Source: Cumulibacter soli
GTDB lineage: Bacteria > Actinomycetota > Actinomycetes > Mycobacteriales > Antricoccaceae
Assembly: GCF_004382795.1 (NCBI RefSeq)
Contig: NZ_SMSG01000005.1
Span: 248,001-312,000, forward strand
Direction: 5' to 3'
Length of the DNA: 64,000 nt
Part shown: positions 1 through 64,000 of the stretch, in pieces
How positions within the stretch are numbered: the first letter of the stretch is position 1
How the letters are laid out: the number at the start of each line of letters is the position of its first letter
The notes under the pieces: generated by a model
The model's input: the letters and a program-made list of their open reading frames with translations, nothing else
What the model was told of the DNA's origin: nothing
The model's database searches: none
Position numbers and translations under genes: made by a program

Positions 1-479
1 GAAGTCCCGGGCAACAGGGCGTACGAGGTAGGCCGCTGCAGATCAGCGAGATCATCGAAGTCGATATCGCGTGCGGCCGTGCTGCGGAAGGGCAGGCCGC
101 CTGGGCCATCCGGGATAAGGACGTCGACCTCGGCGATCAGCGGGTCTAGGTTCGCTCGCGCGGCGGCATCGTCGCTGTTCGCCTTGGCGAATGCGAAACG
201 GGTGGTCCTGATCGCCTCGGGTATCGCAGCGGACTGGTAAACCCGAGAATCGGGGTCGCGAGTCGAGGCGCCCGCGCGTGCATGGTGTTCGATCCGAGCC
301 AACTTGAACCGGACGCCGGAAACCCAGCCGAGGAAGCACAAGCCTGTCACGGTGCCCGCACCGACGGCGAACCAACCGGTCGAATCTGCGGCGAGCGTGA
401 TCCCGGTCATCGTTGCGCCGCCCCAGATGACGCCCATGCCGAACCGGCGCACGACGGGCATCGGCTTCGCTTGGCTCAT
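1..479 (-). CDS. Hypothetical membrane protein, 3' end beyond left edge
   Basis: The reading frame opens with ATG at 479 (MSQAKPMPVVRRFGMGV) and stays open to base 1, giving at least 159 residues without a stop. Residues about 13-30 and 34-52 are hydrophobic and look like a two-helix hairpin (GVIWGGATMTGITLAA, then GWFAVGAGTVTGLCFLGWVSG). A soluble acidic tail follows (NLDPLIAEVDVLIPDGPGG). A TANNNT hexamer (TAAATT) lies 6 nt before the ATG, so the mRNA may be leaderless. The family is not recognised. It could be a small membrane-anchored accessory protein; the missing C-terminus limits any further call. Confidence 0.6.
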   Translation of the reverse strand, partial: MSQAKPMPVVRRFGMGVIWGGATMTGITLAADSTGWFAVGAGTVTGLCFLGWVSGVRFKLARIEHHARAGASTRDPDSRVYQSAAIPEAIRTTRFAFAKANSDDAAARANLDPLIAEVDVLIPDGPGGLPFRSTAARDIDFDDLADLQRPTSYALLPGT

Positions 480-485
480 TTCCCA

Positions 486-491
486 AATTTA
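486..491 (-). promoter_or_regulatory. -10 element of leaderless promoter
   Basis: TAAATT lies 6 nt upstream of the ATG at 479 on the minus strand, the spacing expected when transcription starts at the A of the start codon. No convincing -35 was found. Confidence 0.4.
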
Positions 492-585
492 CTAGAGCGA
501 AACCGTCCGGCTGTAGGTAGTCCGATGGCTTCATTACGATCAATGCAAATACGAACTGTTGGTGAGTCGACGGGAGGCGAGGGCG

Positions 586-1779
586 ATGGATCAGCCGGCA
601 AAGATGTACCCGGATTCCTCGTCAGCATCGACGAGCCCGACGGCACCGCCCGAGCGCGATCTATATGTCGTGCGCCTATCGGTGGCAAGGCTATCGACGC
701 CCACGGCGCTGAACGTGTTGTTTCCCCTGGCGGCCGTCGGCGGGGCGGTCGCCTTCCTGATGACACAGGGAACGGCGACCACGCAGAGGCTGGCAGCAGC
801 GGTGTGGCTGATCCTGTGCACCGTGGCCTTCCTCGCATGGCGGATGCCCACGCGGACGATCAGCGTCGGCCTGGGGGAGCGGTCCCTGACACTGAGCCGC
901 GACGGCGATGAGCACCGAATTGCGTTGCCCGAGATCGCGAACGTCGAGATATCGCCATTGCCATACGTGGGCGAGAATCTCGGGAATGCGGAATGCGCAT
1001 TCCCGCTGAAGGGACAACATACGTTGAGCGTGACCGATAGGGCGGGCAAGCGATACTTCTGCGCTATCGATCTCGCGAATCCCTATGGTAAGCGGATCGT
1101 CGATTCCCTGCGAGAGCGGTCGATGCCGATGACGCCCTGGGAAGCACATCGTAAGGACGTACGAGAGCAGGCAGCGAAGCGTCTGGCGATGGAGCATGAG
1201 GCGGAGCAACGAACACGCGAGCCACGAGCGTCGCGGGATCGAGATCCGCAGCCGCACGCCGAGACACACGCGAGCCTATGGGCGCAGGCCATTGGTGAGC
1301 ATGATCGGGTGCTGCTCGCGTATGGCGCGTACGAGACTGATCCGCTGTTATTACTACGATTCCCAGGAATCGTCGACGTCACGATCGATGAGACGGCGGA
1401 CTTCTTTCACGCACTGGGCGAAGCGGGAGCGCTACGGCTGGACGAGTTCCCCGGCGCAGGTTCCGCGTTCGAGAGTTATCGCGGCTCCGTGCGTACGTTG
1501 ACCAAAGCGTGGGCCAAGGCAGAGAAGAACGCCCGGGGAATGGGGATATCCGCGCTATCGGATCCGGACCAGCGGCGAATCTCGCAGGCAGCCAAGTTAC
1601 TGCGGCACGCAGAGGGTGCACAGTCGCAATTGGAGCGTGGCGCCTATCTGCAGCAGGCGCGAAACATCTTGGACAAACTCGTCGAGTCCGGGGCGATCAC
1701 GCCGCCACCGAAGATGCTGTTCGAGATTCAGCGCGCTGCCGGGGTCGCTCTGGAAGCCGGCCAGTCCGAGTCCTCCTGA
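586..1779 (+). CDS. Hypothetical protein with two N-terminal membrane helices
   Basis: 397 residues from ATG 586, chosen because GGAGG at 572-576 stands about 9 nt upstream; TTG 559 and GTG 562 are possible but lack that signal. Residues about 45-60 (ALNVLFPLAAVGGAVAFL) and 72-88 (AAAVWLILCTVAFLAW) form a helix pair, followed by a beta-rich segment that resembles a bacterial PH-like module (TISVGLGERSLTLSRDGDE). A long charged linker (about 195-235, rich in R, E and A) leads to a soluble C-terminal helical domain. The domain assignment is inference; the family is not recognised. It is convergent with the IclR gene downstream. Confidence 0.65.
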   Translation: MDQPAKMYPDSSSASTSPTAPPERDLYVVRLSVARLSTPTALNVLFPLAAVGGAVAFLMTQGTATTQRLAAAVWLILCTVAFLAWRMPTRTISVGLGERSLTLSRDGDEHRIALPEIANVEISPLPYVGENLGNAECAFPLKGQHTLSVTDRAGKRYFCAIDLANPYGKRIVDSLRERSMPMTPWEAHRKDVREQAAKRLAMEHEAEQRTREPRASRDRDPQPHAETHASLWAQAIGEHDRVLLAYGAYETDPLLLLRFPGIVDVTIDETADFFHALGEAGALRLDEFPGAGSAFESYRGSVRTLTKAWAKAEKNARGMGISALSDPDQRRISQAAKLLRHAEGAQSQLERGAYLQQARNILDKLVESGAITPPPKMLFEIQRAAGVALEAGQSESS

Positions 1780-1800
1780 AGTCCCGCGTACATCCGGCGG

Positions 1801-2721
1801 TTACGCCTTCTGCGGAGGTTCGAGGCCGTAGATCGCGTGTGTGACGCTGCGTGCGGTCGCCCGCACCGTGAGGCCGATCGTGTGCACCTCGGCGGCGCTC
1901 AGCGGCGCCCGGAAGTCGTACGCGCACACTGCGAGGACGGCGACAGCAGAGTCGTCGAACACCGGGGCATTGATCGAGAACGGCATGTACTGCCGCTCGG
2001 GGTCCAGTTCCGCGATGGCCATGTGGGGGCGCATCATCTTGCTATAGACGGATTCGAGGATGCTCTCACGTGCCCCGCCGCGGACATCCTGCAGTTCCTT
2101 CTCGACGTGCGAGCCAAGCGCTTCCTCACCCGGAAGGGTGCATTCCACGCCGTATCCCCGTGCCCGTACAGCAGCTAGAACCTCACGATAGTGCGATTCC
2201 ACAGCTTTGCTCGGCTTGCCCATCACATCTTGGTCCAGCCAGTTGCGGACTGCTCGATCGTCCTGCCAGGCCAGGAAAATTCCCGCGAGTGGCGGCCGAA
2301 ACTGGATCCTGTCGCCGATCTGCTGGCCCATGGTTCCACGCCGTACGCCTCGGGGCTGCACAAGTTCGGCTACGACCAGGTCGGCACTTGAGGTGACCAA
2401 GGCGGCGCATGCGACGCCGAGTTCGTCGGCGAGGCCCGCCAGCGATGGCCGTGCGATATCGACAACGTTGGTCGCACCTCGTGCGGCGTCGCCGATCGGG
2501 ACCAGCCGAGGTCCGAGTTGATAGGTCTTGCGGTGTGGATGACGTACCAGCCAGCCTCGGCGAGTGAGTTCGATCAGCATCGGGTGGCAGGTGGCTTTGT
2601 CGACCTGCAGCATCCTGGCTATGTCGGCGAGCGAGCGCTGCTGCGATGTGTCGGCGGCGAGGAACTCCAAGACCTCTACTAGGCGCGCTGTCTGAGGTGA
2701 CGGCCTCGGCAATTCGATCAC
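1801..2721 (-). CDS. IclR-family transcriptional regulator
   Basis: 306 residues from GTG 2721. An N-terminal winged helix-turn-helix is seen at about 12-75 (QQRSLADIARMLQVDKATCHP, then RRGWLVRHPHRKTYQLGPRL). It is followed by the IclR effector-binding domain to the C-terminus (LVVAELVQPRG, GYGVECTLPGEEALG, APVFDDSAVAVLAVCAYDF). IclR proteins bind small aromatic or organic acids and repress or activate divergent catabolic operons. The divergent SDR promoter at 2786-2814 carries a palindrome that fits this role. The effector is unknown. A 306-residue length is somewhat above the usual ~260. Confidence 0.9.
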   Translation of the reverse strand: MIELPRPSPQTARLVEVLEFLAADTSQQRSLADIARMLQVDKATCHPMLIELTRRGWLVRHPHRKTYQLGPRLVPIGDAARGATNVVDIARPSLAGLADELGVACAALVTSSADLVVAELVQPRGVRRGTMGQQIGDRIQFRPPLAGIFLAWQDDRAVRNWLDQDVMGKPSKAVESHYREVLAAVRARGYGVECTLPGEEALGSHVEKELQDVRGGARESILESVYSKMMRPHMAIAELDPERQYMPFSINAPVFDDSAVAVLAVCAYDFRAPLSAAEVHTIGLTVRATARSVTHAIYGLEPPQKA

Positions 2722-2768
2722 CCCTGTGGTCTTGGTCGGACAACTCCGGGCACTACTCTGCCGAATCG

Positions 2769-2814
2769 TTTACGAATTGTAAATGTTGACAGGCAATGTG
2801 CCACTTCATAGATT
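2769..2814 (+). promoter_or_regulatory. Promoter of the SDR operon with adjacent palindromic operator
   Basis: TTGACA (2786-2791), a 17-nt spacer and TAGATT (2809-2814) form a near-consensus sigma-70-type promoter; transcription would start near 2820. Directly upstream is TTTACGAATTGTAAA (2769-2783), with perfect 5-bp arms TTTAC/GTAAA. This is the best candidate IclR site between the divergent genes. The promoter excludes the possible start at 2783, which lies inside it. Confidence 0.65.
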
Positions 2815-2854
2815 GACTCGCATCACACTTCGCCACATGATCGGACGTGCAGTT

Positions 2855-3661
2855 ATGGATCTGGGTCTCCGCGATACCGTCGCGCTGATAGTCGGGGGCG
2901 CCTCGGGCATCGGGTGGGCAAGCGCCCAAGCCTTTGCCGCGGAAGGCGCGAAGGTCGTGATCGCCGACCTCAACGGAGAGACTGCTGCCGACCGCGCCGC
3001 ATCGCTACCACAGGCATGGTCACGGCGCGTCGACGTGACGAGCGAGGACGACATCCAGGCGCTGTTCGCGGCAGTTATCGAACGCGAAGGCCGGCTTGAT
3101 TCGGTGGTCAGCTGCGCCGGCATAGGACACCTAGGTGCGATTCGGGACATCGAGCTCGCTGACTGGCAGAACGTCATCGACATCTGTCTCACCGGGTCGT
3201 TCCTGGTGATGAAGCACGCGGCGCGGGTCATGACAGGCGGCGGATCGATCGTGAACATCGCCTCGCTGAACGCGCGCCAGACAGCCGCGGGGTACGGCGT
3301 ATACAGCGCTGCTAAGCGTGGGTTGACTGCGCTTGCTGAGGTCGCCGCTCTCGAGTTAGCCGCGGACGGGGTTCGGGTCAATACGATCTCTCCCGGGCTG
3401 ATTGATACCCCGCTGACGAACACGCTGCGTGCGATCCCCGGCGTGCAGGAGGAGTTCACCGATAACACGCCGCTTAGGCGTAACGGGCGCCCCGAGGATA
3501 TCGCCGCAACCGCGCTCTTCTTGTGCTCGTCAATGGCCGACTGGACGACCGGCGACACGCTGGATGTCAACGGTGGCGGTCATCTACAGCGCTATCCGAA
3601 CGTGATGGCAGCCGCCGCCGCGCTGACACCCGAAGAGTTCGAAAAGTTGCAGTCGCTGTGA
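2855..3661 (+). CDS. Short-chain dehydrogenase/reductase
   Basis: 268 residues from ATG 2855. The promoter at 2786-2814 rules out the longest reading frame, and starting at MDLGLRDTVAL places the GGASGIG nucleotide loop at residues 14-20 as is normal for the family; ATG 2837 is the alternative. Classical SDR features are present: acidic residue after beta-2 (VVIADLNG, NAD preference), NxxG-like CAGIGH, catalytic Y150 and K154 (YSAAK), and the SPGLIDTPL segment after beta-6. It oxidises or reduces an alcohol/ketone of unknown identity. The stop overlaps the start of the next gene by 4 nt (GTGA), so the two are translationally coupled. Confidence 0.88.
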   Translation: MDLGLRDTVALIVGGASGIGWASAQAFAAEGAKVVIADLNGETAADRAASLPQAWSRRVDVTSEDDIQALFAAVIEREGRLDSVVSCAGIGHLGAIRDIELADWQNVIDICLTGSFLVMKHAARVMTGGGSIVNIASLNARQTAAGYGVYSAAKRGLTALAEVAALELAADGVRVNTISPGLIDTPLTNTLRAIPGVQEEFTDNTPLRRNGRPEDIAATALFLCSSMADWTTGDTLDVNGGGHLQRYPNVMAAAAALTPEEFEKLQSL

Positions 3662-4719
3662 AGGCGCTGCAGTACTTCGGAGTCAAAGACCTGCGCCTCC
3701 AAGAGGTCGCCGAGCCAGAGGTTCGTCCCGGCTGGATCAAGCTGGCGGTCACGTACTGCGGGATCTGTGGCTCGGATCTGCATCAGTACGTCGGCGGCAC
3801 GGCTCGGCCGATAGATGAACCCCATCCCCACACGGGGATGAGCGGTGCGGTCACGATGGGGCATGAGAATCTTGGGACCATCACCGAACTCGGTGAGGGG
3901 GTCACCGGTTTCGAGGTCGGACAGCGCATCGTCGTCGAGGCTTTGCGGGGTTGCGGACAGTGCCATTCGTGCCGCGAAGGCATGCGGAATGTCTGCCATG
4001 TGCTGAGCATCCTGGGGGCGGCGCTGCACGGTGGAATGGCGCCGTACATGGTGGTCCCCGAAGACCTCTGTCACGTCGTCCCCAACGGCATCCCCGACGA
4101 GGTCGCGGCGCTGACCGAACCGCTGGCGGTCGGCATTCACGCTGTCGCCCAAGGAAACGTCCGTTCGGGTGACGACGTCGTGGTGTTCGGCGCCGGGCCG
4201 ATCGGCCTGATGACGATCCTGGCGCTCAAGGTCGCCGGCGTACGACGACTCATCGTCGTTGAGCCGAACGCGCTGCGTCGCTCGTCTGCCGAGCGTGTCG
4301 GTGCAGACGTTGTCATCGACCCCACGGACCTCGATGTGGTGGTGCACATTCTCGAGCGAACTGATGGCCGCGGCGCGGATGTGTCCTTCGACGCTGCCGG
4401 TGCCGATGCCTCGTTTGCCGCCGCGTACTCGGTTATCCGCCGTGGCGGAACTTTCGTCAGCGTGTCTGCCTGGGAGCGGCCGACCGAATTCAACCCGATG
4501 GTTTTGCTCGGTACCGAAGCGACGTTTACCGGCGCACTTGGCTACGGTCCACGGGACTTCGGGTTCGCACTGCAGTTGCTGGCCGACGGCACGCTCGGCG
4601 ACTTGTCCTGGATGGTCTCCTCGGTCGTCGCGCTGGATGACGCTGTCACTGGCGGATTCGAGGAGTTGTTGGCCAACCGGGATGCACACATCAAAATTTT
4701 GGTCCGCCCGCAGGGCTGA
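3658..4719 (+). CDS. Zinc-dependent alcohol dehydrogenase (MDR superfamily)
   Basis: 353 residues from GTG 3658, overlapping the SDR stop. The catalytic zinc motif is CGICGSDLHQY with GHENLG. Four cysteines in GCGQCHSCREGMRNVC match the structural zinc lobe. The Rossmann motif is VVVFGAGPIG and an acidic residue follows beta-2 (IVVEPN), favouring NAD. The layout resembles butanediol/sorbitol/threonine-type dehydrogenases, which oxidise secondary alcohols or diols. With the SDR just upstream, two successive alcohol oxidations in one pathway are plausible. The substrate cannot be deduced. Confidence 0.88.
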   Translation: MKALQYFGVKDLRLQEVAEPEVRPGWIKLAVTYCGICGSDLHQYVGGTARPIDEPHPHTGMSGAVTMGHENLGTITELGEGVTGFEVGQRIVVEALRGCGQCHSCREGMRNVCHVLSILGAALHGGMAPYMVVPEDLCHVVPNGIPDEVAALTEPLAVGIHAVAQGNVRSGDDVVVFGAGPIGLMTILALKVAGVRRLIVVEPNALRRSSAERVGADVVIDPTDLDVVVHILERTDGRGADVSFDAAGADASFAAAYSVIRRGGTFVSVSAWERPTEFNPMVLLGTEATFTGALGYGPRDFGFALQLLADGTLGDLSWMVSSVVALDDAVTGGFEELLANRDAHIKILVRPQG

Positions 4720-4766
4720 TACACCAGGCCGCTGAGCGGCCGTTGTCGATCACGTAAGGAATCTGC

Positions 4767-5948
4767 ATGTCACGTTTGAAGTTTGGCGCATTCTTGGCCC
4801 CGATCCACGATCCGGGAATCAACCCGACGTTGGCGCTCGAGCAGGATCTCGAGTTGATGGTGCATCTGGACCGCCTCGGATTTGATGAGGCGTGGATCGG
4901 TGAACACCACAGCGCCGGCAGCGAAATCATCGCCTCGCCGGAAATCTTTATCGCCGCAGCGGCGGAACGTACGAAGCACATCCGCTTCGGCACCGGCGTC
5001 ACGTCGGTGTCGTACCACAACCCGCTCTGGGTGGCTGAGCGAATGATCCAGCTTGATCACCAGACCCGCGGGCGTGTGATCCTGGGCCTCGGCCCGGGGT
5101 CGTTGCCGTCGGATTCGGCGATGATCGGATTGACGCCGACCGATACCCGTGAGCTGCTGGGCGAGAACGTCGAAATCCTCGCGAGGCTGCTGCGCGGGGA
5201 GAGTGTCACGAAGCAGACGAAGACCCACAACTTGGTGAACGCACACGTGCACCTGCGTCCGTACTCCGACCAGCTGGAGATGGTCGTTGCCGCGATGGTC
5301 TCGCCGACGGGCCCGCGCCTCGCCGGCACCCACGGCCTCGGCATGATCTCGGTCGGCGCCACGCTGACCCAGGACGGGTTCGATGCACTGGCGCACCACT
5401 GGAACGTCGTGGAGGAGCGCGCCGCTGCCCATAACCAGACTGTGAGCCGTGACGCGTGGCGCCTGGTCGGCGTGTTCCATCTCGCCGAGACCGAAGAGCA
5501 GGCTCGCAAGGACGTGCGCCTGGGCATCAAGCACTGGTTCAACTACTTCCAGCAGATCGCTGCCTTCCCACAGCAGGGAATCGGTACCGAGAGCGAGGTA
5601 GACGACATGGTCGACACGATCCTCGCCTCGACGTCCTCGGTGATTGGTACGCCGGAGCAGGCCCGTGCGCAGATCGAGGCGCTACAGAAGCAGTCCGGCG
5701 GGTTCGGCACGCTGCTGCTGAACGCGACGGACTGGGCCGATCGCGCTGCGACGTTCAAGTCGTACGAGTTGTTCGCGCGCGAGGTGATGCCCCACTTCCA
5801 GGGACAGGCTCAGGCTACGACCGAGGCCGCGGAGCGCGCAGCCGCGCTGCGGGACGTCGGTACTCAGGGCCAGCTTGACGCGATCGCACACATGCAAGCG
5901 AAGTACGACGCTGAGGTAGCCGAGGCGAAGGCCGCCAAAGACAAGTAA
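4767..5948 (+). CDS. LLM-class (luciferase-like) flavin-dependent oxidoreductase
   Basis: 393 residues from ATG 4767 with AAGGA 7 nt upstream. It has the TIM-barrel bacterial luciferase signature: KFGAFLAPIHDPG at the N-terminus, WIGEHHSAGSEI, RIRFGTGVTS-like IRFGTGVTSVSYHNPLWVAE, and the C-terminal SSVIGTPEQARAQI. The ~45-residue Ala/Glu/Lys-rich tail is longer than in most family members. Such enzymes use reduced FMN or F420 to oxygenate or reduce small organics. It lies 47 nt after the dehydrogenase and 32 nt before the PhyH gene, in the same probable operon. Confidence 0.85.
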   Translation: MSRLKFGAFLAPIHDPGINPTLALEQDLELMVHLDRLGFDEAWIGEHHSAGSEIIASPEIFIAAAAERTKHIRFGTGVTSVSYHNPLWVAERMIQLDHQTRGRVILGLGPGSLPSDSAMIGLTPTDTRELLGENVEILARLLRGESVTKQTKTHNLVNAHVHLRPYSDQLEMVVAAMVSPTGPRLAGTHGLGMISVGATLTQDGFDALAHHWNVVEERAAAHNQTVSRDAWRLVGVFHLAETEEQARKDVRLGIKHWFNYFQQIAAFPQQGIGTESEVDDMVDTILASTSSVIGTPEQARAQIEALQKQSGGFGTLLLNATDWADRAATFKSYELFAREVMPHFQGQAQATTEAAERAAALRDVGTQGQLDAIAHMQAKYDAEVAEAKAAKDK

Positions 5949-5980
5949 CAAACAGCAGGAAGTTCGAGGGGGACCGGGAT

Positions 5981-6805
5981 ATGAGCGAGATGGCAACAGG
6001 GCTGAGTCTGCCCGAGCCGACGAGCGATCTGAGGCAGGCAGAACGTGACTTACAGACGCACGGGATCTGCCTGGTCGCTCAGGCGCTCCCCGGTCCCGAA
6101 CTCGAGCGCGTCCGGGATCGCCTCGTGCAAGCGATGGAGGACGATCACCAGAGTGGATTCACGCGTAGCGACTTCGGGCTAGACAAGGATACGACGAACC
6201 AGCGCGTCTGGGGCTTGCTTTCACGTGGTGCCCCATTCGTCGAACTGGTGCAACACCCGACGTCGCTGCGTTTGCTGCGCAGCGTCTTGGGCGCCGACAT
6301 CGCGCTGTCGAGTATCTCCTCGAATATCACTTTCTCCGGTGGCGGTGAGTCACTGTTGCACGCAGATATGACATATATGCCTGAACCGTGGGCGGGTCCG
6401 GAGGGAGCGAATGCGATTTGGCTGGTCGACGACTTCACCGAGGAGAACGGCGCGACGATCGTCATCCCCGGTTCGCACCTGTGGAATCGAATGCCCACGG
6501 CTGATGATCAGCAAGCGCAGGGCGTCCCACTTGAGGCCCCGGCCGGCACCCTGGTCGTCATGGAAGGGCGGGTGTGGCACAAGACAGGTTCGAACCGCAC
6601 CGATGGGCAGCGCCGCGCGGGTATCTTCAGTTGGTACACCAAGCCGATCTATCGGACTCAGGAGAACTTCTTCCTGAGCTTGAACCCGCAGACGCTGCAA
6701 ACCGCGAGCGACGAACTGTTGCAACTGCTCGGTTACGACATGTCCGGATTAGGCCGCGTGAACGGTGAACCGGCGCGATCTTTCCTGCGCGGCGAAAGCG
6801 CGTAG
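5981..6805 (+). CDS. Phytanoyl-CoA dioxygenase (PhyH) family protein
   Basis: 274 residues from ATG 5981, preceded by GAGGGGG. It belongs to the Fe(II)/2-oxoglutarate oxygenases: the metal triad is H127-x-D129 (LLHADMTY) and H200 (EGRVWHKTG), with an arginine pair at 211-212 placed to bind 2-oxoglutarate. The family hydroxylates acyl-CoAs, natural products and alkyl substrates in the cytoplasm. It is the fourth gene of the IclR-associated cluster, so it probably hydroxylates an intermediate of the same pathway. That assignment is inference from position. Confidence 0.85.
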   Translation: MSEMATGLSLPEPTSDLRQAERDLQTHGICLVAQALPGPELERVRDRLVQAMEDDHQSGFTRSDFGLDKDTTNQRVWGLLSRGAPFVELVQHPTSLRLLRSVLGADIALSSISSNITFSGGGESLLHADMTYMPEPWAGPEGANAIWLVDDFTEENGATIVIPGSHLWNRMPTADDQQAQGVPLEAPAGTLVVMEGRVWHKTGSNRTDGQRRAGIFSWYTKPIYRTQENFFLSLNPQTLQTASDELLQLLGYDMSGLGRVNGEPARSFLRGESA

Positions 6806-6892
6806 TTCTCGCCTGCGAGGCGGAGAGCGTAGCCCAAGGCTCAAAGCCCAAAGCCGCGGAGCCGACGCTCGACGACCTTGAGGTCGGAGCGA

Positions 6893-6898
6893 TACGTT
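6893..6898 (+). promoter_or_regulatory. -10 element of leaderless promoter
   Basis: TACGTT ends 6 nt before ATG 6905, suggesting the metallo-hydrolase also has its own leaderless transcript inside the cluster. Confidence 0.4.
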
Positions 6899-6904
6899 AA
6901 CGCC

Positions 6905-7564
6905 ATGCAGATCACCCACCTCGGACATTCCGCCGTACTCGTCGAGAGCGCGGGCGCTCGCATCCTCATCGATCCCGGTGCGTTCAGTGCCGACTGGCAT
7001 TCGCTCGAGGGTTTGGACGCCGTGCTCGTCACGCACCAACACCCCGACCACGTTGATCCCGCCCACGTGCCGGCTCTGCTAGAGGCGAACCCGGACGCCC
7101 GGGTCATCGTCGAGCCGAGCGTGTCCGGCGTCGTGGATTTGGCACGCAGCGAGCCGCTGTCGGCGGGCGGAACGACGACGATCGGCTCGGTCACCATCGA
7201 GGCTGTCGGGGGAGATCACGCCGTTATCCATCGCGACATTCCTACTATCGGGAACATCGGGCTGTTGGTGAAAGCCGAAGGCGAGCCGACCTTCTTTCAT
7301 CCAGGGGACTCGCTCGCCGCTTGCCCGCCCGGTGTCGACGTCGTCGCGATGCCCGCGATGGGTCCCTGGGCTGCACTCAAGGAGCACATCGACTTCGCGC
7401 GAGTACTCGCAGCACCGCTTGGCTTCGGCATTCACGACGCCTTGCTCAGTGAACGTGGCTGGGGATTGATGACCGAGCGGGTGGACGCAATGAGCCCTAC
7501 CGCGGTCCACGACCTGCGCGACCACCGCCCGCGGACGGTGACCGCAGATGGCTTCTCGGCGTGA
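6905..7564 (+). CDS. MBL-fold metallo-hydrolase (UlaG-like)
   Basis: 219 residues from ATG 6905 (MQITHLGHSAVLVE). The THQHPDHVDP motif gives the HxHxDH metal ligands. FFHPGDSL, VDVVAMPAMGPW and a late histidine (GFGIHDAL) complete a small L-ascorbate-lactonase/UlaG-like beta-lactamase fold. Members hydrolyse lactones, phosphodiesters or other esters. Position after the dehydrogenases and oxygenases would fit lactone or ester opening in the same pathway, but this is inference. A leaderless promoter may drive it separately. Confidence 0.82.
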   Translation: MQITHLGHSAVLVESAGARILIDPGAFSADWHSLEGLDAVLVTHQHPDHVDPAHVPALLEANPDARVIVEPSVSGVVDLARSEPLSAGGTTTIGSVTIEAVGGDHAVIHRDIPTIGNIGLLVKAEGEPTFFHPGDSLAACPPGVDVVAMPAMGPWAALKEHIDFARVLAAPLGFGIHDALLSERGWGLMTERVDAMSPTAVHDLRDHRPRTVTADGFSA

Positions 7565-7620
7565 GAGCCACCCTCGACGCGAGGAGATCGCTCACTCTAG
7601 TCGGGCTGGTAGCCTGAAAC

Positions 7621-7634
7621 TGAACGATTGATCA
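7621..7634 (+). promoter_or_regulatory. Operator-like 14-mer, copy 1
   Basis: TGAACGATTGATCA. It is the exact reverse complement of 7721-7734, and is itself an imperfect palindrome (TGAWCRA/TYGWTCA, 5 of 7 pairs), the form of TetR-family operators. TTGACC overlaps its right edge. Confidence 0.5.
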
Positions 7635-7720
7635 TTGACCTCGGGTCGTATGCCGCTCCGGGCCGCGTGAAGTCAGAGTGAACGTGATTGCGCGCCTGTC
7701 TTGGGAGCCCCCGTGGGTCC

Positions 7721-7734
7721 TGATCAATCGTTCA
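7721..7734 (-). promoter_or_regulatory. Operator-like 14-mer, copy 2 (inverted)
   Basis: TGATCAATCGTTCA on the plus strand, the exact reverse complement of copy 1, with starts 100 bp apart. It lies 133 nt before the acyl-CoA ligase start. No regulator gene is adjacent. Confidence 0.5.
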
Positions 7735-7866
7735 CAGCGCGTTCGTGCGTCCACGCAGACGATTTCTCGCGTCGGTGACCCGGGTGGTCGTCTGGCTTCG
7801 CCGCGGGACTTGCCGCGGCTGATCCGAACGCGGTGGTACGGAAGTCGATCGAGTTTGGAGACGAAA

Positions 7867-9438
7867 ATGTCTGATATAGAGGCGATCGCCGGATCGCGTC
7901 GCATGTCCTTAGGTGAGCAGTTGGCCCGATGGGCACGCAAAGCACCCGAGCGCCCGGCTCTTACGTATCAGGACTCCGACTTGACGTATGGGGAGCTGGA
8001 CGCGCGCGTGTCGCGCCTCGCGCGCGGACTGCGCGACCTTGGCGTGCAGCCCGGTGACCGCGTCGCCGTATTCATGCAGAACCGCGCAGAAGTGATCGAG
8101 TCGTACTTCGCCGTCGTGCGTTTGGGTGCTATCGCCGTACCGGTCAACTTCCGCCTTGCTGCCCCTGAAGCGCAGTACGTCGTAGAAAACTCCGGCTCAA
8201 GCGTGCTGCTCGCCGATGACCCGCTCGTCGAAGATGCCGCGAAAGTCCGCGCGTCACTGGAATCGAACGTTACGTTCGTCGTCTGCGGAGGCCGTCACGC
8301 CGAGTTCGATGCTCTCGCGTACGAAGACATCTTGTCCGATGACGGCAGCGACCTCGGCGTAGATGTCAACGAACACGAGCCCGCGTTCTTGATGTATACA
8401 TCGGGAACCACGGGCCGGCCCAAGGGCGCAGTCATTACGCACTTCAACCTCATGATGAACTCCATGAATTCGATGGTGGGCCAACGCATCGAGCCCGAGG
8501 GTGAGGTCTGGCTCTCCGGTCTCCCGCTGTTCCACATCGGCGGACTGAACGGCATTCTGAACTACGTCATGGCTGGCGGCCACACGATCCTGATGGCGTC
8601 GGGAAACTTCTCAGCCGAGGACGTCGTCCAGCATTTCGAGAAGGATCACGTCACCTCCTGCTACTTCGTGCCGACGCAGTGGAAGGAAATCTGCGAGGTC
8701 CCGAACGTGACCGAGCGTTCTAAGTCGCTGCGCCGGATTTCCTGGGGTGCCTCAATAGCACCGCCATCGGTGCTCCAGGCGATGGCCGATGCCTTTCCAG
8801 GCGTACCGAACTTCAATATGTTCGGGCAGACCGAGATGAGCTCGGTGACCTGCGTGTTGCGCGGCGAGGATGCCGTCCGCAAGATGGGCACCGTGGGTCA
8901 GCCCGTCCCCATGGTCGAAGCGCGCCTCGTGGACGAGCAGATGAACGACGTACCTCAGGGCGAGGTGGGGGAGATCGTCTACCGCGGACCCACCGTCATG
9001 CGGGAGTACTGGCGCAATCCTGAGGCGACCGCGGAGGCGTTCCGTGGTGGCTGGTTCCACTCCGGCGACTTGTGTGTGATGGATGAGGACGGGTTCATCA
9101 AGGTCGTTGATCGCGCGAAGGACATGATCATCTCCGGAGGCGAGAACATCTACTGCGCCGAGGTTGAGGCGGCCATCGATGCGCACCCGAAGGTATCCGA
9201 AGTGACGGTCGTGGCCCGCCCGCACCCGAAGTGGGTGGAGACGCCGGTGGCATACATCGTGCCGGTCGATCAGGACGACGCGCCGAGCGAGGACGAGATC
9301 ATCGACTGGTGTCGCCAGCGCATCGCCTCCTATAAGAAGCCGTCCGCGGTGGTGATCACCGACGGGTTCCCCCGTAACGCGAGTGGCAAGGTGCAGAAGT
9401 TCATCCTGCGCGAAGAACAACGCAAGGCATTCGGCTAG
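7867..9438 (+). CDS. AMP-forming acyl-CoA ligase (class I adenylate-forming)
   Basis: 523 residues from ATG 7867, 6 nt after GGAG. All core motifs are present: P-loop MYTSGTTGRPKGA, GQTEMSS, GWFHSGDL, DRAKDMIISGGENIY and the C-terminal catalytic lysine region NASGKVQKFILR. It would convert a carboxylic acid, ATP and CoA to acyl-CoA, AMP and pyrophosphate. The family covers medium/long-chain fatty acids and aromatic acids; the substrate is not evident. It may activate the acid made by the oxidative genes upstream. The paired inverted sites upstream suggest dedicated repression. Confidence 0.9.
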   Translation: MSDIEAIAGSRRMSLGEQLARWARKAPERPALTYQDSDLTYGELDARVSRLARGLRDLGVQPGDRVAVFMQNRAEVIESYFAVVRLGAIAVPVNFRLAAPEAQYVVENSGSSVLLADDPLVEDAAKVRASLESNVTFVVCGGRHAEFDALAYEDILSDDGSDLGVDVNEHEPAFLMYTSGTTGRPKGAVITHFNLMMNSMNSMVGQRIEPEGEVWLSGLPLFHIGGLNGILNYVMAGGHTILMASGNFSAEDVVQHFEKDHVTSCYFVPTQWKEICEVPNVTERSKSLRRISWGASIAPPSVLQAMADAFPGVPNFNMFGQTEMSSVTCVLRGEDAVRKMGTVGQPVPMVEARLVDEQMNDVPQGEVGEIVYRGPTVMREYWRNPEATAEAFRGGWFHSGDLCVMDEDGFIKVVDRAKDMIISGGENIYCAEVEAAIDAHPKVSEVTVVARPHPKWVETPVAYIVPVDQDDAPSEDEIIDWCRQRIASYKKPSAVVITDGFPRNASGKVQKFILREEQRKAFG

Positions 9439-9497
9439 GCGGATCCGATTCTCGCGTACCCGAAGCGGGGAGGAGCTGCGGGAGCGGGGAACCGATT

Positions 9498-9524
9498 CGA
9501 GCGTGGGAAAGTCCCCCACTCTCG
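9498..9524. terminator. Hairpin between convergent genes
   Basis: CGAG-C-GTGGG pairs with CCCAC-T-CTCG around a 7-nt loop, with one internal mismatch. It lies between the ligase and the iron ABC operon. There is no T-tract, so termination is only likely. Confidence 0.35.
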
Positions 9525-9597
9525 ATGCTTACATCCGGCGTCGAGGCTGGTCGGCGTTCTCGATCATGAATCCCGCGCCGGTGGAAGTTCGGGCAGC

Positions 9598-10656
9598 TCA
9601 GGTGGCGACGTCGTTGCTCGATTCCGCGGGCGCTGTTGGTGAATCAGCCCTGCGGTATGCCCGCGCTAGGCCGTCGACGGTGATCGCGACGCGAGCGCCC
9701 ACCGCGGGCAACTGACAGCTCGCGCCGCGGGCGAGTATCGTGCCGCCACCATCTAGTTCGACGCTCACCAGACAGTCATGGCCGAAATAGCGGGTTGATC
9801 GCACGGTCGCCCCGTCTGAGCCGACGGCCAGACTGACCTGCTCGGGGCGAATCAGCACCGTGACGGGTCCACCTTCGGTCGGCTGGTGACGGAGCGGACC
9901 GATCGCGGTCTGCGCGATGGTGCCGTCGCTGACGGCAGCGAGGGTATTGGCATCGCCGAGGAACTGTCCGGTCCACAGGTCGGCGGGATGCGCGTAGACC
10001 TCGTCTGGGGCGCCGGTCTGCCGCACCCGACCGGCATCGATGACGATGAGTTGACGCGACAGCGACAGTGCTTCACTTTGATCGTGGGTGACGAGCAGGG
10101 CAGTGGTTCCCGTGTCGGCCAGCGCATTGCGTACGCCGTCCCCCACCTCGCTGCGTAGCGCTGCGTCGAGTGCGGAGAATGGCTCGTCCAGTAATACGAG
10201 CCGTGGTCCGGGAGCCAGCGCGCGGGCGACCGCCACGCGTTGTGCCTGCCCGCCGGAAAGCTGGTGCGGCAGCCGGTCGGCGTACGGACGCAAACTCAGC
10301 AGATCGAGCATGTCAGCGGTGCGTCGGCCGCGCCGTTGCGCGCGTGGCAGGCCGAATTCAATGTTCTGTACGACGCTCAAATGTGGGAATAGTGCGCCGT
10401 CCTGGGGAACCAGGCCGATCTTTCGATGCTGCGGGGCTCTCCCGTCGAGGCGGTTGTCGCCTAGTTGGATGCTGCCGGATGCGTCGCGGTGCAGGCCGGC
10501 GATGACGCGCAGCAGGGTGGTCTTCCCGCTGCCGCTGGGCCCGAGCACCGCGCCCAGTTCGCCGGCCGGAATGCTGAAGGCGACGTCCATCAAGGTCGCC
10601 GCTCGTTGCCCGCGGGCAGTGTGCCAGGCGTTGAGGTTCTCAATCTCGAGATCCAT
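9598..10656 (-). CDS. fbpC: Ferric iron ABC transporter, ATP-binding protein (FbpC-like)
   Basis: 352 residues from ATG 10656, which has GGAG upstream; a longer start at 10707 would lie deep in the permease gene. Walker A GPSGSGKTT (39-47), signature LSGGQAQRVAVARAL, Walker B RLVLLDEPFSALD and H-loop LLVTHDQSEAL are intact. A C-terminal TOBE-type extension (VLIRPEQVSLAV) is typical of the FbpC/PotA group. It overlaps the permease stop by 17 nt. It powers uptake of ferric iron delivered by the lipoprotein FbpA-like protein. The IdeR box upstream of the operon supports iron rather than a polyamine or other metal. Confidence 0.85.
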   Translation of the reverse strand: MDLEIENLNAWHTARGQRAATLMDVAFSIPAGELGAVLGPSGSGKTTLLRVIAGLHRDASGSIQLGDNRLDGRAPQHRKIGLVPQDGALFPHLSVVQNIEFGLPRAQRRGRRTADMLDLLSLRPYADRLPHQLSGGQAQRVAVARALAPGPRLVLLDEPFSALDAALRSEVGDGVRNALADTGTTALLVTHDQSEALSLSRQLIVIDAGRVRQTGAPDEVYAHPADLWTGQFLGDANTLAAVSDGTIAQTAIGPLRHQPTEGGPVTVLIRPEQVSLAVGSDGATVRSTRYFGHDCLVSVELDGGGTILARGASCQLPAVGARVAITVDGLARAYRRADSPTAPAESSNDVAT

Positions 10657-12136
10657 TGTGCTCCGCTCGGGATAGGAAATAGGCAGGGATGCTGGCGACC
10701 AGCACAAGGGCTATGGCGTACGGCGCGGCAGCGGCATAGGCGGACATGGTGGTGTGGCCCCACAGTTCGGTAGCGAGTGTGTTGGACCCGATGGGCAGCA
10801 ACATGAGGGTCGCGGGCAGTTCCTTCATCGCGGTGACCGCGACCAACAGGCCGCCCGCAGCGATCCCCGGCGCCGACAATCGGGCAGTTACTGTCGCCCA
10901 GGTCCGCCCCGGGCCTCTACCGAGGCTGCGTGAGACATCCTCGAGCGCCGGCGGAACCTGTGCGATCGCCGACCTCGCCGAGCCGATCGCCTTGGGTAAG
11001 AAGATCACCGCGTACGCCAGAGAAAGTGCGAGTGCCGTCTGATACAGGGCGGGAATGACGTTGAGCGTGAAAAACACCAGTGACAGACCGACGATGAGAC
11101 CGGGCATTCCGTTTCCCAGGTAGGACACGGACTCCAAGACCGCCGTCGCCTTGGACCGGTACCGGGCGGCGAGTGCGGCGATCGGTAGGCCGAGGGCCAC
11201 AGCGAGGGCCGCGCCGCCCAGACTAAGGCCCAGTGTGGTGCCGGTGCTTTCGGCGAGGCGGTGCCAATCGATTTCGGCGGCTCGACTTTCCAGACCGCGC
11301 CGCGTCAAGGCGAATGCTGGGATACCCAGTCCCAGTACCGCAACGACCAGCATTCCGGTTATTGCGGCGATCCGCGCGCCGAGCGTGGATATCTGTGGCG
11401 GCCGGACCAGCTGCGCCGCAGGACTGATACCGCGCCGCGCGCGTGAGCGCACCAGACGCTCAGCGATCACCAGCAGCAGAGCGAGCACCACCAGCACGGC
11501 CGCGGTGGCAGCCGCGAGGGTCCGGTTCAAGCCGCCCTCGTACGCGGCGTATACCGCCCAGGTGAGCGTTTGCACGCGCATCAGCGAGGGGGAACCGAAA
11601 TCGGAGAGGGTGTAAAGCGCTGCCAGTAAGGCGCCGGCGAGGGCAGCGGGCGCGATCTGCGGGAGCATCGCTGCACGAAATGCGCTGGCAGGGCCGCGGC
11701 CGAGCGTACGGGCGACATCAACGCCGCGACGATCGGCGAGGCGGAAGGCCGCAGCCACCGGCAGCGTGACGTACGGCGTGCAGGCGAACACCATGACTGC
11801 GACCAGCGGCCAGAAGCCGTTCAACCCCGGCCAGGTTGACAGCCAGGTGAATGCGGTGACGTACGAGGGAATCGCCAGCGGAAGTGCCGCGAGCACGCTC
11901 CATAATCCCCGGGCGGGAAGCTTGACCCGCACCAGTGCCCAGGCGATCGGGATTCCGAGCAGCAGGCAACCGATCGCAACCAGGACCGACAACGCGAGCG
12001 AGGTCAGAACGAGGGTGAGAGTGCGCTCGCGCAACAGCGCGTCGGTGACGTTGGAGCCGTCCGCCTCGACGAGCCGCACGATGAGGTACACCAGCGGTAA
12101 TGCGCCGATCCCGGCGGTGATGGTCCCAGTAAACAA
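10640..12136 (-). CDS. fbpB: Ferric iron ABC transporter, permease (FbpB-like)
   Basis: 498 residues from TTG 12136. It is a fused double permease: two homologous six-helix halves, each with an EAA-type cytoplasmic loop (AFRLADRRGVDVARTLGRGP in the first; QVPPALEDVSRSLGRGPGRT in the second). This is the architecture of FbpB/AfuB iron permeases. No ribosome-binding site is evident before the TTG, because a stable hairpin occupies 12144-12174; translation may be low or coupled. The stop overlaps the ATPase start. Confidence 0.83.
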   Translation of the reverse strand: MFTGTITAGIGALPLVYLIVRLVEADGSNVTDALLRERTLTLVLTSLALSVLVAIGCLLLGIPIAWALVRVKLPARGLWSVLAALPLAIPSYVTAFTWLSTWPGLNGFWPLVAVMVFACTPYVTLPVAAAFRLADRRGVDVARTLGRGPASAFRAAMLPQIAPAALAGALLAALYTLSDFGSPSLMRVQTLTWAVYAAYEGGLNRTLAAATAAVLVVLALLLVIAERLVRSRARRGISPAAQLVRPPQISTLGARIAAITGMLVVAVLGLGIPAFALTRRGLESRAAEIDWHRLAESTGTTLGLSLGGAALAVALGLPIAALAARYRSKATAVLESVSYLGNGMPGLIVGLSLVFFTLNVIPALYQTALALSLAYAVIFLPKAIGSARSAIAQVPPALEDVSRSLGRGPGRTWATVTARLSAPGIAAGGLLVAVTAMKELPATLMLLPIGSNTLATELWGHTTMSAYAAAAPYAIALVLVASIPAYFLSRAEHNGSRD

Positions 12137-12143
12137 CAGGGAC

Positions 12144-12174
12144 CGGGGAGGTCGCGCGCCGCGCGACCTCCCCG
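12144..12174 (-). terminator. Intercistronic hairpin between fbpA-like and fbpB-like genes
   Basis: A perfect 14-bp GC-rich stem (12144-12157 with 12161-12174) closes a 3-nt loop. On the coding strand it follows the binding-protein stop by about 20 nt and ends 7 nt before the permease TTG. It has no clear U-tract. It may attenuate transcription or protect the upstream mRNA 3' end, giving more binding protein than permease. Confidence 0.55.
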
Positions 12175-12195
12175 TCGTTAGCTGAAGTAGCCGGT

Positions 12196-13230
12196 TCAGA
12201 TCAATCCGACCTTCTGCAGTAGCGCCACGGTGCCTTCGAGGTCTGCCAACTCGGAGTAGTCGAGTTCTGGACCCTGTAGTTCCTCAAGCGTCGGCACGTT
12301 GGCCGGTGAGGTGGCGTCGGGCAACAGCGAGTACTCGCCGGTCTCCTCGACGAAGTATTCCTGCGCTTGCTCGCTGACGAGGAACTCCACGAATTCCTGC
12401 GCTTCCTCGGAATCCTCGGCTCCGTTGAGGATTCCGGCGCCGGTCACGTTCACCAGCGCGCTGACCGTGCCCGGCTCGCCGAACTGCAGTTGTGCGCGCA
12501 TCGACTCCGGTCCACCTGCTTCGTTGGCGGCGATGACCCAGTAGTAGTGATTGAGCAGACCGATGTCGAGTGCACCGGTGTTGACGGCTTCGAGGATCGC
12601 GCTATTGCCGGTGAAGATCTCCGCGTCGTTCGCGATCATGGCGTTGAGCCATTCTTCGGCCGCCTCATCGCCTTCCAGAACCCGCATCGCGGTCAGGAAC
12701 GACTGGAACGAGGCGTTGGTCGGGGCGATTCCCACTCGCCCCTTCCACTTCGGATCGGTCAGGTCGTGGACGTCCGTGGGGACCTCGTCGGCCGAAAGTT
12801 CCTCCGAGTCGTAGAGGATCACTCGGGCGCGGCCGGTCAGCGCCACCCACGAGTCGTCGGAGGCGTTGTACGCGGACTCGACAGCACCGGTGATGTCGTC
12901 GGGCAACGACGTCAGCATGTCTGCATCGCGAAGCGCACCCAGCGCGCCCGCTTCCTGAGAAAGGAACACCTGCGCCGGCGTGCGGTCGCCTTCTTCCAGC
13001 AGTTGTGCGGCCATTTCGATGCTGTTCGCGTAGCGGACCTTGACCGTGATCCCGGAGGCTTCCTCGAACTGGTCGATGATCGGTCCAACGAGGCTTTCGG
13101 AGCGTCCGGAGTAGACAGTGACGGTCCGTTCGCCGTCCGGTTCCTCGGAGTCCGATGAGCAGGCAGTGAGCAGCATTGCGGGCGCGATCAATGCAGCAAG
13201 CAAGGCGGTGCCGGAACGCGGAGAGCGCAT
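12196..13230 (-). CDS. fbpA: Ferric iron ABC transporter, substrate-binding lipoprotein (FbpA-like)
   Basis: 344 residues from ATG 13230. The signal peptide MRSPRSGTALLAALIAPAML ends in lipobox LLTAC with Cys24 as the lipidated residue. The mature part begins TVTVYSGRSESLVGPIIDQF, the hallmark of the class-II ferric-binding proteins, and has a tyrosine pair late in the sequence (NHYYWVIAAN) where FbpA ligates iron. An upstream start at 13290 would run through the IdeR-like box and promoter and is rejected. The ribosome-binding site is AAGGAC. It captures ferric iron at the cell surface for the FbpB/FbpC pair. Confidence 0.88.
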   Translation of the reverse strand: MRSPRSGTALLAALIAPAMLLTACSSDSEEPDGERTVTVYSGRSESLVGPIIDQFEEASGITVKVRYANSIEMAAQLLEEGDRTPAQVFLSQEAGALGALRDADMLTSLPDDITGAVESAYNASDDSWVALTGRARVILYDSEELSADEVPTDVHDLTDPKWKGRVGIAPTNASFQSFLTAMRVLEGDEAAEEWLNAMIANDAEIFTGNSAILEAVNTGALDIGLLNHYYWVIAANEAGGPESMRAQLQFGEPGTVSALVNVTGAGILNGAEDSEEAQEFVEFLVSEQAQEYFVEETGEYSLLPDATSPANVPTLEELQGPELDYSELADLEGTVALLQKVGLI

Positions 13231-13265
13231 GGTTATTCGATGTCCTTCGTGAGGGAGTTCGTGCA

Positions 13266-13294
13266 GTATTAGTGCGGCCAGATCGGCCAAGTAA
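13266..13294 (-). promoter_or_regulatory. Promoter of the iron ABC operon
   Basis: TTACTT (13294-13289), 17-nt spacer and TAATAC (13271-13266) on the minus strand. The -35 lies inside the IdeR-like box. The predicted start leaves a leader of about 29 nt containing the ribosome-binding site. Confidence 0.5.
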
Positions 13295-13305
13295 GCCTAA
13301 CCTTG
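13287..13305. promoter_or_regulatory. IdeR/DtxR-type iron box
   Basis: CCAAGTAAGCCTAACCTTG matches the TTAGGTTAGCCTAACCTAA consensus at 13 of 19 positions, including the whole AGCCTAACC core. It covers the -35 of the iron ABC promoter and touches the -35 of the divergent response-regulator promoter, so iron-loaded repressor could block both. Confidence 0.7.
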
Positions 13306-13337
13306 GTCGTGAATCTGAAGATCCCTAGAATTAGGGA
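13303..13337 (+). promoter_or_regulatory. Leaderless promoter of response regulator with embedded palindrome
   Basis: TTGGTC (13303-13308), 17-nt spacer, TAGAAT (13326-13331), then 6 nt to ATG 13338. The -10 sits inside the perfect inverted repeat TCCCTAGAATTAGGGA (13322-13337), which also spans the expected start of transcription. This is a good candidate for an autoregulatory operator. Confidence 0.6.
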
Positions 13338-13931
13338 ATGCCTACCTCGGTCCTCGTCGTCGACGATCATCAGACGTTCGCCGACCTGATGCGTCTGGGG
13401 CTCGACGCGCAGCGCGATATTCAATGTGTCGCCGTCGCGCATTCGGTCGCCGCAGCGCGTCGAATCGCCGCGACTGTTGAGTTTTCGGCGGCAATCGTCG
13501 ATCTGGGTCTGCCCGATGGCGACGGAGCGCAACTCGTCGCCGAGCTCCGCCGGATGGCCCCTGATGCGCGGATCATCGTGTTGACCGCGCACCCTCGATC
13601 GGATCTCGCACGCCGCGCGATGGCCGGCGGCGCCGATCGGATACTGCCCAAGCACGGTCGCCTCGACGAGTTGCTGATCGCGTTGCGTGAGCGCAAACCC
13701 CGACCGGCGCCCCCGCCGAGCGACAGCGTGCTGTCGCCGCGGGAGCAGGAGATCCTGCGGCTGCTCAGCCAGGGTATGGATGTGCGCGGTGTCGCGAGCC
13801 ATCTGACGCTGTCGGTCTATACGGTGCGCGACCACGTAAAGTCGATCCTTGCAAAGCTCGGGGCGCGTACCCAACTCGAAGCCGTCGTTATGGCGGCGCG
13901 GGCGGGCATGGTGCTGATGGAGCCTCAATGA
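13338..13931 (+). CDS. Two-component response regulator, NarL/LuxR type
   Basis: 197 residues from ATG 13338. The receiver domain carries the acidic pair D9/D10 (LVVDDHQ), phospho-acceptor D55 (IVDLGLPDGDG), T-switch (VLTAHPR) and lysine (ILPKHG). The C-terminal LuxR/NarL helix-turn-helix covers about 132-190 (LSPREQEILRLL, SVYTVRDHVKSILAKL). The stop overlaps the kinase start as ATGA, so the pair is co-translated. Sharing an IdeR-box region with an iron importer suggests a role in iron or haem homeostasis, as known for the DtxR-controlled HrrSA system of Corynebacterium; this comparison is inference. Confidence 0.9.
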   Translation: MPTSVLVVDDHQTFADLMRLGLDAQRDIQCVAVAHSVAAARRIAATVEFSAAIVDLGLPDGDGAQLVAELRRMAPDARIIVLTAHPRSDLARRAMAGGADRILPKHGRLDELLIALRERKPRPAPPPSDSVLSPREQEILRLLSQGMDVRGVASHLTLSVYTVRDHVKSILAKLGARTQLEAVVMAARAGMVLMEPQ

Positions 13932-15226
13932 GTCGTCGTGAGATGAGCCGGTCGGTCAGGCGGGCACTCACGATCCATGCCGTCTCTACCGTCCTCGTCT
14001 CACTCATCGTCGCTGCGCTGGCTTCGTTGATCTCGACGGCGATTGCCGTTGAAGCCGCGCGGGACGAGGCTTCCGCCGTTGCTCGTACGGTGGCGCTCGC
14101 GGTCGTCGCGCCGCTGACCCTTCTCGATCTCAGCGCGGACAGTCCGGATGTGCGTGAGGCGGCGCTGCTGGAGATCCAAGCATTCATCGACGGAGGCGTG
14201 ATCGACCGCGCCAAGATCTGGCAAGTCGATGGGGACGAAGTCGTCGTGCTGTACTCCGACGAGCCGCGGAATGAAGGCGCACGCCGTCCGTTTGATCCTG
14301 TTATGGGCGAACGCCTGGATGCCGGCGAGGTGGTCATCCTCGACGTCCCCAATGATGACGAGCACCAGTACGAGTACGGCGAGGCTGGGCTACTCGAAGC
14401 CTTCATCGGATTCGACGACGCATCCGGGCAGGCGATGCGATTGGAGATCTACCTGCCATCCGTGGCGGATCGGGCGCTGTCGGATCTGCTCAGCATCGTG
14501 CTGCCGGTCGCCGTCCTGGGCCCGCTCGTACTCGGTGCCGCGACGTTGCCACTAGCGTTGCGTCTCGCGCGCCGGATGGATGCACGAGAGACAGAACGGC
14601 GAGCTTTGCTGCAGACCGCGCTCGCTGCCTCAGATCGCGAGCGCCGCCGCTTGGCCGCACGGTTGCACGACGGTCTGATCCAAGACCTGGCGAGCGTCGG
14701 GTTGGTACTCGACTCGCTTGAACAATCGGTGCAGCGAGACCCTGACCGGTCGGCCCAACTAATGCGCGCGATCAACCTGCTCGACTCCGACGTCGCCGGG
14801 CTGCGGAATGTGCTGACCGAACTCGCGCCCCCAGAATTCGATGGTTCACTGGTCAATGCGATGCAGGATCTGGCTGACGACATCGGGCGCGGCATGCTCG
14901 AACTCGACGTGCACGAACCCGCCGACACGACGCCGGAAGCGGCCGCTCTCGCGTACCGAGTAGCGCGCGAACTCGTTCGAAACGCGATCCTGCATGGTGA
15001 TCCGAACACGGTACGCGTGCGGCTTCGCGGCGACGAGCACTACGTCACCCTTGACGTCATTGATGACGGCGGCGGGTTCGATCCGACCGCGCCGGCGCCG
15101 GAAGGACACTTGGGACTGAGCCTGATTCGACAGGCCGTCGTCGACTCCGCCGGAACCTTCCGAATCACGACGGGAACGTCGGGGACCTCGGCCCACGTAC
15201 GAATCCCGACGACCCTCTCAGCTTAG
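13928..15226 (+). CDS. Sensor histidine kinase, HisKA_3 type
   Basis: 432 residues from ATG 13928. Helix 1 is about 16-41, then a ~145-residue extracytoplasmic sensor, helix 2 about 187-212, and the dimerisation/phosphorylation helix with H247 (ARLHDGLIQDL), the NarX-type motif. The ATPase domain shows N box ELVRNAILHG, G box DDGGGFDP and GHLGLSLIRQ. The sensor has a strongly acidic, His/Tyr-containing patch (VPNDDEHQYEYGE) that could bind a metal; that is speculation. It should phosphorylate the preceding regulator. Confidence 0.9.
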   Translation: MSRREMSRSVRRALTIHAVSTVLVSLIVAALASLISTAIAVEAARDEASAVARTVALAVVAPLTLLDLSADSPDVREAALLEIQAFIDGGVIDRAKIWQVDGDEVVVLYSDEPRNEGARRPFDPVMGERLDAGEVVILDVPNDDEHQYEYGEAGLLEAFIGFDDASGQAMRLEIYLPSVADRALSDLLSIVLPVAVLGPLVLGAATLPLALRLARRMDARETERRALLQTALAASDRERRRLAARLHDGLIQDLASVGLVLDSLEQSVQRDPDRSAQLMRAINLLDSDVAGLRNVLTELAPPEFDGSLVNAMQDLADDIGRGMLELDVHEPADTTPEAAALAYRVARELVRNAILHGDPNTVRVRLRGDEHYVTLDVIDDGGGFDPTAPAPEGHLGLSLIRQAVVDSAGTFRITTGTSGTSAHVRIPTTLSA

Positions 15227-15236
15227 TGACGTCGAA

Positions 15237-16127
15237 CTACAGGTTCGAGAGGTCCAGCTTCTCGCGCTCGGCGGCGGGCATGGAGTAGCAGTGCTCGGGC
15301 GCCGGGTACTGCTTTTCGCGCACTTCGGTCGCATACGAGCGAAGCGCGTCGACCAGCGGATCGTGTAGCTCCGCGAACCGCTTGACGAACTTGGCCTTAC
15401 CGCCAGATCCCATTCCGGCGAGGTCCTGCAGCACAAGCACCTGACCGTCGGTCGCCGGACCAGCGCCGATACCGATCACGACAGTGCTGTCCATCAGCGG
15501 CATCAGCGCTTCGGTCAATTCGTTGGGCACCGCTTCGAACACAACAGAGAAACAGCCGGCGTTCTGCAGGGCACGAGCCTCTGCCGCTACACGACGAGCA
15601 GACTCCGCCGTACGGCCCTGCGCCTTGAATCCCCCGAGGGCTACTGCCGTTTGCGGAGTCAACCCGACGTGCCCCATCACCGGGATTCCCGCGGCGAGGA
15701 TCGCTTTGGCGCGGGCCAGCGGCACATTGCTGCCGCCTTCGAGTTTGACGGCGTCCACGCCGCCTTCTTTCACGAACCGCATCGCGGTCTGCACCGCGAG
15801 TTCATCACTGGACTCGTACGAACCAAACGGCAGGTCTCCGACCAGTACGGGTGTCTTCAGACCACGTCGTACTGCTTTGGTCAACGTCAGCATTTCGTCC
15901 ACCGATACCGGCACGGTGCTTTCGTAGCCGAGCACCGTCATCGCGCCGGAATCGCCGACGAGCACGATATCGACGCCTGCTTCTTCAGCAGCGAGCGCCG
16001 ACGGGAAGTCGTATGCCGTGATCATCGCGATAGGCGTACCAGCTTCCTTGAGCGCAAACAGGCTCGGAATCGACAGGGGACGGCGCTGCGTGGCGGCGCC
16101 CTCGGCGGGGCGGGGACGAGTCGACAT
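15237..16127 (-). CDS. panB: 3-methyl-2-oxobutanoate hydroxymethyltransferase
   Basis: 296 residues from ATG 16127. The ketopantoate hydroxymethyltransferase signature is clear: MITAYDFPSALAAEEAG, DIVLVGDSGAMTVLGY, LVGDLPFGSYE, VKLEGG, GHVGLTPQ and VVFEAVPNEL. It transfers a hydroxymethyl group from methylene-tetrahydrofolate to 2-oxoisovalerate, the first step to pantoate, in the cytoplasm. It starts 3 nt after the panC stop, so the two are one transcript. The N-terminal ~15 residues (TRPRPAEGAATQRRP) are a basic extension outside the barrel. Confidence 0.95.
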   Translation of the reverse strand: MSTRPRPAEGAATQRRPLSIPSLFALKEAGTPIAMITAYDFPSALAAEEAGVDIVLVGDSGAMTVLGYESTVPVSVDEMLTLTKAVRRGLKTPVLVGDLPFGSYESSDELAVQTAMRFVKEGGVDAVKLEGGSNVPLARAKAILAAGIPVMGHVGLTPQTAVALGGFKAQGRTAESARRVAAEARALQNAGCFSVVFEAVPNELTEALMPLMDSTVVIGIGAGPATDGQVLVLQDLAGMGSGGKAKFVKRFAELHDPLVDALRSYATEVREKQYPAPEHCYSMPAAEREKLDLSNL

Positions 16128-16130
16128 GAG

Positions 16131-16991
16131 TCAGTTCTTCCTCTCGGGGTCGATTGGAACATGAAGATTGTCGATGAGCCGTACGGCGCCCACGTGGGCA
16201 GCAACCACGGCAAGTGCAGACTGGCCCGACTCGACGGGCGCGAAGGTGGCTTCGTCTACCAGCGCGAGGTACTCCGGCTCGACGCCCTCGGCACGCATTG
16301 CGTTCGCACCGGCGCGTTCGGCGCCATTGCGGTCCAGCGAATCAAGGTATATCTGCGAAGCAGTTTCCAGTCCGCGCTTCAGCGCCAACGCGAGCGTCCG
16401 TTCGTCGTCGCTGAGCCGCACATTGCGCGATGACATCGCCAGGCCGCTGTCTTCGCGCACGGTCGAGACACCCTTGATCTGGACACGCAGTCGAAGGTCG
16501 CGCACTAGGCGTTTGACGACGGCGAGTTGCTGCGCGTCCTTCTCCCCGAAGTAAGCGAAATCGGGTTCGGCAGCGATGAACAACTTGGTGACGACGGTGG
16601 CAACCCCGTCGAAGTGCACGGCGCCGCGATGGGCACCTTCCAGCGGTTCGCTCACCCCGACGACGCGCAGCGAGGTCGAGTGCCCCTCCGGGTACATTTC
16701 CGCCGCGCTCGGTGCGAACAGCACGTCGGCGCCCGCGTCCGCAGCGAGGTCGCTGTCGCGCTGCTCATCGCGCGGGTACGCTTCCAGGTCCTTCGCGTCG
16801 TTGAACTGTGTCGGGTTCACGAACACGGATACGACGACGATGTCGCAGTCAGCCTTCGCCGCGCGCACCAACGTCAAGTGGCCTTCGTGCAGCGCCCCCA
16901 TGGTCGGAACGAGGCCGACGCGAGCGTCGCGTGAACCGCCGAGCGCGGCGATAGTGGCCCGTAGCTCATCGACGGTACGAACGATTTCCAT
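16131..16991 (-). CDS. panC: Pantoate--beta-alanine ligase
   Basis: 286 residues from ATG 16991 (MEIVRTVDELR), with GAGGAG upstream; a start at 17066 would add a segment with no family match. Nucleotidyltransferase motifs are VPTMGALHEGHLTLV (HxGH), FVNPTQF, FGEKDAQQLAVV and the KMSKS-equivalent MSSRNVRLS. It condenses pantoate and beta-alanine with ATP to pantothenate. It lies between a DUF2520 protein and panB, a common actinobacterial order; panD is not in the window. Confidence 0.95.
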   Translation of the reverse strand: MEIVRTVDELRATIAALGGSRDARVGLVPTMGALHEGHLTLVRAAKADCDIVVVSVFVNPTQFNDAKDLEAYPRDEQRDSDLAADAGADVLFAPSAAEMYPEGHSTSLRVVGVSEPLEGAHRGAVHFDGVATVVTKLFIAAEPDFAYFGEKDAQQLAVVKRLVRDLRLRVQIKGVSTVREDSGLAMSSRNVRLSDDERTLALALKRGLETASQIYLDSLDRNGAERAGANAMRAEGVEPEYLALVDEATFAPVESGQSALAVVAAHVGAVRLIDNLHVPIDPERKN

Positions 16992-17080
16992 GCAACTCCT
17001 CGAATTCCGTACCGTCCAGACTGGCCCGAGTTCACGGCGCAGGTAACACCAAGTGGCCGGTATCACCCGGATCCAGTCGG

Positions 17081-17860
17081 TTACTCGCGCGTATCGGCGG
17101 GCGGCTGTTCGGATGACGCGGACGCCGCGAGCCGCCGGGTCGCTTCGAGCAGCGCATCAAACAGCGATGCGTCATCCGCGACGCGTTCACGCACGGCCTC
17201 ACGGTGACCGTGCAGCGTCTGCTCATCCCCGCGCACCACCGGACCGGTCAGTGCCCGCGCCGCGCCGGTGGCTAGCCAGTTGTCGACCGTCGCGTGCACG
17301 ATCGGGCCAAGGTATTTGCGTTCCACGCCCACGGACGAGGCCAACTGCGCCGACAGGTCCAGCACCGCGAGCAACTGGTTGGAGGCCACCGCGGCCGCAG
17401 CGTGATAGGCGATCCGGTCGCCGTCCGGCACCTGGACCGCCGTCATTCCGAGGAGCCCGGCGAGGTCGGTAGCGGTCCTGAGCGCCCTGGGTGTGCGCCC
17501 GGCGACGGCCGCAGCGGCTCCGGCAAACCGAGCGCCAGTGCGTGGGACCGTCATCAGTGGGTGCAGGCTGAACCCCTCGTGCGGACCGATCGGTGCAAGC
17601 GTGGTCGCTCCCGAGCAGTGCCCCACGAGCATGCTTTCACGAGGGTGCAGCGCCGACGCAGCGGCCTCGATCTCGCGGTCGGGCACACACAACAGCACGA
17701 CTGCGGGGCGGTCATCAGCACCGTCGTACCCTCGGCCGAATGGGCCGAGCACCTCCAGACCGCTGGCACCCAGCGCAGCGGTGAGCGCATGACCGAGTCG
17801 TCCCGCGCCCACGATGGCGAGGGGACTGGTAACAGGCAGTGCTGATTCGGGGCCATTCAC
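17081..17860 (-). CDS. Rossmann-like / DUF2520 domain protein
   Basis: 259 residues from GTG 17860, chosen for GGAAGGA 7 nt upstream. An N-terminal NAD(P)-type fold (LAIVGAGRLGHALTAAL, residues about 14-30) resembles 6-phosphogluconate or pyrroline-carboxylate reductase folds. A helical DUF2520 C-terminal domain follows (AYHAAAAVASNQLLAVLDLS). Such genes sit beside panC in many actinobacteria. A ketopantoate reductase-like role in pantothenate synthesis has been suggested by context, but is not proven here. The gap to panC is 89 nt. Confidence 0.82.
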   Translation of the reverse strand: MNGPESALPVTSPLAIVGAGRLGHALTAALGASGLEVLGPFGRGYDGADDRPAVVLLCVPDREIEAAASALHPRESMLVGHCSGATTLAPIGPHEGFSLHPLMTVPRTGARFAGAAAAVAGRTPRALRTATDLAGLLGMTAVQVPDGDRIAYHAAAAVASNQLLAVLDLSAQLASSVGVERKYLGPIVHATVDNWLATGAARALTGPVVRGDEQTLHGHREAVRERVADDASLFDALLEATRRLAASASSEQPPADTRE

Positions 17861-17984
17861 GGCCGGTCCTTCCGGCGAAGTTCGAGGGCGATCGCATCCA
17901 GCGTAACCGCGCACCCACCCGGGCAATCGGTGCACGCCACGGCACCCGTTAATGTCGAGCCGAGCACATTTTCACGGAGGACAC

Positions 17985-18431
17985 ATGGCAATGATTCCGC
18001 GCACCGGCTACCGCGCGCTGTCCGCGATCGACACCGAAAGCTTGGGCAATGGGCAAGCGCGCGGCACCGTCATCGTCACCGAAGATCACCTCAACCGCAG
18101 CGGGATCATGCACGGTGGTGCCCTGGCAACCCTCGCCGACAGCGCCCTCGGACGGGCGGTCGCGACCGCTCTCGAGCCGGGGCAAGCGCCATCGACGGCG
18201 TCGATGACGATGAGTTACATGGCGTCGGCGAACCCAGGCGACGCGCTCACCTGCATGGCCACGGTCCGCAAACGGGGCCGACAGACCGCGGTGGTTGAGG
18301 CCGATGTCGTTCGGGACTCGGACGGACGTCTGATCGCCCACGCGGTGGCGACCTTCGTCATCGTTACCCGCCGCAGCGATGTCATCGTGGATGCGGAGAA
18401 GGAACTGTCGCCGGTCGCCGACCCTGCCTAG
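17985..18431 (+). CDS. PaaI-family hotdog thioesterase
   Basis: 148 residues from ATG 17985, with CGGAGG just upstream; ATG 17991 is an equally spaced alternative. The hotdog-fold signature is IMHGGALATLADSALGRAV, with SMTMSYMASANPGD in the central strand. These enzymes hydrolyse acyl- or aryl-CoA thioesters such as ring-hydroxylated phenylacetyl-CoA. It is divergent from the DUF2520-pan operon and convergent with a metallo-hydrolase. The substrate is not defined. Confidence 0.85.
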   Translation: MAMIPRTGYRALSAIDTESLGNGQARGTVIVTEDHLNRSGIMHGGALATLADSALGRAVATALEPGQAPSTASMTMSYMASANPGDALTCMATVRKRGRQTAVVEADVVRDSDGRLIAHAVATFVIVTRRSDVIVDAEKELSPVADPA

Positions 18432-18452
18432 AGCCGCCGGCGCAGCGTCAGG

Positions 18453-19325
18453 TCATGCGCGGCGGTAGCGCCCGTTCTCGAGTACGACACGACCTTCTTC
18501 ATACAGTTCGTCGAGGTGCAGTTGGGTCATCGCGCGCTCAGAAGTTACGGCGTACGACGGGACGTTCCCAGGACGATAGACGACGCCTTTGCCGACGAGT
18601 TCGGACGCGCTCTGCGGCGACGCGAGCAAGTCGAGGACCCGTTCCGAGCGCTCGTCGATCACGTTAGTGAACGCGGCCAGCAACCGCTGGTAGGTCGCTG
18701 TATCGCGGACCTCACGCTTGTGGTGGTACGTCGAGTAGACGGCGGCCTCGATTTCCGCGCTGCGGCGCAGTGACTCGCGGAAGTCGATCAACGACGACGA
18801 GTGCACGTCGCCGTAGAACGGCCCGAAACTCGACAGGTCGACGTCCGCGGTGAAGAAGACGCCGTCCGGTTCGATCAGGTATCCGCAGTGTCCTGCGGTG
18901 TGACCGGGGAGGTGGACTGGCGTGACGATGACGCCGCCGCCGAGGTCGATCGGTTTCATGGCGAGCGCGGTGGCCTGCGGGATCGGGCCGTGCTGATACT
19001 TCTCCTGTAGTTCCTTGCGGAACCGCGGCTCGTCAAATCCGCCCGTTTCGAAGAACGCATCGACGTCGCTGACCGGTTTGAGGTCGGCTTCGTGGATCTG
19101 GACCTTCAGATCGGGGCGACTGGGCAGGCCGGCGGTGTGGTCTTCGTGGTAATGGCTAAGCACAACGAGGTCTACATCTGGGATCGGGACCGACAGCGCC
19201 GAGTCGATCACCAACCGACCCTCGGGACCCTCGACCAGGATGGGATTGCCCGTGGGGTACTTGCCGTTGTCATCGCCGCACAGCATCTGGGTGTGATCAC
19301 CCAACCGAATCCGCTCAGTACTCAT
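18453..19325 (-). CDS. MBL-fold metallo-hydrolase
   Basis: 290 residues from ATG 19325. SHYHEDHTAG provides the HxHxDH zinc ligands, LPGHTAGHCGY the third histidine and FFTADVDL the bridging aspartate. It resembles the broad glyoxalase-II/lactonase-like group with a C-terminal helical part (about 215-290) that could help dimerise or bind DNA-like partners. The start is supported by a leaderless-type -10 (TAGGAT) 6 nt upstream. The substrate is unknown. Confidence 0.85.
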   Translation of the reverse strand: MSTERIRLGDHTQMLCGDDNGKYPTGNPILVEGPEGRLVIDSALSVPIPDVDLVVLSHYHEDHTAGLPSRPDLKVQIHEADLKPVSDVDAFFETGGFDEPRFRKELQEKYQHGPIPQATALAMKPIDLGGGVIVTPVHLPGHTAGHCGYLIEPDGVFFTADVDLSSFGPFYGDVHSSSLIDFRESLRRSAEIEAAVYSTYHHKREVRDTATYQRLLAAFTNVIDERSERVLDLLASPQSASELVGKGVVYRPGNVPSYAVTSERAMTQLHLDELYEEGRVVLENGRYRRA

Positions 19326-19331
19326 CCCCGG

Positions 19332-19337
19332 ATCCTA
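19332..19337 (-). promoter_or_regulatory. -10 element of leaderless promoter
   Basis: TAGGAT on the minus strand ends 6 nt before ATG 19325; no clear -35. Confidence 0.45.
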
Positions 19338-19427
19338 CGTGCGCCACACAATTCCGTCGGGCGGGGTGATCGACTCTTCGAAGTCGTCGATCACGAACCG
19401 GCCACTAGTGGATACGTGCGCGGGTGG

Positions 19428-20345
19428 TCAGCGCGATACCGGGCCGGAGGGCTTACGGGTCACCGACACGCCGCCCATCAGCGCCAAACCGTTGACGGTC
19501 ACCGTCGGAGCGGACGGGTCGGGCTGCGGTACTCCGCGCTCCCATTGCCGCGAGTCGTCGAAGGCGCCCATGAACCCAAAGCCTTCGACGTTGACATTGA
19601 TGTCGTCCGGCACGATGATCTCGACGCCGCCCATGATCGCCGTGACGGTGATCGTCACCTTGTCGGCGCCCAAATTCGCATGCCGCAGATCCAGCACCCC
19701 GCCGCCCATCACCGCCACCGCGGTGAACTTCGACGGCACAGTCCACACGCCTTTGCGCTCGAAGCCGGAGAAGATCGCGACTGACGTCGACGGCCCGCCA
19801 TCACCGGTCACGCGCGAGGATGCTGGCGGTTGAATGTCACGCGACGGTGTATGTGCCGCGGCGTCCAGCCCGGGCCGCGACGGAATCAGGTCGCGAGTCA
19901 ACACGTCGAGTTCATCGATGTACGTCGCGCCCCACGCCGACGCCGTCCGGTCATCGAACTCGTCGATCGTCAACTGCCCTTTGCCGAGGGCATCGTGCAG
20001 CACGGACGCCACGCGCCGGCGGTCCATATCGCCGGCGCGCAAACGGACCTCGGCGGCAGGGGCCGAATCGACAGGTTGCGCTGCCGCGGCCGGCTCGGGC
20101 GTGCTCGAAGACTGCGCTGCGTCTACCTCGGCAGCATCGCCGGTCTGCGCAGTCACGTCCGCCGGTGGGGTCGACGGCGCGGCAGTTTCGGCAGGATGAG
20201 CTGGGGGCGTAGCGGCCTCAGACGAGGATGATGCGGGTTTTGCCGCGCGATCGGGTGCAGGGGTCGCCGTCCAGCCTGGGCTGATTGGTGCGGGTTTATC
20301 CGCGGCCGGTCGCTTAGCGGAGCGTTCGCTCGCGGTCTCGTCCAT
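19428..20345 (-). CDS. DUF1707 protein with LiaF-like C-terminal domain
   Basis: 305 residues from ATG 20345. Residues about 1-100 are low-complexity (A, P, S, E), then a DUF1707 domain (RAGDMDRRRVASVLHDALGKGQ and ELDVLTRDL, about 103-155). The C-terminal beta-rich repeat domain (VAVMGGGVLDLR, VTAIMGGVEIIVP, GFGFMGAFDD) resembles the cell-wall-stress LiaF/DUF2154 type. DUF1707 usually fuses to envelope or signalling modules. No transmembrane helix is seen, so it is probably cytoplasmic. A role in envelope-stress sensing is inference. Confidence 0.8.
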   Translation of the reverse strand: MDETASERSAKRPAADKPAPISPGWTATPAPDRAAKPASSSSEAATPPAHPAETAAPSTPPADVTAQTGDAAEVDAAQSSSTPEPAAAAQPVDSAPAAEVRLRAGDMDRRRVASVLHDALGKGQLTIDEFDDRTASAWGATYIDELDVLTRDLIPSRPGLDAAAHTPSRDIQPPASSRVTGDGGPSTSVAIFSGFERKGVWTVPSKFTAVAVMGGGVLDLRHANLGADKVTITVTAIMGGVEIIVPDDINVNVEGFGFMGAFDDSRQWERGVPQPDPSAPTVTVNGLALMGGVSVTRKPSGPVSR

Positions 20346-20352
20346 GCGTTTC

Positions 20353-20358
20353 AGCCTA
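20353..20358 (-). promoter_or_regulatory. -10 element of leaderless promoter
   Basis: TAGGCT on the minus strand lies 7 nt before ATG 20345. Confidence 0.4.
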
Positions 20359-20453
20359 GGTGCTGTACCGGCGAACCCTCCAGTGACAAACGTCCTTGAT
20401 GCGGCGGGAGACCGAAATCCTGGCCTCCGTCGGGGCGCATCAGATCACGATGA

Positions 20454-21497
20454 TCAGGCGGACGACGCCCACTGTTGGAGTTTCTGCAGCGGCCAGGTGT
20501 TCACGATCCGCTCGAGGGGTACGCCGAGGTCCTCTGCTCGCTGGGCGCCGTACGCCTTGAATGCCAATTGCCCGGGCGCATGGGCATCCGAATCGATCGA
20601 GAATAGACAACCGGCGTCCAACGCCATTGAGATCAACTCATCGGGCGGATCCTGCCGCTCGAGGCGCGAGTTGATCTCCACGGCGACATCATGTTCCGCG
20701 CACGCGGCGAACACTTCGGCAGCGTCGAAACTCGACTGCGGACGCGTGCCCCTGCCACCCTGCACGAGCCGTCCGGTGCAATGCCCCAGCACGTTGACGC
20801 GCGGATTCTGCACCGCGGCGATCATCCGGCGTGTCATCGGGCGCGAGTCCATCCGCAACTTTGAATGCACGCTCGCCACCACGAGGTCGAGTTTCGCGAG
20901 CATCGCCGGCGTCTGGTCCAGCGCGCCGTCGTCCAGGATGTCGACCTCGATTCCCTTCAGCAACCGGAAGTGCGGCGCTACCACCCCGTTGATCTGGTCG
21001 ATCAGGGTGAGTTGCTGCATCAACCGCGCCGCACTCAATCCGTTAGCGATCCTCAACCGCGGCGAATGATCGGTGAGTACGGCGTACTCGTGCTCGAGGT
21101 CGATCGCTGTCATCACCATCTCCTGGATCGGCGCGCCCCCGTCCGACCAGTTGCTGTGCAGGTGCAGGTCCCCGCGTAAGTGCGCCGTGTACGTACTGTC
21201 CGTCAGTTCGCCCGAGTCGGTTTGTAGATCAGCGAGGTACGTCGGCACCGAACCGTCGACGGCCTCCGCGATGACCTCGGCGGTCCGTGCGCCGATGCCG
21301 TCGAGTTCGCGCAACGTCCCGGCGTCGACACGCTGCGACAACTCGTGGTCGGACAGACCCAGCACGACCTTCAGCGCTGAGCGGAACGCCTCGACTCGAT
21401 ACGTACTTTCCATCTGACGTTCCAGCAGGAACGCGATTCGGCGTAGCGCGGCCTCGGCGGTCATCGGCGCTGTCAACGGCGGCAAGCTGGAACGCAT
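20454..21497 (-). CDS. PHP-domain phosphoesterase with helix-hairpin-helix (PolX-like C-terminal part)
   Basis: 347 residues from ATG 21497; an upstream start at 21602 would cross the divergent promoter. The N-terminal ~95 residues contain a helix-hairpin-helix (LRELDGIGARTAEVIAEAV). A PHP domain follows with its metal motifs: GDLHLHSNWSDGG, YAVLTDHSP, LLKGIEVDIL, VVASVHSKL, VLGHCTGR and FSIDSDAHAP. This matches the exonuclease half of bacterial PolX without the polymerase domain. Such proteins act as 3'-5' exonuclease or phosphatase in DNA repair; the exact activity is uncertain. Confidence 0.85.
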   Translation of the reverse strand: MRSSLPPLTAPMTAEAALRRIAFLLERQMESTYRVEAFRSALKVVLGLSDHELSQRVDAGTLRELDGIGARTAEVIAEAVDGSVPTYLADLQTDSGELTDSTYTAHLRGDLHLHSNWSDGGAPIQEMVMTAIDLEHEYAVLTDHSPRLRIANGLSAARLMQQLTLIDQINGVVAPHFRLLKGIEVDILDDGALDQTPAMLAKLDLVVASVHSKLRMDSRPMTRRMIAAVQNPRVNVLGHCTGRLVQGGRGTRPQSSFDAAEVFAACAEHDVAVEINSRLERQDPPDELISMALDAGCLFSIDSDAHAPGQLAFKAYGAQRAEDLGVPLERIVNTWPLQKLQQWASSA

Positions 21498-21588
21498 ACG
21501 GCCAGTCTGCCACCGGGCTGCGGGCGCTTGATGCCAGTACCGCGCCGCCGAAGTGGGAGGCGGGCTGGCAGGTGTACGACGAAGGTGA

Positions 21589-21594
21589 CAGGGT
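21589..21594 (+). promoter_or_regulatory. -10-like element for the DsbA-fold gene
   Basis: CAGGGT ends 6 nt before ATG 21601, with no Shine-Dalgarno at normal spacing; a leaderless start is likely. Confidence 0.35.
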
Positions 21595-21600
21595 AAGTAC

Positions 21601-22320
21601 ATGACTGACGTGTCACCTGCCGCTGTGTCACCTGCCGCGCACGAGGTTGATTTTCACTTCGACCCGATGTGCCCATTCGCGTACCAGACGTCGGTCTGGA
21701 TCCGCGAGGTTCGCCGCCAGAACAACCTGCAGATCAACTGGAAGTTCTTCAGCCTCGAGGAAGTCAACCTCCGCGAGGACCAGAAGCACCCGTGGGAGCG
21801 CGAGTGGTCCTACGGCTGGTCACTGATGCGGATAGGGGCGTGGTTACGCCGCCAGGACCCCGCCCTGCTGGACGCTTGGTACGAGCGGATCGGCCGCGAA
21901 CTACATATCAACGGCGGTCAGCCACATAATCCAGAAGTCGCGCGAAGGTTGCTCGCCGAGATCGGCGCACCCGAGAGTGCGCTGGACGACGCGCTCGCCG
22001 ACCCGACCACTCACGACGACGTACACCGCGAGCACCAGCGGGTCATCGACTCCGGCGGCTTCGGCGTACCGACGCTGTTCTTCGGCGAGCAGGTGCTGTT
22101 CGGGCCCGTGCTGATCGACCCACCCAGCGGTGCGGACGCGCTCAGGCTGTGGGACCTCACGACGGGTTGGTTACAGTTCCCACACGTCTTCGAGTTGCAG
22201 CGGCCCAAATCGCCGGATGACCAGAAGCAGATTCGGCACACGCTGGAGCCGTACCTCGCCGGACGCGACTGGATCAGTATCAACCGTGGCAAAGAGATCA
22301 AGTTCGAGGAGCAGGGATGA
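21601..22320 (+). CDS. DsbA-fold thioredoxin-like protein with a single active-site cysteine
   Basis: 239 residues from ATG 21601. The N-terminal motif is [14 protein letters not shown]: Cys24-Pro-Phe-Ala27, so the second cysteine of a CxxC is absent. The rest fits the DsbA/2-hydroxychromene isomerase superfamily (helical insertion, cis-Pro segment [17 protein letters not shown]). The mycobacterial relative Rv2466c is a mycothiol-dependent reductase with CPWC. The monothiol version could act by mycothiol adducts or as an isomerase. It overlaps the mycothiol-type isomerase gene downstream (ATGA), which supports a mycothiol link; function is inferred. Confidence 0.8.
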
Positions 22321-23123
22321 CCAATCGCGATCAGATCGTCGACGCGTACCAGACCCAGTTCGCGGCCACTGCGGCCCTGATGGCCGGGCTCACCGACGAG
22401 CAGTGGACCGCGCCGAGCATCCTGCCGGGTTGGCGCGTTACTGATGTTCTCGCGCACTGCCTCGGCACCGAGTACATGCTCCTCGGCGAGCAGCCCCCCG
22501 CACTCGACGGCGAACCGCCCGCGCATGTGCACAACGAGATCGCGCGGCGAAACGAAGAATGGGTGCACTTGATGCGCGAGGACACTCCGCAGCAGATGCG
22601 CGACCGCTGGGCCGATGTCGCCAAGCGCCGCAACGGGATCATGTCCGCGCAGACGCAGGAAGACTTCGACGCGGAGTCGTGGACACCCATCGGCAAGGGC
22701 ACGCTAGGCGACTTCATGCGCATTCGCGTCTACGACATCTGGCTGCACGAACTGGACATCCGCGACTCGCTCGGCATGCCGCCGGCCGAGAACAATGCTC
22801 CCGCCGAGATTGCCGTCGCAGAGGTTGAGCGCGCGCTCGGCTACATGATCGGCAAGAAGGCCGCTGCGCCGGACGGATCGCGAGTGCGGTTCGAGTTGAC
22901 CGGACCGGTGCAGCGCGCCTACGGCATCACTGTTGACGGCGGACGCGCCAAGTCCGGCGAACCGATGGACGATCCCACGGTGACCGTGCGGATGAGCAGC
23001 ACCGATTTCGCTCGCCTCACCGGAAACCGCGGTGATATCGAAACCGTCGCGCAGCGTGTAGACGTCAGCGGCGATACCGAGTTGGGGCAGCGGATCGCTC
23101 GCAGTCTCGGCTACACAATGTAA
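22317..23123 (+). CDS. Mycothiol-dependent maleylpyruvate isomerase family protein (DinB fold)
   Basis: 268 residues from ATG 22317, overlapping the previous stop by 4 nt. It has the MDMPI N-terminal metal-binding DinB fold: [18 protein letters not shown] supplies one histidine, and [13 protein letters not shown] supplies the Glu/His pair. A C-terminal SCP2-like domain is indicated by [18 protein letters not shown]. Family members use mycothiol as thiol cofactor for isomerase or transferase reactions. It lies 37 nt before an acyl-CoA ligase in the same strand run. Confidence 0.83.
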
Positions 23124-23160
23124 CGAAACCTCCCAACCGTTCAACCGAAAGGCAATCCAC

Positions 23161-24699
23161 GTGTACGCAGCCGAATTCGCCCGTACGACGCCGGACAAAC
23201 TGGCGATCGCGATGGCGTCCTCGGGTGAAAGTTTCACCTTCCGCGAGTACGAGCAGCACGCGAACCAAGTCGCGCACCTGTTCCGTGAAATCGGCCTGCA
23301 GAACACCGACACGATCGCGCTCGTGCTCAGCAACACCCCTACCTACATCTTCGCTAAAGCCGCCGCAGAACGCGCCGGATTGCGATTCGTCTGCATCAAT
23401 ACGCATTTGCAGGCCGACGAACTGCAATACATCGTCGCCGACGCAGAAGCATCCGTGGTGGTCTGCGACGACACCACTCTGGAGTCGATGCTGTCGTTGC
23501 CCGAACGGTGCCCCGGCGTACGACGCTGGCTGGTGGCCGGTGCGCCGTCCAGCGGAGTGTTCGAGAACTTCGAGGAGCTGGTCGACGGTAAGCCCACCGA
23601 GCCGATCGCTGACGAACGCCTCGGCGGCGGGATGCTCTACAGCTCGGGCACAACCGGGCGCCCGAAGGGCATCATCCGGCCGATTCCGGACGGCGAACCG
23701 CAGTACAACCTGCCCGTCTACCAGTTCACCAACGAAATCTTCCAGCTCAAGCCCGGGATGGTGTACTTGAGTTCGGCGCCCCTGTATCACTCGGCGCCGC
23801 ACAGCTCGTTGCTCGGCGCGGTCCGCCTCGGCGCGACCTCCATCGTGATGGAGAAGTTCGATGCCGAGCAGTTGCTGGAGCTCGTCGATAAGTACAAGGT
23901 GACCACGATGCAGGTCGTGCCGACGATGCTGAATCGGATCATGCGACTGCCCAAGGAAACCCGAGACAAGTACGACATTTCCTCGCTGACCCATGTGGTG
24001 CACGGCGCCGCGCCCATGCCGCCGCAGCTCAAGCGGCAGATCATCGACGAGTGGGGGCCGGTGCTGTACGAGTACTACGGCGCCACCGAAGGCAACGGGT
24101 TCTGCTACTCGACATCGCAGGAGTGGCTCGAGCGCCCGGGCACGGTCGGCCGCGCGATCCTTGGCGAACTGGTGATCCGCGATGCGGAGGGCAACGAGCT
24201 CGGCCCGAACGAAGAGGGCACGATCTGGTTCCGCGGCGCCACCAACTTCACGTATAAGGGCGATCCGGAGCGGACGGCGGAGCAGCAGAGTGCAGATGGG
24301 ACGATGTCGACCGTCGACGATGTCGGTTACGTCGATGAGGACGGCTACCTGTTCCTCACCGACCGCAAGTCGCACATGATCATCTCCGGCGGCGTGAACA
24401 TCTACCCGCAGGAGATCGAAGACCTGCTGGCGGTGCACCCGGACGTACTCGACGTCGGCGTGATCGGCGTGCCGAACGAGGACTTCGGCGAGGAGGTGAA
24501 GGCCGTGGTGATTCGCGCGGAGTCCGATAAGTCGGACGACGACCTCGCGCGCGAACTCATCGACTATGCGCGCGACAACCTCGCGCACTTCAAGGCGCCC
24601 CGGTCGATCGACTTCGTCGACGAACTGCCGCGTAACCCCGCGGGCAAGTTACAGAAGAAATTGTTGCGGATGCAGTACGCCGAGAAGGCCACAAAGTAG
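23161..24699 (+). CDS. AMP-forming acyl-CoA ligase
   Basis: 512 residues from GTG 23161 (VYAAEFARTTPDK), with GAAAGG upstream. Motifs are P-loop LYSSGTTGRPKGI, YYGATEGNG, the GD motif region VDDVGYVDEDGY, DRKSHMIISGGVNIYP and NPAGKLQKKLLR. The domain order and length match FadD-type ligases of actinobacteria. It would activate a carboxylic acid with ATP and CoA in the cytoplasm. It is the third gene after the two mycothiol-linked genes; the shared pathway is not identified. Confidence 0.9.
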   Translation: MYAAEFARTTPDKLAIAMASSGESFTFREYEQHANQVAHLFREIGLQNTDTIALVLSNTPTYIFAKAAAERAGLRFVCINTHLQADELQYIVADAEASVVVCDDTTLESMLSLPERCPGVRRWLVAGAPSSGVFENFEELVDGKPTEPIADERLGGGMLYSSGTTGRPKGIIRPIPDGEPQYNLPVYQFTNEIFQLKPGMVYLSSAPLYHSAPHSSLLGAVRLGATSIVMEKFDAEQLLELVDKYKVTTMQVVPTMLNRIMRLPKETRDKYDISSLTHVVHGAAPMPPQLKRQIIDEWGPVLYEYYGATEGNGFCYSTSQEWLERPGTVGRAILGELVIRDAEGNELGPNEEGTIWFRGATNFTYKGDPERTAEQQSADGTMSTVDDVGYVDEDGYLFLTDRKSHMIISGGVNIYPQEIEDLLAVHPDVLDVGVIGVPNEDFGEEVKAVVIRAESDKSDDDLARELIDYARDNLAHFKAPRSIDFVDELPRNPAGKLQKKLLRMQYAEKATK

Positions 24700-24775
24700 C
24701 AACGGAACCGATCGTCCCGGCGACCCATCAGGAAGAATCGTCGGGGCGATCGTCTGTGTTACGGAGAGTGAAGCC

Positions 24776-25882
24776 ATGGGTGCCAGAAGTGTCATCGCGG
24801 GGATCTTGTTGGTACTCAGCGTGCTGGTGGCGCCAGTAGCGGCGGTCGGCGCATGGGCGCGCGCGGAAATCCTCGACACCGACAACTTCGTAGCGACCAT
24901 GGATCCGTTGATCGAGGAGCCTGAGGTCCGGGAACTGCTGCTGGATGAGACCCTCGCGGCGATACAGCAGCAAATCGACATCGAGTCACTGCCCGGTGAC
25001 GGGATCGAAGAGCTGCTCTCTGAGGGCATCGACAAAGCGATCGCGTCGGACGCGTTCGCCGATGTGTGGACGACGATGCTGCAGCAAGCGCACACGCGCA
25101 CCGTCGACTTGTTTGAGGAGAACCCGGACAGCGCGGCCTCCCTGGCCGAAGACGGCACGCTCGCTCTGGATCTCGGGATCGTCGTTGAGCAGATCAAACA
25201 AGCGCTCGTCGATCAGGGCCTGACTTTCGCGGCCGACCTGCCGGAGGTGACCGGAAGCGTCACCATCGTCACCAATGACTCGCTGAATACGGCGCGAACG
25301 GCGTACAACCTGACGGATTCCTTCGGGTTCTGGCTGCCGTTCATCGCCGGCGCGCTGCTGCTCATCGGGCTGGCGCTGTCGGTGGCTCGCTTCGCGTCGT
25401 TGGCGCGCACCGCGGGCGCATACGTGTTCATGTTCTTGACCGTGTTGGCGGCCGTCGTACTCGGTGAGGAGGTTCTCTCCCGCAGCATGACCCCGGACCG
25501 CATGTCACCCGAAGCCGCTTCGACCATCTATGGCCACGTGTTCGCCAGCCTGCGGACGCTACTGATCGTGTTGTCGATTGCCGCCGCGGTGGTGTGTATC
25601 GCGGGTGCGATCACCAGCACCGTGCTCGGTCGGCGGGCGCAGCGCCCGCAGCCGTACAAACCGGACGCCGCCGCTGCCGGTCCGTACCCGGCGGCCGCGC
25701 CGTCCACTCCGTCGATGTCCGCGCGGTCCGCCCCGCCGACGGCGCCTGCTGGACCATCGAGCCCCTACGGACCGACCGGCCCCTCTGGGCCATCCGGCCC
25801 CTCTGGGGCGGCCACGCCTCCGACGAGTTGGCCGTCGGGACCGTCCGCGCAATATCCGCCGACGTCGCCGTACGGCCGCTAG
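24776..25882 (+). CDS. Integral membrane protein with Pro/Ser/Gly-rich tail
   Basis: 368 residues from ATG 24776 (MGARSVIAGILLVLSVLVAP), with an ACGGAGAG ribosome-binding region. Helices lie at about 5-27, 186-206, 214-236 and 263-288, and a ~155-residue acidic extracytoplasmic domain sits between helices 1 and 2. The last ~70 residues are a P/S/A/G-rich tail with SPYGPTGPSGPSGPSGA repeats. The organisation resembles uncharacterised actinobacterial envelope proteins. No function is assigned. The stop codon lies inside a 30-bp perfect palindrome. Confidence 0.75.
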   Translation: MGARSVIAGILLVLSVLVAPVAAVGAWARAEILDTDNFVATMDPLIEEPEVRELLLDETLAAIQQQIDIESLPGDGIEELLSEGIDKAIASDAFADVWTTMLQQAHTRTVDLFEENPDSAASLAEDGTLALDLGIVVEQIKQALVDQGLTFAADLPEVTGSVTIVTNDSLNTARTAYNLTDSFGFWLPFIAGALLLIGLALSVARFASLARTAGAYVFMFLTVLAAVVLGEEVLSRSMTPDRMSPEAASTIYGHVFASLRTLLIVLSIAAAVVCIAGAITSTVLGRRAQRPQPYKPDAAAAGPYPAAAPSTPSMSARSAPPTAPAGPSSPYGPTGPSGPSGPSGAATPPTSWPSGPSAQYPPTSPYGR

Positions 25883-25895
25883 CGGCCGTACGGCG
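25866..25895. terminator. 30-bp perfect palindrome over a stop codon
   Basis: 25866-25880 is the exact reverse complement of 25881-25895, centred on the TAG stop at 25880-25882. As RNA it gives a very stable stem. There is no T-tract directly after it, so it may protect the 3' end as well as terminate. Confidence 0.5.
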
Positions 25896-25918
25896 TCTGG
25901 CTATTTGCGCTTCAAGTT

Positions 25919-25954
25919 GCGCACTTACGCCCCGTAGTCGAGGTGTAAGTGCGC
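25919..25954. terminator. Second stem-loop in the convergent gap
   Basis: GCGCACTTACGCC pairs with GGTGTAAGTGCGC (one G-U) around a 10-nt loop, between the membrane protein and the ohr gene. It probably acts as a bidirectional terminator. Confidence 0.5.
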
Positions 25955-26006
25955 CACTTAATGCGCGAACAAGGACCTGACCTACGGATAATGAGCCGAT
26001 ACGTGG

Positions 26007-26429
26007 TTAGTCGTCGGACACGGTGACGGTCACCGGAATGTTGCCGCGGGTGGCGTTCGAGTAGGGGCAGACCTGGTGTGCCTTATCGGCGAGGGCTTGC
26101 GCCTCGTCGTTCGGCAGGTTCGGTATGACGACCTCTAACTCGACTTCGAGGGCGAAACCGCCAGTATCGGTCTTGCCGAGGCTCACCCGCGCGCCGACAC
26201 TTGAGTCGCCGAGATCAGCTTTCGCGTTGCGCGCTACGAGCTGCAAGGCGGAATGGAAGCAGGCTGCGTACCCGGCAGCGAACAACTGTTCCGGGTTGCT
26301 GCCGTTACCGGAGCCACCCAGTTCGACCGGAAACGCGAGATCCAGGTCAACGCGGCCGTCGCTGGATCGCGTGTGGCCGTTGCGGCCGGCACCGGTGGCG
26401 ATGGCTTCGGCGGTGTACTTGTCGCTCAT
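26007..26429 (-). CDS. ohr: Organic hydroperoxide resistance protein (Ohr, OsmC family)
   Basis: 140 residues from ATG 26429, with AAAAGGGAGAA upstream; the open frame reaches further but lacks family similarity. The two redox cysteines of Ohr are present: Cys57 in GYAACFHSAL and Cys121 in VCPYSNATRGN. NPEQLFAAG is also typical. Ohr reduces organic and fatty-acid hydroperoxides using lipoylated or other thiols. An OhrR regulator is not adjacent, so control must come from elsewhere. Confidence 0.92.
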   Translation of the reverse strand: MSDKYTAEAIATGAGRNGHTRSSDGRVDLDLAFPVELGGSGNGSNPEQLFAAGYAACFHSALQLVARNAKADLGDSSVGARVSLGKTDTGGFALEVELEVVIPNLPNDEAQALADKAHQVCPYSNATRGNIPVTVTVSDD

Positions 26430-26449
26430 GGTTCTCCCTTTTCGATGGT

Positions 26450-26496
26450 GTCGCCTAGTGGAACGTCGCTCGGATCTAGACGTCGCTTGGTGGAAC
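26450..26496. repeat. Imperfect 15-bp direct repeat
   Basis: GTCGCCTAGTGGAAC at 26450-26464 and GTCGCTTGGTGGAAC at 26482-26496, 32 bp apart in the gap upstream of ohr. A regulatory role is possible but not shown. Confidence 0.3.
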
Positions 26497-26605
26497 TCGT
26501 TCGGGGCCGTCCGCATTCCTGCTGAAAGCGCAGCGCAGGCGGGCACTTGTCGATGTATGGCGGACAACTACCCGCTCACGCTGCGTTTTCATCAGCGCAC
26601 GCGGC

Positions 26606-27514
26606 CTAGACAGGGGCGATGGAGTGCGCCGCTTCGGTGAGGAACTGGTCGGCGAACTCATTGATCGCTTCGACGTCGGCCGCCCCTAGGCTCATCGTCG
26701 GCAGGATGAACTCATCGAGTCCGGCCTCGGCGTACTGCCCGAGGATGTCCGCGAGCTGTTCAGGCGTACCGCCGATCGCCGCCCGGGTCTTGTTGACGTG
26801 CTCAGCCTTCGCAGCGCCGTCGGGACCGATGAACACCAGGGCTTGGGTGGAGCGGTGCAACGTCTTCGGATCGCGCCCGCGTGCCTCGCACGCCGCCGAC
26901 ATCACGGCGGTCTTGTGCGCGAACACCTCCGGCGTCGACCAGGTGTTCCACTCCTCGGCGTACTCGGCGACGATCTTCGGCATCACCTTCTCACCGCTCG
27001 CGCCAATCAGGATCGGCAGCGGGCCGACCGGCTTCGGGTTCAGCGAGGCGTCACGTAACTGGTAACGCTCGCCGTCGAAGGTGGTGAGTTCCTCATCGCG
27101 CAGCGACTGGAAGATCTGACACGCTTCGCGGAACCAGGACAGGCGTTCGCGGACGGTGCCGAGTTCAAGCCCGAACGCTTCGTGCTCGTTGACCTGCCAG
27201 CCGGCGCCAATGCCCAGGACGAACCGGCCGCCGCTGATCTCGTCGATAGCGGCCGCGGTCTTCGCGACGACGGCGGGGTGACGGTAGGTGTTGCCGAGCA
27301 CCAGCGGGCCGATCCGCACGCGCGGTACGACGGCGGCAAGTGCAGCGAGTTGGGCGAGAGCCTCGCCGGTTGGGTCGGTGTTGGGCTCTGGCGTGTTGGG
27401 CATGAAGTGGTCGGCGAGCCATATGCCGCTCCAGCCGGATTGTTCGGCGTGGGTGGCGAGGTCGCGCAGTTCGGACCAGGGACGATTGGCGGGGAGCCAC
27501 AGGCTAAAACGCAT
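26606..27514 (-). CDS. LLM-class F420-dependent oxidoreductase
   Basis: 302 residues from ATG 27514. Luciferase-like TIM barrel: MRFSLWLPANRPWSELRDLA, IWLADHFMP, RVRIGPLVLGNTYRHPAV, GRFVLGIGAGWQVNEHEAFG and GGTPEQLADILGQYAEAG. The GIGAGW and ADHF motifs fit the F420-binding actinobacterial subgroup. It probably transfers hydride from F420H2 to an unknown substrate. A -10 (TAGGCT) 6 nt before the ATG supports this start and a leaderless mRNA. Confidence 0.87.
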   Translation of the reverse strand: MRFSLWLPANRPWSELRDLATHAEQSGWSGIWLADHFMPNTPEPNTDPTGEALAQLAALAAVVPRVRIGPLVLGNTYRHPAVVAKTAAAIDEISGGRFVLGIGAGWQVNEHEAFGLELGTVRERLSWFREACQIFQSLRDEELTTFDGERYQLRDASLNPKPVGPLPILIGASGEKVMPKIVAEYAEEWNTWSTPEVFAHKTAVMSAACEARGRDPKTLHRSTQALVFIGPDGAAKAEHVNKTRAAIGGTPEQLADILGQYAEAGLDEFILPTMSLGAADVEAINEFADQFLTEAAHSIAPV

Positions 27515-27520
27515 ACCGCG

Positions 27521-27526
27521 AGCCTA
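27521..27526 (-). promoter_or_regulatory. -10 element of leaderless promoter
   Basis: TAGGCT on the minus strand lies 6 nt before ATG 27514. Confidence 0.45.
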
Positions 27527-27635
27527 GCCCTGCTGTATCCCACGTCACCCCCGGACAGTCGCTGACGGCGTACTGACGTTCCCGCGGGGCATTGCGGCCA
27601 CGGCCTGTGGGTTGTCGCGTCGCCCAGGCCGGGGG

Positions 27636-27658
27636 GACCTAGGCAGTGGCGACCTAGG
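27636..27658. repeat. GACCTAGG direct repeat, period 15
   Basis: GACCTAGG occurs at 27636-27643 and 27651-27658, just after the stop of the OYE-like gene. Confidence 0.3.
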
Positions 27659-27666
27659 GCGCGAGA

Positions 27667-28740
27667 TTAGCTCGCCACGAAGCCGGCGAAGCTGCCGTTG
27701 AGGTAATTGACGAAGGTGTCCGAGACGAACTCGGACTTCAGGTGATCGACAGCCACCGGCGTGGGCACCGACGCGAACGCCGGATCGGCTATCGCGCGTC
27801 GCGGGAAGTCATGGTGCAGGATCGCCGCACGACCGATGAACGCGAAGTCTGCTCCGACGTCCAGCGCCCACTGGGCCTGTTCAGCGTTCCGGATCATGCC
27901 GGCGATGCCGAGCTTCGTTGTCCCGCGCGGGATGTCGGTGAAGTGCTCGGCGAGCGGCTTCTGCTCGTGTGCCGCGTCGTGCGGCAACTTCGCGATGTCC
28001 CACAGCGACATGTCCAGGTAATCGAGCCGTCCGTCGGCCATCACCTCGCGCGCGAACTGGCGCATCTCGATTAAATCGACGCCGTGGCGCTCGCCGGACA
28101 GCCGCAGCCCGACGCTGAACGAATCAGAGGTAGCGTCCGTGACGGCGTCGATGAGTTCGCGGATGACCCGAGTGCGGTTCTCGTACGACCCGCCGTACTG
28201 ATCGGTGCGGTCGTTGTGGGCAGCGTCCAGGAAGGCGCATGGCAGGTAACCGTGGGCGCCGTGGATTTCCACCCCGTCGAACCCGGACTGCTCGGCGCGG
28301 ACAGCGGCCTTCGCGAAGTCTTCGATGACGCGCTGTACCTCGCCGGTGCTGAGCGCGCGAGCGTTGTGCTTTTCGTCGTCCCACGGCGCGACGGCCTGCA
28401 GTCCGGAGTGCTCCTGCTGTGCGCGGCGTCCGCCGTGATGGAGCTGGACGACGGACATGGTGTCCTCGTTGTTCAGCGCGGTCGCGAGCCGGGTGAGGCC
28501 GGCGAGGTGATCATCGGAGTAGATGCCGAGTTGGCCGGCGAACGCCTGGCCCTCGGGTGAGACATGCGCGGCGCAGGTCATGGTCATGCCGAATCCGCCG
28601 CGGGCGCGGGCGACGAGCCAGCGGAACTCGTCCTCGCCGAGAGTGCCGTCGGGGTTGCTCTGCGAGTTGGTCAGCGGCGCGAGGGCGAACCTGTTCGACA
28701 TCGAGTGGCCGCTGGCAAAAGTCACGGATTCGTTGAACAT
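27667..28740 (-). CDS. NADH:flavin oxidoreductase / Old Yellow Enzyme family protein
   Basis: 357 residues from ATG 28740. FMN TIM-barrel features: RFALAPLTNSQS at the N-terminus, VVQLHHGGRRA, GFDGVEIHGAHGYLPCAFLDAAHNDRTD with QYGGSYENR, and FAFIGRAAILH at the C-terminal phosphate site. It reduces activated alkenes with NAD(P)H, often enones or nitroesters. The ATG has a TACCCT -10 element 6 nt upstream. It is not obviously coupled to its neighbours. Confidence 0.9.
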   Translation of the reverse strand: MFNESVTFASGHSMSNRFALAPLTNSQSNPDGTLGEDEFRWLVARARGGFGMTMTCAAHVSPEGQAFAGQLGIYSDDHLAGLTRLATALNNEDTMSVVQLHHGGRRAQQEHSGLQAVAPWDDEKHNARALSTGEVQRVIEDFAKAAVRAEQSGFDGVEIHGAHGYLPCAFLDAAHNDRTDQYGGSYENRTRVIRELIDAVTDATSDSFSVGLRLSGERHGVDLIEMRQFAREVMADGRLDYLDMSLWDIAKLPHDAAHEQKPLAEHFTDIPRGTTKLGIAGMIRNAEQAQWALDVGADFAFIGRAAILHHDFPRRAIADPAFASVPTPVAVDHLKSEFVSDTFVNYLNGSFAGFVAS

Positions 28741-28746
28741 TCCAAC

Positions 28747-28752
28747 AGGGTA
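28747..28752 (-). promoter_or_regulatory. -10 element of leaderless promoter
   Basis: TACCCT on the minus strand lies 6 nt before ATG 28740. Confidence 0.4.
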
Positions 28753-28771
28753 GTCCGCCCTCGCTCAGGCC

Positions 28772-29935
28772 CTACTTCTGGTACGGCGTCTTATACGATG
28801 TCGCCTCATCACTGCTGAACAAGTCTCCGGTCTTGACCAATCCTGTCGGCTTCGACGGGTCCACCTTCAGGATGTACGCCTCGCGGCTGGTGGGCTCCCC
28901 GTACTTCGACAGGTCCAGGTTCCCAGTGAGGTGCTTGGTGTCGACGTCCGTGATCTGTTCACGAGCCGCAAGTACTCCGGCCCTGCTCATATCGCCGTTC
29001 TCGCAGGCTTTTTTCAGGATCTGCTCGAATGCCATGCCGAACACGTAGCCCGACGGAATCGCTTTCTCCGGTTCTTCGTCGTACTTCGCGTCGTACTTCT
29101 CAGTGATATCCACCATCGCGGGATTGTCGGTGTCGCTGTAGGCAGCGACCGAGTTCACGAAATAGTAGTTCTCCTGTAGCGCCGAGGACATTGTCTCGTC
29201 TTTGAGGAGCGTGACAGAGTACGTCGGGTTGTTGCCGACCAACGGCACATTCAGGTTCTGCGTTTTGTTCTGCAGTGCGATCGAGCCCAGCGCGCCAGGG
29301 GTGACGGCGAGCGCGATCGCTTTGACGCCCGCGTCTTTGAGTTTGGTGATAGTCGCCGTCATGTCCGTATCGCTGGCAGACACGGAAGCCTCGACGACCT
29401 CCATATCGTGCTCTTTGGCGTAGTACTTCGAGCCCAGCAACGAGTTCTGGCCGTATTCGGAGTCGACGTAAATGTGCCCGACTTTGTCGCCATCAGAGAT
29501 CAGGCCTTGCTCCTGTAGGTAGGCCAACCCGTTGACCATCTCGACGTCGTAGGTCTGCCCGATCATCAGTATCGCGTCAGAATCTAGGTTTTGCGAGGCC
29601 GTGGCCGACGGGATGCTCAGCATATGGTCGGTCGTGAGTTTCTGCTTGAGCGCGGCCAGCGGTGGCGACCCATTCACCTGGATCATCGCGACCACGCTGT
29701 CCTTCATCTGCGCGTAGAGGGGTACGGCGTTGTCCGCTTTATACCCATGATCTTGCACGTTGAGTTCGACCTGTCGACCACAGATTCCACCGTCGGCGTT
29801 GATGTCGTCCACCCAGAGCTGATTCCCTTGCGTATTGGCGATGCCAGTCGCTTTGAACACGCCTGACGAATCCGTGAGTACACCGAGGGTAATGGTGAGA
29901 GTCACGATGCCCAGGCGGGCGGGATTCAAGCGCAT
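28772..29935 (-). CDS. Orphan ABC substrate-binding protein (branched-chain type) lacking a lipobox
   Basis: 387 residues from ATG 29935, with GGAGG 6 nt upstream. The body is a periplasmic-binding-protein type I domain of the LivJ/urea/amide group: ITLGVLTDSSGVF, DDINADGGICGRQVEL, YVDSEYGQNSLLGSKYY. The N-terminus is short: MRLNPARLGIVTL runs straight into ITLGVLTD, with no cysteine and no 20-40 residue linker. In normal homologues a signal peptide and lipobox come before that strand. An internal deletion of the export region is the simplest reading. No permease or ATPase is nearby. Confidence 0.85.
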   Translation of the reverse strand: MRLNPARLGIVTLTITLGVLTDSSGVFKATGIANTQGNQLWVDDINADGGICGRQVELNVQDHGYKADNAVPLYAQMKDSVVAMIQVNGSPPLAALKQKLTTDHMLSIPSATASQNLDSDAILMIGQTYDVEMVNGLAYLQEQGLISDGDKVGHIYVDSEYGQNSLLGSKYYAKEHDMEVVEASVSASDTDMTATITKLKDAGVKAIALAVTPGALGSIALQNKTQNLNVPLVGNNPTYSVTLLKDETMSSALQENYYFVNSVAAYSDTDNPAMVDITEKYDAKYDEEPEKAIPSGYVFGMAFEQILKKACENGDMSRAGVLAAREQITDVDTKHLTGNLDLSKYGEPTSREAYILKVDPSKPTGLVKTGDLFSSDEATSYKTPYQK

Positions 29936-30020
29936 CGGTAGGCCTCCAGGTGTAGTGGTGGGCTACTTTCCTCCTATGCCGAGCGTCTGCGCAAGGAATA
30001 CCGCAACAACTTTCGCAAAG

Positions 30021-30734
30021 TTAACGAGTGTTGCGGCGAGTGAAGGCGAGGGCGAACTCGTTGCGGGTGTCGTCGATAGCCTCGCGTTCGTGCAGATTGC
30101 GCCACCGGTTGTTCATCCGCTTTTGCTGCGCGATCACATGTCGACTCGACAGCGACACCTTGGCGAGCAGTTCGCGCGCTGCCGACTCCGGGTCGGCGTC
30201 GACGCGATTGAGGTAGCCGCGTTGCAACATCAGGTTGGCGTCGTACTTCTCGCCGGTCAGCACGATCTCGGTGGCGAGGGTCCACCCCATCACCCGGTGT
30301 AGGTTAACCGTCTCGAGGACGGACGGAATGTCGATGCGGACCTCAGGCATCTGGAAGAACGTGTCGGGCGCGCAGGTGCGGAACTCGGCTGCAGCGGCGA
30401 TCTCCAGCGCGCCGCCGATCACGTATTTGCGCATGGCAACCGCGACGGGAACGGGACAGTCCTTGACTGCCTGACAGACGTCGCCGAGTCGGGTTATCAC
30501 CTCGTACGCGCGATTCGGGTCATCCGTCTCGAAGAGCGTGGTGTTCATCCCCGCCGAGAATCCGGCTGCGGGATCGGCGCGCAGCAGCACTCCACGGACC
30601 GACTCATCGGCCGCGGCCTCGGCGAATGCGGCAATCAGCGCATCGAGCATCTCGATGGTGAGGCTGTTGGCCTGCCTCGCATTGGCGAGCGTGATGATCC
30701 GTACGTCGCCGTCATTGCTGGTCTCCACTGACAT
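30021..30734 (-). CDS. Enoyl-CoA hydratase/isomerase family protein
   Basis: 237 residues from ATG 30734, with CGAGGAGCG upstream. The crotonase fold is supported by the oxyanion-hole segments GFSAGMNTTLF and RKYVIGGALEIAAAAEFRTC. The following segment MPEVRIDIPSVLE lacks the glycine usual after PExxx, and the substrate loop is divergent, so a dehydratase role is less certain than the fold. It begins 48 nt after the TetR stop, same strand, and is probably co-transcribed with that regulator. Confidence 0.8.
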   Translation of the reverse strand: MSVETSNDGDVRIITLANARQANSLTIEMLDALIAAFAEAAADESVRGVLLRADPAAGFSAGMNTTLFETDDPNRAYEVITRLGDVCQAVKDCPVPVAVAMRKYVIGGALEIAAAAEFRTCAPDTFFQMPEVRIDIPSVLETVNLHRVMGWTLATEIVLTGEKYDANLMLQRGYLNRVDADPESAARELLAKVSLSSRHVIAQQKRMNNRWRNLHEREAIDDTRNEFALAFTRRNTR

Positions 30735-30781
30735 AGTCGCTCCTCGTTGCCGATCGTGCCTGTGAGCATGACAGAGGGGCG

Positions 30782-31411
30782 TTAGGTGAGACCAAGGGTG
30801 CCGCATTGCCGCGCGATCAGGGCGGCGTACAGCGCGTCAGCGGGATCGGCGGTGCCGACGAGATGCCCCCCGAGCTCCAGTGAGATCAGGCCGGTGAGCG
30901 CGGCAAGTTCGGCGAGTACGGCGGCAGCGCCGGAGGGGTCGTGTGCAAAACCCTGGTCCACGAGCGTCGCGGTTTGGGCGGTGAGTTCGGAAGCGTCGAA
31001 GCCAGCGACCCGAGCGCGGGCGCCCGCCGCCAGGAAGTGGCGGGCGACGTCGGCGGCTGCTGGAACCGTCTCTGGGGGTGCGACGTATCCGGGCAGCGGT
31101 GTGCCGTAGATGAGTTGGAACTCGTTGGGGCTGCGCAGCGCCCAGGCGCGCAGCGCGTGTGAGAGTGCCGCCCAATCCTCGGGAGCCGTGGCTAGTTCCT
31201 TGGCCAGCCGGCCGTAGCTCTCGATGATCATCGCGGTGATCAGTGTTTCTTTGGTCGGGAAGTAGCGGTGGATCGCCGAGGACACGATGCCGACGTCACG
31301 CGCCACAGCTCGCATGGAGAGCGCGGCCCCGTGAGCGGCGACCTGTTCGCGCGCGGCGGCAAGGATATTCGCGGTTGTTTCCGCGCGGTGCTGTTCTCGT
31401 ACTCCGGTCAT
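30782..31411 (-). CDS. TetR-family transcriptional regulator
   Basis: 209 residues from ATG 31411; longer frames would cross the operator cluster. The DNA-binding domain is at about 11-57 (ANILAAAREQVAAHGAAL, MRAVARDVGIVSSAIHRYFPTKETL). The C-terminal ligand domain is TetR_C_33-like in length (APEDWAALSHALRAWALRSP, FQLIYGTPLPGY). It is divergent from a membrane protein, and three identical-arm palindromes lie between them, strongly suggesting self-repression and control of both directions. Confidence 0.9.
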   Translation of the reverse strand: MTGVREQHRAETTANILAAAREQVAAHGAALSMRAVARDVGIVSSAIHRYFPTKETLITAMIIESYGRLAKELATAPEDWAALSHALRAWALRSPNEFQLIYGTPLPGYVAPPETVPAAADVARHFLAAGARARVAGFDASELTAQTATLVDQGFAHDPSGAAAVLAELAALTGLISLELGGHLVGTADPADALYAALIARQCGTLGLT

Positions 31412-31417
31412 GTTTGC

Positions 31418-31423
31418 ATCTTG
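31418..31423 (-). promoter_or_regulatory. -10-like element of the tetR promoter
   Basis: CAAGAT on the minus strand, 6 nt before ATG 31411; operator 1 lies over its -35 region. Confidence 0.4.
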
Positions 31424-31433
31424 CCACAAAGTG

Positions 31434-31446
31434 AGAGCACTGCTCT
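31434..31446. promoter_or_regulatory. TetR operator, copy 1
   Basis: AGAGCACTGCTCT, a perfect palindrome around one central base. It covers the -35 region of tetR and touches the -35 of the divergent promoter. Confidence 0.7.
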
Positions 31447-31474
31447 TGCGACGACGAGAGCAGTGCTCTACATT
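31446..31474 (+). promoter_or_regulatory. Promoter of the divergent membrane protein
   Basis: TTGCGA (31446-31451), 17-nt spacer, TACATT (31469-31474). Operator 2 fills most of the spacer and operator 3 lies about 10 nt past the expected start, so bound TetR would block it. Confidence 0.55.
31457..31469. promoter_or_regulatory. TetR operator, copy 2
   Basis: AGAGCAGTGCTCT, start 23 bp after copy 1, inside the -35/-10 spacer of the plus-strand promoter. Confidence 0.7.
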
Positions 31475-31490
31475 CGAGGTATCGAAAACA

Positions 31491-31503
31491 AGAGCAGTGC
31501 TCT
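31491..31503. promoter_or_regulatory. TetR operator, copy 3
   Basis: AGAGCAGTGCTCT, identical to copy 2 and 34 bp after it, in the leader of the plus-strand gene. Confidence 0.7.
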
Positions 31504-31523
31504 CTATTGATGAGGTGGAAGCT

Positions 31524-32171
31524 ATGTCTGATCCCCGTTCCTCCCGACACCTGATCGCGCCGACCGTAGGCACCGGCGCGCTCATGGCCGCCTATCTCTG
31601 GCTCCGCCCCTACGGTGACGCCGATGGAGCAACGGCGTCCGCTGAAGCCTTCGCCTCGGACGCGTGGGTGATCGCCCATGTCTGCGGCTTGTTGGCGCTC
31701 GCGTCGCTCGCGAGGCTCGCCGCCCGCGTAGCCGACGTACATGGCGGCGTTCGCGCGCGGGCCGCACGGACGTTGGGTCTGGCGGGCGCCGTGCTGGTGC
31801 TGCCTTACTACGGGGCAGAGACGTTCGCGCTGCACGAGATTGCGCGCCATGACGCCGCCGAGCCCGCCCTGGTCGAGGCCGTACGTGGCAACCCGGTGGC
31901 GATGACGATGTTCGGGATCGGCCTCATCTTTCTCGCGGCCTCCGCACTGCTCGTGGCTAGCGTGTGGGCGCGCAACAACGCCGTACGCCCACTGGCTGCG
32001 GTGCCGCTGGGTGTGCTCGCTGCGCTGTTCCTGCCACAGTTCTTCCTGGCTCCAGGCTTGCGTATCGCGTACGGCGCGCTGTACCTCGTCGCCGCCGCAG
32101 TATTCCTGGTCGCGATCGTGCGGACGTCGGAGCCGGCGGTGGCCCCGGACGCCGCCCCGGCGGTGCTCTGA
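31524..32171 (+). CDS. Multi-pass membrane protein under TetR control
   Basis: 215 residues from ATG 31524, with GAGGTGGAA upstream; the longer frame from 31410 crosses operators and promoter. About six hydrophobic segments are seen (LIAPTVGTGALMAAYLW, AHVCGLLALASLARLAAR, LGLAGAVLVLPYYGA, MTMFGIGLIFLAASALLVAS, PLGVLAALFLPQFFL, ALYLVAAAVFLVAIV). No family is recognised with confidence. Its place opposite a TetR gene suggests an inducible exporter or envelope protein; this is inference. Confidence 0.75.
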   Translation: MSDPRSSRHLIAPTVGTGALMAAYLWLRPYGDADGATASAEAFASDAWVIAHVCGLLALASLARLAARVADVHGGVRARAARTLGLAGAVLVLPYYGAETFALHEIARHDAAEPALVEAVRGNPVAMTMFGIGLIFLAASALLVASVWARNNAVRPLAAVPLGVLAALFLPQFFLAPGLRIAYGALYLVAAAVFLVAIVRTSEPAVAPDAAPAVL

Positions 32172-32188
32172 TAACCGCGAACTGGACT

Positions 32189-32216
32189 CCCGCCCGCGCA
32201 GCTTCCCGAGGGCGGG
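32189..32216 (+). terminator. Terminator-like hairpin
   Basis: CCCGCCC pairs with GGGCGGG around a 14-nt loop after the membrane protein stop. It lacks a T-tract. Confidence 0.4.
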
Positions 32217-32339
32217 CGGACACTGAGAAGCGGCGAAACCCACGGTGCACCATGTGCGCCGGGTGAGCCCACAAAACTGTCGGTGCGCGTCGCGATGATG
32301 GCGACCCGAGATCAACAACGGCCGAGGGGTAGGAGTGCG

Positions 32340-33953
32340 ATGGTGACCGAGACTCGGGCAGAGGCAGGGCCCCCGCATAACAACGCCGACACTCCGGGCA
32401 TCGACGCGGCCGACGATCCCGTCAGCACCGCGCGGCGGTCGCAGACCGACGCCGGTGGGCTCGCCGCAGCGACGTCCACCAAGGGCGCTTGGCCGGCGCT
32501 ATGGGCGCTCGTCATCGGCTTCTTCATGATCCTGGTCGATTCCACCATCGTTTCGGTGGCGACCGACTCGATCATGGTCGGACTGCAGACCGACCTCAAC
32601 AGCGTGGTGTGGGTGACCAGCGCCTACCTGCTCGCGTACGTCGTCCCGCTGCTGGTCAGCGGCCGGCTCGGTGATCAGTTCGGTCCCAAGCGGATTTATC
32701 TCATCGGTCTCGTTGTGTTCACCGTTGCCTCGGCGCTGTGTGGGTTCTCCGGAACTGTCGAGATGCTGATCGCCGCGCGCGTGCTGCAGGGGTTGGGCGC
32801 CGCGCTGATGACGCCGCAGACGATGGCGGTGATCACCCGCACCTTCCCGCCGGAGAAGCGCGGCAAGGCGATGGCGCTGTGGGGTTCGGTGGCCGGCGTG
32901 GCCATGTTGGTCGGTCCACTTGCCGGCGGGGTGCTCACCCAGCAACTCGGCTGGGAGTGGATCTTCTTTATCAATGTGCCCGTTGGCGTGATCGCGTTCA
33001 TCGCCGCGGTGCGACTGGTGCCCAGGTTGCAGACGCACGCGCACCGCTTTGATATCCCTGGAATCCTGCTGAACACGATCGGGCTGTTCGTGCTCACCTT
33101 CGGCCTGCAGGAGGGCCAGAAACACGACTGGGGAACCATCGCCGGACCGATTTCGGTGTGGTCGCTAATCATCACCGGGATCGTGCTGCTCGCGATCTTC
33201 GTGTACTGGCAGTCGGTCAACAAGGCCGAACCGTTGATGAGCCTCGAGCTGTTCCGCGACCGTAACTTCACACTGGCAAATATCGGTATCTGCACCATGG
33301 GGTTCGCCATCACGGGTCTGGCGATTCCGTTAATGCTCTATGCGCAGAAGACGCTGGGGTACGACGTGATCGGCTCAGCGTTGCTGATGGTGCCGATGGC
33401 GGTGCTGTCGATCATCACCGCGCCGATCGTTGGCCAGTGGACCGATCGCGTGCACCCGAGGCTCCTCGCCGGATTCGGGTTCGCCGGGCAGGCGGCTGGC
33501 CTGTGGTGGTTGGGTGCGGTGATGCGCGAGGACGCCACGGTGTGGCAACTCGCGCTCCCGATCGGGCTGCTCGGACTCAGTGGATCATTCATTTGGGCGC
33601 CGCTGTCAGCGACCGCGAACCGGAACCTGCCGATGCGACTCGCGGGCGCTGGATCCGGCGTATACAACATGACTCGGCAGGTCGGCGCCGTCCTCGGCAG
33701 TGCCGCTGTCGGCGTGCTGATGCAGGCGCGGATTTCAGCGCACCTCAGCGGATTGGTCGGTGGTTCAAGCGACTCGTTTAACACGAGCACCGGGGCCCTG
33801 CCGCCTCCGCTGAAGGAGCCGTTCGCGCGGGCGATGGGCGAAAGCCTGTGGCTGCCGGCAGCAGTTCTGCTGATCGGCCTCATCGTCGTGCTTTTCTTCG
33901 AGCGACCGACGCATGCCGGTATGCGCCCAGTGCAACGGGCCAAGGCGCGCTAG
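32340..33953 (+). CDS. MFS drug transporter, DHA2 (EmrB/QacA) family
   Basis: 537 residues from ATG 32340, with TAGGAG 4 nt upstream. A ~55-residue polar N-terminus leads into 14 transmembrane helices. Motif A-like GRLGDQFGPKRIYL and the antiporter motif C region (WGSVAGVAMLVGPLAGGVLT) match the proton-drug antiporters. D in the first helix (FFMILVDSTIVSVA) is the conserved proton-coupling residue of DHA2. It probably exports lipophilic or cationic compounds. It lies downstream of the TetR-controlled gene but after a hairpin, so co-regulation is uncertain. Confidence 0.9.
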   Translation: MVTETRAEAGPPHNNADTPGIDAADDPVSTARRSQTDAGGLAAATSTKGAWPALWALVIGFFMILVDSTIVSVATDSIMVGLQTDLNSVVWVTSAYLLAYVVPLLVSGRLGDQFGPKRIYLIGLVVFTVASALCGFSGTVEMLIAARVLQGLGAALMTPQTMAVITRTFPPEKRGKAMALWGSVAGVAMLVGPLAGGVLTQQLGWEWIFFINVPVGVIAFIAAVRLVPRLQTHAHRFDIPGILLNTIGLFVLTFGLQEGQKHDWGTIAGPISVWSLIITGIVLLAIFVYWQSVNKAEPLMSLELFRDRNFTLANIGICTMGFAITGLAIPLMLYAQKTLGYDVIGSALLMVPMAVLSIITAPIVGQWTDRVHPRLLAGFGFAGQAAGLWWLGAVMREDATVWQLALPIGLLGLSGSFIWAPLSATANRNLPMRLAGAGSGVYNMTRQVGAVLGSAAVGVLMQARISAHLSGLVGGSSDSFNTSTGALPPPLKEPFARAMGESLWLPAAVLLIGLIVVLFFERPTHAGMRPVQRAKAR

Positions 33954-33958
33954 GGAAG

Positions 33959-33993
33959 TCTAGAGCCGCGCGTCTAGAGATAGGCGTCTAGAG
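33959..33993. repeat. Three TCTAGAG units at 14-bp period
   Basis: TCTAGAG begins at 33959, 33973 and 33987. The last unit contains the stop codon of the DUF2332 gene, and the array fills the convergent gap after the MFS gene. Confidence 0.55.
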
Positions 33994-34965
33994 CCAATGA
34001 TGGAACTGGCCGTGCGGTGCTGTGCGGGCGAGCGGCTGGCCATCCAGCGATAGCACGAAGGAGGGCGGACCGTCCCAGCTCGGAATCCGTTCGGCAACGC
34101 CCGGCAGCACCCGATCGGCCTCGTTCGCCAGCCAGCGGACCGGCAGGTCCGCCATCATCGCCTCGAACTCGATGCGGCGCTCACGCTGGAAGTACGCGAG
34201 TACGACGGTATGCATGACCACGACCGTGGCATCCTGCGGCGCCCGCGCGATGAGCGACGGGAGCTGCTCGATCGCGTCGCCTCGTACCCGCACGACGTCT
34301 TCAGCGGCAGCCATCTGTAGGGCGCTCGCCAGCCGGCGCTCGCGGGTTGCCTGTCCTGGCCAGACGAGCGAACGCAGCCACTTCGCGTCGTCCGGATCGC
34401 TCGGATTCAGCGGATTCAGGTCGATCCCGGCGCGCCACACGACATTCGGAAGTTCGTATGGCACCGGCGAACGCCCGGTCACGGCGCACTCGATCACGGC
34501 CACGTCGTCCTGGCCGCGAGCGACGGTGCTGCCGTCCTCGAGCGACCAGCGGTATCCGTAGCGGTCCGGAAACAGGCAGAGTCCGGCTGACATGCCGACC
34601 TCGATGAGCGCGATCTTTTCGCCGAGGCTCGACAGCACCGGAGCAAGGTTGGCGCAGCGTCCGGGCTCGTTGGTTTGGGTATCACGGGCGAGGACGACGG
34701 CGCGTATTTCCGGCCAATGTTGCTGGACCCAGGCGAGGAAGTCCGCCCCGGGAGCCGTGGGCCCCTCCAGGTAGCGCAGGGTCGCCAGGAACACGTTCGG
34801 TTGCCGCTTCTTGCCGGGCAGCGAGTCCAACAGTGGCCAGATGTCTTCGGTCTGGGCGATCCAGGTGCTCAGTTGTTGCCAGGTTGGTGAGGACGCGGTC
34901 TCCGTCGCGAACCAGCGATAGAGATCCGGGATCGAGGTATCGGAGTAGAAATGGCCGCCAGTCAT
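33988..34965 (-). CDS. DUF2332 family protein
   Basis: 325 residues from ATG 34965. The family signature is seen around ANLAPVLSSLGEKIALIEVGMSAG with LFPDRYGYRW, followed by GIDLNPLNPSDPDDAKWLRSLVWPGQ and VVVMHTVVLAYF. DUF2332 proteins resemble class-I SAM-dependent methyltransferases (IEVGMSAGL as a glycine-rich loop), but no activity is established here. A GAGAAT element 6 nt upstream suggests leaderless transcription. Confidence 0.85.
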   Translation of the reverse strand: MTGGHFYSDTSIPDLYRWFATETASSPTWQQLSTWIAQTEDIWPLLDSLPGKKRQPNVFLATLRYLEGPTAPGADFLAWVQQHWPEIRAVVLARDTQTNEPGRCANLAPVLSSLGEKIALIEVGMSAGLCLFPDRYGYRWSLEDGSTVARGQDDVAVIECAVTGRSPVPYELPNVVWRAGIDLNPLNPSDPDDAKWLRSLVWPGQATRERRLASALQMAAAEDVVRVRGDAIEQLPSLIARAPQDATVVVMHTVVLAYFQRERRIEFEAMMADLPVRWLANEADRVLPGVAERIPSWDGPPSFVLSLDGQPLARTAPHGQFHHWL

Positions 34966-34971
34966 GTGGGC

Positions 34972-34977
34972 ATTCTC
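34972..34977 (-). promoter_or_regulatory. -10-like element of leaderless promoter
   Basis: GAGAAT on the minus strand, 6 nt before ATG 34965. Confidence 0.35.
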
Positions 34978-35095
34978 CCAGCAGTTGTGCGGGCACGATC
35001 TCTGCGGCGTTGATCGCCGCCCGCGGGTCGGTCTGGTCGCGAACAGAAGGTGCGGGATGATCTGTGGTGAGGACCGAGACGAATGAAGGTGGACT

Positions 35096-36433
35096 GTGGC
35101 CGAGGAGGGTTCGGGCGCGCCGGGTCAACGGCGCACAGAACGTTCCCCAACCCAGCGACGAGCGGACTCAGTCGGAATGTTGGTCATCGCCGTGTTGGCG
35201 ATCGGGCTGCTCAGCCTGAACTTGCGCATACCGACCTCGGCGACCGGGCCGCTGCTGCCGACAATCGGCGCCGACACCGGCCATGGCGAAACCGTGCTGT
35301 CCTTGCTGACCACGATCCCACTGATCCTGGTGTTCGTGATCGCGCCCATCACGCCGCGCATCACCGGTCGGTTCGGTCGCTCCCGCGTTATCGGGTTTGT
35401 GCTCGTGCTCGTCATCATCGGCACTCTCGTTCGCTCTGTTCCAGGGGATCTTGGGTTGTTTGCGGGCACGATCATCCTGGGTATCGGGATCGCGCTGGGT
35501 ACGGTGCTCGGACCGGCTGCGGTGGCCGCATCGCGCCGAGCGTGGCGTGGCTGGTTGACGGCGACGTACACGATGACGCTGAGCCTCGGACCGGCATTGG
35601 CCCTCGGGCTGACGATCCCGATGATGACCGGGTTCGGTCTCGAGTGGCGCGGCACGCTACTGCTGTGGGGCCTCGTCGGTGTATTCGGTCTTGCGTTCTG
35701 GATCGCGTATACCCGAATGACGGTGGCTCGCGAGGCGACCGCTGCTGCTGTGGGAGACGGCGTGACGGACGTGGCGAATGTGCCTTGTCCAGTGCCGGAC
35801 GTGGTGGGCGCGGTGGACCCGGTCGCGGGCGTGGAAGACCCGATAGTTCGGGCCGTGCCGGTGGTGCGGGATCCGCGGGTCTGGGGTTTGGCGGTCTACC
35901 TGGGCACGACCTCACTGATCTTCTACGTGTCGTCGACCTGGCTGCCGACCGCGTTCGCGCAGATGGGGCTTGATGCCGACGCTGCCGGCGGGTATACGTC
36001 GCTGATCAGCATCATCGCGATTCCGTGCGCTTTCCTCGCGCCGCTAGCGCTTCGGCGAGGGTGGGGAGCGCTGATCGTTCCGCTAGGTCCGGTCATCGCG
36101 TGCGTCGGCGTCGTACTGCTGTTGGCCGCCGAAGCTGGCGGCGTACTCGGCTCGAGTGTGCTGCTGGGGATCGCGCAGGGCATCTGTCTCGGGGTGTCGT
36201 ACGGGCTGGTGGTCGAGTTCGCGACGTCCCCGGAACACGCGGCGTCGGTGTCGGCGGTGACGTCGACGGTCGGGATTGCGCTTGCTGCCGGTGGGCCGCT
36301 CGCCTTCGGCTTAGGGCTGGAATTGACCGGGTCGTACGTCGTGCCGATGGTCGGCCTGGGGAGCATCGCATTGCTACAGGCGGCTCTGGGGTTGTGGACC
36401 GGCCGCCTCGGTCCCGCACGTCGCGGGCGTTAG
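35096..36433 (+). CDS. MFS transporter, CynX/NimT-like
   Basis: 445 residues from GTG 35096, with AAGGTGG upstream. Twelve hydrophobic segments are visible, beginning MLVIAVLAIGLLSLNLRIP and the LRxPTSATGPLLPTI segment that marks the cyanate/nitroimidazole (CynX/NimT) branch. A charged ~60-residue central loop separates the halves (about 220-262, rich in V, A, D and P). The substrate is not predictable. It is followed by an ornithine-cyclodeaminase-like gene on the same strand. Confidence 0.85.
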   Translation: MAEEGSGAPGQRRTERSPTQRRADSVGMLVIAVLAIGLLSLNLRIPTSATGPLLPTIGADTGHGETVLSLLTTIPLILVFVIAPITPRITGRFGRSRVIGFVLVLVIIGTLVRSVPGDLGLFAGTIILGIGIALGTVLGPAAVAASRRAWRGWLTATYTMTLSLGPALALGLTIPMMTGFGLEWRGTLLLWGLVGVFGLAFWIAYTRMTVAREATAAAVGDGVTDVANVPCPVPDVVGAVDPVAGVEDPIVRAVPVVRDPRVWGLAVYLGTTSLIFYVSSTWLPTAFAQMGLDADAAGGYTSLISIIAIPCAFLAPLALRRGWGALIVPLGPVIACVGVVLLLAAEAGGVLGSSVLLGIAQGICLGVSYGLVVEFATSPEHAASVSAVTSTVGIALAAGGPLAFGLGLELTGSYVVPMVGLGSIALLQAALGLWTGRLGPARRGR

Positions 36434-36480
36434 GCCTCGCTCGTCGCTAGCGGTGAAGGCTGGTGTCGCGATGAGTCGTC

Positions 36481-36508
36481 GGTTTCCTCGAATCGGTTTC
36501 CTCGAATC
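36481..36508. repeat. Tandem 14-bp duplication
   Basis: GGTTTCCTCGAATC occurs twice head to tail (36481-36494, 36495-36508), about 30 nt before the next start codon. Confidence 0.6.
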
Positions 36509-36536
36509 GGGTCCTCCGTCTGGGAGCATTATTGTT

Positions 36537-37421
36537 ATGGCCCGATTGCTCACAGACGATGATGTCGAACCTGTCCTGACTCCTGCGTTGGCCTTGGATG
36601 CAGTCCGCGGGGTCCTGCGTGATCACGCGGCCGGCCGGGCCAGCGGCGGACCCCGTGTGTCTGCCGACCTGGGTGCCGGCGAACTCACCTTCACCGCGGG
36701 TGCGACCGCCGAGGTGTACGGCTACCGAAGTTATGACAGCCTCGGACCGGGCAAGGTCGATCAGATCGTCGCGTGCCTGGATCGTCGTACCCGTCGGGTG
36801 AAGTACGTACATGTCGGCAGTCTCGTCGGGATACCGCGGACTGGCGCAATCGGTGGTGTCGCAGTCGATGCGATGGCTGCGACCGATGCGCACGTACTGG
36901 CGGTGCTCGGCTCCGGAGTGCAGGCCTATTGGCAGGTGTGGGCGATCAACGCGGTGCGGCCGCTGAGCGAGGTCCGCGTGTACTCGCCACGAATGGATCG
37001 GCGCGCAGGCTTCGAATCGCGGGTGCGCGAACGTATCGGTGCTCCGATCACCGCGGTGGATTCGGCCCGTGCTGCTGTCGATGGCGCTCAGATCGTAGTG
37101 CTGGCCACGGACGCCACGGAACCGGTTATCGACACGTCCTGGCTGGCAGATGGCGCTCACGTGAACGCGCTCGGGCGTAAGCGGCCCGGTGCCGCCGAGT
37201 ATGACCCACAGCTACTGGAGCAGTCTTTCATCACGGCGGACTCGGTGGCCCAATTGACGGAGTTGACCGGAGTGTCGGCACCGATTGATCCGCTCGGGCT
37301 CCATCTGGAGCCTGACGGCGACCGGCTGCACGGCAAGCGGCTCACCCTGTTTCAGTCGTGTGGTCTCGCCGGTACGGAGGTAGCGATGCTGAACGCATTA
37401 GGTGACGCCCTCGGCTCCTAG
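36537..37421 (+). CDS. Ornithine cyclodeaminase / mu-crystallin family protein
   Basis: 294 residues from ATG 36537 (MARLLTDDDVEPVLTPALAL); a start at 36453 would span the tandem 14-mers and add no family sequence. The Rossmann motif is VLAVLGSGVQAYWQVWAI; classical members have GxGxQAxxH, so the His is replaced by W. ADGAHVNALGRKRPGAAEYDP is the typical late loop. Members are ornithine cyclodeaminases, imine reductases or ketimine reductases. The altered QA-x-x-H site makes ornithine deamination doubtful. Confidence 0.82.
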   Translation: MARLLTDDDVEPVLTPALALDAVRGVLRDHAAGRASGGPRVSADLGAGELTFTAGATAEVYGYRSYDSLGPGKVDQIVACLDRRTRRVKYVHVGSLVGIPRTGAIGGVAVDAMAATDAHVLAVLGSGVQAYWQVWAINAVRPLSEVRVYSPRMDRRAGFESRVRERIGAPITAVDSARAAVDGAQIVVLATDATEPVIDTSWLADGAHVNALGRKRPGAAEYDPQLLEQSFITADSVAQLTELTGVSAPIDPLGLHLEPDGDRLHGKRLTLFQSCGLAGTEVAMLNALGDALGS

Positions 37422-37444
37422 AGTGGATGTCGGGAGGTATACCG

Positions 37445-38356
37445 ATGCTGTCCGAGGTGCGCAACAGGTTGCGGGACGCGATGCGGGCGCGTATCGCCGG
37501 CGAGAATGCTGATGCGCGCGCAGCAGATATTTGGCTCAAGCCAGGCGAGCGGCGGTTTACCGAGTCCGATCCGATCTGGCGGGTGCACTCGGACGCCGCG
37601 ATGTTTGCTGGCGGAATTAGAGCGTTGCTGCTGCAGTCGCTGCACCCATTGGCGATGGCAGGGGTGGCGGAGCATTCAGGGTTTCGCGGCGATCCGTTCG
37701 GGCGGTTGCAGCGCACCAGCGACTTCATCGCGAAGACTACGTTCGCCGTACGCGAGGATGCCGATCGCGCGATCCGCATCGTGAGAGCTGTGCACAAGCA
37801 CGTGAACGGGATAGCACCAGACGGCCGGGCGTACGACGCGAACGATCCGCACCTACTGCTGTGGGTGCACGTTGCCGAAGTCGAAAGCTTCCTGGTCTCT
37901 TATCAACGATTCGGCGCTGGCCGGCTTGATGCCGATGAGGCTGACGAATATGTCGCGCAAACAGGCGTCGCGGCCGAAGCCCTCGGCGTACGACGCGCGC
38001 CGCGTACCGCCGCCGAACTGGTTGAGGTGCTGGCGTCGTACCGCGGTGAATTGGAGTCGACCCCGGCCGCGCGCGACGTTGCGCGGTTTCTGATGCTGCA
38101 GGCGCCAGTGCCAATACCGGCGCGGCCTGGGTACATGCTGCTGGCAGGTGCTGCGGCATCGAGTCTGCCGCGCTGGGCGCTGTCGATGCTCGCTATACCC
38201 CGGTTCCCGCTCATCACACCGACCGCGGGGTACCTCGCGGGTGGCGCGATGGTGCGGACGATCCGGTGGATCATGCAAGCCCCACCACGGGACGATGCGT
38301 CCGCGACACTTGCCGAAGCTCGTGCTCCGCGGCCAGGCGCGCACCGTAGCGCCTGA
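37445..38356 (+). CDS. DUF2236 / MpaB-like oxygenase family protein
   Basis: 303 residues from ATG 37445, with GGGAGG 8 nt upstream. The family pattern is WRVHSDAAMFAGGIRALLLQSLHPLAMAGV near the N-terminus, the HxxV region (VRAVHKHVNG), and DPHLLLWVHVAEVESFL. These match the latex-clearing/MpaB oxygenase fold, where histidines bind haem b. It may oxidise an isoprenoid or other hydrophobic compound. The exact substrate is unknown. Confidence 0.85.
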   Translation: MLSEVRNRLRDAMRARIAGENADARAADIWLKPGERRFTESDPIWRVHSDAAMFAGGIRALLLQSLHPLAMAGVAEHSGFRGDPFGRLQRTSDFIAKTTFAVREDADRAIRIVRAVHKHVNGIAPDGRAYDANDPHLLLWVHVAEVESFLVSYQRFGAGRLDADEADEYVAQTGVAAEALGVRRAPRTAAELVEVLASYRGELESTPAARDVARFLMLQAPVPIPARPGYMLLAGAAASSLPRWALSMLAIPRFPLITPTAGYLAGGAMVRTIRWIMQAPPRDDASATLAEARAPRPGAHRSA

Positions 38357-38537
38357 TCGGTGTAGCCAGACCGGTCACGTGAACGGGCGCGTAACAGCAG
38401 CGTAAGTCCACGACGAGACAGTCGAATCGCTGTTTCGTGGCTGGCTGAGGAGGGCTACGCTCGTCGAGCACAGTTGCGTAGTAACGCTGCGGAGTCGCGT
38501 CGAGGGTTGGCGCGCCGACGAAAGGAACCAGCCACCT

Positions 38538-39128
38538 ATGATCCAGCTCGGCATCCTGCTCATCATCCTCGGCTTCGGGTCGCTGATCCTCGAAACCATG
38601 GATATGGAGTTCCGGATTCTATCGTGGGCGACTGATATGCAGCCCGGAATCGGAATTGTGGTCGGCATCGTCGGCGTCGCGATCATCGGCGTCGCAATCT
38701 ATCTGCAGCAGAAGAAAAAGGGCGACCAGACGTCCGGTAGCACAGGCTTTGGCGCGCAACCTCAGCCGGGATTTGGTGATCAGCAGAACTCAGCGCAGGC
38801 CGGTCTCGGTGGCCAGCAGCCCCAGTTTGGACAGCCGCAGCAGCCGCAAGCCCAATTCGGCCAGGCGCCGGCTCAGCCGCAGGGTGCGTCAGGTCAGACA
38901 GGTGTGCCGGGTCAGCCGGGTGCGCCGGTCTCGGGTCAGCCTGGCCAGCCGCAGCAGTGGGCGCCAGGTCAGTCCGCGCCAGGGTCCGCGGCGCCCGGTC
39001 AGGCGGGCGCTGGACCGTCGGCACCGGGTCACATGCCGGGTCAGTCGGGGCCGTCAGCCGCACCGCAGGGTCCGACCGCACCGGGGCAGCCGCAAGCAGG
39101 GCCTGGATTCGGCGCTCCGCAGAACTAA
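38538..39128 (+). CDS. Membrane-anchored Gln/Gly/Pro-rich protein
   Basis: 196 residues from ATG 38538, with GAAAGGAA upstream. Two hydrophobic segments (MIQLGILLIILGFGSLILE, GIGIVVGIVGVAIIGVAIYL) are followed by KKKG and ~125 residues almost wholly Q, G, P, A and S with QPQ, GQPG and APG repeats. The tail is probably disordered and cytoplasmic, given the basic residues after helix 2. No function is assigned. Codon-level repetition in the tail makes it prone to length change. Confidence 0.75.
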   Translation: MIQLGILLIILGFGSLILETMDMEFRILSWATDMQPGIGIVVGIVGVAIIGVAIYLQQKKKGDQTSGSTGFGAQPQPGFGDQQNSAQAGLGGQQPQFGQPQQPQAQFGQAPAQPQGASGQTGVPGQPGAPVSGQPGQPQQWAPGQSAPGSAAPGQAGAGPSAPGHMPGQSGPSAAPQGPTAPGQPQAGPGFGAPQN

Positions 39129-39132
39129 ATCG

Positions 39133-39750
39133 CTACTCGAACGGTGTGGGGTCTCCCGCGCCCACGCGGCGTAGTTCGGGTTCGTCGCCGGTGAAGTCCA
39201 CGACGGTGGTGGGCGTGAAACCGGATTCGCCCTCGATCACGGCGTCCAGCACGTGATCAAGTTCGTCCTTGATCTCCCAACCCATCAGTAGTGGCGAGTC
39301 ATGCTCGGGCAGTAGGAGCGTGCTGGACACGATCGGCGTGCCGAGTTCCTGGCACAACGCCTGCGCGACCTTATGGTCGGGGATGCGGACGCCGACCGTC
39401 TTCTTCTTGGCGTTCTGCATGACGCGTGGAGTTTCATGGCTGGCCTTCATTATGAACGTGTACGGGCCAGGCGTTGCGTTCTTGAGTACTCGGAACAGCG
39501 AGTTGTCGAACATGACGTATTCGTTCATCTGCGAGAAGTCACGGCAGACGAGGGTGAAGTCGTGCTTACTGTCTAGCTTTCGGATGTCGCGAATCCGCTG
39601 CAGCGCGTCCTTATTGGCCAACGAGCAGCCCAGCGCGTAACAGGAGTCAGTGGGGTATGCGATCAGGCCACCGTCCCGGATGATGTTCGCTGCCTTCTCG
39701 ATCAGGCGAGGCTGCGGGTCAATGGGGTGGATGTCGATGTAGGTGGCCAT
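39133..39750 (-). CDS. YciO/Sua5/YrdC-family L-threonylcarbamoyladenylate synthase-like protein
   Basis: 205 residues from ATG 39750. The YrdC double-stranded RNA-binding fold is indicated by DGGLIAYPTDSCYALGCSL, FTLVCRDFSQMNEY, PGPYTFIMKAS and KKKTVGVRIPDH. The insertion of KKTVGVRIP and absence of the Sua5 C-terminal domain fit the YciO subgroup. YciO can form threonylcarbamoyl-AMP weakly; a role in tRNA t6A modification is possible but a second Sua5/TsaC gene is usual. The ATG has GATAAT 6 nt upstream. Confidence 0.87.
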   Translation of the reverse strand: MATYIDIHPIDPQPRLIEKAANIIRDGGLIAYPTDSCYALGCSLANKDALQRIRDIRKLDSKHDFTLVCRDFSQMNEYVMFDNSLFRVLKNATPGPYTFIMKASHETPRVMQNAKKKTVGVRIPDHKVAQALCQELGTPIVSSTLLLPEHDSPLLMGWEIKDELDHVLDAVIEGESGFTPTTVVDFTGDEPELRRVGAGDPTPFE

Positions 39751-39756
39751 GCGCCG

Positions 39757-39762
39757 ATTATC
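39757..39762 (-). promoter_or_regulatory. -10 element of leaderless promoter
   Basis: GATAAT on the minus strand, 6 nt before ATG 39750. Confidence 0.45.
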
Positions 39763-39783
39763 CACCGCGGGGCAAGTGTCGGG

Positions 39784-40464
39784 TCACCCGACCGAGTGGC
39801 GGGGGTGGTCGACTCCTTTGAGCCGGGCGCGCCGGTGCGCGACGCCGTACGCGAGCAAGCCTTGACCGACCAGATAGGTGAGCATGATCCAGAAGTCGGC
39901 CATCGGCAGTGAGATATCCGTCGCGAACGCGCCAACGGCGATGAGTCCGTCGGAGAGGAGAAACAGCGCGCCGCCTGCGGTCGTCATGCCGTTGAACCCA
40001 CTGGCCAGCACTGCCATGGTCCCGAGCGCGGCGCCGTAGATCAACACCGGCACAAGAAGGTTCCCGGCGTGCGGGGCGCAGAAATAGACGAGTACGCCGA
40101 TCGCTGCCGCGTAGGCCAGCAGCCACGGAGAGCGGAGGTAGGAGTCCCGCCAGTGTGGAAGGAACGACGCGATATAGGCGATCTGCGCGAAAAGGAACGC
40201 AGCCACCATGACGAGGAAGGCAGGGTCGCCGGTGAAGAAGTCAGGAAGGGCGTCACCGAGCCAGGAGAAGAACAACGCGACCAGCACGAACCGGGTGCGG
40301 CGCCCACTCGGCGGCCGCTGCGCTAGGAAAGCGACGACGAGCAGCGGCATCGCTACCCACTGGGTGACCTGAGCCAGGTCGGCGGCGTCGGCGAGTTGGG
40401 CGATGAGGTGGGTGACGACGAGCGCGCCGTACAACGCGGCCGCCCACACCCGAAACCTGTCCAT
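39784..40464 (-). CDS. Lysoplasmalogenase family (YhhN/TMEM86) membrane protein
   Basis: 226 residues from ATG 40464. About eight hydrophobic helices carry the YhhN pattern: LVALFFSWLGDALPDF, FLVMVAAFLFAQIAYIASFL, and LFLLSDGLIAVGAF. Eukaryotic TMEM86 hydrolyses the vinyl-ether bond of lysoplasmalogens; bacterial homologues are mostly untested. A TATTGT element 6 nt upstream points to leaderless transcription. Confidence 0.85.
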   Translation of the reverse strand: MDRFRVWAAALYGALVVTHLIAQLADAADLAQVTQWVAMPLLVVAFLAQRPPSGRRTRFVLVALFFSWLGDALPDFFTGDPAFLVMVAAFLFAQIAYIASFLPHWRDSYLRSPWLLAYAAAIGVLVYFCAPHAGNLLVPVLIYGAALGTMAVLASGFNGMTTAGGALFLLSDGLIAVGAFATDISLPMADFWIMLTYLVGQGLLAYGVAHRRARLKGVDHPRHSVG

Positions 40465-40470
40465 CGCCCG

Positions 40471-40476
40471 ACAATA
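40471..40476 (-). promoter_or_regulatory. -10 element of leaderless promoter
   Basis: TATTGT on the minus strand, 6 nt before ATG 40464. Confidence 0.45.
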
Positions 40477-40558
40477 ACGCCGCGCTGCGTCGGCGCTACC
40501 GGTGTATCTACCCGGGTTGGCGATTCTGAACCGCCGGACTGGCGCGCGTGGGAGCTCG

Positions 40559-42577
40559 TCAGGTGACCTTTAGGTCCTTACCGAAATATGGTGCGATGAC
40601 ATCTCGCAGGCGCATGATGTCGTCTTCGTCGTCCGTCTTCGGCGTGGTGGGCTGGTCGCCGCTCGGATCGCGCAGCCATTCCCACAGCAGTCGGGCATCG
40701 AACGCGCCATTCGTCGCCGAGCGGCCGTGTTCATTGGTGTAGTAGTTGTGCGCGCGAGGGTCGAGATAGACCTTGGTCGCGGCGGCCTCATCCAATGCGT
40801 TGTTGTAGTTCCAGTACGCCGTTTCGGTGACTTCGACTGATTTCTTGTCATCCAGGATCAACCGTTCGATGCAGGCGAGTGCGAATCGGGTAACGAGTTC
40901 CTCGAGGTGAATCGCGGCGAATCCGACATTCGCGTTGGTGTTCGGTCCGTACAACATGAAGAAGTTCGGGAAGCCCGGCATGCTGTTGCCGAGATAAGCG
41001 CGTGCGCCGTCCTTTTCCCACAACTGCTCGATGGTGCGGCCGTCGCGACCTCGGATCTCCATCGGCCAGAGGAAGTCGTTGGCGCGGAACCCGGTGGCCA
41101 GCACGATCACGTCGACCGGGCACTCGGTGCCGTCGGCTTTCACGATCCCGGTCTCAGTGACGTGACTGATGCCCTCGGGGACGAGTGTGACGTTATCGCG
41201 CAGGATCGCGTCGTAGATGCTGTAGTCTGCGTCGACCAACACCGGCCTCGCCGACATCGGTGGTGCATCCGGCAGCATCGCGGCCATCAGGTCGGGATGA
41301 GAGCCGAGCTTCTTGCGCATGAACGCAAGCCGCTGTTCACGCAGTTCTTTGTTTGCTGCGCTGACGGCATGCGGGTCGTCGAAGTTCGGATCGACCTCGT
41401 TGGCTGGCGCAGTTTCACTTGGTCGTAGTGCCCACGAGTAGGAAAACCGCACGAAGTTAGGAAAGTACGGGAAATTCCGGTCCAGCCAACTCACCTGATC
41501 TGGGTACGGGCTGAGGTAGCCGGGCGTGTCATACACCCAGTTCGGAGTGCGCTGGAAGAGATAGACGTGCTCCACCTCGGCATCGGCAGCGAGTTTGGGC
41601 ACTAGCTGGTAGCCAGTGCAGCCACTGCCGACGATAGCAACCCGTTTGCCAGCCACATCCAGTGACGACGGCCAGCGAGCGGTGTGGAAGTAGTCGCCGC
41701 TGAAGTTTTCGATGCCAGTGATGTGTGGAATGTTCGGGCGAGAGAGGAATCCGACCGCAGTAATCACGACATTCGCCCGCAGCGTTGTCGCACCGCCCGG
41801 GCCGTCGACGCTGACGTTCCATATGCCTGCCTGGTCGTCCCACGTCGCCGCGGAAACCTCCGTGTCAAAGGTGATGTGCTCGCGGAGCGCGAAGTGATCG
41901 GCGATCCAGTTGACGTATTTTTCGTTCTCGGCTTGCTCGCAGTACGGCGACGGGTAGGAGAAGTTTGCACCGAATACGTGCGTGTAGATACGGCTCGGAG
42001 TGTCGACTCGGGCGCCCGGGTAGCGGTTCTCGTACCAGGTTCCGCCCACCTGCGAGTTCTTTTCTATGACGCGGAACTCGACGCCGGCCTGTTTGAGTTG
42101 TACCGCCGCATTCAACCCGCCCATGCCCGCGCCAATCACCAACACCGAGAACCCAGCGAGTTGGTCCGGAGTGGGTTGTGAGGACCAGGACAGGCCGCGC
42201 ACATGTGGGTCGAGTCCTAACTGTTCGACCCACATGTCCAGTTCGGCGGCCGGCACCGATGTGCCAGCGGTCAGACTGAGACTGCGCTGCAGGCGCTCGC
42301 GTGGGCCGAGCGGGACGTCGTGCATCCCCGTGTCGCGGCACGCCTTCAAGAATTCCCCGGCCTTCTGCCGTATCAGCGCGACGTCGTCGGCGGAACCGAT
42401 TACCTGCTTGGAGCGAAATCCAGAGACCACGGTGTCGACCGTGACACCGCTTGCCAAACTCTCGTCGCCGGTCAACTGGTAGACGAGCCCGCGCAAGACA
42501 AGCGGATCGGCGTACTGCACCGCGTCGTCAATTAGCTCGTCGCTCGCGTCAAGCAGTTCTGGCTGTGTCGTGGCCAT
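40559..42577 (-). CDS. Type I Baeyer-Villiger monooxygenase with long N-terminal extension
   Basis: 672 residues from ATG 42577, with AAGGGG upstream. The FAD Rossmann motif is VLVIGAGMGGLNAA (about 146-160), the NADPH motif is VAIVGSGCTGYQLV, and the fingerprint FxGxxxHxxxWP appears as FSGDYFHTARWP. About 140 extra N-terminal residues, mainly helical and acidic, come before the FAD site; several actinobacterial BVMOs share this. It would insert oxygen next to a ketone using NADPH and O2, yielding esters or lactones. Confidence 0.92.
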   Translation of the reverse strand: MATTQPELLDASDELIDDAVQYADPLVLRGLVYQLTGDESLASGVTVDTVVSGFRSKQVIGSADDVALIRQKAGEFLKACRDTGMHDVPLGPRERLQRSLSLTAGTSVPAAELDMWVEQLGLDPHVRGLSWSSQPTPDQLAGFSVLVIGAGMGGLNAAVQLKQAGVEFRVIEKNSQVGGTWYENRYPGARVDTPSRIYTHVFGANFSYPSPYCEQAENEKYVNWIADHFALREHITFDTEVSAATWDDQAGIWNVSVDGPGGATTLRANVVITAVGFLSRPNIPHITGIENFSGDYFHTARWPSSLDVAGKRVAIVGSGCTGYQLVPKLAADAEVEHVYLFQRTPNWVYDTPGYLSPYPDQVSWLDRNFPYFPNFVRFSYSWALRPSETAPANEVDPNFDDPHAVSAANKELREQRLAFMRKKLGSHPDLMAAMLPDAPPMSARPVLVDADYSIYDAILRDNVTLVPEGISHVTETGIVKADGTECPVDVIVLATGFRANDFLWPMEIRGRDGRTIEQLWEKDGARAYLGNSMPGFPNFFMLYGPNTNANVGFAAIHLEELVTRFALACIERLILDDKKSVEVTETAYWNYNNALDEAAATKVYLDPRAHNYYTNEHGRSATNGAFDARLLWEWLRDPSGDQPTTPKTDDEDDIMRLRDVIAPYFGKDLKVT

Positions 42578-42688
42578 CAGCCACACCCCTTATCGTCGCT
42601 GCACACTTCGGCCGAGTTTAGTGGACGCGTTGTTGAGCAGATCACAATTGCCGGTCGCGTCTTCGCGTTCCCGCGGGAACGCCAAGAG

Positions 42689-44396
42689 TTAGTAGCGGGC
42701 GTCGTGGTTCGTGCGAGGTGAGGTGGCGTGGCGCTCAAGCAGGGACCAGTAATCGCATTCTCTGATACGGGCGCCCGACCAGCGTGGATAGACGTTGGTG
42801 TCGCGGTCGTGGAAGTTCGTGTGCTCGCGGACGGACTGCATTTCAGAGGGGAGGTCCCAGTCGGGATCGATTGCGGTGAGCGGTGCGGCAGGGGACCTCG
42901 GGTTGAGGGCCACTGGTTGAGGCTCCAGGATGCGCGCATCTTCGACAAGATTGCCCGACAGCAATTGCTGATCGAACGTGAGGTGGTCGTCCAAGTCGTT
43001 GAGCTGCTGGCTGTACTGGCTGGGGTGCTGAGCGGTGATCTCGGTGCCACCGATTCGGGTGATACGGTAACCTCGGCTGTTCGCGCGTTTGGTGATGGTG
43101 ACGCCACCGGCGTGCACTAGGACGTGGTGATGCTGGCACAGCAGGATCATGTTTTCGACGTCGGTGTCGCCGCCGAGCGACCACGCGGTGATGTGGTGGG
43201 CGTGCAGGCGAACCGCGCGCGTGCAACCGGGGTGCTGGCAGTGCCACTCGGGCCATCATGGCCCGGCGCTGATGACGGCTCGCGAGGCGTTGCGTGCGGC
43301 CGAGGCGCAGGACCTCGCCGGTGGTCGGATTGGTGACGACGGTCTGGATCTGGCCGGTGCAGGCCACGCGGGCGGCAGTGGTGGCGGTGATGTGTCCTAC
43401 TGTTTCGATCCACGCGGTCGGCCGCGGCGGGAGCGTCTGGCTCGCGGCGCTGCTGGGTGTGGGGTCGAGCGTTCCCGCGGGAACGCCGTGGCTCGTATCC
43501 GGCGCCGGGTCTGCGAGTGGGGACGTCGACGCTGCGTTGAGATCTGCGGCGCTGACGGTGATCACGACGATGTCGCGGTCTTCTCCGGAGTTGTCGACGG
43601 TGCCGGATTCGACGTAACCGCGGGCGACATCGAGCAACGCATCGGCGCGCGTGTATCGCGGCGGGTCCTGGTCGCCAGGGTCCGCGGGATCATTCGTAAA
43701 CCCATCAGCATTGGACGTCGCGGCGAGGGCGTCGTCGAGCGTCGGCTCGTCGGCGACTTCGGCGGCCTGCTGAGATGTCCGGTAGCGCGTGACCGCGACC
43801 TCCAGAGCCGCGAGGACCGCAGCAGCTTCTTCAGCCGGTAGATACGCGGTGATCTGCACAGTCCCGTCGGTGTGATTACGGGTGGTGACTCGGCGCGGCT
43901 CCTCGGCGACCAGCCGGTCGGCGCGTCCGGCGCGGAATCCGCGGACGCCGCGTTCGAGCTGGGCAGCGGTCCAGTTGCGCGCTCCTTCGAGCAGGATCGT
44001 TTCGTCGATCATTCCGGTCAGGCGCGTGCATTCGCGCACCTTGGAAAACGACAACTGCCCGTCACCGAACGCGGCGGCGATCAATGGCATTTCGCGTAGC
44101 GCCCGCGCAACTCGTACGTGTTCACGCGCGGTGCCGGCGCTCATCGAGCACGCATACGCCAGCCACTGCGCGGTCGAGTCCATCCACATCTGGAACGCTC
44201 CGCCGCGCGCGTCGAACTGGCCGACCATCTCGACCCACGCCGCCGTCGTGCGCGCGACCTTCGACGCGCCAGCCGAGATCTGCGCACCGAGCTCTACGGC
44301 TGCGGCGTAGTCCAATGCATCTGCGGCAGCGGTCCCAGCATCGCGCGACTCCGTGTCGCGAACCGCATCGATCGGTCGATCAAGTTGAACCGTCAT
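42689..44396 (-). pseudogene. DUF222-HNH endonuclease gene, frameshifted
   Basis: From ATG 44396 (GGAGAG upstream) the DUF222 domain reads normally to QRRAMMAR near 43252. The frame then loses homology. The HNH part continues in another minus-strand frame: EWHCQHPGCTRAVRLHAHH then VENMILLCQHHHVLVH, to the stop at 42689. The HNH frame has an in-frame TGA two codons before the junction, so it cannot be read from upstream. A 2-nt loss (CGCGAG to CGAG) or 1-nt gain at about 43249-43255 explains both. The family is abundant and repeated in actinobacteria; function is unknown. A sequencing error is possible. Confidence 0.8.
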
Positions 44397-44760
44397 TCCG
44401 CTCTCCAGCGAGGTAGCGCGGCAACCGAGCGTCACCACTGGCATCGACGCTATCGGTCGGGTCTGACAACTTTTCCAAACGCTCAGGGCAGTCGACCGGC
44501 GGGCGCAACTGCTCAGCCGCGCAGACAAACTCTGGACGAAGGTCGCGGCCGGTGCGGTGGTCTTGAACATGCTGACAACCACCACGAATCGCCGAACCCG
44601 GCGGGATCGTCCGGGTGATTCCTAGATCGGCGCGAGCAACGAGCGACGTCTAGGTTCTGCACGGCACAAACCGTTAGGTTCCCGAGGCCGGAGTCTAGGA
44701 AGACCGCTTTTCCATGCATCGTCACGCGGGAAGTCACCGAATCGTTGCTAGGGTCGGCGA
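44397..44760. other. 364-nt intergenic region
   Basis: No gene is supported. It holds the upstream regions of the divergent DUF222-HNH and penicillin-acylase genes, including the TAGGGT -10 at 44749-44754. No other structure was recognised. Confidence 0.5.
44749..44754 (+). promoter_or_regulatory. -10 element of leaderless promoter
   Basis: TAGGGT ends 6 nt before ATG 44761, with no ribosome-binding site in between. Confidence 0.45.
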
Positions 44761-47034
44761 ATGGAGCTCAGCATCGATGTCTTGGACGGCCAGGTCGAGA
44801 TCTACTTCGATGAGTGGGGGATAGCGCACGCCCGCACAGCGACCGTGCATGACGCTTTCGTTGCCCAGGGGTACTTGCACGCGCGTGACCGGCTATGGCA
44901 GATGGACGCCGTACGCCGCCAGATGTCTGGGCGCTGGTCGGAATGGGTTGGCCCGCAGGGCATCGAAGCCGACAAACTTGCCCGCCGACTGGATGCGGCC
45001 GGCGCTTCGCGGCGTGACTTCGACGCGCTCACCGACGAAGCCCGCGACATGCTCACGGCGTACGCCGACGGCGTGAACGAGTGGATCGAGTACGCCGCCA
45101 GCAACGACCTGCTGCCGTACGAGTACACGCTCGTCGGTGGCGCTCCGGAACGCTGGCAACCCTGGCATGGCGTCGCCGCGATGCGGCAGCGTGGATATCT
45201 GATGGGCTCGATCTGGCATAAGCTGTGGCGCGCTGCGGCGCTGTCACACCTTCCGCCATCGGACGTCGCCAAACTCCGCTTTGATGACGGCGGCAATGAG
45301 GCGCTGGTCTTCCCACAGGGCGAGCGGGCAGCGCGGTGGACGGCCGACCTCGCTGAACTGGGCCCCGGTATCGAGGCGCTGATGACGCTCCAGGACCCGA
45401 CACACACCGGTGGTGGCAGCAACAACTGGTGCGTCAGCGGTTCGCGGACGGCGACCGGGCGGCCGATCGTCGCCGGCGATCCGCATCGCGCCTTCGAAAT
45501 GCCGGGAATGTATGCGCAGCAGCACATCGCGTGCGACGAGTTCGACCTGATCGGTTTCACCATCCCGGGTTCGCCCGGCTTCCCGCATTTCGCGCACAAC
45601 GAAAACGTCGCATGGGGCGTCACGATCGCCTTCATGGATCTGCACGACCTCTTCATCGAGAAAACCGACATTGAGAAAGCCGATGGCGGAAGGTACCTGT
45701 TCAAGGATGAGTGGCTGCCGATGGAGCACCGCATCGAGACCATCGACGTCCGCGGCAGCAAACCTGTCGAGTTCGACGTGTACGCCACCCATCACGGGCC
45801 GCTCGTTATTGGCGACCCAGCCAAGGGAACGGCTATATCACTGCGATCCATCCAGTTCGAACCCACGGACCACTCGCTGGACTGCATGCTGCCGATGATG
45901 CGCGCAACGACGAGCGCCGAATTGCTGGACGCCGTCCGTGGGTGGGGCCTGGTCGACCACAACCTCGTCACGGCCGACACCAGTGGAAATATCGCGCACC
46001 GGATCCGCGCCATCGTGCCGAAGCGTGGGCCGATTAATGGCTGGCTGCCGGTTCCCGGGTGGACTGGCGATTACGACTGGGACGGCGTCATTCCGTTCGA
46101 AGACATGCCGCACTTCGCGAACCCGGAGCGCGGGTTCCTGGTCACAGCGAACAACCGAGTCCTCGACAGCGATCCGGCCACAGGCCGATACCTGGCCACC
46201 GACTGTCATCCGCCGCAGCGGTTCGAACGAATCCAGTCGAGGCTGGCGGACCTGCCGCAGGCCACGATCGCTGACATGGCCGACATACACGCCGACGTCG
46301 TCTCGTTGAACGCCCCGTTGTTCATAGCGCTCGCCGAACGCGCCGAGCCGGCCACCGCCGCTGGCCGCGACCTCGCCGCCACACTCGCCGACTGGGACAC
46401 GCAGATGCTCCCTAATCACGTTGCCCCAACCGTCTATACGGACCTGCGTTGGGAGATGGCGCGGCTCGTGGCAGAACGCACCGGACTCGTGCAGAGCGCC
46501 TCTTCGGCGTACGCTGTACCGCCGCCGGGATTTGCGCCGGTGACCCAGTTGTGGTGGACCATCGCAACCCTCGTGCGGCAGGATGACCGATCGCTACTTG
46601 GCGGATCTACCTGGGAAGTGATCGCTGCCGAGGCGCTCGATAACGTCGCGGCCAAGGGAAACCCGCTGTCGTGGGGTGAGCGGCATCGAGTCGCGCTGCA
46701 GCACCCGCTCGCGACCGCGTTTCCGGACGCGCGCGCCACGCTTAATCCGGTCGGGGCAGCGCTCGGCGGCGATAACGAGACCGTGCTCGCGATGGGCGCC
46801 GGAGCGGCTGGTGATAGCCGGACGATCTCCGGATCAGTAGCGCGCTATGCCTTCGATGTAGGCGATTGGGACTCCTCTCGATGGGTTGTGTTTGGCGGCA
46901 CGTCGGGGGATCCGGCCTCGCCGCACTACAATGACCAGCACGAGATGTGGTCCAGAACAGAGATGTTCCCGATGGTCTATTCGTGGAGCGCCATTGAGAA
47001 GTACGCAGATCGACTCACTCTCAAGCGCGCCTAA
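44761..47034 (+). CDS. Penicillin acylase family (Ntn) hydrolase, no signal peptide
   Basis: 757 residues from ATG 44761. The family pattern is GIAHARTATVHDAFVAQGYLHARDRLWQM (here positions about 20-48) and the autoproteolysis site THTGGG/SNNWCVSGS, making Ser220 the new N-terminal nucleophile of a 538-residue beta subunit. ASN-type oxyanion residues and HTxxNENVAWG-like FAHNENVAWGVT follow. Members cleave amide side chains of beta-lactams, acyl-homoserine lactones or cyclic lipopeptides and are usually exported. This one has no signal sequence, so it should be cytoplasmic. Confidence 0.88.
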   Translation: MELSIDVLDGQVEIYFDEWGIAHARTATVHDAFVAQGYLHARDRLWQMDAVRRQMSGRWSEWVGPQGIEADKLARRLDAAGASRRDFDALTDEARDMLTAYADGVNEWIEYAASNDLLPYEYTLVGGAPERWQPWHGVAAMRQRGYLMGSIWHKLWRAAALSHLPPSDVAKLRFDDGGNEALVFPQGERAARWTADLAELGPGIEALMTLQDPTHTGGGSNNWCVSGSRTATGRPIVAGDPHRAFEMPGMYAQQHIACDEFDLIGFTIPGSPGFPHFAHNENVAWGVTIAFMDLHDLFIEKTDIEKADGGRYLFKDEWLPMEHRIETIDVRGSKPVEFDVYATHHGPLVIGDPAKGTAISLRSIQFEPTDHSLDCMLPMMRATTSAELLDAVRGWGLVDHNLVTADTSGNIAHRIRAIVPKRGPINGWLPVPGWTGDYDWDGVIPFEDMPHFANPERGFLVTANNRVLDSDPATGRYLATDCHPPQRFERIQSRLADLPQATIADMADIHADVVSLNAPLFIALAERAEPATAAGRDLAATLADWDTQMLPNHVAPTVYTDLRWEMARLVAERTGLVQSASSAYAVPPPGFAPVTQLWWTIATLVRQDDRSLLGGSTWEVIAAEALDNVAAKGNPLSWGERHRVALQHPLATAFPDARATLNPVGAALGGDNETVLAMGAGAAGDSRTISGSVARYAFDVGDWDSSRWVVFGGTSGDPASPHYNDQHEMWSRTEMFPMVYSWSAIEKYADRLTLKRA

Positions 47035-47079
47035 CGAGCACGTGAACTCTGAGCGCCCGGGCAACAACGCGGCGCCCCC

Positions 47080-47096
47080 GACTGTTGCTGACAGTC
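47080..47096. terminator. Short hairpin in convergent gap
   Basis: GACTGT pairs with ACAGTC around TGCTG, touching the stop of the downstream minus gene. Weak; no T-tract. Confidence 0.25.
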
Positions 47097-48573
47097 AGCG
47101 GGCCAGGCGACGCGGAGCGGAGAGCTCGCGGCGGTTCGATCGAACCCACCAGGCGCCGTCCTCGCGGCGTTCCGCCCGCGTGGAGAATCGATAGTCGTAC
47201 AGCACCACGCGGATCCAGCGCGGTGGGGTGTCGCCGAACGGATCAACGCGGCACATTTTCCGCAATGCGGGCTCACCGCGCAGCAACCCCACCACCAGCC
47301 GATCCAGCCAAGCGCCCCGAAAATGGGGCGACAATGCGGCGAACCAGAGCTGCCATCCGAGCCGTAGGTGGTACGGCGCGACTTGCGGCGGGCGACGTCG
47401 CACATCGCCGGGTTTCCCGTAGAACTCGTACTCCAGCCAAGGCTCACCTCGATCCGCGCAGCCCTCGATGATGATCTCTCGACGCTGCTTGCCGACCGTC
47501 CCGAACGCGCCGTATGACGACCCCAACAGCAGGGGGTTGTAGCGCGCATTCATCTTCTGATCCCGCGAAACGAGATTGCGCAGCGGTTGCCACACCAGCG
47601 CGAGCGACACGGCGGCGAACACGATCACGGTGACGAGCCACCACCCAGGTTGCGCCGCAAACTCCGGGCGAAAGCCCTCTAATCCAATCGCGGAATCAGC
47701 GACGAGACTCAGGCACAGGAAGACCGTGAGCAGGTTTACCCACGCGAAGTTTCCCGACAGCAGCAGCCAACACTGCGTCGCGGCCATCGCGAGCGCGGCG
47801 TACGAGCGGAGCGGCTGCGGCGCGAACAGCAGGAACGGCACCACGAGTTGGACGACGTGATTAGCGCCGGTCTCGACCCGATGCAGCACCTTCGGCAGAT
47901 GATGGAAGTACCAGGACAGCGGCCCGGGCATCGGCTGTGTTTCGTGGTGATAGTCCAACGCAGTCACGTTGCGCCACTCGGCTCCGCCGCGGATCTTGAT
48001 CAGCCCGGCGCCCAACTCCACCCGGATAAGCAGCCAGATCAATGCTGCGACCACGAACACCGATGGCTCCTGCGCAGCGGGTCCGAGAAACGCGCAGATA
48101 AATACGGCCTCACATAACAACATCTCCCACAGGAAGCCGTACCAACGCTGCCCGACGTTGACGATCGATAAGTAGATCGCCCACATCACCAACCACACGG
48201 ACAAGTGACCCCACGCGGGCAGGCGCGCCGTCAGTCCAATCACCGTCACCGCGGATAGGGCCAGACCGACCCAGCACAGTACTTTAAAGAACCGGTCGCT
48301 GTAGTGCAGATCGAACAGGCTCGGGCGATCCCGAAACCGAGTACGCCGCAGGAACGGCTCGACCGGCATCAACCCGCGTGCCCCCAGCAACCCGGGGAAC
48401 TGGGCGAGAGTGCTCGCCAGCGCTATCAGTAATAGCGCCGCCACGCCATGCTCGAGTACAGCGCGCCCCAACCAGGCGTCCGACACGTCGGCCCACGTCG
48501 ACGCGAGCACACCCCGTGGCGAGCCAGCCATCAACTCAGCGAGCGGCGCCTCGCCGCGGCCGGTCGGCATCAT
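47095..48573 (-). CDS. Lipase maturation factor family membrane protein
   Basis: 492 residues from ATG 48573. Multiple helices (VAALLLIALASTLAQFPGLLG, VLCWVGLALSAVTVIGL, HLSVWLVMWAIYLSIVNVG, VFVVAALIWLLIRVELGAG) precede the LMF hallmark EWRNVTALDYHHETQPMPGPLSWYFHHLP. A C-terminal soluble domain contains FYGKPGDVRRRPPQVAPYHLRLGWQLWFAAL, typical of LMF1. In vertebrates LMF1 folds lipoprotein lipase; the bacterial role is unknown. It starts 9 nt after the DUF5709 gene and is probably co-transcribed. Confidence 0.87.
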   Translation of the reverse strand: MMPTGRGEAPLAELMAGSPRGVLASTWADVSDAWLGRAVLEHGVAALLLIALASTLAQFPGLLGARGLMPVEPFLRRTRFRDRPSLFDLHYSDRFFKVLCWVGLALSAVTVIGLTARLPAWGHLSVWLVMWAIYLSIVNVGQRWYGFLWEMLLCEAVFICAFLGPAAQEPSVFVVAALIWLLIRVELGAGLIKIRGGAEWRNVTALDYHHETQPMPGPLSWYFHHLPKVLHRVETGANHVVQLVVPFLLFAPQPLRSYAALAMAATQCWLLLSGNFAWVNLLTVFLCLSLVADSAIGLEGFRPEFAAQPGWWLVTVIVFAAVSLALVWQPLRNLVSRDQKMNARYNPLLLGSSYGAFGTVGKQRREIIIEGCADRGEPWLEYEFYGKPGDVRRRPPQVAPYHLRLGWQLWFAALSPHFRGAWLDRLVVGLLRGEPALRKMCRVDPFGDTPPRWIRVVLYDYRFSTRAERREDGAWWVRSNRRELSAPRRLAR

Positions 48574-48582
48574 GCATCGCCG

Positions 48583-48993
48583 TTACTCGTCATCCGGCAC
48601 GATGTGTACGGCGGCTTCTTCAGCGCTGGCCGCCGCGCCGTCGATCCCGACATCATCGGCAATCGACGACGACTCCTCGTCTTCTCCGGTCCCCTGGTCC
48701 GGCGCGACGAGGCGACCGGATCGTGGACCGCCGACCTCGCCATCGTCCAGGTCGTCGTCCTGCCAGTCGCTGCCGTCAGGCTCAGGCTCTTCTTGCGCGA
48801 GACGCTGCTCGAGTGACTCGCCGCGCGATTCTTCATTCGCGGTGTTGCCGTAGCCCTGCCCGACCGACCAGCCGTCGCGGGTGGCAAACCCCTCGTCGAG
48901 GGCGTCGTCCACGCCGCGATCATCGAGGGTGTCCTCGCGTTGCAGCTGGTCCTCATCATCGACGCTGTAGTCGCCGTAATCTTCGGTGCCCAT
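48583..48993 (-). CDS. DUF5709 family acidic protein
   Basis: 136 residues from ATG 48993, strongly acidic and low in hydrophobic residues. The DUF5709 pattern appears as LDDRGVDDALDEGFATRDGWSVG and VGGPRSGRLVAPDQG. It is likely soluble and partly disordered. No function is known for the family. It is the first gene of a pair with the lipase-maturation-factor homologue. A TAAGAT -10 lies 6 nt upstream, consistent with a leaderless transcript. Confidence 0.85.
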   Translation of the reverse strand: MGTEDYGDYSVDDEDQLQREDTLDDRGVDDALDEGFATRDGWSVGQGYGNTANEESRGESLEQRLAQEEPEPDGSDWQDDDLDDGEVGGPRSGRLVAPDQGTGEDEESSSIADDVGIDGAAASAEEAAVHIVPDDE

Positions 48994-48999
48994 GGACGA

Positions 49000-49005
49000 A
49001 TCTTA
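49000..49005 (-). promoter_or_regulatory. -10 element of leaderless promoter
   Basis: TAAGAT on the minus strand, 6 nt before ATG 48993. Confidence 0.45.
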
Positions 49006-49121
49006 GGCGAGTTGCGCTCGAATCGAGAGTGGCACGATCGTGTCCGTCAGGCCAATCCATTACGGTCGAGGCAGCATACGCCCGCAGCTGTGGCGGGCAC
49101 ACGATCGAAAAGGACTCCTCG

Positions 49122-49883
49122 ATGAGCAACTATTTTGACCTGTCCAGCAAGCGGGCCGTGGTGACCGGTGGTGGCACCGGAATCGGCCTCGCGATGGCCA
49201 CCTCGCTCGCCGAAGCCGGCGCAAAGGTCATCATCTGGGGTCGCCGCCAGGAGAAGTTGGACGAGGCCGCCGCTGCCCGCCCGGAGCTCGGGCTGCGCAC
49301 CCGCGTGGTCGACGTTGCCGACCGTGATGCCGTCGTCGCCGGCGTCGCCGCCGCGGCCGAAGAGCTTGGTGGACTCGATACCGTTGTCGCGAACGCGGGT
49401 GTCGGCGCCGGGGGCACGAAGCTTGAGGACGTCGATCAGGCGCACTTCGACAAGGTGCTGTCGGTCAACCTCGAAGGTGCGTTTTGGACGATCCAGGCCG
49501 CCAGCGACAAGATGCGCGAACTGGGCAACGGCGGCTCGATCATCACGATCGCCAGTCTCGCCGCGCTCGACGCGACCCCGCGCAACTACGCGTACGGCGC
49601 ATCGAAGGCTGCCGTGGTGTCGATGACGAAGGCTTCCGCGGTCGAACTCGCGCGCTACCAGATCCGCGTGAACGCCGTCCTGCCCGGATGGATCCGCACC
49701 GACATGACCGAGGGCTCGCAGGGCAACGAAAAGTTCAACAACGCCATCATGCCGCGCACGCCCGCCCGCCGCTGGGGCAACCCGGAGGACTTCGGCGGAA
49801 TCGCCGTCTACCTCGCCAGCGACGCAGCGGCCTATCAGACCGGCACGCAGACCGTGATCGACGGCGGTTACTCGATCTTCTAA
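49122..49883 (+). CDS. Short-chain dehydrogenase/reductase
   Basis: 253 residues from ATG 49122, with AAAAGGA upstream. A much longer frame exists upstream but lies antisense to the two preceding genes. SDR motifs: TGGGTGIG, NAGVG, catalytic serine in ITIASLAAL, YAYGASKAAV, and LPGWIRTDM. WGRRQEKL after beta-2 supports NADP. Substrates of close relatives are 3-oxoacyl thioesters, sugars or sterols; not decided here. The deoC gene begins 96 nt downstream on the same strand. Confidence 0.88.
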   Translation: MSNYFDLSSKRAVVTGGGTGIGLAMATSLAEAGAKVIIWGRRQEKLDEAAAARPELGLRTRVVDVADRDAVVAGVAAAAEELGGLDTVVANAGVGAGGTKLEDVDQAHFDKVLSVNLEGAFWTIQAASDKMRELGNGGSIITIASLAALDATPRNYAYGASKAAVVSMTKASAVELARYQIRVNAVLPGWIRTDMTEGSQGNEKFNNAIMPRTPARRWGNPEDFGGIAVYLASDAAAYQTGTQTVIDGGYSIF

Positions 49884-49979
49884 CTGGTGTTCGAGTTCCT
49901 GCGGCCGGTGACCACATCGAAGGGTCACCGGCCGCTGGGATAGTGTCGGTCCAGTCGATGACACCGGGATGATGACCAG

Positions 49980-50642
49980 ATGAACGACCTCAGCCGTGTT
50001 CAACTCGCGAGCTATGTCGACCACACCCTGCTAAAGACCGATTCCACCGAAGGCGACATTGTCGCGCTCGCCGCGGAGGCGGTTGATCTGGGGACATTCG
50101 CGATCTGCGTGTCCCCATCGATGCTGCCGGTGGACGCGCCGTTGGGGGAGGTGCTGGTCGCCACCGTGTGCGGATTTCCGTCGGGCAAACACCTCAGCTC
50201 GATCAAGGCCGCCGAAGCCGCCGAGGCCGTCCGCGGCGGGGCCGACGAAATCGACATGGTGATTGATATCGGTATGTTGCGCGCCGGTGACCCACAGGCC
50301 GTGGAAACCGACATTCGTACGGTCCGCGAGGCGGTTCCGGACTCCACATTGAAAGTCATCATCGAATCCGCCGCGCTCAGCGATGCCGAGATCGTTGATG
50401 CCTGCCGCGCTGCCGAATCCGCCGGCGCAGACTTCGTGAAGACCTCGACGGGGTTTCACCCGAGCGGTGGCGCCAGCGTCGACGCCGTACGCCTCATGCG
50501 TGAGACCGTGGGCGATCGCCTTGGGGTGAAGGCCTCTGGTGGCATCCGCGCGTACGACGATGCGCTCGCGATGATTGACGCGGGCGCTACCAGGCTCGGG
50601 CTCTCCGGCACCGCGGCCGTGCTCGCCGGTTGTCGCTGCTGA
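49980..50642 (+). CDS. deoC: Deoxyribose-phosphate aldolase
   Basis: 220 residues from ATG 49980. Catalytic motifs are [28 protein letters not shown], the Schiff-base lysine in FVKTSTGF and VKASGGIR. It cleaves 2-deoxyribose 5-phosphate to glyceraldehyde 3-phosphate and acetaldehyde in deoxynucleoside catabolism. The length is standard. No other deo genes are adjacent. GATGAT 12-7 nt upstream may be a -10 for a leaderless transcript, but this is weak. Confidence 0.95.
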
Positions 50643-50713
50643 ACAGAACGTGGCGAGCGGCGTACCGCGGTCCGGCAGCGTGGACTGCTCTGGCCACAAG
50701 ATGACACGTCAGT

Positions 50714-50719
50714 CATAAT
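50714..50719 (+). promoter_or_regulatory. -10 element of leaderless promoter
   Basis: CATAAT ends 6 nt before ATG 50726. Confidence 0.45.
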
Positions 50720-50725
50720 TGCCGC

Positions 50726-51553
50726 ATGACAGACGAGCAGATCCGCACCGAAGACCGCGTCCGCTACACCATCACCGAGGACGGCATCGCCGACGTCCGG
50801 ATGGTGCGCGAAGACAAAATGAATGCCCTCGACGACGCGATGTTCGAAGCGTTGATCACCGTTGGCCAGGAAATCGCCGCCAACAACAAGGTCCGCGCCG
50901 TCGTGATCTCCGGTGACGGCCGCGCGTTCTGCGCAGGTCTGGACTTCGGTCGCTTCGAGGCGATGAAGGGCGGCGCCATCCGCGCCGTCAGCCAGCGCGA
51001 TCCGATCGGCCCGGCGAAGGCGACCGGTCAGCAGGCACCGCACGTGTGGACCGCCATGCCTGTCCCGGTCATCGCGGCCGTGCACGGATTTGCGTTCGGC
51101 GGCGGCTGCCAGATCGCCCTCGCCGCTGACATTCGCATCGTGCACCCCGATACCAAGATGTCGCTCCTGGAGACGAAGTGGGGCCTCATCCCCGATATGA
51201 CCGGCACCCAGTTGCTCGCCGGTCTGGTACGCCGCGATGTCGCCAAGGAACTGATTTACACGCACAAGATCGTCGACGGTGTTGAGGCCGAGCGCATCGG
51301 GCTTGCGACGCACACCTCGCAGACGCCGTACGACGACGCGATGGCGCTCGCGAAGGAAATCGCCTCGAAGTCCCCGCACGCGATCCGGCACGCGAAGGTC
51401 CTGACCGAGATGGCCGGGCGCGCGAGCCTCGAAGAGGGATTCGATCAGGAGCAGGTTGCGATCAAGGACCTCATCGGTACGCCGAACCAGGTCGAGGCCG
51501 TTACTGCGGGAATGAGCAAGCGCGAGGCCAAGTACGCCGACTACGACGGCTAA
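50726..51553 (+). CDS. Crotonase / enoyl-CoA hydratase family protein
   Basis: 275 residues from ATG 50726. Oxyanion-hole segments are AFCAGLDFG and GFAFGGGCQIALAADIRI; SLLETKWGLIPDMTG is the substrate-binding region. Glu in the normal ECH position is present in LLETKWGL but the second acid is replaced by aspartate (IPDMTG), a pattern seen in crotonase isomerases and side-group hydrolases. It acts on a CoA thioester. It is separated from deoC by 83 nt and has its own leaderless promoter. Confidence 0.87.
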   Translation: MTDEQIRTEDRVRYTITEDGIADVRMVREDKMNALDDAMFEALITVGQEIAANNKVRAVVISGDGRAFCAGLDFGRFEAMKGGAIRAVSQRDPIGPAKATGQQAPHVWTAMPVPVIAAVHGFAFGGGCQIALAADIRIVHPDTKMSLLETKWGLIPDMTGTQLLAGLVRRDVAKELIYTHKIVDGVEAERIGLATHTSQTPYDDAMALAKEIASKSPHAIRHAKVLTEMAGRASLEEGFDQEQVAIKDLIGTPNQVEAVTAGMSKREAKYADYDG

Positions 51554-51571
51554 CGACTCACAGTTTGTCCG

Positions 51572-51624
51572 CGGGCGGGAGCCGCGCCATCACCGATGAG
51601 TGCGGCTCCCGCCCGTTTCCTTTC
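51572..51624. terminator. Strong bidirectional terminator
   Basis: A perfect 14-bp stem (51572-51585 with 51602-51615) around a 16-nt loop, followed by GTTTCCTTT, sits between convergent genes. It is the clearest intrinsic terminator of the window. Confidence 0.75.
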
Positions 51625-51642
51625 GCCGTACGGCTCGCCCCG

Positions 51643-53250
51643 CTACCCGAGCCGTTCGGCGGCCCATTCCTTCAACACAGCCGCACGAATCTTCGTACCG
51701 TTCGTCCCTGTCGTCACCGGCATCTCGTCGATGACGTACACCGCGACCGGAACCTTGTAGCGCGCCAGCGACGCGCGGCAGTACTCTACCAACTCCTCGC
51801 CGTTCACCGCGGCGCCCGGCTTGAGCGTCACGAACCCGACGGCTTCATCACCGGCGTCTCGGCGTACGCCGACTACCTTCGCGATTTCCACGGCCTCGTG
51901 AGAGGCGAGATGATTGGCGATCTCGTCCGGCTCGACCAGGAATCCCTTCAGCCGCAGCGCCTCCGCGGCCCGGCACACGTACCGGAACGCGCGGTCGTCG
52001 ATCGCGCGGCCGAGGTCGCCGCTGCGTAACCACCCATCGGCGGTGTAGTTCTGCTCCATCTGATGCGGCTGTCCGAGGTAGGCGTCGACGGCCTGCGGAC
52101 CTTTGAACTGGACCTCGCCCTCCGAACCGTCGGTGATTACCCGCTCGCCGTCGGCGATCCGGTAGTTCAGTGAGTCGACCGTCAACCGGCCGCCTGGTTC
52201 CCACCGCTCGGGCGCAGCGATCTCTGGGCCGGACACGGTCAACAGCGCGAAGGTTTCCGACGAACCGTACAGACCAGTCACATGCGCCCCGGCCTGCTCC
52301 TCCAGCATCTGGGCCAACGAGCGAGACGAGCCTTGGAAGTCAGCCATGCCGACCCATTTCAGGTTGGACAGGTCCTGCCCCCGACCCACCTCGACCACCC
52401 GCGTCATCATGTCGTCGCCGAACGCGAGATGAGTGATGCCATCGGCGCCGACGCGGCGGACCACTTCGGCGGGATCGAAGGACGGATGCAGCACGATCGT
52501 GCCGCCGGCGGCCAACATCCCGAACGCGCCGACAAAACCGAACGTCCCGGAGAAGGGCAACGCCGCCAACAGGCGATCGCCCGGACCGGCCATCATCGCG
52601 CGGCCAGCAGCCTGGATCATCTCCAACGTCGCCGCCTGCTTATGCGCCGCCAGCTTCGGCAAACCGGTCGACCCGGACGTTGTGACGGCCAGATACAACT
52701 GGTCTGTTGTCGGCTCAGATAACTCGTCAGGCCCGAGCGGCTGGGTGTCGGCCGAAGGGAGCCACACTCCGCCGCCCACGTCGTACGACGCGGAATCGGC
52801 GACGTCGGCGTCGCCAGGGGAGGTCAGCGGTACCACCGCCGGCGCGCGCCAGCCATCCGTGCTCGCCGCTGCGGCCGCCGCTTCACGAAGCCGATTGATG
52901 AGATCGAGCCCGACGAATCCGTCCGCGATCGCGACCACCTTCGGCCGCGCGAGCGTCAGTACGTGCGTCACCTCGTGCACGTTATAGCGGGTGTTCACGC
53001 CGATGACATGGCCGCCGAGCGACCCGACAGCCAGCTGCCACGCCAGTGCCGACGACCAGTTCGGTAGCCAGATGGCGGCGCAGTCGCCTTCACCGAAACC
53101 CTGGTCGTGCAGATCGCGGCGTAGGCGCAGCGCCAGAGACATCAGCGCGGCGCGGTCGATCGCGACGAGATCGTCACCGACGGGTTCCAGAACGGCGGTC
53201 GCGGACGGATCGTGTTCGGCCAGGTTGCTGAGGTGAGACAAAACGGTCAT
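51643..53250 (-). CDS. AMP-forming acyl-CoA ligase
   Basis: 535 residues from ATG 53250. Motifs: P-loop TTSGSTGLPKLA, YGSSETFAL, GWLRSGDLG, AEALRLKGFLVEPDEI and C-terminal TNGTKIRAAVLKEW. The usual PKG of the P-loop reads PKL, and the Arg-rich hinge DRxKD is replaced by CRAAEALRLKG, so the enzyme is divergent from standard FadD proteins. It still appears complete. The substrate may be an aromatic or long-chain acid; not determined. Confidence 0.85.
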   Translation of the reverse strand: MTVLSHLSNLAEHDPSATAVLEPVGDDLVAIDRAALMSLALRLRRDLHDQGFGEGDCAAIWLPNWSSALAWQLAVGSLGGHVIGVNTRYNVHEVTHVLTLARPKVVAIADGFVGLDLINRLREAAAAAASTDGWRAPAVVPLTSPGDADVADSASYDVGGGVWLPSADTQPLGPDELSEPTTDQLYLAVTTSGSTGLPKLAAHKQAATLEMIQAAGRAMMAGPGDRLLAALPFSGTFGFVGAFGMLAAGGTIVLHPSFDPAEVVRRVGADGITHLAFGDDMMTRVVEVGRGQDLSNLKWVGMADFQGSSRSLAQMLEEQAGAHVTGLYGSSETFALLTVSGPEIAAPERWEPGGRLTVDSLNYRIADGERVITDGSEGEVQFKGPQAVDAYLGQPHQMEQNYTADGWLRSGDLGRAIDDRAFRYVCRAAEALRLKGFLVEPDEIANHLASHEAVEIAKVVGVRRDAGDEAVGFVTLKPGAAVNGEELVEYCRASLARYKVPVAVYVIDEMPVTTGTNGTKIRAAVLKEWAAERLG

Positions 53251-53362
53251 CCGTCCATCTCAAACCACGGCCCACCGCGCGGCAATACCGGGGGTGGGTT
53301 CTGCTCGTTTAGGGTCGGCATACAGCGGTTTGGGATTGATCGCCGCGTGTCTGGAGGCAGCC

Positions 53363-54814
53363 ATGGCGGACACCTCGCGCGGGGTCGTCGTACCGCTCGA
53401 AAACGGTAAGCGCAGTAGTACGTCGTTCGGTCGGGCGGTAGTGAGCGCGGCGCTGGCACACGCCGACCCGATCGGGTCGGCGGCCGCGGCGCGAGAGACG
53501 GACTGGCGCCGCAAGTACCCCGAACATTTCCGCCGACTACTCGAGGCCGGGCTGAATGGCGAAGAGGCCGCCGTGGACATCGCCCGGCGCGGGCTGGCCG
53601 AGGTGCACGCTCGGATGCGATTTGCCGAGGACGGTACTGATCACGCGCTGTCGCACGCGTTCGGCGCGGAGCCGACCCACACCACGGAAGTAGTGACCGG
53701 GACGGCCGAGCCCGAGCACGAACTAACGATCCCGTTCCGCGGCGAGCGCTTAGCCGCTGAGAACCTGCGGCGGCAACTGGACGACTGGGTTGCCCGCGGG
53801 TCGATGGAGCCGAGCGCCGCGGACGCCGTGCGTGCGGTGCAGCAGAACCCGGACTGGCTGCGGCTTCCCGGACGCACGCTGGCGGTGTTGGGTGCGTCGT
53901 CCGAGATGGGACCACTGCGTTCGTTGCTGCGATGGGGCGCGAGCGTGGCCGCCGTCGACCTTCCCCGTCCCGAGCTGTGGCGCGAGACCTTCTCCTGGGC
54001 GCGGCAGTCGGCCGGCACGCTGCAGGTTCCGGTTCGCGACGGCGACCTGCCGGCGGACCAGCGCGCGGGCGCCGACTTGCTGCACGACGTGGGTGCGGTC
54101 GGCGGGTGGCTTGCTTCGCTACCGGGCCCGTTGGTTCTGGGTAATTATGTGTACGCCGACGGCGTGGTGAACCTGCGACTGTCTGCGGCCGTCGACGCGC
54201 TCACGTCCTGGCTCGCGTCGCAACGTCCGGACGATGTGGAACTGGCGTTCCTCGCGACGCCGACCGATGTGTTCGGCGTACCGCGCGAAGTTGTCGAGTT
54301 CAGCGAGCAGGCTTACCGCGCCGGAGGGATATCCAAGGTGATTCGGCCCGCGGCGCGCCTTGTCAGCGGCGGGCGGCTATTGCGCCGGAACTATGCCCCC
54401 GGTTCTGCGCCTGGGCTCAACGACAGCATGGTGCTGCAGCAGGGCCCGAACTACTTGCTCGCGAAGCGGATCCAACGGTGGCGGGCCACTGTGGCGCGCC
54501 GCGACGGACTGCCGGTGTCGATGCTCGTCGCGCCACCGACCCGCACCCGATCGGTACTGAAGAATCGGGCGCTCGCTGCCGCGTACGCCGGTGCGCATCG
54601 ATTCGGCGTGGAGGCATTCGCGCCGTCCACCAGCAATACGTTGATGGCGGCGCTGCTGGTGCACGATCTGAGCACCGGCCCGCGGGCGTTGGATGTGCCG
54701 TGGCGCGAGGAGGCGGCGAAAGCTGTGCACGGCGGGCTGTGGCGCGGCCCGTACGACCCGCGCTCAGCTCTCGGCCTGGCCGTAGTCCTAGGCATCGGTC
54801 GCGCCAAGTCCTAG
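53363..54814 (+). CDS. Uncharacterised Rossmann-like protein
   Basis: 483 residues from ATG 53363, with CTGGAGG 6 nt upstream; a longer start at 53294 is not supported. A glycine-rich segment TLAVLGASSEMGPLRSLLRWG (about 180-200) followed by AAVDLP suggests a nucleotide-binding fold. LVLGNYVYADGVVNL and VELAFLATPTDVFGVPREVVEFS resemble conserved core pieces of an unnamed family. The C-terminal ~100 residues are basic and helical. No catalytic residues are recognised; function unknown. Confidence 0.75.
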   Translation: MADTSRGVVVPLENGKRSSTSFGRAVVSAALAHADPIGSAAAARETDWRRKYPEHFRRLLEAGLNGEEAAVDIARRGLAEVHARMRFAEDGTDHALSHAFGAEPTHTTEVVTGTAEPEHELTIPFRGERLAAENLRRQLDDWVARGSMEPSAADAVRAVQQNPDWLRLPGRTLAVLGASSEMGPLRSLLRWGASVAAVDLPRPELWRETFSWARQSAGTLQVPVRDGDLPADQRAGADLLHDVGAVGGWLASLPGPLVLGNYVYADGVVNLRLSAAVDALTSWLASQRPDDVELAFLATPTDVFGVPREVVEFSEQAYRAGGISKVIRPAARLVSGGRLLRRNYAPGSAPGLNDSMVLQQGPNYLLAKRIQRWRATVARRDGLPVSMLVAPPTRTRSVLKNRALAAAYAGAHRFGVEAFAPSTSNTLMAALLVHDLSTGPRALDVPWREEAAKAVHGGLWRGPYDPRSALGLAVVLGIGRAKS

Positions 54815-54884
54815 TTGCCCCGCGGATGACAGCCCGCCCCGCCAAGGGCAGGGACCGGGTTTCCCTCCGCGTCGGGGAGGCCGT

Positions 54885-54955
54885 CCAAAAACGCAGCGAA
54901 AACAATGGGGCATCGCGCTCTGCGCGATGCCTACCCGATTTCGCTGCGTGTTTGG
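54885..54955. repeat. Nested stem-loop repeat, copy A
   Basis: Outer arms 54885-54901 and 54939-54955 pair at 16 of 17 positions (core CGCAGCGAAA/TTTCGCTGCG). Inside, GGCATCGCGC (54909-54918) pairs perfectly with 54922-54931 around TCT. A related element lies at 56004-56072 in the same orientation, on the other side of the AbiEi/DUF559-type gene. Confidence 0.75.
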
Positions 54956-54980
54956 CGCTATCGGGCGTGGTGACGGCGGT

Positions 54981-55868
54981 CTACGCCGCGAGTCGGTTCC
55001 GCCTCCGCCTGTGCCGGTGCTGAAAATAGTGCTCGCGGCGACGGATAAGGGTGAGCAGCGAGGTCATAACAGCCTCGCCCTGATCAAACACCTGGCGGTA
55101 CGTGAGTCGAACACATAGGTAACCCAAAGTGTGGAGCGTGAGGTCGCGATGCCGGTCGGTTTCGTAGGCTAGCCGGTTGGTGTGGTGCTCCACGCTGTCG
55201 AGTTCGAGCACCAGACGTTGGCCGACGACCAGATCAACGCGTCCCAAGCCTCGAATCCGGACCTGCGGTCGTACGTTGACATTGATCCGAGCCAAGCGAT
55301 AGCGAGCAACGGATTCAGTCCCCGACTCGGCGCGCTCGTCTACAAAATTCAAGAGTCTTCGGACTCGTATCGATCGACCCTCGAGCGCGTCCCGCACGTC
55401 CCCGAGCACGCACTTGCGCTGGTAGAGCATCGAATCGATGATTGCCACGAGCTCTTCGTCGCTGACGCATCCCGATGCCGCTGACAAGGCAACCATCAAC
55501 GGATCGACAGCGCGGGCTGGTCGCAGGTCGCCCAAGTGTTGGCCACATTGCAGTGCGTCTGATTTGGTCGTCGACCTGCCGCCCCGATACTGGGCGTGGT
55601 CGGTCAGACGCATGTGAACTCGCGTGTGCTCTGGGGTCCAGACGCCGTGCAGTTTCAGAGCCGATATGCAACTAAGAACGCCGCCGGCTCGCACGGCCGC
55701 TGCCACATCCGCGTTGTGGTCGGGCGTTGCGTACCAGCCATGCCGGAGACGGTGCAGAGTGCCCGCGTTCGCCGCCTTGCGAATGTCGTAGCGCGACATT
55801 CCGGACTGACAGAGAAGGCCAGCACGCAAGACCCCGTAACTGTTTCTGATCGCGAAATCTAGATCCAT
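54981..55868 (-). CDS. AbiEi-like / DUF559 domain protein
   Basis: 295 residues from ATG 55868. Residues about 10-50 match the AbiEi antitoxin-type winged helix (GLLCQSGMSRYDIRKAANAG, LHRLRHGWYAT). The C-terminal part is a DUF559/Vsr-like nuclease fold: RIRGLGRVDLVVGQRLVLELDS, then YETDRHRDLTLHTLGYLCVRLTYRQVF, with D/E residues of a PD-(D/E)XK-type site (VDLV, LELD). Single genes of this kind, with no toxin partner, occur in several copies per actinobacterial genome. It is flanked by two related structured repeats. A CAGATT element 6 nt upstream suggests leaderless transcription. Confidence 0.83.
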   Translation of the reverse strand: MDLDFAIRNSYGVLRAGLLCQSGMSRYDIRKAANAGTLHRLRHGWYATPDHNADVAAAVRAGGVLSCISALKLHGVWTPEHTRVHMRLTDHAQYRGGRSTTKSDALQCGQHLGDLRPARAVDPLMVALSAASGCVSDEELVAIIDSMLYQRKCVLGDVRDALEGRSIRVRRLLNFVDERAESGTESVARYRLARINVNVRPQVRIRGLGRVDLVVGQRLVLELDSVEHHTNRLAYETDRHRDLTLHTLGYLCVRLTYRQVFDQGEAVMTSLLTLIRRREHYFQHRHRRRRNRLAA

Positions 55869-55874
55869 GGACCC

Positions 55875-55880
55875 AATCTG
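55875..55880 (-). promoter_or_regulatory. -10-like element of leaderless promoter
   Basis: CAGATT on the minus strand, 6 nt before ATG 55868. Confidence 0.35.
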
Positions 55881-56003
55881 GCCGGAGAACGGCGATTCGA
55901 CCCAGTGCAGTTGAAATCTGTGGATTACCTGTGGACAAGGAACACGGGAGACGCGTCATGGTGCTATGTGTCGCTCGTCGGGCTAGCAGACCGAGGATTG
56001 CTG

Positions 56004-56073
56004 CAAAAAGCGCAGCGAAATCGGAGGGGCATCGTTCTCTAGGCGATGCATAGGCGATTTTGCTGCGTTATTG
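56004..56073. repeat. Nested stem-loop repeat, copy B
   Basis: Same layout as 54885-54955: CGCAGCGAAA at 56011-56020, inner GCATCG/CGATGC (56029-56034 and 56044-56049), closing TTTTGCTGCG at 56058-56067. The arms pair with one G-U and a few mismatches. The spacing between elements matches copy A almost base for base. Confidence 0.7.
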
Positions 56074-56173
56074 GGGAGGGGATGCGGAACCGCCCCGGCG
56101 AACTTCGACAGAGGTGCCTCACAGCCTCGGCGAGTTGCGCGCTGCCCAGATGCGGGCGGGATGTGGCGTGGCT

Positions 56174-56252
56174 TTAGTGAGGTGCGGGAGGGGACGTCGC
56201 GGCGTTAGCGAGGTGCGGATGGGAGGTCGGACGGGTCTTCAGCGAGTCGCAG
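56174..56252. repeat. Degenerate direct repeats, about 31-bp period
   Basis: TTAGTGAGGTGCGG (56174-56187) and TTAGCGAGGTGCGG (56205-56218) are 31 bp apart, followed by the weaker TTCAGCGAGTCGC at 56238. Confidence 0.45.
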
Positions 56253-56293
56253 AGGCCGTCGCGTTTCAGCAAATGGCGTGCCGACGCGCTGGT

Positions 56294-57382
56294 TCAGCGA
56301 GCTGAGGAGGTTTCGGCGGAGTCATCTGGTTCGGTCAGGTCCTCGCGGCCGAGGATCTTCGACAGCAACGGCGCCATTAGCAGCACGAGTAGCAGTCGTG
56401 CCAGTTGCACCGCGAAAACGTACGTCGCATCGGCGTGTGAGTCGGCGGCAATCGCGAGTACGGCGGGCAGTCCGCCTGGCGTAGTCGCGAGGTACGCGGT
56501 CAATGCGCTGACTCCGGTTGTCGCGGCCAACACCCAGCCCAACAGCGCACTGCCGAGGACGACGACGGCAATCAGCACGACGGCGGCCGGGAGCAACTTG
56601 GCAATTGACTTCAGACTTGCCCTGGTGAAGCGGAGTCCGACCTGCAATCCCAGCAGGATGAAGCAGGCCGCGACGATCGGCCCGGGCACTTCGACCGGGC
56701 CGAACCAGCCACTGATCGCCAACGCCGCTGACACGGCCATTGGGCCGAGCAAGAAGAACGTGGAGATCGGGATTGCCCAACCGATCAGCGCGCCCACCCC
56801 GACGCTGAGCACGGTGAACCCGAGACTGCTCCACAACTCGGTGTCCACGTCGGACGGTGCGGCGGTGTGTTCGCCAAAGACAAGCAGGACGACGGCGGGA
56901 AGAGTGACGAGTATCAGCAGGACGCGCACGTACTGCACGACAGCGACCACCCGGTCATCACCGCCGAGTTCACGCGCGATCGAGGTCAGGGTGCCGGCGC
57001 CGCCGGCGATCATCGACAGGACGCCGGTCAGCCGCCCGATCTTGCCGAGCCGTGCGAGCAGGAATCCGCCCGCGATGCTGAGCGCGAGCGTCGCGGCGGT
57101 AACGACGACGGCAACGAACCAGCCGGACGCCAACCGTTGCAGTGCTGGAAGTGTGACGGTTGCGCCGATCATCGTCCCGATCACGGCCTGCGACACTCGG
57201 GTAGTACGGCGACCAACTTGCGGTGGATTGTCCAGCGTGAGCGCGACGACACAGCCCGCGACCAGCCCGCCGAACAACGTGGGTGACGGGACATCGAGCA
57301 GGTTCAATCCGAACCCGACGAGGACGCCGACGACGATGGCGATCAGCCACGTCGCGAGCGTTCGTCGTCGGTCCCGGGTCAC
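56294..57382 (-). CDS. AbrB-family (AimB/putative ammonia monooxygenase) membrane protein
   Basis: 362 residues from GTG 57382. Ten or so transmembrane segments are visible, arranged as two homologous halves, each starting with a GVLxGFGLNLLxVPSPTLFGG-like segment; GGAGTLTSIARELGGDD and TPGGLPAVLAIAADSHAD are the paired family motifs. The family was named for early mis-annotation as ammonia monooxygenase and includes regulators of aidB; transport of small metabolites is suspected. No substrate is known. Confidence 0.85.
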   Translation of the reverse strand: MTRDRRRTLATWLIAIVVGVLVGFGLNLLDVPSPTLFGGLVAGCVVALTLDNPPQVGRRTTRVSQAVIGTMIGATVTLPALQRLASGWFVAVVVTAATLALSIAGGFLLARLGKIGRLTGVLSMIAGGAGTLTSIARELGGDDRVVAVVQYVRVLLILVTLPAVVLLVFGEHTAAPSDVDTELWSSLGFTVLSVGVGALIGWAIPISTFFLLGPMAVSAALAISGWFGPVEVPGPIVAACFILLGLQVGLRFTRASLKSIAKLLPAAVVLIAVVVLGSALLGWVLAATTGVSALTAYLATTPGGLPAVLAIAADSHADATYVFAVQLARLLLVLLMAPLLSKILGREDLTEPDDSAETSSAR

Positions 57383-57661
57383 CCGGCCATGGTTCCACTA
57401 CCCGATACGGCGGTCCACACGGGCGGGCAGGTGCAGGGCAGTCGCCGTGCGGTGGATCGGCCCACCCAGGAGCGCAGGTGCTGGGTGGTGTTGTTCCGGC
57501 GGGCGGGCAAGTGCTGTGCGGTGCGTGGGTCCGGGCGGGTGAGGCGGAAGCGATGGTTTACGTAGGCAGTGACCATTACCCGGTGCGTTGGTCTACGTAG
57601 GCGAGCGGGTGCGTTGGTCCGGGCGAGCGCTACGCGACGCAGCGCATGGTGGCAGAGACGG
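57383..57661. other. 279-nt G/T-rich intergenic region
   Basis: No gene supported. It contains three degenerate copies of GGTGCGTKGGTC with CGGGCG endings, listed separately. Confidence 0.5.
57517..57628. repeat. Degenerate GCGGTGCGTTGGTCCGGGCG repeats
   Basis: Related copies at about 57517-57540, 57581-57600 and 57607-57628 between the AbrB-family gene and the crotonase. Confidence 0.4.
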
Positions 57662-58423
57662 TTACTGCTGCCACGTGGGCTTGCGCTTTTCGCGGAACGC
57701 CATGATCCCTTCTTGAGCTTCCGGCGAGGCGAATAATCCTTCCGACAGCGTCACCATGGCGGCGCCCTGCTCATCGATCCGCGCGACCAGATCCCGGCTG
57801 AGCAATTCCTTCGTCTTCGCCAGGCCTTGTGGCGAGGCCATCAGCAGCCCGTCGATGGTCTCCTGCAGGACGGCGTCCAGCTGATCGGCAGGCACCGCGC
57901 GGCTGATGAGCCCGGCGGCCTCTGCGTCGCGCCCGGTGAAGGTCTCACCGGTGAGGTACCAGCGAGACGCGAGGCGCTGGTCCATCCGCGGAAGCGTCGT
58001 CAGCGAAATGATCGCCGGCGTGACCCCGAGCCGGGCTTCGGTGAATGCGAAGGTTTGCTCATCGACGGTCAACGCGATATCCGCCGCTCCGACGATTCCG
58101 AGGCCGCCCGCGCGGACAGCACCCCGGGCATGCACGATCACGGGCTTCGGCAGCGATGCGATCAACCGCAGCATCGCGACCATCTGCGCCCCGGAGTTCA
58201 TCCCGGTGCCGCTCGTTGCGGCTTTCAGATCGGCGCCAGCGCAGAAGACCTTGCCCGCGTGCGTGATGACGATGACTCGAACTTCGGCGTTCGTCTCACA
58301 GGTCCGCAGGTGCGCGAGCAGTTCGTCCATCAATTGCGCCGACAGCGCATTGCGGTTCTCCTGCGAATCTAGAGTGATCGTTCCGACGCCGTTGGCGATA
58401 TCAAGGTGCACGAGTTCGGGCAT
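57662..58423 (-). CDS. Enoyl-CoA hydratase/isomerase family protein
   Basis: 253 residues from ATG 58423, with AGGAGAAG upstream. VFCAGADLKAA and ARGAVRAGGLGIVGAADIAL form the oxyanion hole; FAFTEARLGVTPAIISL and RWYLTGETFTGRDAEAAGLI are standard ECH segments. The catalytic glutamate is kept in TEARLG, while the second site (VTPAI) lacks an acid, as in carbamoyl- or isomerase-type crotonases. The start and length fit the family. Confidence 0.9.
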   Translation of the reverse strand: MPELVHLDIANGVGTITLDSQENRNALSAQLMDELLAHLRTCETNAEVRVIVITHAGKVFCAGADLKAATSGTGMNSGAQMVAMLRLIASLPKPVIVHARGAVRAGGLGIVGAADIALTVDEQTFAFTEARLGVTPAIISLTTLPRMDQRLASRWYLTGETFTGRDAEAAGLISRAVPADQLDAVLQETIDGLLMASPQGLAKTKELLSRDLVARIDEQGAAMVTLSEGLFASPEAQEGIMAFREKRKPTWQQ

Positions 58424-58753
58424 AACTTCTCCTGGATCGGTCGGCGACTACGTCGTACGTTAGTTCTTCGCCGCTGCCGGGGAAACCCAGTGCGCACAGG
58501 AGCCAGGGAACACGCAATGCATCGCGCCCGGACACCGCGCACCGCACCGTGGCTGCTGGCGGGAACAGCCGAGCGCGACTCGCGCTGGCGGCACTGTCCC
58601 GGCCCAGAGGGCATAACGACCCGGCTATTCAGGACATGATCGGCGGTTCGGACACAGTCCCGGTCGCGACGGCGTAACCGTTGGCCGCTTGGCGGATCCT
58701 GCCGGTGGCCGATAAGTTGATGCCAACGTCAACTTCGAGGGAGTGAGAGCGAC
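58424..58753. other. 330-nt intergenic region
   Basis: Divergent upstream region of the crotonase and TIGR03084 genes. It holds the inverted repeat at 58714-58735. Nothing else was recognised. Confidence 0.5.
58714..58735. promoter_or_regulatory. Operator-like inverted repeat
   Basis: AAGTTGA-N8-TCAACTT, perfect 7-bp arms, 18 nt before ATG 58754. The shape resembles MerR- or TetR-type sites; no regulator gene is nearby. Confidence 0.45.
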
Positions 58754-59545
58754 ATGGCAGACATCGAGTCGTTGATCGCCGATTTGCGCGCCGAGCAGGA
58801 GTCCGTGGACGGGGTGCTGGCGCAGATCGACGCCGCCGCCTGGCAGACGGACACTCCGGCTGAGGGATGGAAGGTGGCCGATCAGGTCGCGCACCTGACC
58901 TATTTCGACGGCGCCGTCACGCTCGCGGTCACGGACGCCGATGCGTTCTCCGAAAGCCAGTTGAACCGCAAGGCCGATGCCGACTACGTCAATACTGTTG
59001 CCAAGGACCTCGTCGCACTTCCCGCCGAAGAGTTGTGGCAGAAGTGGAAAGACGGACGCGATGCGATGTACCAGGGCTTTCGTGACGCCGATCCGACGAA
59101 GCGCTACCCGTGGTACGGACCCCCAATGAGCATCGCCTCCGCCTGTACTGCCCGGATCATGGAGACGTGGGCCCACGGACAAGACATCTGCGACGGAGTC
59201 GGCATCCAGCGGGCGCCCTCGGATCGACTCAAGCATGTGCTGTTCATCGGCTACAAGGCTCGCCCGTTTGCGTACGCAAATCGTGGCCTTGATCTGCCGG
59301 CGGGCGACGTCCGCCTCGAGTTGACCGGTCCGGACGGCGGTACCTGGACGTTCGGGGACAGCGATACGGACGTGATCCGCGGCAGCGCGCTGGACATGGC
59401 GTTGTTGGTTACGCAACGCCGTCACCGTGCGGACACCTCACTGACGGCTGAGGGCCCGCTCGCCGATGACTTCCTGGACAAGGCGCAGGCGTTCGCCGGT
59501 CCGCCCGGAGGTGGCCGCCGACCGGGTCAGTTCCCGAAGTCGTAA
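58754..59545 (+). CDS. TIGR03084-family metal-binding protein (DinB/MDMPI-like)
   Basis: 263 residues from ATG 58754, with GAGGGAGTGAG upstream. The DinB-fold histidines are in WKVADQVAHLTYFD and METWAHGQDICDGVG, the latter matching the maleylpyruvate isomerase superfamily metal site. FAYANRGLDLP and VRLELTGPDGGTW form the C-terminal domain. It is probably a thiol-dependent (mycothiol) isomerase or transferase of unknown substrate. A 7-bp inverted repeat just upstream may regulate it. Confidence 0.85.
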   Translation: MADIESLIADLRAEQESVDGVLAQIDAAAWQTDTPAEGWKVADQVAHLTYFDGAVTLAVTDADAFSESQLNRKADADYVNTVAKDLVALPAEELWQKWKDGRDAMYQGFRDADPTKRYPWYGPPMSIASACTARIMETWAHGQDICDGVGIQRAPSDRLKHVLFIGYKARPFAYANRGLDLPAGDVRLELTGPDGGTWTFGDSDTDVIRGSALDMALLVTQRRHRADTSLTAEGPLADDFLDKAQAFAGPPGGGRRPGQFPKS

Positions 59546-59624
59546 CGCACTCGGCACAACAAAGATGGAGCCGTCGGTCAGCTGGGTACGAGCCCCGGCT
59601 GGCCGCCCATGCCAATCCCGAGGC

Positions 59625-59656
59625 GCCGGAACGCCGGAACGTCGGAACGTTAGAAC
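59625..59656. repeat. Four tandem 8-bp units
   Basis: GCCGGAAC, GCCGGAAC, GTCGGAAC and GTTAGAAC follow each other directly, 50 nt upstream of the next start. Confidence 0.6.
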
Positions 59657-59692
59657 GTCCGGTTCGACGCGCGCCTGTTCGCGAAATTGCCG

Positions 59693-59698
59693 CAGAAT
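59693..59698 (+). promoter_or_regulatory. -10-like element of leaderless promoter
   Basis: CAGAAT ends 7 nt before ATG 59706. Confidence 0.35.
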
Positions 59699-59705
59699 CG
59701 GACGT

Positions 59706-61091
59706 ATGCGTTTCGAGCACGAACTGACTCTGCCCTACCCGCGCGACCAGGTTTTCGCCTGGCATGAACGGCCGGGTGCGCTTGTGCGCCTCACTCCGCC
59801 GTCGTTGGCTCGCGTCGTGCAGGAACCGACTGAGGGTATCCGGGACGGCTCGGTCGCCGTACTACGACTGGCCATACCAGGCACAGTGGGCGCCGCCGGG
59901 CTGCGATGTACGGCGCAGCACTCCGGCTACGACCCACCCGCGAAGTTCGAGGATTCGATGATCGGCGGGCCGATGAAGGCCTGGCACCACACGCATCGGT
60001 TCATCGACGCTCCCGCCAACGGCACCATGATCCGAGACGAGGTTGATTTCGAACTTCCGGCGCCAGCCATCGGGCCCGCTGCAAAGATCGGCGAGCGGGT
60101 GGCCTTGCAGCAACTGTCCCGGATGTGGGCATTCCGCGATCGTCAATTGGCGTTTGACCTCGACTTCCACTCGCGACACACGACGCCCAAGACCGTCGCG
60201 GTCACCGGAGCTACCGGAATGGTCGGCACCCAACTCGTCGCCTTCCTGCGAGGTGGCGGGCACGACGTACATCGGGTCGTCAGGACTGAAGCGCGCGGCG
60301 GCGACATTGCCTGGGATCCTGCTCGCGGCATCCTGGACGCCGAACAGTTACGGGACGTCGACGTCGTCATCCATCTCGCCGGCGCCCCGATTGGACGCCG
60401 CTTCACCGACAAACATAAGAAGGCCGTCCGCGACAGCCGGATCGATGGCACGAGGCTCATCGCCGACACGCTCGCCACATTGGCGGACGACGGCCGCCGT
60501 CGCGCGCTGATCAGCGCATCTGCCTCTGGCTACTACGGCGCAAATCCCGGCGATGAAGTGCTCGCCGAGGACCGCGCGCCCGGAGACGGATTCCTCGCGG
60601 ATCTCTGTCGTGACTGGGAAGCAGCCTGCCAACCAGCCCGGGACGCCGGCGTACGGGTGGTGAACGTGCGCACCGGGATCGTGCAATCGGCGGCTGGCGG
60701 ACAATTAGGGATTCAGGCGCCGCTGTTCCGCCTTGGTGCCGGTGGCCCGCTCGGCAGTGGGGACCAGTGGATGCCGTGGATCGCGCTCGAGGATGTCGTC
60801 GGCATCTACGCGCACGCTGCCATGCACGAGGATCTCGAAGGCCCGATCAACGCGGTAGCACCTGGAATTGTCCGCAACGCCGAGTACGCCGACGCACTCG
60901 CGCACGTACTGCATCGGCCGGCGTTCCTGAAGGTGCCGAGGATCGGCCCGGCGATGCTGTTCGGAGCTGACGGCGCAGACGAGTTCGTGATGGCCGGGCA
61001 GCGGATGTCCGCGGAAAAGATCGAGACCGCGGGCTACCGCTTCGGCTACCCAGAACTCATCGACGCACTCGGCCACACCCTCGCTCGATGA
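59706..61091 (+). CDS. TIGR01777-family epimerase with N-terminal SRPBCC domain
   Basis: 461 residues from ATG 59706; a start at 59466 would overlap the previous gene. Residues 1-150 form an SRPBCC (START-like) domain (ELTLPYPRDQVFAWHERPGAL, TMIRDEVDFELP). From about 162 comes a NAD(P)-binding epimerase (VAVTGATGMVGTQLVAFL, VDVVIHLAGAPIGRRFTDKHK, SASGYYG, PWIALEDVVGIY). The TIGR01777 group includes proteins linked to cell-division inhibition (SulA-like name) with no proved activity. SRPBCC fusion is frequent in actinobacteria. Confidence 0.88.
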   Translation: MRFEHELTLPYPRDQVFAWHERPGALVRLTPPSLARVVQEPTEGIRDGSVAVLRLAIPGTVGAAGLRCTAQHSGYDPPAKFEDSMIGGPMKAWHHTHRFIDAPANGTMIRDEVDFELPAPAIGPAAKIGERVALQQLSRMWAFRDRQLAFDLDFHSRHTTPKTVAVTGATGMVGTQLVAFLRGGGHDVHRVVRTEARGGDIAWDPARGILDAEQLRDVDVVIHLAGAPIGRRFTDKHKKAVRDSRIDGTRLIADTLATLADDGRRRALISASASGYYGANPGDEVLAEDRAPGDGFLADLCRDWEAACQPARDAGVRVVNVRTGIVQSAAGGQLGIQAPLFRLGAGGPLGSGDQWMPWIALEDVVGIYAHAAMHEDLEGPINAVAPGIVRNAEYADALAHVLHRPAFLKVPRIGPAMLFGADGADEFVMAGQRMSAEKIETAGYRFGYPELIDALGHTLAR

Positions 61092-61455
61092 CTGGAATGC
61101 GATAACCGGACCCCGAACGCGATCACCGGAATGCGATTACCGGAACGCGATCGCCGGTATGCCGCGGGATACGCCTCGCAAAGGTCAGGCTCGAGAGACA
61201 CCTGGGTGGACGCGCCGTCATCGTCGGGGCTGCCGCGCTCGGGCGCGAACCCGTATCCCGCTGCGTCGGCAAGCGGCCAGCTACAGCCGCTACGCGCTCG
61301 TGGTGTCTCGATTCAGCGTCGGTGACCTGTATCGAATCCGCCGGTGCGCGGTTTTGTCGGCTCCGTGCCCAGCGAGACCGCGCTGTGCCCTGTGTATTGT
61401 CGGTGCGCGCCGATGGACGATCAGCCGGCGCTGATGTTTGAGGGTAGGAGTTTCT
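61092..61455. other. 364-nt intergenic region
   Basis: It begins with the 14-bp tandem array at 61094-61155. The rest shows no convincing gene; the ribosome-binding site of the next gene is at 61447-61450. Confidence 0.5.
61094..61155. repeat. Tandem 14-bp repeats right after a stop codon
   Basis: Units of GGAAYGCGATNRCC occur at 61094-61107, 61128-61141 and 61142-61155, with a 20-nt variant between the first two (61108-61127). Confidence 0.6.
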
Positions 61456-62790
61456 GTGTCGATCTATGACTTGTCGAACCGGCACCCGGATGACCTGATG
61501 CGGCGGTTGCGAGCCACGACTGCAGAAATCGGCGGAGACGACGCGGTCGCCGAGATTGATGCGCTGGAAAAGCGCCTCCAGCGATACTCGCATCTTCCCG
61601 GCGTGCTCAAAGGTCTGGCGAAACTCGACTTCAGCGCTGCGTTGTGCGATGCAGCGGCGTACGTCGTCCGCGGTTCGACGATGCAGAAGTTGGTTGATGA
61701 CACCTTGTTCGGGGCATGGGCGGTATTCGTGCTCGCGGCTCGCAGCGATGCGAGCGTTATTGACGAGATCGAAGCGGGCGTCAGCGGTGATTACGTCGCC
61801 GCTCGGGTCCGCGAGTTGCGCAACGGTACGAAGAAGGCCGTTGATCGCCGCGCAGCTGAACCCCAGGTTACGGCTGAGGCTGCGCCCGCGGCATCCGGCA
61901 ACGAGCTCGCCGGACCGGCGTCGGTGGGCAAGGTCAAGGCCTGGCTGCGCGACCACCCCGACGCCGACCCGCGCATCCTCGCGCCGAAGCCGAAGCAAAA
62001 GGCCGCGATGGTGGCCGCCGCCATCCGGGCCTTAGCGCAGCTGGGGACGCCGGCCGCGTTCGAGGTGATCAAGCAGTATGCGACCGATAAGCCCACGGAC
62101 CCGATGCTTGAGGAGCTCAAGCGCGCCTGGCACGGGTTCGACGAGCGCGAGTTCGCGGCCGCGATGTTCCGCCCGAGTGAGGCGCTCGGACATCTCGACC
62201 TGGGCATCGTGACCAAGCTGGATGGCATCGATGCTGTCGACGGACTCCGGTCGCTGCGGGTCGTCATCGATGACAACAAGTCCGGTCAGACCGATCTCAC
62301 GCCGCTGCGCGACTGCTCGACTCTGACCTCGCTGGACGTGCAGTTCAACGAACCGGTGGGTCCGGCGAATGTCGACTGGCTGCGTCCGTTGTCAGGTCTA
62401 CGGTCATTGCGCCTGGCCGGGCCGATGGACGGCGTTGACCTCACTGTGCTGCGGGAGATCAACGTGCAGTCCCTGTCGATCAGCCTCGTGGGTTGTGACG
62501 GATCGATCCTGCTGGAGGTCCCTCAATTGAAGGAATTGACCCTCGTGGGCGCCAGTGCGCGGCACGACCCGGGACCTGCAGTCGCTGCGCACCCGGGTCT
62601 CACACAGGTCGTGCTCGACCTCGTCGAGCGCGGCGTAGCGGTCTCGGTCTACAGCTTCGATAGTTGGTCGAGCGAGGTCCTAGCGGAAGCGGAGACCGCC
62701 GGAATGCACCTCACCGGCCGCAGCGGACTTACCACGATTGACGCGGCTAGGCAGTCCAGACGGAGCGAGAGGGCTGGGCCCGTCGGGTAG
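61456..62790 (+). CDS. Protein with HEAT-like and leucine-rich repeats
   Basis: 444 residues from GTG 61456, with GGAG 5 nt upstream. Residues about 60-250 are helical with HEAT/armadillo character (AAAIRALAQLGTPAAFEVIKQYA). Residues about 255-400 show irregular leucine-rich repeats: VDGLRSLRVVIDD, LTPLRDCSTLTSLDVQF, LRPLSGLRSLRLAGP, VPQLKELTLVGAS. No enzymatic domain, signal peptide or NACHT/kinase module is present. It may be a scaffold or ligand-binding protein. LRR proteins are uncommon in actinobacteria. Confidence 0.75.
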   Translation: MSIYDLSNRHPDDLMRRLRATTAEIGGDDAVAEIDALEKRLQRYSHLPGVLKGLAKLDFSAALCDAAAYVVRGSTMQKLVDDTLFGAWAVFVLAARSDASVIDEIEAGVSGDYVAARVRELRNGTKKAVDRRAAEPQVTAEAAPAASGNELAGPASVGKVKAWLRDHPDADPRILAPKPKQKAAMVAAAIRALAQLGTPAAFEVIKQYATDKPTDPMLEELKRAWHGFDEREFAAAMFRPSEALGHLDLGIVTKLDGIDAVDGLRSLRVVIDDNKSGQTDLTPLRDCSTLTSLDVQFNEPVGPANVDWLRPLSGLRSLRLAGPMDGVDLTVLREINVQSLSISLVGCDGSILLEVPQLKELTLVGASARHDPGPAVAAHPGLTQVVLDLVERGVAVSVYSFDSWSSEVLAEAETAGMHLTGRSGLTTIDAARQSRRSERAGPVG

Positions 62791-62846
62791 GCCGACGGGC
62801 CGCTGGGGCCGATCGGGTAGGTGCGTCGGAGATAGACTGGTTGAGA

Positions 62847-64000
62847 TCACGCGCCCGGTAGGAGCGACTCCGGGACATCCAAGTGCCGTGCCCGCAGAAA
62901 CTCTCCGAGCCCCTTCGCCTGCGCATCAAACCTCAACGATGAGGACACACCGTCTCCGAGGAACCCTTCGACGATGAAGTTCACCGCCCACAGGTTCGGC
63001 AGCACATACCGCCGGATCGGCAGATCGGCACAGCCCGGCAAGAGCGAACGCACCCGCGCGGTGCTCAGGTGCTCGTTCAAGAAGTCGAACGCCTCCTGAC
63101 TGCGCGCCCACACGCCGACATTCGCGTGCCCGCCTTTATCCCCGGACCGTGCGCCGGCGATCGTCCCCAGGGCCACGCGCCGCGTTGGGCCATCAGCGGT
63201 GGTCAACGTGCCCTCGTCGTACGACGGAGGATCCAACTCGAGCGAGGAGATCGTGCCGCTCTCCGGCAGTGTGAACGACTCGTCGCCGATCTGTCCGTGT
63301 GCCGATACGACACCGGCGGCGACCACCGCCGGGATGTACGTCTCGTACGACGTTGCGCCACCGGGCGGTGAGGTGCCGAACAGGCCCGGATAACTCGACA
63401 GCCCGGTCTGGATCACCGCCCCACTGAACGCGCGGCCTACCAGTTTCTCGTCACGGTCGGCGACGGCGATCCGCAGGATCGTGTTCGCGGCGCCGAACGA
63501 CTCGGGATCGGCGGCTGTGTTGCCGATCAAATCGACCTCGACCCGCTCGTAGGCGTCCTTGCCGCCGGGAATCATGTCCCAGATGGCCTCTTGGGCAACC
63601 CGCGCCTTACCTTCGGGATCATCGCCGGTGAGAACCATCAGCATCTGGTTGCGATATCCGCCCTCGACGGCCATTGACACCTTCAGGCCGCTGGGCGGGG
63701 CCTCGCCGCGTACGCCGGAGATCTCCACGCGATCAGGCCCGTCCTGTCGCAACTGGATCGAGTCCAGTCGCGCGGTCGCATCCGGGTTCGCATACTGTGG
63801 CCCGCCCACCTCGTACAACAGTTGCGCTTTGATCGTGTCGACGGTGACCTGCCCGCCCGTGCCGGCGTGTTTGGTGATCACCGACGACCCGTCCGGACGG
63901 ATCTCGGCCAGCGGAAAGCCTAGGCGCCGATAGTCGGCAACCTCGTCATAGAAGGAAAAGTTGCCGCCGGTGGCCTGCCCGCCGCACTCAATAACGTGCC
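62847..64000 (-). CDS. AtuA-family protein (acyclic terpene utilisation), 5' end beyond right edge
   Basis: The frame is open from base 64000 to the stop at 62847 (at least 384 residues). Visible motifs include HVIECGGQATGGNFS at the left of the protein, DPSSYDEG-like DPPSYDEGTL in the middle and ARSGDKGGHANVGVWAR in the C-terminal domain, all typical of AtuA. AtuA proteins belong to acyclic terpene (citronellol/geraniol) degradation gene sets in pseudomonads and are common in actinobacteria with unknown roles. The true start lies beyond the window. Confidence 0.87.
   Translation of the reverse strand, partial: HVIECGGQATGGNFSFYDEVADYRRLGFPLAEIRPDGSSVITKHAGTGGQVTVDTIKAQLLYEVGGPQYANPDATARLDSIQLRQDGPDRVEISGVRGEAPPSGLKVSMAVEGGYRNQMLMVLTGDDPEGKARVAQEAIWDMIPGGKDAYERVEVDLIGNTAADPESFGAANTILRIAVADRDEKLVGRAFSGAVIQTGLSSYPGLFGTSPPGGATSYETYIPAVVAAGVVSAHGQIGDESFTLPESGTISSLELDPPSYDEGTLTTADGPTRRVALGTIAGARSGDKGGHANVGVWARSQEAFDFLNEHLSTARVRSLLPGCADLPIRRYVLPNLWAVNFIVEGFLGDGVSSSLRFDAQAKGLGEFLRARHLDVPESLLPGA

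Follow-up and report, generated by a model that had tools for sequence, protein, structure and literature searches.

AbiEi/DUF559-type nuclease genes of Actinobacteria and the dispersed palindromes which flank them: a probable REP/RAYT-like partnership

The nuclease gene and its two flanking palindromes

The window of this study is a stretch of 64 kb of DNA (G000:C5:248001-312000), which contains a nuclease gene placed between two similar palindromes, W1 and W2. The gene and the two palindromes are referred to as the unit; the features of the locus are the following.

54981-55868, minus strand: nuclease gene, intact, 295 aa, encoding an AbiEi-like winged helix joined to a Vsr/EDxHD-type PD-(D/E)XK nuclease
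54883-54957, unstranded: palindrome W1, on the 3' side of the nuclease gene at a distance of 25 nt, and 68 nt beyond the stop of the convergent gene 53294-54814
56002-56076, unstranded, oriented as W1: palindrome W2, ~130 nt upstream of the nuclease start codon
53294-54814, plus strand: left neighbour outside the unit, conserved, 506 aa, without a match in the Pfam scan; locus marker in G001 and G002
56294-57382, minus strand: right neighbour outside the unit, AbrB-family membrane protein (PF05145); locus marker in G001 and G002

Homologues of the nuclease are labelled in public records as 'AbiEi family antitoxin domain-containing'. The 295-aa protein exceeds the Pfam cut-off of DUF559 (PF04480, 24.9 bits, cut-off 20.6) and matches MTES_1575 and AbiEi_4 under the curated cut-offs of these families (AbiEi_4 with an E value of 9e-4); AbiEi_4 is matched by 20 of 35 nuclease homologues. 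In the AlphaFold model, which is confident (pLDDT 91), residues 1-177 align to AbiEi (6y8q; Z 6.1 for the N-terminus), and the fold of the nuclease domain (residues ~180-280) matches the catalytic domain of I-Bth0305I (Z 9.6), NGO0050 (9.1) and Vsr (8.0). The catalytic-type residues D177, R179, E181, E185, D212 and E222 are invariant among the 35 homologues. Because the acidic residues typical of this nuclease type are among them, the enzyme is probably active. The PF04480 score, the invariant D212 and E222 and the fold similarity to I-Bth0305I and Vsr place the protein among the DUF559/Vsr-like PD-(D/E)XK nucleases.

W1 and W2 are imperfect palindromes of ~75 nt each, flanking A and T tracts included, with 78% identity. 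A first-pass annotation of the sequence had described two matching elements around an AbiEi/DUF559-type gene, and they were recovered as a direct repeat of 69 nt (54887-54955 and 56006-56074, 78% identity, 1119 nt apart), besides which no other long direct repeat is present in 54600-56400. The order of the parts given there, namely CGCAGCGAAA, an inner GCATCG hairpin and a closing GCTGCG arm in a common orientation, was correct on re-reading. Both copies fold far more stably than expected by chance, with DNA folding energies of -31.4 and -20.1 kcal/mol (z -8.7 and -5.4), as stable as which none of 200 shuffled sequences was; RNA parameters gave concordant results. Rfam gave no credible match. 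The repeat was also said to be absent from the rest of the window, and within the 64 kb it is indeed restricted to W1 and W2.

Copies of the palindrome in the genome and the locus in congeners

Outside the window the picture is different. The genome contains copies of the palindrome at ~36 places, W1 and W2 included, and the ~34 others are found at unrelated genes, so that the palindrome is not private to the nuclease gene. The copy closest to W1 is L009 (87% identity). W1 and W2 are not mutual nearest relatives, which argues against a private pair of cassette ends. Three pairs of copies at different sites are 94-99% identical, one pair 193 bp apart, which indicates that element-sized copies were duplicated recently.

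In a gapless alignment of 38 copies 81% of the expected base pairs are kept, compared to 37-45% with slid partners, and two-sided changes are seen at 19 of 29 pairs; the stems thus covary. Hardly any variation is seen in the outer arm (ACGCA) and in the inner CATCG, and the palindromes of the window's genome have the geometry of terminal inverted repeats. A second subfamily (L065-L072, as well as L073 and L074 in the congener G001) shares ACGCAG/CTGCGT arms and a CATCG-like core, and has other middle stems and weaker A/T tracts.

The first-pass annotation had proposed to follow the repeat into related genomes. Copies could be identified in G001, which was the sole match of the covariance model R1 among 60 relatives, and an exact-pattern search of 84,980 species gave no match beyond the window's genome, which may itself have been left out of that set. 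The window palindrome family is thus lineage-specific, and the wider evidence rests on the homologous genes, not on the window repeat.

The gene itself shows the variation among close relatives which the first-pass annotation had asked about. In G001 the unit is missing and the two neighbouring genes are separated by 11 bp; the nuclease gene is absent from that genome, which retains just two palindrome copies, both distant. G002 contains a nuclease homologue at the same locus, which is split by a frameshift and adjoins a quite different palindrome family, itself repeated in G002. A degenerate candidate for a second palindrome of the G002 type on the 5' side of that gene is not significant, since equally high scores were obtained for 7 of 115 other pieces, and G002 was counted as one-sided bracketing only. 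With an empty site in one congener and a broken gene beside another palindrome in the other, the gene is variable among congeners, and so are the palindromes next to it. The mobilisable cassette with private ends that had been suggested is thus not borne out, given the ~34 copies at unrelated genes, the more distant relation of W1 to W2 and the other palindrome family in G002. At the G002 locus (L075, 7263-10628) the broken nuclease gene is separated from the AbrB gene by a further long ORF (1121 aa), which suggests a possible hot spot of insertion.

Homologues and their palindromes across the class

A class-wide search revealed homologues in 171 of 394 genomes, and 42 named homologue loci came from the scan of 84,980 species genomes. 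Two homologues in G004 and one in G010 each lie between matching palindromes, whose sequence differs by locus. Flanking sequence suitable for testing was available for 131 to 133 loci. At 42 of 131 homologue loci both flanks contain a palindrome with a common arm of at least 9 nt, compared to 2 of 256 other genes there (Fisher p 6e-20) and to none of 2152 slid windows. Since slid windows are often located within coding sequence, the gene-by-gene comparison was made as a further control. A cruder test, repeat plus fold, gave 52 of 131 homologue loci and 11 of 1203 controls. About two thirds of the homologue loci do not pass the strict two-sided test, in some cases due to divergence and in others perhaps to a true lack of bracketing.

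The palindromes flanking homologues are 50-115 nt long and are in direct orientation in 28 cases and in inverted orientation in 12. Dispersal is general: in each of ten genomes tested, 12-79 palindrome matches were found. In another genus (G051) the outer arms are invariant, and the inner stem varies among the copies and stays paired. Several palindromes whose outer arms are unrelated share an internal motif, GGCGTGTCG / CGACACGCC (L131, L151, L154, L182, L212 and others).

Homologues also occur in four plasmid records and one phage record of the respective collections. The phage record, MT839994.1 (4.9 kb, unannotated), contains a nuclease homologue at 3365-4099 (E 3e-17). The 'plasmid' records of Tsukamurella tyrosinosolvens NCTC13231 (L238-L240) carry the housekeeping genes pheA and hemB and resemble pieces of a chromosome; they did not pass the shared-arm test. 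Three contigs of the Acidobacteriaceae MAG BOG_194 (L108, L113, L115) encode homologues of the actinobacterial type, by contamination or transfer, and the palindromes of L108 have the inner GCATCGC/GCGATGC in common with those of the window.

The arms of the palindromes co-evolve with the nuclease. Arm similarity correlates with nuclease identity (Mantel r 0.53, reached in 0 of 2000 permutations; the weak shared-arm cases L143 and L156 were left out of the phylogenetic tests). An arm is common to 47% of the nuclease pairs with at least 60% identity and to ~1% or fewer of those below 50%. Paralogues inside one genome have different arms in most cases, and in a Mycobacterium-like genus the distribution of the arms GAGCAGAC, GAGCGCTC, GAGCGTGCG and GAGCGACCG mostly coincides with the clades of the nuclease tree. 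At one locus common to two species, with nucleases 75% identical, the palindromes match better within the locus (0.43 and 0.68) than across species (0.12 and 0.25), which indicates that both flanking palindromes change together. The copy number follows the same trend: palindromes of the GAGCAGACRCA type have a median copy number of 10.5 in the 12 genomes that possess the matching nuclease clade and of 1 in the 15 that lack it (p 0.0015, a value which ignores phylogeny), with G371 as an exception, where 27 copies occur without a detected matching nuclease. Judged from these sequence comparisons, the palindromes belong to the protein and not to the genome.

Interpretation and comparison with known systems

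We consider it probable that the unit in the window exemplifies a REP/RAYT-like partnership, widespread in Actinobacteria, of a single-gene nuclease with dispersed palindromes of its own. A RAYT-like tie of the nuclease to its own repeats had been offered in the first-pass annotation beside the cassette, and this part of it is supported by the bracketing, by the clade-specific arms and by the dispersal in ten of ten genomes.

A joint movement of gene and palindromes in the past is well supported. Nucleases that are 73-76% identical share their arms and lie between unrelated flanking genes (L155/L154 and L178/L160). One of the units in G004 lies between phnE-like and phnG-like genes, as read from ORF translations, and interrupts a phn-like operon. 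In relatives of G319 the site of one unit and those of palindrome pairs are empty. A base-exact empty site or a target duplication was not found among the relatives compared, which are too diverged for exact junctions.

The movement could be due to another transposase, with MITE-like palindromes and a nuclease gene that is a passenger or is favoured beside them. The inverted palindrome pairs of G319, 160-290 bp long with varied bodies and in one case enclosing an unrelated gene (L254), would fit such an origin, and so would the terminal-inverted-repeat geometry of the palindromes in the window's genome. Like MITEs the palindromes are short, non-autonomous repeats with varied bodies; they differ in that neither a parent insertion sequence nor a target duplication was identified. 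However, an external transposase common to all would not predict that the arms follow the relationships of the nucleases from genus to genus, nor that they differ among the paralogues of one genome. Moreover, a search for the Y1/RAYT family, to which this comparison is limited, gave no match to PF01797 in the 295-aa protein nor in G000, G001, G002 and G004, while five control genomes were positive. We therefore regard the action of another transposase as unlikely. In G319 (L246-L252) a second, unrelated palindrome (GAAACTACGGTTGTTGACG... or GAGTTCTACACC...) is nested in the bodies of the paired palindromes.

It is considerably less likely that the palindromes are bidirectional terminators or mRNA-end hairpins which spread as a sequence family and bracket the nuclease gene incidentally. 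The main subfamily of the window's genome carries A and T tracts, and one terminator-like prediction overlaps W1. The 30 clearly intergenic copies are mostly found at the 3' ends of genes, 13 in convergent, 15 in co-directional and 2 in divergent regions (8 further places overlap a low-confidence ORF call of a simple gene finder). Copies at the ends of unrelated genes are what the first-pass annotation had expected of ordinary terminators, and they are literally what was found; a REP/RAYT-like system predicts the same. Terminators would however predict neither matching left and right arms at the nuclease gene but not at other genes, nor the co-variation of arm and protein, and the GAGCAGAC families have no T tract at the end. 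Random placement gives copies within 250 nt on both sides of the gene with a probability of ~5e-6, a figure that ignores intergenic clustering.

An equally low probability is assigned to the palindromes being operators, with the AbiEi module as a repressor of its own gene and of a regulon. AbiEi antitoxins do repress their own promoters via paired inverted repeats (PMC7319586, PMC3985639), and W2 lies upstream of the nuclease gene. Against this, the copies avoid divergent, i.e. promoter, regions and prefer 3' ends, and both the downstream W1 and the conserved nuclease residues would be left unexplained. Mere coincidence, for which ~0.38 pairs of the ~36 dispersed copies are expected within 1.2 kb of each other in the window's genome, is contradicted by a bracketing that recurs with different palindromes in many lineages (42/131 against 2/256, and 0/2152 in slid windows), and its probability is negligible.

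The favoured reading, a nuclease-palindrome partnership, resembles the arrangement described for REP/RAYT, where a nuclease gene lies between two extragenic palindromes that are dispersed over the genome, also as inverted doublets, and co-vary with the protein by complementary changes (PMC2817692, PMC3733652, PMC3116915). In the window system, too, a single nuclease gene lies between two palindromes, copies of which are dispersed singly and in pairs, and palindrome and protein co-evolve. It differs in its enzyme, which is a winged helix joined to a PD-(D/E)XK nuclease instead of an HUH Y1 (IS200/IS605-type) transposase, and in its flanks, which are direct at the window gene and more often direct than inverted among homologues, whereas RAYT flanks are described as inverted. 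A GTAG or CGTC tag at the palindrome foot, a feature of REPs (PMC3733652), is absent from the 22 copies of the window's genome which were read directly. REP/RAYT proper was therefore rejected: with the defining Y1 enzyme absent from the protein and from four genomes, the unit is not assigned to this class in spite of its architecture (PMC2817692).

With the AbiE type IV toxin-antitoxin systems (S. agalactiae AbiEi, M. tuberculosis Rv2827c) the protein shares the N-terminal AbiEi-like winged helix, and AbiEi proteins bind inverted repeats. In contrast to these, its C-terminus is a nuclease, and the Pfam scan of four neighbouring proteins revealed no toxin gene, the adjacent AbiEii (DUF1814) included. 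The nuclease domain has the fold of Vsr and of the homing endonuclease I-Bth0305I, which is of the EDxHD type; however, the window gene does not lie inside an intron or host gene, has another recognition module and is flanked by palindromes.

How a partnership of this kind might work can be suggested from its parts. The AbiEi-type winged helix would recognise the arms of the palindrome. AbiEi proteins are known to bind paired 23-bp inverted repeats (PMC7319586). Since this footprint is similar in size to the palindromes, their recognition by the AbiEi module is plausible by analogy. The Vsr/EDxHD-type nuclease would then nick or cut the palindrome, as duplex, cruciform or single-stranded hairpin. 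To our knowledge a PD-(D/E)XK nuclease alone does not join strands, so that new insertions would need a helper. Host repair or recombination could copy the unit of gene plus palindromes, or lone palindromes, into new intergenic places, and the products would be complete units, palindrome pairs with other cargo, and single palindromes. We put forward only tentatively that this represents a new class of intragenomic mobile DNA, in which an EDxHD/Vsr-type PD-(D/E)XK nuclease with an AbiEi module would propagate itself together with its cognate palindromes through targeted cuts that the host repairs, with no recombinase or HUH transposase involved, and would have radiated into many arm specificities across the Actinobacteria.

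Among open-licence PMC papers none was found that links DUF559/AbiEi proteins to palindromes, and a nuclease-palindrome partnership which resembles REP/RAYT and employs an unrelated enzyme looks undescribed so far. The family is common in Actinobacteria, where its members are annotated as orphan AbiEi antitoxins or, without a known function, as DUF559 proteins. If it proves genuine, the partnership would assign a role to these genes and account for a large number of the palindromes dispersed in mycobacteria and related bacteria. It would also be a second, independently evolved arrangement of the REP/RAYT type, by which the mutual maintenance of a host-encoded nuclease and a palindrome population would become testable with a different enzyme. 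The pairs of arms and proteins are ready-made specificity sets for binding experiments.
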